DNA from: Anaerolineaceae bacterium
GTDB lineage: Bacteria; Chloroflexota; Anaerolineae; Anaerolineales; Anaerolineaceae
Assembly: GCA_028714615.1 (NCBI GenBank)
Contig: JAQTMA010000083.1
Span: forward strand, 1 to 16,334
Direction: 5' to 3'
DNA: 16,334 bases
In this document: in pieces, positions 1 through 16,334 of the stretch
Layout of the letters: every line of letters begins with the position of its first letter
Numbering within the stretch: position 1 is the first letter of the stretch
Translations under genes and position numbers: made by a program
The notes under the pieces: generated by a model
Seen by the model: only the letters and a program-made list of their open reading frames with translations
Told to the model about the DNA's origin: nothing
Database searches by the model: none

Positions 1-2
1 CG

Positions 3-845
3 ATCCTGCCCAGCCGTCCGCGTTTCGAAGTGACTACCTACACCATCAAAAAAGGCGATACGATCTTCGACATCGCCGAGAAGTACGGGCTCAAGGTGCA
101 GTCGATCATGTGGGGCAACTTTGAAACTCTGGGGGACAACCCGGATATGATCTCGCCGGATGTAACACTGGTGATCCTACCGGTCGACGGGGTGTATCAC
201 AAATGGCGCGAAGGCGAAGGGCTGAATGGGGTAGCAAAAGGCTATAATGTGACCCCCGATGCGATTATCGACTGGCCCGGCAACCACTTGACGCGCGAAT
301 CCATCGGTGATTACGCCAAGCCGAACATTGCTCCCGGAACAATGCTGATGGTTCCGGGCGGCCGGCGCGATTATATCTCCCAGGTCGCCGCAGTTCCACG
401 GAAAAGTCCAGGAGCCGGCAGCTACCTTGGGCCGGGATCTTGCGGAACGATTAACGGAGGTGCAGTCGGCACTGGTTCCTTTGTCTGGCCGGTTACTGGC
501 ACGATTACCCAGGGTTTTCTACCAGAGATCAACCATCCCGCCATCGACATTGGAGTTCCCATCGGAACCTCCATCGCCGCGGCGGATACCGGTGTGGTCG
601 TCTATGCGGGCGCCACCTACGACCGGGTGGGGTATGGCAACCTGGTGATCATCGATCACGGCAACGGTTGGCAGACGTTATACGCCCACCAGGGCACGAT
701 ATACGTGTCCTGCGGACAGGGGATTTACAAGGGGGCCGCAATTGGTACGGTGGGGATGACCGGCCACACGACCGGACCACACCTGCACTTCGAGATGCGC
801 AGCGATACGTTAGGGAAGGTCAACCCGCTGAATTTTCTGCCATAA
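3..845 (+). CDS. LysM-LysM-M23 family metalloendopeptidase, 5' end outside the window
   Basis: Secreted or surface peptidoglycan-binding endopeptidase of the lysostaphin/LytM (M23) type, predicted to cut peptide cross-links in the wall. The frame is open through the left edge; a GTG at 30 is possible but has no Shine-Dalgarno sequence and would start right at the first LysM, so the gene most likely begins upstream and its signal peptide is not visible. Numbering from that GTG: LysM 1 at about 2-50 (YTIKKGDTIFDIAEKYG), LysM 2 at about 56-110, a short linker, then the M23 domain at about 150-268. The zinc ligands and catalytic residues are all present: H169 and D173 in HPAID, H220 in YAH, and H251/H253 in HLHFE, so an active enzyme is expected. 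It ends in TAA 17 bp before the convergent neighbour. Domain assignment is secure; the exact wall substrate is not known. Confidence 0.9.
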   Translation: MLPSRPRFEVTTYTIKKGDTIFDIAEKYGLKVQSIMWGNFETLGDNPDMISPDVTLVILPVDGVYHKWREGEGLNGVAKGYNVTPDAIIDWPGNHLTRESIGDYAKPNIAPGTMLMVPGGRRDYISQVAAVPRKSPGAGSYLGPGSCGTINGGAVGTGSFVWPVTGTITQGFLPEINHPAIDIGVPIGTSIAAADTGVVVYAGATYDRVGYGNLVIIDHGNGWQTLYAHQGTIYVSCGQGIYKGAAIGTVGMTGHTTGPHLHFEMRSDTLGKVNPLNFLP

Positions 846-862
846 GGGGTTAGGTGCGGCTT

Positions 863-1858
863 TTACCCGATCTGGATGCTACCCGAACCGACATGGGTAA
901 TGATGATTTCGATCTTGCGAGGCGATTGGCGGTAATTGGGTGATTCCCAGGCGCCTTCATCAGCCCTTCCACCGAAGCGCTTCAACCATTCGTTCGGATA
1001 TTTAATCTCCCCTATCCCAGAATTGCGGACCTCGAGCCGGACGGCGGGTAGAGCCGGTAATTGGATATGAATCGATCCACTGCCGCCGCTCAGGCGCATG
1101 GTAAACGAGGCGCCATCAGGAATCGTCCATTCCATCGCTCCCGAACCTCCACTCACCTGGATGTTCAGGGAATTTCCCGCGATTGGAGCGGTGAAGTGAG
1201 ATGCGCCCGATCCCATCACCACCTTCAGCTTCTGCAAAACCAGCCGGCTGAGATCCACCTGGCTATCGCCCGAGCCCCCGTCGACAGATAGGTCCAGGGG
1301 AATCCGAGTCGTCAATCCAATTTGCCAATTCAGGGATGGATCCCAATAGAGCGGGTTAAGTAGCAAAAAATCAGCTTCATTCCTGGACAGGCGCACTGTC
1401 TTTTTGGTCGTTCCGCTGGAATGGAAATTGATCGTCCCCACGTAGGTAAGTTGAGCATCGATCAGGTTTTGGGAATCAGAGAGTGCAGTGATGGTCACCG
1501 GGCTATCGGAGAAAGCCAGCAGCACGCTGGCCGATTGCGCTGCGCTAATCGGGGTAATGAAATGTTCGGTCCTGGCTTGCACGTCGGGGGAGATGCCAAG
1601 AGTGCGTCCACCCAGGGTGAAGCCAATTACGAGCAACACCGCCAGCCCACCTAGCGCTGCACCCACCAGGGGAGAACGCCGGCTCAAGAGGATATCCAGA
1701 CCGACGAAGATGAGCAGCAGGGGCCATAAACGAAAGACCACGGGCAGATTGATCTGGACGATTGTCCCCAGGTTACTGAGCAACCAGAGCAGTCCAATAC
1801 CGATAAAAATGACCGGCCAAAAGAGTGAACGGTATGGTCGATGCGTATGGCCTTGCAT
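863..1858 (-). CDS. LiaF/LiaI-like transmembrane protein with C-terminal beta-repeat domain
   Basis: 331-residue membrane protein. The N-terminus has about three hydrophobic helices (residues 13-33, 38-58 and 63-83) with the FWPVIFIGIGLLWLLSNLG and LWPLLLIFVGLDILLSRR pattern typical of the LiaI/LiaF-like transmembrane region. The extracytoplasmic part (about 90-331) is rich in Gly/Ser and beta-prone, with recurring GGSG/GSGS turns (GGSGDSQVD, GSGASHF, GGSGAMEW, GGSGSIHI, GSGSIQIG), as in DUF4097/toast-rack type beta-helical domains. In Firmicutes such proteins modulate cell-envelope stress two-component systems; no kinase or regulator lies beside it here, so its role is open. The ATG at 1858 follows GAGAGG on the minus strand. 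A TATAAT element lies about 57-62 nt upstream of the start. It converges with the M23 gene. Confidence 0.75.
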   Translation of the reverse strand: MQGHTHRPYRSLFWPVIFIGIGLLWLLSNLGTIVQINLPVVFRLWPLLLIFVGLDILLSRRSPLVGAALGGLAVLLVIGFTLGGRTLGISPDVQARTEHFITPISAAQSASVLLAFSDSPVTITALSDSQNLIDAQLTYVGTINFHSSGTTKKTVRLSRNEADFLLLNPLYWDPSLNWQIGLTTRIPLDLSVDGGSGDSQVDLSRLVLQKLKVVMGSGASHFTAPIAGNSLNIQVSGGSGAMEWTIPDGASFTMRLSGGSGSIHIQLPALPAVRLEVRNSGIGEIKYPNEWLKRFGGRADEGAWESPNYRQSPRKIEIIITHVGSGSIQIG

Positions 1859-1914
1859 GTACGCCTCTCAATCTTAACTCGCCGGCCGAGACAGCCGCCG
1901 GACTCGGTAGATTA

Positions 1915-1920
1915 ATTATA
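1915..1920 (-). promoter_or_regulatory. Candidate -10 element for the LiaF-like gene
   Basis: On the minus strand the sequence reads TATAAT, a perfect -10 hexamer, giving a predicted 5' leader of about 50 nt before the ATG at 1858. No good -35 match lies 16-18 nt upstream, so this is a tentative call based on one element. Confidence 0.35.
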
Positions 1921-1998
1921 TGCCATCCCTGTCCGTATGGGGATACAGGTTCTTGCAAATTTTTCGGAGGGGCGTCTCACTTGTTCCACCCACAGGGC

Positions 1999-2055
1999 GG
2001 TTGATCAACCTTTGGAGACTCCGATCATACTCGTAGGGACGCACAGGTATGATCG
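1999..2055. repeat. Two small palindromes in the 1859-2482 non-coding stretch
   Basis: GGTTGATCAACC at 1999-2010 is a perfect 12-bp palindrome. Just downstream CGATCATAC (2022-2030) is matched by GTATGATCG (2047-2055), a 9-bp inverted repeat around a 16-nt loop holding GTAGGGACGCACAG. The loop resembles half of the GTAGGG-type palindromes that I recall being scattered in Chloroflexota genomes, but this is a recollection that I cannot test here. No reading frame in this stretch has the look of a gene. The sites could be protein-binding palindromes or decayed repeat copies. Confidence 0.4.
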
Positions 2056-2100
2056 CCTGCTTATCGCGCCGACCTGGTGCAGTGGCGGGATAGACCTACC

Positions 2101-2307
2101 GTAGCCCAGGCACATCGTCCCGACGCCCTTACGGGATCCTTGCCTGGGGTTCTTGGTGGAAGAACCCCAGGCAAGGATGCCTGGGCTACGGCACTACGGT
2201 ACTTTTCAAGAGCCCCAACAAAGGATGGATGGGCTACGGCATTGCTCAAGAGCCCCAGGCAAGGATGCCTGGGCTACGAGAACCGCATGCAAGGATGCCT
2301 GGGCTAC
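2101..2307. repeat. Cluster of palindromic repeat units with a 19-bp inverted repeat
   Basis: A non-coding cluster built from one 25-nt unit whose core, on one strand, is CCCAGGCA, a four-base loop (AGGA or TCCT depending on strand), then TGCCTGGG and CTAC; the unit therefore folds on itself with an 8-bp stem. Copies lie at 2165-2189, 2213-2237 (decayed), 2253-2277 and 2283-2307 (5' half diverged), separated by 23, 15 and 5 nt. An inverted partner is present at 2101-2154: its outer arm 2101-2112 pairs with 2178-2189, and 2136-2154 pairs perfectly over 19 bp with 2160-2178 around a 5-nt loop. About 23 nt of extra sequence interrupts the left arm. The same unit recurs at 7184-7245. This looks like a REP/MITE-like dispersed element without a coding capacity of its own. 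Confidence 0.85.
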
Positions 2308-2335
2308 TGTTATGATCGTTTCAGGGGATTAAAAT

Positions 2336-2374
2336 GATGAACATCTGAGTGAGGGGGGCACCCAGATGTTCATC
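2336..2374 (-). terminator. Intrinsic terminator hairpin, probably bidirectional
   Basis: GATGAACATCTG (2336-2347) is perfectly complementary to CAGATGTTCATC (2363-2374), a 12-bp stem that can extend by GTG/CAC after one mismatch, around a G-rich loop. On the minus strand it is followed by ATTTTAATCC, on the plus strand by TTTATTAGTTTAT. It lies about 110 nt beyond the stop of the Asp-box lipoprotein gene and most likely ends that minus-strand transcript. It also shields the repeat cluster from it. Confidence 0.75.
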
Positions 2375-2482
2375 TTTATTAGTTTATCACGCCCTCAAAC
2401 AGAATGCAAGGGTTTAGTAAACATTCGTCCCGAATAATTGCAAACTGCAACGTTTCTCGGCGTCACAAGGCGACTCAACGCC

Positions 2483-4495
2483 TTATTGGCACCCAACCGT
2501 TGCCAGGGGTGTATTCCCGACCTGGAACGAGCCAACCAGGGTCTTGAGCCACCAGAGCGTTTCACCTGAGGCAGCAAGCTGATTGGCGCTGGTTTGTTGG
2601 GCTTGCGCTAACCCGGTCGCCAGGCACCACTGTGAGCTGCCGGCTTTGAGCAGCATCCATTGATTGTTCCCCCCCTGGGTCACCAGGCTGCCATCCGGAA
2701 GCGCCTGTAAGCCAGGGAAGACGCCGGGGTTCTCCGCCCCGGGTACGGCGGGGAGAGTCACCGCTACCCAGGTTTGCCCGGCATCCTGGCTAAGGCGCAC
2801 TGGAAAATCGGCGCTACCGGAGAGCAAGAGCGCTTTCATGGGTTCACCCGAAAAGGTGACCAATTGGTTCGGCCCAGGCATGCGCAGCTCAACCGAAGGT
2901 CCAGGGTAACTCCATGTACTGCCGCTGTCATTGGAGATCATGATCCACTGCGGAGCAGGGGAGCCCATTCCGCTAATAGTGCTTGCCGTAGGTCCCCAGC
3001 GCATGCAGGAACCGGTCTGTCCCTGCGGGCAAACGGGGGTGCTGGGCGTCCAGGTGAGGCCGCCATCGGTGGTCTGCTCGACGAGCGGGGCGGACGGCTG
3101 GTCTTGCCCGCGCGCCTCAACGGTGAAGAAGGCTTCCACCCGGTCGCCGGCAGCCCAAAAGCCGCCAAAGTTTTCGGGCGAGGCGCCTTCTGGAAGCGGG
3201 ACCGGTTTCCAGGTGACGCCCGAGTCGGTGGTGAGGAATCCCATGAAAAATACCGGGGGCGCGCCATATTCTTTGCTGGCTGCATGGTACGTAGCGTAGT
3301 AGCTACCGGGTTTTCCCCCATCCATGACGACCGAAACGCAGGCGGTGCTCCCCGCGGCTACGCTGAAGGTGTAACCGGCGATGACAGATTTCTCCGTAGC
3401 GGTCGGGACCGTAACCCAGGTCTTGCCGTCATCGCGCGTAGCCCGGATGTTGTTGGTATCGCAATAAGCCACCCAGCCAGGGAAGCTCGGTGTCGTAAAA
3501 AGTTCGTAGCCGCTAATCGTCCCGCTATACTGAAGCCAGGCTGGCTTGCCCAATTGCAAGCTCTGCCAGGTTAAACCCGCACCTACCTGAAAAGGGGTCT
3601 GAGCCAGCAGTAGCGGTTGGGTGGCCTGCACCACCTGTGGGCGGGCAGCCTGCAGCGCCAGGGTATATTGCCCGGCTTTGAGCTGACCCACGCCAGGCAT
3701 AGATTGGGGCACCACAAAGCGACCGTCCAGGTTGCCATCCAGTCCTTGCGAGATATCCCCGAGTTGGATTGGCTGGCCACCCTGGGGCGGGAGCAGCACC
3801 AGGGAATATCCGAAAGCCAATGAACCGATTACCTGGTCTAGTGGAGCCCAGCCTGTCACCTTGACCTCCTGCCCGGCCGTTCCGGAGGTAGGGTTGAATT
3901 CCAATGAAGGGATGGTCTTGCTTTCTCCGCCCGCTGTATTTACCTCTACGTGCAGCTTGGCGCTGACCTGCGTCTCGCGTATCGCGCAGCCTTTCTGGTC
4001 GGCGCCCAGGCATTGCACACCCACCAGGTAATCCCCACTCACCATCGGCTGGGCGCCGTTGTCTTGGATCCACGATATGGCCGGAACATTGAACTGTATG
4101 CGAAAACGCCCGGGTTGATCTGCAGACCAGACTACACTTTGACCCTGTAAAACGATACCGTTCATACATCCTTGCCAGCAAACGTTGGCATGCAGCAAGC
4201 TCTCATTCGACTGAGCCTGAGCAGCGCTCGGTCCACCCGGCAGGTAGCCGTCTATAGCCACCGCTGCCCCCGGTGAGGTTGATTCAGGTTTGAGCTGGAT
4301 CCACGCGCCCACCGGAGTAATGACGACGCCTGTAGCGGTCGGGCTTTGAAGCGGGAGCGGCCCCGTCGATGTTGGGCTGGATTGGGAGGCAGTTGATACT
4401 GGAGGCGCCACCGGTGTGGAGGTCACGGCGGGCTGGCAGGCGCTGACAACCAGAGCCACAAGCATGACGGTTGGTATGATCCTTATCTTCCACAT
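2483..4495 (-). CDS. Asp-box (BNR) repeat lipoprotein, predicted beta-propeller
   Basis: 670-residue exported lipoprotein. The signal peptide ends in the lipobox VSAC with the lipidated Cys at residue 20, followed by a Ser/Thr/Pro-rich linker to about residue 60. Residues 61-185 and 195-305 look like two Ig-like beta domains; the first has Cys residues at 106, 110, 162 and 170 that could form disulfides. Residues 310-670 carry five Asp-boxes, S/T-x-D-x-G-x-T-W: TRDDGKTW 353-360, TTDSGVTW 422-429, TTDGGLTW 475-482, SNDSGSTW 521-528 and SQDAGQTW 569-576. Asp-boxes mark sialidase-like and YCF48-like propellers. The sialidase Arg triad is not recognisable, so an enzymatic role should not be assumed. 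I chose the ATG at 4495 because GGGAGG precedes it by 4 nt and the signal peptide starts there; an in-frame start 12 codons earlier is less good. It lies 69 bp after the next lipoprotein gene on the same strand, so co-transcription is likely. Confidence 0.8.
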   Translation of the reverse strand: MWKIRIIPTVMLVALVVSACQPAVTSTPVAPPVSTASQSSPTSTGPLPLQSPTATGVVITPVGAWIQLKPESTSPGAAVAIDGYLPGGPSAAQAQSNESLLHANVCWQGCMNGIVLQGQSVVWSADQPGRFRIQFNVPAISWIQDNGAQPMVSGDYLVGVQCLGADQKGCAIRETQVSAKLHVEVNTAGGESKTIPSLEFNPTSGTAGQEVKVTGWAPLDQVIGSLAFGYSLVLLPPQGGQPIQLGDISQGLDGNLDGRFVVPQSMPGVGQLKAGQYTLALQAARPQVVQATQPLLLAQTPFQVGAGLTWQSLQLGKPAWLQYSGTISGYELFTTPSFPGWVAYCDTNNIRATRDDGKTWVTVPTATEKSVIAGYTFSVAAGSTACVSVVMDGGKPGSYYATYHAASKEYGAPPVFFMGFLTTDSGVTWKPVPLPEGASPENFGGFWAAGDRVEAFFTVEARGQDQPSAPLVEQTTDGGLTWTPSTPVCPQGQTGSCMRWGPTASTISGMGSPAPQWIMISNDSGSTWSYPGPSVELRMPGPNQLVTFSGEPMKALLLSGSADFPVRLSQDAGQTWVAVTLPAVPGAENPGVFPGLQALPDGSLVTQGGNNQWMLLKAGSSQWCLATGLAQAQQTSANQLAASGETLWWLKTLVGSFQVGNTPLATVGCQ

Positions 4496-4523
4496 GGTGC
4501 CTCCCGTAACATTGTTAAACCTG

Positions 4524-4540
4524 CCAGGCAAACTGCCTGG
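4524..4540. repeat. Small hairpin between the two lipoprotein genes
   Basis: CCAGGCA (4524-4530) and TGCCTGG (4534-4540) form a 7-bp stem with a 3-nt loop in the 69-bp spacer between the two lipoprotein genes. The stem is the same as that of the dispersed repeat unit at 2101-2307, so this may be a worn single copy. It could also act in mRNA processing between the two genes. No T-run follows, so I do not call it a terminator. Confidence 0.4.
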
Positions 4541-4564
4541 AGGATTGCTGATCCGTTTGATGGT

Positions 4565-5077
4565 TTACTGTACCACGATATTCACCCGAAAGATGATCGA
4601 AGGCAGCATGCAGGCCGGTTTTTGAGAGCGGCAAAGTGGATCTCCGGTCGCGCTCAGGGTGGTCTTCCCAGCCATATGCGCCTCATAAACGCCTTGCGCC
4701 CCGCGAATGACCGTAATGCCAACAACTCGGCTAACGATAGCCTCATCCGCAATGCTCGGCGACCAGTTGTAGGTTTCGCCCAGGTTAAGCAAGAACCGTT
4801 GGCCGGCGTGCAACGATATGGTGGCGCCATCATCCTGCAGGGTGACAACCAAACCCCCTCCCACGGGAGTTGATTGGTCCGGTTGCCCGGTGACAGCAGG
4901 GTAAGGTGGTATCGCAGTCGCAGCCGGGCTTGTCGGACTGCCGGTCCCGGTTGGGATCACCGGGAGCGGGGTTTGAACCTGTCCACGAATGATGGTTGGT
5001 TGGCCGGTGCACGCCGCCAGAGCAAGGACGCCAACCATGAAACCGCAACGATAAATGATTCTATCAATAGTGTTCAT
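4565..5077 (-). CDS. Lipoprotein with chagasin (I42)-like / Ig-like domain
   Basis: 170-residue lipoprotein with lipobox LAAC (Cys at residue 23), a Pro/Thr/Ser-rich linker to about residue 73, and a single beta domain at about 76-170. The domain begins VVTLQDDGATISLHAGQRF, continues LNLGETYNW, and has a GAQGVYEAHMAGKTTLSATGD turn region and a Cys pair at 149/156. This arrangement (GxxF-L-L loop with Y-x-W, then an AxGxTTLxA strand) resembles the chagasin/I42 cysteine-protease-inhibitor fold. The canonical NPTTGY motif is not intact, so inhibitor function is only a possibility; a generic Ig-like surface domain is the alternative. The start at 5077 was chosen because GGGAG lies 6 nt upstream and the signal peptide begins there, rather than 12 codons earlier. 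It is followed by the Asp-box lipoprotein gene, with which it probably forms a two-gene unit. Confidence 0.65.
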   Translation of the reverse strand: MNTIDRIIYRCGFMVGVLALAACTGQPTIIRGQVQTPLPVIPTGTGSPTSPAATAIPPYPAVTGQPDQSTPVGGGLVVTLQDDGATISLHAGQRFLLNLGETYNWSPSIADEAIVSRVVGITVIRGAQGVYEAHMAGKTTLSATGDPLCRSQKPACMLPSIIFRVNIVVQ

Positions 5078-5109
5078 TCTTTTCTCCCATCGAAAACGGC
5101 GGAGACCGT

Positions 5110-5169
5110 CCATTTCAAACGGCGGCCACGTAGATCAATGCATTCAAGACGACCGTGCTTTTGAAATGG
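5110..5169. repeat. 10-bp inverted repeat upstream of the lipoprotein pair
   Basis: In the 184-bp gap between the GH63 gene and the small lipoprotein gene, CCATTTCAAA (5110-5119) is matched by TTTGAAATGG (5160-5169) across 40 nt, with a possible inner CGG/CCG pairing. It lies about 35-90 nt upstream of the lipoprotein start. The same gap also holds a 6-bp hairpin GCCAGG/CCTGGC at 5221-5226 and 5240-5245, just past the GH63 stop, that could be a weak terminator or a decayed repeat unit. I saw no convincing -35/-10 pair in the gap. Confidence 0.4.
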
Positions 5170-5261
5170 TTCCTGGGATTGGGTTGCAAGGCTCGTTCCA
5201 AAACCCAGGCAGATCAAAGCGCCAGGATGGGGGAGACACCCTGGCTTACGAACACCTTGCT

Positions 5262-7046
5262 TTATGGTTCAAGACGCGATTTCTTCGTAGCTCGCAAGAC
5301 CATCTCAATGAACAGGGCAGCAGACCAGCCGAAGCTGGTGGCTGCTTTTGCGCCGGGTTCGCCGGTTTCCGGGTTGTAATACTCGTAGATGTCCGGGTAG
5401 CCGACGATCATTTCCAAAGTACGCTCCCGTAATGCCTGGGCGACCTGGTCAAAACCCGAGCGCTCTAATCCCTCCTGGAGCAAGTAGTTGACGTTCACCC
5501 AGGTCGGGCCACGCCACATGGTGGTAGGGCTGTACGCGGCCTGATTGAGAGCCACCGTCGGCACCGGGTAACGCGGCCAGAAAGTAGCCGGGTCGGTCAG
5601 ATGGTTGACCAGGTTCTTCGCAATCGCCGGATCCAATTGCCCGGTAAGCAGGGGAAACAGGCTAAAAGGTGTGATGAGAGAAAGTAGATTTCCCTGACGA
5701 AAAGCGCGATACAAGCCTGCCTGGGGATCATACAGCTTCTGGTTCATTTTGGCCATCAGGGCAGCCGAACGTTGCTCCCAATTGAGGGCGCCGCTTTCAT
5801 CACCGAGCACGTGAGCGATGTGCCCCAGGCTCTCCATCTGGAGGTAGAGATAGGTGTTCAAATCCGGCGAAGCAACCGGCATACCCTCATCCCAGAGCGG
5901 GCTATCATCCAAACCAGACGAATAGGGGTGCTGGTATTCGCAGAGCCCATCGTTGTCCGAATCGTTCTTCTCGAACCACCATTGGTTCCAGTGTACGATG
6001 GGCTCGTAAATCTCGTCCAGGAACTCCTTATCGCCGTCCCTCTGGAATACCTTCCAGGCCGTCCACCCCAGAAGAGGCGGTTTGGTTACGTCAGCGTCGA
6101 TAGGGTATGGAAGGTGTTCGACGATTCCTTCATCGTGGACGGCATCCGGGATCATGCCGTCCGGGCGCTGGTGGTCGAGCATCACGCGGATCTGATCGTG
6201 AGCCAACATCGGATCAACGTGGCTGTAAGCCAGCGCGTGGAAGTAGGCGTCCCATTGCCACACACCGATGTAGTAGATCTTCGAAGGCGTCATCGCCTCG
6301 CGGGTGGTAAAAAAGCGGGTGGAGATCAAACCGGCGCGCATGATCCACCAGGCATAATAATACTGAGTGCGGTAAGGTTCCGGAACGGGTGGAACTGCGG
6401 CAAACCAATCATGCCAGCGCCGCGCCGAATCCAGAAAGGTCGCCTCCAAGGCGGGCATGTACCGGTTAAAACCCAAACGAGGGGTGATGTTGAGCAGAAT
6501 GCCGCAGGTGGGACCATCCTTCAAGCGCAGGTGGACTTCCAGGTTACCGCGCTCATTCATGTTGATCGTGTTTTCAAGAATGGGCCGGTTCGTCGTGTAA
6601 GCCATATTCCGGCGGATATTCCCGGTCACATGGAGTACTCCACCGCGGCGGTCGAGAATGCCATCATTCATGTGGGCTTCAAAGGTAATGCCACAGGCAA
6701 CGGGTGGGATCGAAAGAAGCATGGTCTCCATGTCCGCAAATGTCAGCGAGAACTGCCCGATACGGGTATCCAGATCCAGCCGGTGAGGGAAAGAGGTGAG
6801 CTTGAATTCCAATGGAATGCCGTCCCCATCTGTCAGGCGGAAGTTTTCCACGATGGGCGGGCGCTTACGGTAGCCTGCCAGGTCTTGATCCAGTTTGTAC
6901 CAGCGCTCGACCAGGCGCAGGATGAGTGAAGAGGCGGTTTGTTGCATGACGAGGATACGCGATCCTCGCTCACTAAAAGGGATATGGGTCAGGTCGATGC
7001 GGTTTTTCAATAAGAGGAGATAAGGGGATACAGTCTCAACAATCAT
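5262..7046 (-). CDS. GH63-type (alpha/alpha)6-barrel glycosidase, candidate glucosylglycerate hydrolase
   Basis: 594-residue intracellular glycoside hydrolase (no signal peptide). Numbering below is from a TTG four codons upstream, for 598 residues. Residues 1-200 form a beta-rich N-terminal domain; 215-590 form an (alpha/alpha)6 barrel with the marks of GH63 and related debranching-type enzymes: GVWQWDAYFHAL at 265-276, HQRPDGMIPD at 296-305, SGLDDSPLWDEG at 381-392 with D384 as likely general acid, MWRGPTWVNVNYLL at 514-527, and YEYYNPETGEPG at 558-569 with E559 as candidate general base. Known GH63 glucosylglycerate and mannosylglycerate hydrolases are about 430-450 residues with the same SGxDxSPxWD core; the extra N-terminal domain makes this one larger. 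Placement after GpgS, phosphatase and phosphorylase genes argues for a GG- or MGG-cleaving role; amylo-alpha-1,6-glucosidase is the alternative. I chose the ATG at 7046 because GGAG precedes it by 6 nt. It may have its own transcript, since 257 bp with repeats separate it from the phosphorylase gene. Confidence 0.7.
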   Translation of the reverse strand: MIVETVSPYLLLLKNRIDLTHIPFSERGSRILVMQQTASSLILRLVERWYKLDQDLAGYRKRPPIVENFRLTDGDGIPLEFKLTSFPHRLDLDTRIGQFSLTFADMETMLLSIPPVACGITFEAHMNDGILDRRGGVLHVTGNIRRNMAYTTNRPILENTINMNERGNLEVHLRLKDGPTCGILLNITPRLGFNRYMPALEATFLDSARRWHDWFAAVPPVPEPYRTQYYYAWWIMRAGLISTRFFTTREAMTPSKIYYIGVWQWDAYFHALAYSHVDPMLAHDQIRVMLDHQRPDGMIPDAVHDEGIVEHLPYPIDADVTKPPLLGWTAWKVFQRDGDKEFLDEIYEPIVHWNQWWFEKNDSDNDGLCEYQHPYSSGLDDSPLWDEGMPVASPDLNTYLYLQMESLGHIAHVLGDESGALNWEQRSAALMAKMNQKLYDPQAGLYRAFRQGNLLSLITPFSLFPLLTGQLDPAIAKNLVNHLTDPATFWPRYPVPTVALNQAAYSPTTMWRGPTWVNVNYLLQEGLERSGFDQVAQALRERTLEMIVGYPDIYEYYNPETGEPGAKAATSFGWSAALFIEMVLRATKKSRLEP

Positions 7047-7127
7047 GAATGACTCCAAAAGCAGAAATCGTGCGCAATGTGTTTAAATAGCCCCGTTTTT
7101 GACTGGATATATTGTACTCAGGATTCC

Positions 7128-7154
7128 GCTCGCGCGAGCCCCCAAATTTGGGGG
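7128..7154. repeat. Two adjacent perfect palindromes upstream of the GH63 gene
   Basis: GCTCGCGCGAGC at 7128-7139 is a perfect 12-bp palindrome and runs straight into CCCCCAAATTTGGGGG at 7139-7154, a perfect 16-bp palindrome, sharing one base. They lie about 80-110 bp upstream of the GH63 start codon. Between them and the gene, the minus strand reads TACAAT, a possible -10 element without a clear -35. They could be operator sites for the GH63 gene or a mobile repeat fragment. Confidence 0.55.
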
Positions 7155-7183
7155 AGGGTGAGGTGCGGGATCGAACCAACGAC

Positions 7184-7245
7184 GTAGCCCGGGCATCCCT
7201 GCCCGGGGTTCTAAGGACGGCCCCGGGCAGGGATGCCCGGGCTAC
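7184..7245. repeat. 25-bp perfect inverted repeat, GC-rich copy of the dispersed palindromic unit
   Basis: Positions 7184-7208 and 7221-7245 are exact reverse complements over 25 bp with a 12-nt loop. Each arm is itself a hairpin with stem CCCGGGCA/TGCCCGGG and a four-base loop, ending in the conserved CTAC/GTAG. Compared with the cluster at 2101-2307 the stem has changed A-T to G-C on both sides, preserving pairing. It sits between the phosphorylase and GH63 genes, where the large hairpin could reduce read-through or protect the 3' end of the upstream message. Confidence 0.85.
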
Positions 7246-7303
7246 AGGTCTACAAAAGCTGATCCCTCAAGAGGCTCACCTCTACTGCGTGCAAGCTCGT
7301 TAT

Positions 7304-9058
7304 CTACAACGGCAAAGGCGTGGACGGCACCAACCACATGGCCTGGTACGGGCTCAGGCGGATTCCCCCGGCGGTCGCCTCAACCTTTTCCCCGCTGATC
7401 TGATCTTCCCAGGCAATCTCTCCACCAGGCAAATCCATATCCACCCAGGCATAATGCACTTCCCCTGACACATTGATCAAGCAGACAAGTAAGGGATTTC
7501 CGCCTGGTGCTTCCCGCAGCAGAGCAAAGACAGCTTCTCCTGCCTCCAGAACGCGTTGTGAGCCGGATGGATCAAATGCCGATAGTGAAGCGCGCACCCG
7601 CAGCAGATGGGCGTAGCGGCGATAAATCATCCCCCGTAGGGAAGCCGGATCGTCCAATTCGGCCGCCAGCAAGTGATAGGCAAACTTTTGCCGGTTAATG
7701 GCGCGGTTTGAGCCGCTCTTCGCCACCCCTTCTGCCCAGCCGCGCGAACCAACCAGGCTGTGGAAGTAAATCCCCGGGACACCCTGAACAGAAAGCAAAA
7801 TAGTCTGGGCGGCCATGAAACGATCCACCTGGCGCTCGAGCGGTTCATCCACCCCGGGAGGAGTCAGCGCATCCAAATAATTGATATTGAGCTCGTACAC
7901 GCTCTCGCCCCCACCCGGGTTGCTTTTGCGGCTGACTCGCCCTCCACGCTGCTCAACTGCGGCCACCATGCCGTCGATTTCTGGCTCGGGCAGGATGCCA
8001 CGCACCGGGTTCAAGCCGATGCCATCGTGGGATGCCAGGAAGTTGAAGAACGTCACTTCTTTGGAGGGCAGCTCCAGGCTGGCAGCCCATCGCGATAAAT
8101 ACCCGGCCTGCCCGGTAAGAAAGGCGTGCAGCACCAGCGGCGGTAGGGCAAAGTTGTAGACCAGTTGAGCTTCTCCGTGGCCGCCGCCAAAATAGGATAG
8201 GTTTTCCAGATGGGGCACGTTGGTTTCGGTCACCAGCAGAACGTCAGGGGCGACGATGTCCAGCACAGCCCGCAAGAAGCGGATGATCGTGTGCGTCTGG
8301 TATAGGTGAATGCAAGCTGTCCCCGGCTCCTTCCAGAGATAGGCAATCGCATCCAGGCGCAGCCATTGGGCGCCATTGGCCACGTAATACAGCAAGGTCT
8401 CGGTGATATCCAGTAAAACATCCGGATGATGATAGTTGAGGTCGACCTGGTCCGCGCTGAAGGTGGTCCACACCGGCCGAGGACCTTGCTTCGTCTCGAA
8501 CATCGTCAGCAGGGGCAGCGATCTGGGACGGACGACGTGTGACAGGTCCGTGTCAGGCGGAACGGAGATGTAAGCCTCGCGGAAGCGCGGGTCGCCGTCC
8601 AGGAAAGCGCGAAACCAGGCATGCTGGCTGGAGGTGTGGTTGATGACCCCATCGACCATCAGGCGGAAACGCCTCGCCAAATGGTTGATCTGTTCCCACG
8701 AGCCCAATCGGGGGTCTACCGTAGTGTAATCTGAGACCGCGAAACCGTCATCGGAGGTAGAGGGGAAGAAGGGCAGGATGTGTAGACCGGTTACCAGGCC
8801 AACCAGGTACTGATCGGCGAAAGTGGACAGCGTGCCCAGGGGGGGTTCACCAGGTTTCGTAAGCTGGTCGGGATAGACGATCAGCATCGCGTCGCGCTCG
8901 CTGAGGGGATTTCCCCGCACAGGCAAGATGGCTGCATAGCTTGCGAGAAATGCATCCAACCGTTCGCATAGTTGGTGGAAGGCGATTTCACCTTCCGAAT
9001 CGCCATAAAGCGACGTCAGATAAGGGCGTAAGGGGGTGTAATCCGGTGAGGGGGTCAT
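7304..9058 (-). CDS. GH13 subfamily 18 sugar phosphorylase, candidate glucosylglycerate phosphorylase
   Basis: 584-residue cytoplasmic retaining phosphorylase of the sucrose-phosphorylase group. It would convert an alpha-glucoside plus phosphate into glucose-1-phosphate and a free acceptor. The (beta/alpha)8 catalytic core is complete: D136 to H141 in DGVINH, nucleophile D236 in WLRLDAIAYLWKEPGT, acid/base E278 in LLVTETNVPH, and transition-state D345 in LASHDGIG; the C-terminal beta domain runs from about 495 to 580. GH13_18 includes sucrose, sucrose-6-phosphate, glucosylglycerol and glucosylglycerate phosphorylases (the last known from Meiothermus and E. coli YcjM). The loop VVRPRSLPLL at 176-185 and the adjacent gpgS and phosphatase genes favour glucosylglycerate as substrate, which would salvage the glucosyl unit as glucose-1-phosphate without spending ATP. 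ATG at 9058, 24 bp after the phosphatase stop; only a weak purine-rich AGAAGAAG leader serves as ribosome site, suggesting translational coupling or modest expression. Sucrose or sucrose-6-phosphate remain alternative substrates. Confidence 0.75.
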   Translation of the reverse strand: MTPSPDYTPLRPYLTSLYGDSEGEIAFHQLCERLDAFLASYAAILPVRGNPLSERDAMLIVYPDQLTKPGEPPLGTLSTFADQYLVGLVTGLHILPFFPSTSDDGFAVSDYTTVDPRLGSWEQINHLARRFRLMVDGVINHTSSQHAWFRAFLDGDPRFREAYISVPPDTDLSHVVRPRSLPLLTMFETKQGPRPVWTTFSADQVDLNYHHPDVLLDITETLLYYVANGAQWLRLDAIAYLWKEPGTACIHLYQTHTIIRFLRAVLDIVAPDVLLVTETNVPHLENLSYFGGGHGEAQLVYNFALPPLVLHAFLTGQAGYLSRWAASLELPSKEVTFFNFLASHDGIGLNPVRGILPEPEIDGMVAAVEQRGGRVSRKSNPGGGESVYELNINYLDALTPPGVDEPLERQVDRFMAAQTILLSVQGVPGIYFHSLVGSRGWAEGVAKSGSNRAINRQKFAYHLLAAELDDPASLRGMIYRRYAHLLRVRASLSAFDPSGSQRVLEAGEAVFALLREAPGGNPLLVCLINVSGEVHYAWVDMDLPGGEIAWEDQISGEKVEATAGGIRLSPYQAMWLVPSTPLPL

Positions 9059-9082
9059 TCTTCTTCTGGAAATGTGGAATGT

Positions 9083-9646
9083 TCAGCCGGAGGGCCAAAC
9101 GACGACGGTCGGTTGGGCATTATCGGGGATCAAGGAATAGACTTGCTCCAGCGGGATGTTCCGGCCGCGCGCGATGAGGGTAGCCAGCGCCAGACCATGC
9201 GAAACGACCAGGATGCGACCCAGCGGGTGGTTCCGGGCAATCTCATCCGCAGCAGCATACACCCGCGCGGCGACTTCGGCAACGGATTCGCCCCCGGGAG
9301 CACGCGCGGCAACCGGGTTTTTGCGGCGGGCGGCCATCTCCGCAGCATAGCGCAGGGCAAGGTCTGTCACCAGCAGCCCTTGCCATTCCCCCTGGTGGAT
9401 CTCGCGCAAGCGTGCATCCAGGCGCAGTACCAGGCCCAGGCGGTTAGCCAGGATCTGCGCCGTCTGGCGCGCACGCTGCAGATCGCTGGAATAGATGGCC
9501 ATGAAGGCTTGCCCTTCCATTGCTTTCGCCAGAGCCCGCGCCTGAGCAAGACCTGCCGGGTTCAGCGGCATGTCTGCCTGCCCCTGGTAGCGACCTTGTA
9601 TATTCCAGTCTGTCTGGCCGTGGCGGATGAGGTGGAGTTCGGACAT
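9083..9646 (-). CDS. Histidine phosphatase (PGM-like), candidate glucosyl-3-phosphoglycerate phosphatase
   Basis: 187-residue member of the histidine phosphatase superfamily, branch 1. Catalytic residues are all visible: R8-H9-G10 in LIRHGQTDWN, with H9 the phospho-accepting His; R58 in SSDLQRARQT; E82 in LREIHQGEWQG as proton donor; and H150 in VVSHGLALA. The conserved PGGES follows at 117-121. Sequence alone does not separate GpgP from cobalamin or general sugar phosphatases, but lying 11 bp downstream of gpgS makes dephosphorylation of glucosyl-3-phosphoglycerate (or its mannosylated form) the simplest reading; mycobacterial GpgP belongs to this family too. The ATG at 9646 has no clear Shine-Dalgarno, and the sequence just upstream is a heptanucleotide repeat, so translation probably depends on coupling to the GpgS gene. 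The phosphorylase gene begins 24 bp later. Confidence 0.75.
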   Translation of the reverse strand: MSELHLIRHGQTDWNIQGRYQGQADMPLNPAGLAQARALAKAMEGQAFMAIYSSDLQRARQTAQILANRLGLVLRLDARLREIHQGEWQGLLVTDLALRYAAEMAARRKNPVAARAPGGESVAEVAARVYAAADEIARNHPLGRILVVSHGLALATLIARGRNIPLEQVYSLIPDNAQPTVVVWPSG

Positions 9647-9652
9647 AGGGGC

Positions 9653-9680
9653 AGTGGTTAGTGATCAGTGATTAGTGGTG
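9653..9680. repeat. Heptanucleotide tandem repeat across the gpgS stop codon
   Basis: Four head-to-tail 7-nt units read AGTGGTT, AGTGATC, AGTGATT, AGTGGTG (consensus AGTGRTN). They cover the last codons and TAA of the Usp-GpgS gene and most of the gap to the phosphatase. The unit is not a multiple of three, so gain or loss of a copy would change the C-terminal tail and move the stop. Similar heptamer repeats are common as intergenic repeats in several bacterial groups. Confidence 0.8.
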
Positions 9681-11505
9681 AAGCACTCCCCGGAAGCAGC
9701 GTGCACTTGTGCTCCAGGCAATATTCCTGGATCTCAGCCATAGGCGGGCGCTCACGCTCGACTACGTCTTCCACCTCCAGGAAGTAATTACCTTCATCGA
9801 AGTGGATCAGTTTCATCGTCTTGTTGACCTCCTCAAGGAAGGCGCGATCGAAACGATGCTCCAGCTTGTGCATCACGGCTTGCAGGATAGTAAACGACAT
9901 TTTGCTCAAGGCTTCCAGCGATTGGTTGTGATGCACCCGCTCGAGCAGATCCACCTGTGCAATGGCGGCCAGGCCAAACTTCTCGAACATATCGATCAAC
10001 AAACCGATTTCCACCCCGTAGCCGGAGAAGAACGAGCACTGCTCCAATGCAGTGCGGCGGCCTCCGTACTCGCCGGAAAGCGGCTGGATCACCCCGGATA
10101 GCTCGGGGAAGAACAGATTGATCAGCGGGCGCGCGGTCAGCTCAGTGACCCGTCCGCCAGCGCCCGCTTGAACCAGGTCACCGGTACGCAACGGGCGTTG
10201 GTAAAAGCCCTTGACGAATTGCAAGGCGGGATTGAGCAGCAGCGGACCGATCACCCCGTAGACAAAGCGCGGATCGATATTGACGATGTCGGTATCGATC
10301 CAAATGAGGATATCTCCATGAGTAACCATCAAGCTCTTCCATAGGGCTTCCCCCTTACCGCTGCGCGGTCCATAAGCGGGTAGCACTTCCTGGTGGATGT
10401 GCACCGGGATGCCCTGGGCGGAAGCGATTTCACGGGTTCGATCGGAGGAGTTTGAATCCATCAGGACGATCTCATCCAACAAAGGGAAACTGGACTGGAG
10501 TGCTTCTCGCACCGTGCGGATCACCTCGCCTACCGTCTCTTCTTCATTCAAAGCAGGCAGCGCCAGGCTGATGGTAACCCCCTGCTCGCGCTTCAAACGC
10601 ACCAGGCGAGCCAGATCGTCGAACTCATCCGCGTGAAAGGTGTTCTCCGCAAACCACCGGTCGACCAGCAGAGAAATGGCCTGAGCGCCGGCGCGCTCCC
10701 CCTCCGGACCGGTCCATTGAGCTGGCTGAGGGCGTCCCGCGCTGAGCACAACCAGCGCACCCGGCGCCTGGGTGAGCATGCGCTCCACAAATGCGCCACT
10801 GGCGCTCCCCGCCGGACCACTGGAGGCGCCTAAGAGTAGCAGATTAGCCTCGCGCGCCTGCTCCAAGATCGTCTCCGCCGGGCTGACTGACGTAGCTACC
10901 TGAAAAGTTACGCCTGCCAGGCTGGGAAGCACGCGCTGCAGACCGCGAAAGGGTGCGTCAACGGCGGGGGCAGCATCCGGACGAGATACGTGCAATGCCA
11001 CCAGGTCGTTGTGCGGCAAGGCCAGAGCCAGGCGCAGGGCTAATTCCGCATTGGGACCGCCGCGCACCGGGACGAGCACCCGTTGGATGGCCGTTGGCCA
11101 CGGCCCGCGCGTCAAGGCGACCGGGCAGGGCGGATTGGCGAGCACGGAGGCAATCGTCAGGTTGAGGATGCCAAAATGCTCCGGCCACTCCAACACCAAC
11201 AGGTCTGGTGGTTCGCTGGCCAGAGCGCGGGTCAGGTCATCCCAGGCATGTTGTGAAACAATCACCCTGGACTGGGTTGAGAATGGTAAATGAGTACGCA
11301 ACCCTTCCAACTGCTTGCGCAGGGCGCGGACCGCGCCGGTGGCTGCCGTGAGCGATTTTTCTTCGGGCACGCTCACCAGGCCGATCAATTGCACTCGCCC
11401 GCCCAAGCAGCGGGCCAGTGACAGGGCGGTTTCGGGTACCTGTCCTGCGGAGACCGGTACGACCACGCGTAAAAATGGGGTGAAAGAACGCTCGGCTCGG
11501 GTCAT
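9658..11505 (-). CDS. gpgS: Tandem universal-stress-protein domains fused to glucosyl-3-phosphoglycerate synthase
   Basis: 615-residue fusion. Residues 11-133 and 141-256 are two Usp-type alpha/beta domains (FLRVVVPVSAGQVPETALSLARCL; QRVLVPVRGGPNAELALRLAL); the second ends LLLLGASSGPAGSASGAFVE, a partial G-x2-G-x9-G nucleotide motif, while the first has lost it. Residues 281-605 are a GT-A retaining glycosyltransferase of the GpgS (GT81) type: PALNEE 317-322, MDSNSSD 349-355, SGKGEALWK 382-390, metal-binding D404-T405-D406, the acceptor-site region GRVTELTARPLI 451-462 and PLSGEYGGRR 475-484, GYGVEIGLLID 495-505, and H525/H526 for the metal-ligand His. GpgS transfers glucose from an NDP-glucose to 3-phosphoglycerate. 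Stand-alone GpgS is about 320 residues, so the N-terminal half is an addition. The ATG at 11505 overlaps the GT4 stop as ATGA, with GGAG 7 nt upstream; an open frame continues 68 codons further inside the GT4 gene but encodes no conserved sequence. The extreme C-terminus is encoded by the heptamer repeat. Confidence 0.9.
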   Translation of the reverse strand: MTRAERSFTPFLRVVVPVSAGQVPETALSLARCLGGRVQLIGLVSVPEEKSLTAATGAVRALRKQLEGLRTHLPFSTQSRVIVSQHAWDDLTRALASEPPDLLVLEWPEHFGILNLTIASVLANPPCPVALTRGPWPTAIQRVLVPVRGGPNAELALRLALALPHNDLVALHVSRPDAAPAVDAPFRGLQRVLPSLAGVTFQVATSVSPAETILEQAREANLLLLGASSGPAGSASGAFVERMLTQAPGALVVLSAGRPQPAQWTGPEGERAGAQAISLLVDRWFAENTFHADEFDDLARLVRLKREQGVTISLALPALNEEETVGEVIRTVREALQSSFPLLDEIVLMDSNSSDRTREIASAQGIPVHIHQEVLPAYGPRSGKGEALWKSLMVTHGDILIWIDTDIVNIDPRFVYGVIGPLLLNPALQFVKGFYQRPLRTGDLVQAGAGGRVTELTARPLINLFFPELSGVIQPLSGEYGGRRTALEQCSFFSGYGVEIGLLIDMFEKFGLAAIAQVDLLERVHHNQSLEALSKMSFTILQAVMHKLEHRFDRAFLEEVNKTMKLIHFDEGNYFLEVEDVVERERPPMAEIQEYCLEHKCTLLPGSASPLITDH

Positions 11506-12722
11506 TGGCTCTCCAATAAGGGGGCTATCCGCTGTCGATAAACCGCCTGCCAGGTGAACTCCGTACGCACGCGCAAGCGCATCTGGTAGGTTGGATCCTG
11601 GTTCAGCCGTTTGGCAATCACATCGGCGACGACTTGCGGGGCTTCTTCCGGGGAGAAATACGTCCCCCATTCCCTGGCCAGGTCTCGGAGGGCATCCAAC
11701 CCGGTGCAAAAGATTGGGAGGCGGGCCAACCCGGCTTCGAGGATGGGAATGCCGAAGCCTTCCTCGCGACTGGTGATCAGCAGGGCATCTGCCAGTTGAT
11801 AAAAGTCAACCACTTCCTGCGGACGCAAGCCTTCCGGCCGGATTTCAGCGAGGAAATGTACTGCACCGGCCAATCCAAGAGATTGGCGCAGGTGGCGGAG
11901 GGTTTGAAAATAGGTATCGTTATTCGGATTGTGCGCTCCAGGCGGGCCGGTGATCACCAGTTGTGCATGGGGCAATTGTCCTCTCAACGCCTTCAGGATA
12001 TGGAGCCCTTGCTCGAGATTTTTCCGCGCGGTAAGCCGCACGGGGGTGAGCAGCAGGGGTTGGGCAGAGACCATCCCCAGTCGTTCGTACAAGGACCAGG
12101 TCTCGGAGGATATGCGCAAGAATTCCTTCAAATCAATCCCGGCCGGGATCACCGCGATGCGCGCCTCGGGGATGCCCAGAAGGTGGGCCAGCTCGATGCA
12201 CCGCGGTTGCGAAACAACCACCTGGGTTGCTCCGGGCCAGGCCTTGCGCAGCAGCTCCCAGGGCCAACCCGGGTGCAGTTCGTTCTGATAGCGCGGCGCG
12301 GTGCAGGCCAGGTCGTGGTGCCAGAGGATCAGGCGCGGCGCTCCAGGCATCTGACTCAGGCGATATAAGGCGGCGGTCAATGCCAAATTCATGTGTAGCG
12401 AGGCCACATTGTGCGCAATGACGACCTCCACCCCTACCAGGACCTCCTGCAAGTCGGCCTGGATCGCTACCGTTGCCGGCTCGAAACCTGCGGGCACTTC
12501 CCCGCGATCGAGGCTGGCCTTCAATGCCAAAACCTCAGGATTCCGCGAGTCAAGGCCAGGGATTACGATCACCGGGATGCGCCCATCCCAGGCTGCGCCC
12601 CGCCCGGTGATAATCAACGCCTGATGCCCAAACTGGGTGAACAGCTCAGCCTGACGCGAAATTACCGATTCCACCCCCCCGACGACCGGCGGGGCAGCGT
12701 AGTGGATCAATGCAATCTTCAT
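11502..12722 (-). CDS. GT4-family GT-B glycosyltransferase, candidate mannosylglucosyl-3-phosphoglycerate synthase
   Basis: 406-residue cytoplasmic GT-B enzyme. N-terminal Rossmann domain begins MKIALIHYAAPPVVGGVESVI with the Gly-rich acceptor-side loop at 11-17. The C-terminal donor domain carries R229 and K234 in PVRLTARKNLEQGL, TGPPG at 258-262, and the EX7E motif E321-E329 in SREEGFGIPILEAG, as in retaining GT4 enzymes using GDP-mannose or NDP-glucose. As first gene of a unit with gpgS and a phosphatase it may mannosylate glucosyl-3-phosphoglycerate (like MggA of Petrotoga) or glucosylglycerate, giving MGG. A glucose-extending or unrelated sugar transfer cannot be excluded from sequence. 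The ATG at 12722 was chosen because a near-perfect AAGGAGGG lies 3 nt upstream (12726-12733); an in-frame ATG 33 codons earlier adds non-conserved sequence and reaches into the -35 region. Its TGA overlaps the GpgS ATG by 4 nt. Confidence 0.8.
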   Translation of the reverse strand: MKIALIHYAAPPVVGGVESVISRQAELFTQFGHQALIITGRGAAWDGRIPVIVIPGLDSRNPEVLALKASLDRGEVPAGFEPATVAIQADLQEVLVGVEVVIAHNVASLHMNLALTAALYRLSQMPGAPRLILWHHDLACTAPRYQNELHPGWPWELLRKAWPGATQVVVSQPRCIELAHLLGIPEARIAVIPAGIDLKEFLRISSETWSLYERLGMVSAQPLLLTPVRLTARKNLEQGLHILKALRGQLPHAQLVITGPPGAHNPNNDTYFQTLRHLRQSLGLAGAVHFLAEIRPEGLRPQEVVDFYQLADALLITSREEGFGIPILEAGLARLPIFCTGLDALRDLAREWGTYFSPEEAPQVVADVIAKRLNQDPTYQMRLRVRTEFTWQAVYRQRIAPLLESQ

Positions 12723-12736
12723 CAGCCCTCCTTGGA

Positions 12737-12763
12737 ATTGACTAACGGCATCGTTGATTGACT
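12737..12763. promoter_or_regulatory. Direct repeat ATTGACT, 20-bp period, in the leader of the GT4 operon
   Basis: ATTGACT occurs at 12737-12743 and again at 12757-12763, that is AGTCAAT twice on the transcribed minus strand, exactly 20 bp or two helical turns apart. It lies just downstream of the predicted start site and before the Shine-Dalgarno sequence. It could be a roadblock-type operator on one face of the DNA, or chance. Confidence 0.35.
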
Positions 12764-12784
12764 CCCCCTGGAGGCTGCTCGCGG

Positions 12785-12821
12785 TAGCCATAGTATAGCG
12801 GAGGTGGGTGATTTGTGTCAA
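12785..12821 (-). promoter_or_regulatory. Sigma-70 type promoter of the glucosylglycerate cassette
   Basis: On the minus strand TTGACA (12816-12821, perfect -35) is followed after 18 bp by TATACT (12792-12797, five of six -10 bases). Transcription would start near 12785, leaving a leader of about 62 nt before the GT4 ATG at 12722. This is the strongest promoter match in the window. Its -35 box abuts the place where the -35 of the opposite, plus-strand promoter should be. Confidence 0.75.
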
Positions 12822-12829
12822 TTGGTGGC

Positions 12830-12838
12830 TGGTATAAT
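12830..12838 (+). promoter_or_regulatory. Extended -10 promoter giving a probably leaderless lysM lipoprotein mRNA
   Basis: TGG followed by TATAAT (12833-12838) is an extended -10 element with a perfect hexamer. The expected start of transcription, about 7 nt downstream, coincides with the ATG at 12845, and no Shine-Dalgarno sequence is present, so the mRNA is predicted to be leaderless. A canonical -35 is not seen, which is usual for extended -10 promoters. Confidence 0.65.
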
Positions 12839-12844
12839 CGAATC

Positions 12845-13840
12845 ATGTTCCCCCATATTGAGCGATGCATCGGAACCATTCTCCTCGTGGCGCTGCTATT
12901 GGATGGCTGCACCCCGGCAGTTACCCAGGCGCCTACCCCTACCATTGAGCCTTCCCCGGTCCTGACACTGTATCACACCCCGACGGTAACCCCGTCCCCC
13001 TCGGGACTCCCTCCCACGCGCACCCCGCTGCCTTCGCCAACGCTTACGCCCGTGACCTATGCGGTCAGAGCGGATGATGATCTCTTCGGGATATCGCTGC
13101 GGTTCGGTGTTAGCCTTCCGGCATTGAAAACCGCTAATCCCAAGGTCAACCCATATTTCATGGGGGTGGGCACACTTTTGACCATCCCGGTCACCCCACC
13201 GGCCTCGGGCACGGGAACCCTCACGGCGGCAACGCCGAGGTCCGCGAATGCACCGCGGGACGTAGCCAGTTCGGTGAGCATATCCTTACCCACCTGCTAT
13301 CCTTCGGCGGACGGCGGGTTGTGGTGCCTGGCATTAGCTCATAACCAGCAAACCCAGAGTCTGGAGAACCTGTCGGTCATCTTCCGGCTTGCGGGGAAAA
13401 ACCCAGATGTTTTGACAGACCAGGCGGTATTTTCACCCTTCAACGTATTGCCTGGGTCGGGGTTGATGCCGGTCGTGATTTACTTCCCAGCGCCAGCGCC
13501 ATCTGAATATGGAGTCGAAGTCCAGGTCGACAGCGCCCTGCCGGTCGCGCCGAATGACGTACGCTACCTGGCTGCCAAAATCCAGCAGGAGCAGATCCAA
13601 GTGGATGGACTCGCTGCGCGAGCAACCGGGCAGGTGGCATTGGCAGATGCTACCGCCCAAGCAGGGGAGATTTGGGTGTTAGCAGTCGCCTATGGAGAGG
13701 GGCAGCAGGTGGTCGGCCTGCGCAAGTGGGAGAGCCCAACCGGTCTGGCTGGTGGTGAGAGCCTGCCGTTCGATCTGACGGTCTACAGCTTGGGGCCGGA
13801 TATCCAGCGGGTGGAGCTGCTCGTCGAAGCGCATAAGTAA
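12845..13840 (+). CDS. LysM-domain lipoprotein
   Basis: 331-residue exported lipoprotein. The signal peptide MFPHIERCIGTILLVALLLDGC ends at lipidated C22; residues 24-69 are a Pro/Thr-rich spacer, typical of surface lipoproteins that reach through the wall. A single LysM (VTYAVRADDDLFGISLRFGVSLPALKTANP) spans about 70-115 and should bind peptidoglycan glycan chains. Residues 150-331 look like two beta-sandwich domains of unrecognised family (TCYPSADGGLWCLALAHNQ with a Cys pair at about 158/169, and a C-terminal strand set ending RVELLVEAHK). The start was set at ATG 12845 rather than an in-frame GTG 10 codons earlier, because the -10 element lies inside that extension. It is divergent from the glucosylglycerate cassette and ends 19 bp before the convergent repeat lipoprotein gene. 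A role in envelope maintenance is the most that can be inferred. Confidence 0.8.
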   Translation: MFPHIERCIGTILLVALLLDGCTPAVTQAPTPTIEPSPVLTLYHTPTVTPSPSGLPPTRTPLPSPTLTPVTYAVRADDDLFGISLRFGVSLPALKTANPKVNPYFMGVGTLLTIPVTPPASGTGTLTAATPRSANAPRDVASSVSISLPTCYPSADGGLWCLALAHNQQTQSLENLSVIFRLAGKNPDVLTDQAVFSPFNVLPGSGLMPVVIYFPAPAPSEYGVEVQVDSALPVAPNDVRYLAAKIQQEQIQVDGLAARATGQVALADATAQAGEIWVLAVAYGEGQQVVGLRKWESPTGLAGGESLPFDLTVYSLGPDIQRVELLVEAHK

Positions 13841-13847
13841 GAACTCT

Positions 13848-13870
13848 GTAGTAAGCTTTTTATTTACTAC
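13848..13870. terminator. Weak hairpin between convergent genes
   Basis: GTAGTAA (13848-13854) pairs with TTACTAC (13864-13870) around a 9-nt loop containing TTTTTA, just past the stop of the LysM lipoprotein gene and across the stop of the opposing gene. The stem is short and AT-rich, and there is no T-run outside it, so terminator activity is uncertain; it may be a remnant of a GTAGTAAG-type short repeat. Confidence 0.3.
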
Positions 13871-15311
13871 CCCAAATTACGTAACTATCCTTCACGCACA
13901 TCGGCGCAGCCGTAGTGGTATTCACGCAGACCTGGTATGGCACCAGGGTCCCGTTCGGCGCGACGACGGGAGGTAACGAAACGGCAGCCTTCCCGCTGGC
14001 GTCGGTTGGCTGGAAGTGAAAACTGGTCTGGCTGCCGTCCGGCGTATACAAGGTGATGCTCGCTTCCACCCCGGGCGCCGGGCTTAGGTTCTCGGCCTGG
14101 GTGACCTCGATGTGAATTACCTGTTCTGCTCCGGAGGGGGCCAGAGCGTGTTGTTCCCAAACGGTTACGTGATAACCGGCGGGAGTGACCGTCACCGTGC
14201 CGGCCGCGTCCTGCGAGGGAGAATGCAACTTGAGATACAGCCTCCCCAGGGGGGTTGGGCGGATGCGCAACGTTTCGGATGCGTTCGGGTCGTAATCCAG
14301 GCAGTAATTGGTGAAACACTGCCGGTAAACATTCTCTACCTGAAATAACTCGGTGGTGGGCATCCCTGACAACTCCAACCCTCCGTGTTCGGTAATGTAG
14401 ACTTCAAACACTTTGGGGACGTGGTGGCCCATTCCCCCCTCGATTGGGTAGAATACCATACGGTCGTCTTCCTGCTTCGGAACGTTCGGGGACGGTGGAA
14501 AACCAACCTCCGGCGGAATGGGGCGGAGAGCAATCGTACGTAAGTTGGTTGGATCCGCGGAAACCACGACATTTTCGTAGATCTGTTCGAGCCTGCCATC
14601 CGCAGCAATGTAAGGCTCGCTCAAAGGACGCCCGGTAAATCCGGGTCCCAGGCGCGCCAGGCTGGAGATGAGCGGTTCGGGAAATACCGGTTGGGGGGCA
14701 ACGCGAGCAACCTCCGGTGTTGTGTAGCTGCAAAACGCGTCGCATTTCCATGCGCCAAAGGCCAGCAGATGCACTTGCTTGGGCGGATCGGAGAGCAGCC
14801 GGTACATGCCGACGTTCTCGAAGTATTGCTCGATGCGCCCGCGATCGTAATCGATGTGCACCTGGGTCAGTGGCCGTCCGGCAAAACGCGTCTGCTGAAG
14901 CTTATCGTAGAGCGGAACAAATTCATCATAAAGGATATACCCATCGACAATGCGCTCGCCGCTCTGCTCCGGCAGGACAATCGGTTGGTCGGTGAGGTGC
15001 AGCTCCTGACCAAGCCCTGCCAGGGAATATTTTTCGGAAGCCGGGGCAAGCGCATCATAACGCATCAGAGCAGACTCGGTGTATTGCATCTTGACGTTGC
15101 CGTATTCCATGAGCGGGCTGATGGCATACCCCAGCACAGCCTCCCCCCCGAGCAAATCATAAAACTCGCGAAAAACGGATTCGACCGCATAAACCCCCTC
15201 CGGCTGGCGCGTCGAATTCTCCCCCTGACCTGAAGCGCAGCCCCCCGCAATCAGGAGAATCAACAGTGCGATGGCGAGCAGCTTGCGGTTGCAGGACGTG
15301 ATGCGATGCAT
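13860..15311 (-). CDS. Lipoprotein with repeated GxPL/GR-EQ-YFEN motifs and C-terminal Ig-like domain
   Basis: 483-residue lipoprotein; lipobox AGGC with lipidated Cys at residue 25. Three related repeats of about 40 residues are visible: 46-86 (LGGEAVLGYAISP...VKMQYTESALMRYD), 131-172 (QQTRFAGRPLTQ...GRIEQYFENVGMYRL) and 215-252 (LGPGFTGRPLSEP...GRLEQIYENVVV). A weaker fourth lies at 300-341 (GLELSGMPTTELFQVENVYRQCFTNYCLDYDP). The shared pattern is G-x-P-[LI]-[ST]-x then about 10 residues then G-[RN]-[LIV]-x-Q-x-[FY]-[ET]. I recall this motif from uncharacterised Chloroflexota envelope proteins but cannot name a family with a known function. Residues 368-483 look like Ig-like strands with two Cys (462, 472). 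The ATG at 15311 gives a clean signal peptide; an in-frame start 21 codons upstream does not. The ribosome site is weak (GGGGA). A sigma-70 promoter lies about 69 nt upstream of the ATG. Confidence 0.75.
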   Translation of the reverse strand: MHRITSCNRKLLAIALLILLIAGGCASGQGENSTRQPEGVYAVESVFREFYDLLGGEAVLGYAISPLMEYGNVKMQYTESALMRYDALAPASEKYSLAGLGQELHLTDQPIVLPEQSGERIVDGYILYDEFVPLYDKLQQTRFAGRPLTQVHIDYDRGRIEQYFENVGMYRLLSDPPKQVHLLAFGAWKCDAFCSYTTPEVARVAPQPVFPEPLISSLARLGPGFTGRPLSEPYIAADGRLEQIYENVVVSADPTNLRTIALRPIPPEVGFPPSPNVPKQEDDRMVFYPIEGGMGHHVPKVFEVYITEHGGLELSGMPTTELFQVENVYRQCFTNYCLDYDPNASETLRIRPTPLGRLYLKLHSPSQDAAGTVTVTPAGYHVTVWEQHALAPSGAEQVIHIEVTQAENLSPAPGVEASITLYTPDGSQTSFHFQPTDASGKAAVSLPPVVAPNGTLVPYQVCVNTTTAAPMCVKDSYVIWGSK

Positions 15312-15386
15312 GGATCCCCGCGATGATTGAACGCCCAGCCAGATGGGACCGTAACAGATATCGTTCCCACCCAATACGACTATTTT

Positions 15387-15414
15387 ATTATAGCTGTTCT
15401 ACCCCCCCGGTCAA
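15387..15414 (-). promoter_or_regulatory. Sigma-70 type promoter of the repeat lipoprotein gene
   Basis: On the minus strand TTGACC (15409-15414) is followed after 16 bp, including a run of seven G, by TATAAT (15387-15392). The predicted start near 15380 gives a leader of about 69 nt. The rest of the 266-bp gap (15312-15577) holds a CCCGGTCA direct repeat around 15407-15414 and near 15465-15475 but no convincing promoter for the plus-strand gene on its right. Confidence 0.65.
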
Positions 15415-15577
15415 TGGATTTCGGTTCATTAGGGATCGCTCTGACAGATATTCAGAAAGCCGGGAGCCCCGGTCATACCCAACCTCAAAAATTGCATTTT
15501 TCGCACAGGATAATCGTCCGATGAATTAGGATGTATGCCACTATCCGCTGGACCGACATTCCATTAAGATTATCAAA

Positions 15578-16081
15578 ATGTTAATGCCAACTATGGACCA
15601 GATCTCCCTTTTTCAAGGATTAAGCCCGGCGCAGGCCGGCTTGCTCCAATCGTTGATGGAACCTTGCGAGTTCCTTCGCGATTCAAGTATATTTGAGCAG
15701 GGTGAGGCCGCTCAATATCTCTACGTCCTGGTTCGGGGTGAAGTCCTGGTGCGGTACAAAGCCTACGATGGACCGGTGATTACGGTTGCCCACGTCGGTC
15801 CAGGGGGTGTTTTCGGCTGGTCAGCCGCGCTCGGGCGTCCGGCGTATAGTTCTGGCGCGATCTGCGCTACCAACTGCCAGGCTTATCGGATTATGGGCAG
15901 AGCCTTACACCACCTTTGCAATCAAAACCCAGACTCAGGCATGATCATCCTGGAACGCTTAGCCGACGTCATCGCCGAGCGCCTGAGCAGTACGCACAGC
16001 CAGGTTTTGGAAATGTTGACCCAAAGTCCGGATTCAAACGGAGAATGCCTGAGGAGGGTGTCCCGCAATGGTAACCAATAG
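15578..16081 (+). CDS. Cyclic-nucleotide-binding-like domain protein without a DNA-binding domain
   Basis: 167-residue Crp/Fnr-like sensor domain standing alone. The beta-roll spans about 8-115 (LFQGLSPAQAGLLQSL; IFEQGEAAQYLYVLVRGEVLVRY; VGPGGVFGWSAALG), followed by the long C-helix (119-150). No helix-turn-helix follows; the remaining 17 residues are polar and look disordered. The phosphate-binding cassette, normally FGELxLL...RxA, reads FGWSAALGRPAYSSGA: the Glu is Trp and the Arg is absent, so cAMP binding is unlikely and another ligand or a purely structural role is more plausible. Two Cys (95, 100) sit in the following strand. Start at the first ATG (15578); ATGs two and five codons later are also possible and none has a clear Shine-Dalgarno. 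Its stop overlaps the NifU-like gene by 14 nt, indicating co-translation and a likely functional link to Fe-S or sulfur metabolism. Confidence 0.8.
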   Translation: MLMPTMDQISLFQGLSPAQAGLLQSLMEPCEFLRDSSIFEQGEAAQYLYVLVRGEVLVRYKAYDGPVITVAHVGPGGVFGWSAALGRPAYSSGAICATNCQAYRIMGRALHHLCNQNPDSGMIILERLADVIAERLSSTHSQVLEMLTQSPDSNGECLRRVSRNGNQ

Positions 16082-16319
16082 CCCAACCTATTCCACGGAA
16101 GAAAGCCTGCGGGCCCTGATCAATAACCTGGATGCCTATATCGCCCAGTACCATGGCGGTGCTGTCGAAATGGTATCGTTTGACGGGAAAGTGCTCAAGG
16201 TACGTCTGGGCGGGGCGTGCCTGGGTTGTCCCCTCTCCCCCATGACCTTGCATGGTTGGGTCACCGGTACAGTCAAGCAATTTTTTCCGGAAATCGAACG
16301 AGTCGAAGCAGCGGATTAA
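16068..16319 (+). CDS. NifU C-terminal-domain Fe-S scaffold protein
   Basis: 83-residue stand-alone NifU-like (Nfu-type) domain. After a helical start (STEESLRALINNLDAYIAQYHGG) comes the typical VEMVSFDGKVLKVRLGGACLGCPLSPMTL with the CxxC pair C54 and C57, which binds a [4Fe-4S] cluster for transfer to target proteins. Length is normal for a single-domain Nfu. The canonical LxGxCxxCPxS is preserved. GAGGAGG lies 10 nt before the ATG, within the end of the preceding gene; the two reading frames overlap by 14 nt. A possible further gene starts 8 nt after its stop, suggesting at least a three-gene unit. Confidence 0.9.
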   Translation: MVTNSPTYSTEESLRALINNLDAYIAQYHGGAVEMVSFDGKVLKVRLGGACLGCPLSPMTLHGWVTGTVKQFFPEIERVEAAD

Positions 16320-16326
16320 GGACACG

Positions 16327-16334
16327 ATGTCCCG
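16327..16334 (+). CDS. Possible first codons of a further gene, cut by the window edge
   Basis: An ATG at 16327, preceded by AAGGA at 16318-16322 (overlapping the NifU stop), begins MS and runs off the edge. The spacing fits a ribosome site and the position fits an operon continuing from the NifU-like gene. Only two full codons are visible, so nothing can be said about its product. Confidence 0.35.

What the first reader, a model, noticed from the sequence alone, without database searches (positions are those of the whole stretch)
5262..12722. A self-contained glucosylglycerate synthesis-and-turnover cassette
Five same-strand genes combine a GpgS-type synthase, a histidine phosphatase, a GT4 that could extend the product, a GH13_18 phosphorylase and a GH63 hydrolase. 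Each family is known singly in glucosylglycerate (GG) or mannosylglucosylglycerate (MGG) metabolism. Having the anabolic steps and two different breakdown routes together is what stands out. It suggests a compatible solute or carbon/energy buffer made under stress and salvaged as glucose-1-phosphate or glucose afterwards. The operon structure (4-nt overlap, 11-bp and 24-bp gaps) supports joint function for the first four genes.
Basis: partly seen in the sequence, partly recalled or inferred. Interest (0 to 1): 0.8.

Follow-up and report, generated by a model that had tools for sequence, protein, structure and literature searches.

The report
Glucosylglycerate making-and-recycling gene cassette
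A bacterium that is probably one of the Chloroflexota carries neighbouring genes that appear to make a protective sugar-acid, probably lengthen it, and later reclaim it as fuel, with the first enzyme fused to stress-protein domains.

Summary
The five genes are real and at the stated coordinates. Two identifications hold well. The synthase scores above the GpgS equivalog cut-off. The phosphorylase carries both published glucosylglycerate-phosphorylase (GGaP) signatures and is 44% identical, end to end, to E. coli YcjM. Gene content is conserved: in 301 sampled Chloroflexota genomes the GT4 occurs in 64 of 86 GpgS-positive and 2 of 215 other genomes, GGaP in 35 and 2, GH63 in 18 and 3. Three points change the reading. 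(1) The synthase is a fusion: two tandem universal-stress-protein domains precede GpgS, and long GpgS frames are the rule in the sample. (2) The GH63 is not a recognised glucosylglycerate hydrolase: it fails that model (105 vs 550 bits) and several glycerate-site residues are replaced or missing, although both catalytic acids remain. (3) Among GpgS-positive genomes, GGaP and GH63 occur only in those with the GT4. I therefore favour make (GpgS, phosphatase), extend (GT4), trim (GH63), phosphorolyse (GGaP) over two parallel breakdown routes. The substrates of GT4 and GH63 are inferred, not shown.

The parts
12792..12821 (-). promoter-like site (TTGACA-18-TATACT) ahead of GT4
   Evidence: 11 of 12 consensus matches; site total of the region not above shuffles, so weak evidence
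11502..12722 (-). GT4 glycosyltransferase (GT4a), companion of GpgS, predicted to extend glucosylglycerate or its phosphate
   Evidence: Pfam PF00534 63.4 bits; distant to MggS model NF041101, 41.2 vs cut-off 640; 64 of 66 genomes with it have GpgS over the cut-off; just upstream of GpgS in 59 of 86 loci
10741..11505 (-). tandem universal-stress-protein module (residues about 13-133 and 142-255) fused to GpgS
   Evidence: Pfam Usp 39.6 bits vs cut-off 24 for the second domain; AF2 model and Foldseek matches to tandem USP Rv2623 (3cis); ATP motif G2xG9xG[ST] absent in 27 of 27
9658..10740 (-). GpgS domain, glucosyl-3-phosphoglycerate synthase
   Evidence: NF010496 371.4 bits vs cut-off 262
9083..9646 (-). 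histidine phosphatase (branch 1), predicted GpgP
   Evidence: PF00300 198 bits; RHG at residue 8; phosphatase 1ebb 90.3 and glucosyl-3-phosphoglycerate phosphatase 4pz9 88.1 bits nearly tied
7304..9058 (-). glucosylglycerate phosphorylase (GH13_18)
   Evidence: TETN and loop-A Glu (signature from PMC7178133); 44% identity, 466 bits to E. coli YcjM
7184..7245 (.). REP-like palindrome in the GGaP-GH63 gap
   Evidence: related copies at 2133-2308
5262..7046 (-). GH63-type inverting alpha-glycosidase, YgjK-like two-domain layout with a mannosylglycerate-hydrolase-like catalytic domain
5221..5245 (-). terminator-like hairpin beginning 17 nt past the last base of the GH63 stop
   Evidence: region total not above shuffles, weak

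Best explanation
A sugar-glycerate solute module that makes, lengthens and reclaims its product. Step 1: the USP-GpgS fusion joins glucose from a nucleotide sugar to 3-phosphoglycerate (assigned by family). Step 2: the histidine phosphatase removes the phosphate, giving glucosylglycerate (assigned by family and position). Step 3: the GT4 adds a further sugar to glucosylglycerate or its phosphate (inferred). Step 4: when stress ends, the GH63 removes that terminal sugar (inferred). Step 5: GGaP phosphorolyses glucosylglycerate to glucose 1-phosphate and D-glycerate, so that the glucose leaves already phosphorylated (assigned by signature and homology). The USP module is the likely stress input on step 1 (inferred).
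For: GpgS over its equivalog cut-off. GGaP signatures and YcjM homology. Genome-level nesting in 301 genomes: GT4 in 64 of 86 GpgS-positive vs 2 of 215 other genomes; within GpgS-positive genomes GGaP in 35 of 64 with GT4 and 0 of 22 without, GH63 in 18 of 64 and 0 of 22 (E limits 1e-70, 1e-110, 1e-60). Locus level: a hydrolase that matches PF22422 (GH63, F6 or S4) lies near GpgS in 36 of 59 loci with GT4 and 0 of 27 without, within 400 bp upstream of the GT4 in 29. In L188 a GH63 and a GT4 sit together in a cluster where a GT20 synthase and a trehalose-phosphatase-like HAD protein stand in place of GpgS and its phosphatase. GH63 keeps the -1 (sugar) residues that I could place apart from Gln115 and Tyr375, and loses several glycerate-binding ones, as expected if glycerate is not its direct leaving group. 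In some relatives ion antiporters and a DarA-like cyclic-di-AMP receptor adjoin the cluster.
Against: No substrate of GT4 or GH63 was tested. GH63 relatives also occur away from the cluster: 7 of the 18 GpgS-positive GH63 genomes have it elsewhere; three such loci (L190, L191, L193; 41-43% identity) carry it beside a GH13 gene, and L190, whose genes I read, is a sugar-importer operon, so the family may be a general alpha-glucosidase. The GH63 of L188 groups in the tree with those importer-type copies, and L188 also has an importer permease upstream, so it is weak support for a travelling pair. The best GH63 tree needs four changes for the in-cluster label, though well-supported branches force only one. 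The histidine phosphatase is near GpgS in only 13 of 86 and 39 of 80 loci. The 22 GpgS-positive genomes without GT4 may be few lineages, so nesting may be partly ancestry. By sequence and fold the GpgS part ranks R. xylanophilus MpgS first (244.7 vs 233.6 bits), so a mannose donor is not excluded.
Confidence: 0.5

Rival explanations
1. One reading: the product is plain glucosylglycerate, GGaP and GH63 are two parallel ways to break it down, and GT4 is accessory.
For: GH63 keeps Tyr36, Trp40, Trp42, Asp43, Gly180, Asp182, Trp376 and Glu419 equivalents and its catalytic domain fits mannosylglycerate hydrolase closely (rmsd 2.1 A over 322 residues).
Against: Fails NF047898 (104.9 vs 550); Gln115 to Lys and Tyr375 to Met in 16 of 16 aligned sequences, Arg216 cap segment missing, while two proteins of other Chloroflexota that exceed the GgH cut-off (L180, L181) keep Gln, Tyr and the cap. 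Not found in a GpgS-positive genome without GT4 (0 of 22).
Confidence: 0.27
2. GpgS primes a longer intracellular glucan or oligosaccharide, as in mycobacterial methylglucose lipopolysaccharide synthesis; GT4 (and in relatives GT4b) elongates it and the GH enzymes trim it.
For: Two GT4 types adjoin GpgS in many relatives (69 GT4a-like and 48 GT4b-like sequences in the 80 loci and the window, one of the 69, in L019, only weakly alike); GpgS is a key enzyme of methylglucose lipopolysaccharide synthesis in M. tuberculosis (title of PMC2581804, listing); some cluster hydrolases carry a glycogen-debranching N-domain.
Against: No methyltransferase or acyltransferase among the recurring neighbour families that I annotated (the rarer families were not annotated); a phosphorylase for bare glucosylglycerate fits a small solute better.
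Confidence: 0.13
3. The synthase is really an MpgS-like enzyme and the solute is mannosylglycerate, degraded by a mannosylglycerate-hydrolase-like GH63.
For: R. xylanophilus MpgS is the best solved match by sequence and fold; GH63 catalytic domain resembles Tt8MgH.
Against: GpgS equivalog model far above cut-off; a glucose-specific GGaP in the same operon, and GGaP in 35 of 86 GpgS-positive genomes.
Confidence: 0.06
4. The GH63 is only a neighbour, separated by a REP-like element, and acts on imported alpha-glucosides.
For: Palindrome in the 245-nt gap; off-cluster relatives L190, L191, L193 lie beside a GH13 gene, and L190, whose genes I read, shows a sugar-ABC operon.
Against: 10-13 nt from GGaP in L005 and L011; 1-nt overlap with GT4 in L168, L172 and L174; GGaP also present in 10 of 11 GH63 loci.
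Confidence: 0.04

Closest known systems
Gene groups with GGaP and GpgS, GpgP or glycerate kinase (review PMC7178133, passages read)
   Same: Synthase, phosphatase and phosphorylase of glucosylglycerate as neighbours
   Different: Here with a GT4, a GH63 that does not pass as GgH, and a USP-fused GpgS
Mycobacterial GpgS (M. tuberculosis, M. hassiacum structures)
   Same: Same catalytic domain, up to 233.6 bits
   Different: Those chains have 326-344 residues; this protein has 615, with two USP domains in front
E. coli YcjM glucosylglycerate phosphorylase
   Same: 44% identity over full length, same TETN and loop-A Glu
   Different: YcjM sits beside an importer and a kojibiose phosphorylase gene, with no GpgS in the 24 kb shown
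MhGgH glucosylglycerate hydrolase and Tt8MgH mannosylglycerate hydrolase (GH63)
   Same: Catalytic-domain fold, both catalytic acids, most -1 subsite residues
   Different: Extra N-terminal beta domain; Gln115 and Tyr375 replaced, Arg216 cap absent
E. coli YgjK (GH63)
   Different: Window family has Met before WRG where YgjK has Tyr; 594 residues against 760
Mannosylglucosylglycerate synthase MggS (GT4)
   Same: Proposed role: adds a sugar to glucosylglycerate; distant GT4 homology
   Different: 41.2 vs cut-off 640 bits; the closer MggS homologue in relatives is the other gene, GT4b (245.6 bits), not among the window's ORFs scanned

Membership tests
GpgS (NF010496) | equivalog model above curated cut-off | tested here: met
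   371.4 vs 262 bits
GpgS (NF010496) | glucose donor and 3-phosphoglycerate acceptor | not testable with these tools
   needs assay; MpgS of R. xylanophilus is the top structural match
GGaP (GH13_18) | (T/S)ETN motif at beta-strand 5 | tested here: met
   TETN in the window; (T/S)ETN in 120 of 120 listed homologues, the window's own among them, in 46 of 48 frames over 500 aa of the 80-locus set (the window among them) and 19 of 19 of the survey set (motif from PMC7178133)
GGaP (GH13_18) | Glu instead of Gln in loop A | tested here: met
   VYELN; 117 of 120 listed homologues have Glu by pattern
GGaP (GH13_18) | homology to a characterised GGaP over full length | tested here: met
   YcjM 44%, 466 bits
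GG hydrolase GgH (NF047898) | equivalog model above curated cut-off | tested here: not met
   104.9 vs 550 bits
GG hydrolase GgH (NF047898) | catalytic Asp182 and Glu419 | tested here: met
   D380 and E555, invariant in 16 of 16 (numbering transferred by me)
GG hydrolase GgH (NF047898) | glycerate-contacting residues Tyr36, Trp40, Tyr88, Arg216, Tyr375 | tested here: not met
   Tyr36 and Trp40 kept; Tyr375 is Met, Arg216 segment absent; Tyr88 is His in 14 of 16 but falls differently, so open (residue list from PMC6608630)
MggS (NF041101) | equivalog model above curated cut-off | tested here: not met
   41.2 vs 640 bits
GpgP | histidine-phosphatase fold with RHG motif | tested here: met
   PF00300 198 bits; RHG at residue 8
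GpgP | closer to GpgP than to other histidine phosphatases | tested here: inconclusive
   88.1 bits to GpgP (4pz9), 90.3 to phosphatase 1ebb, 87.5 to phosphoserine phosphatase 1 (4ij5)
Universal stress protein | Usp domain | tested here: met
   second domain over Pfam cut-off; first by fold only, tandem USP match 3cis
ATP-binding universal stress protein | G2xG9xG(S/T) motif (recalled) | tested here: not met
   0 of 27 sequences

The most novel reading that the evidence does not exclude
Chloroflexota run an undescribed solute system: a stress-protein-regulated GpgS makes the glucosylglycerate head, a dedicated GT4 lengthens it into a new glycosyl-glucosylglycerate, and a new GH63 specificity trims it back so that GGaP can recover glucose 1-phosphate. 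GT4 and GH63 may also serve as an extend-and-trim pair behind other sugar-phosphate synthases, as the L188 cluster hints.
Probability: 0.3. Interest if true: 0.7.

Novelty: new variant of a known kind. Interest (0 to 1): 0.5.

Why it matters
The review PMC11009771 (passages read) says that such osmolytes were long considered biosynthetic endpoints. This cassette puts making, probable lengthening and recovery side by side in Chloroflexota, for which my searches of the held library listed no paper on a glucosylglycerate cluster. It offers testable enzymes with named isolates as carriers (Thermanaerothrix daxensis L005 with all five genes, Bellilinea caldifistulae L063 with four), a GH63 with a likely new specificity, and a stress-protein module fused directly to a solute-making enzyme.
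Full report
What is there. The window holds five minus-strand genes between 12722 and 5262. By Pfam and NCBIfam they are a GT4 glycosyltransferase, a GpgS, a branch-1 histidine phosphatase, a GH13_18 protein and a GH63-like protein. No whole genome is held for the window. Where sources name its listed homologues by organism, nearly all are Chloroflexi or Anaerolineae (one Bacteroidota label; most are unnamed), so it is probably an Anaerolineae contig (inference).

The synthase is a fusion. Residues 349-661 of the longest ORF reading match NF010496 at 371 bits, cut-off 262. The ORF proper starts at the ATGA overlap and has 615 residues. In front of GpgS lie two alpha/beta domains (AF2 model, mean pLDDT 75.9, pTM 0.59). 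Pfam Usp hits the second. Foldseek lists, below the GpgS and MpgS structures, the tandem USP protein Rv2623 (3cis), and also KCC cotransporters. In 301 Chloroflexota genomes 86 have GpgS over the cut-off; the stop-to-stop frame is 599 residues or more in 84 of them, and the other two (480 and 587) end at contig ends. The USP part was found by tblastn at 45 bits or more in 84 of the 86 loci. The ATP motif of USP proteins, recalled, is absent in 27 of 27 aligned sequences.

The phosphorylase is a GGaP. A review (PMC7178133, passages read) gives two sequence marks: (T/S)ETN and a loop-A Glu. The window has both. (T/S)ETN is present in 120 of 120 listed homologues, the window's own among them (the best 120 of 7998), the Glu in 117; of the longer frames in my loci, 46 of 48 in the 80-locus set (the window among them) and 19 of 19 in the survey set have (T/S)ETN. 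E. coli YcjM is named GGaP in RefSeq, and the review lists an E. coli enzyme among the strict GGaPs; YcjM is 44% identical at 466 bits. The best solved chain of any kind gives 162 bits.

Conservation. Among 80 loci found with the synthase (223 pattern matches, 207 confirmed, best 80 kept) tblastn at E 1e-5 finds GT4 in 75 (one, L076, at only 60 bits), histidine phosphatase in 39, GH13 in 51 (two of these below 100 bits) and GH63 in 22, of which only 7 exceed 500 bits; the other 15 are weak hits (50-62 bits), mostly to the distinct hydrolase F6. Because that set was drawn by similarity, I also took the 86 GpgS loci of the 301-genome sample: GT4 just upstream in 59, GGaP in 21, GT4b in 14, histidine phosphatase in 13, GH63 in 11, DarA in 7; GGaP and GH63 together in 10 of the 11 GH63 loci (Fisher p 1e-6). 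Some loci are cut by contig ends. The exact window order appears in L005 and L011 only, and the order of its first four genes in 7 of 80; other orders include GH63-GT4-GpgS-GGaP, GGaP-GH63-GT4b-phosphatase-GT4-GpgS and GGaP-GH63-GT4-GpgS.

Co-occurrence in whole genomes (301, the same group drawn each time, tabulated). Limits: GpgS over its cut-off; GT4 profile E 1e-70; GGaP E 1e-110; GH63 E 1e-60. GT4 in 64 of 86 GpgS-positive and 2 of 215 other genomes; GGaP 35 and 2; GH63 18 and 3. Within GpgS-positive genomes GGaP and GH63 are confined to those with GT4 (35 of 64 vs 0 of 22; 18 of 64 vs 0 of 22). Of the 18, GGaP is also present in 15. Kinship was not corrected for, and completeness of these genomes is not told.

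An exception that cuts both ways. Genome G018 has no GpgS over the cut-off. Its GH63 and GT4 lie in one tight cluster with a GT20 protein (324 bits to OtsA, cut-off 565) and a trehalose-phosphatase-like protein (124 bits, cut-off 68). GT4 and a GH63 can thus stand with another sugar-phosphate synthase. But that GH63 groups in the tree with the off-cluster copies L190, L191 and L193, and an importer permease lies upstream. It is one genome only. In G065, also without GpgS over the cut-off, GT4 stands beside GT4b, with no hit to GH63 or GpgS on that 16.7-kb contig.

Against my reading. Off-cluster GH63 relatives exist in 7 of 18 GpgS-positive GH63 genomes; three of these loci (L190, L191, L193) have a GH13 gene next to the GH63, and L190, whose genes I read, is a sugar-importer operon; L186, also read, shows the GH63 among genes without evident link. 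The GH63 tree does not group all cluster copies, though well-supported branches do not exclude it. The GpgS domain's top solved match is a mannosyl enzyme. The phosphatase could not be told from its kin and is often not near GpgS.

Setting. In relatives a CPA2 antiporter (13 loci), a calcium/sodium antiporter (11), a DarA-like cyclic-di-AMP receptor (10) and a CitMHS/ArsB-type transporter (9), of 80, lie within the fetched flanks, often directly beside the cluster, which fits an osmotic role (inference). DarA-like means over the Pfam cut-off (75.4 vs 27) but under the DarA equivalog cut-off (86.2 vs 140). None was seen in the window. In the window a strong palindrome splits GGaP from GH63 and may lower GH63 expression (inference).

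Verdict. GG synthesis and GGaP recovery are well supported by family evidence. A GT4-extended product with a trimming GH63 is the best fit but unproven. Rated a new variant of a known kind, interest 0.5.

Noticed in passing
7184-7245 and 2133-2308: REP-like palindromes: a perfect 25-bp inverted repeat between GGaP and GH63 and a cluster of related copies near 2.2 kb; no exact copy of its 21-base core in 200 fetched loci.
   Followed up: partly
L188 7203-12591: GH63, GT20, GT4 and a trehalose-phosphatase-like gene in one tight cluster in a genome without GpgS over the cut-off.
   Followed up: partly
L108 3907-6018 and 19 other survey loci: A GDE_N_bis plus MGH1-like hydrolase (S4) near GT4-GpgS in 20 of 86 loci, overlapping GT4 by 4 nt in L108 and L125.
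   Followed up: partly
L032 15084-15425, L039 11911-14817, L061 10845-12104: DarA-like cyclic-di-AMP receptor and cation antiporters beside the cluster in relatives.
   Followed up: partly
L015 11145-11507: 120-residue recurring neighbour (F14, 9 loci) with no Pfam or NCBIfam match.
   Followed up: no
L196, L197, L199: GT4b-GT4a pairs away from GpgS, one in a genome (G065) without GpgS over the cut-off.
   Followed up: partly
15578-16081: Short cyclic-nucleotide-binding protein without a recognised DNA-binding domain.
   Followed up: no
30-845, 863-1858, 2483-4531, 12815-13840: LysM/M23 peptidase, LiaF/LiaG-like protein, a protein with a weak BNR match and a protein with a weak LysM match flank the cassette.
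   Followed up: no
L008: A locus labelled Deltaproteobacteria carries the same GT4-USP-GpgS pair as Anaerolineae; possibly a binning error.
   Followed up: no
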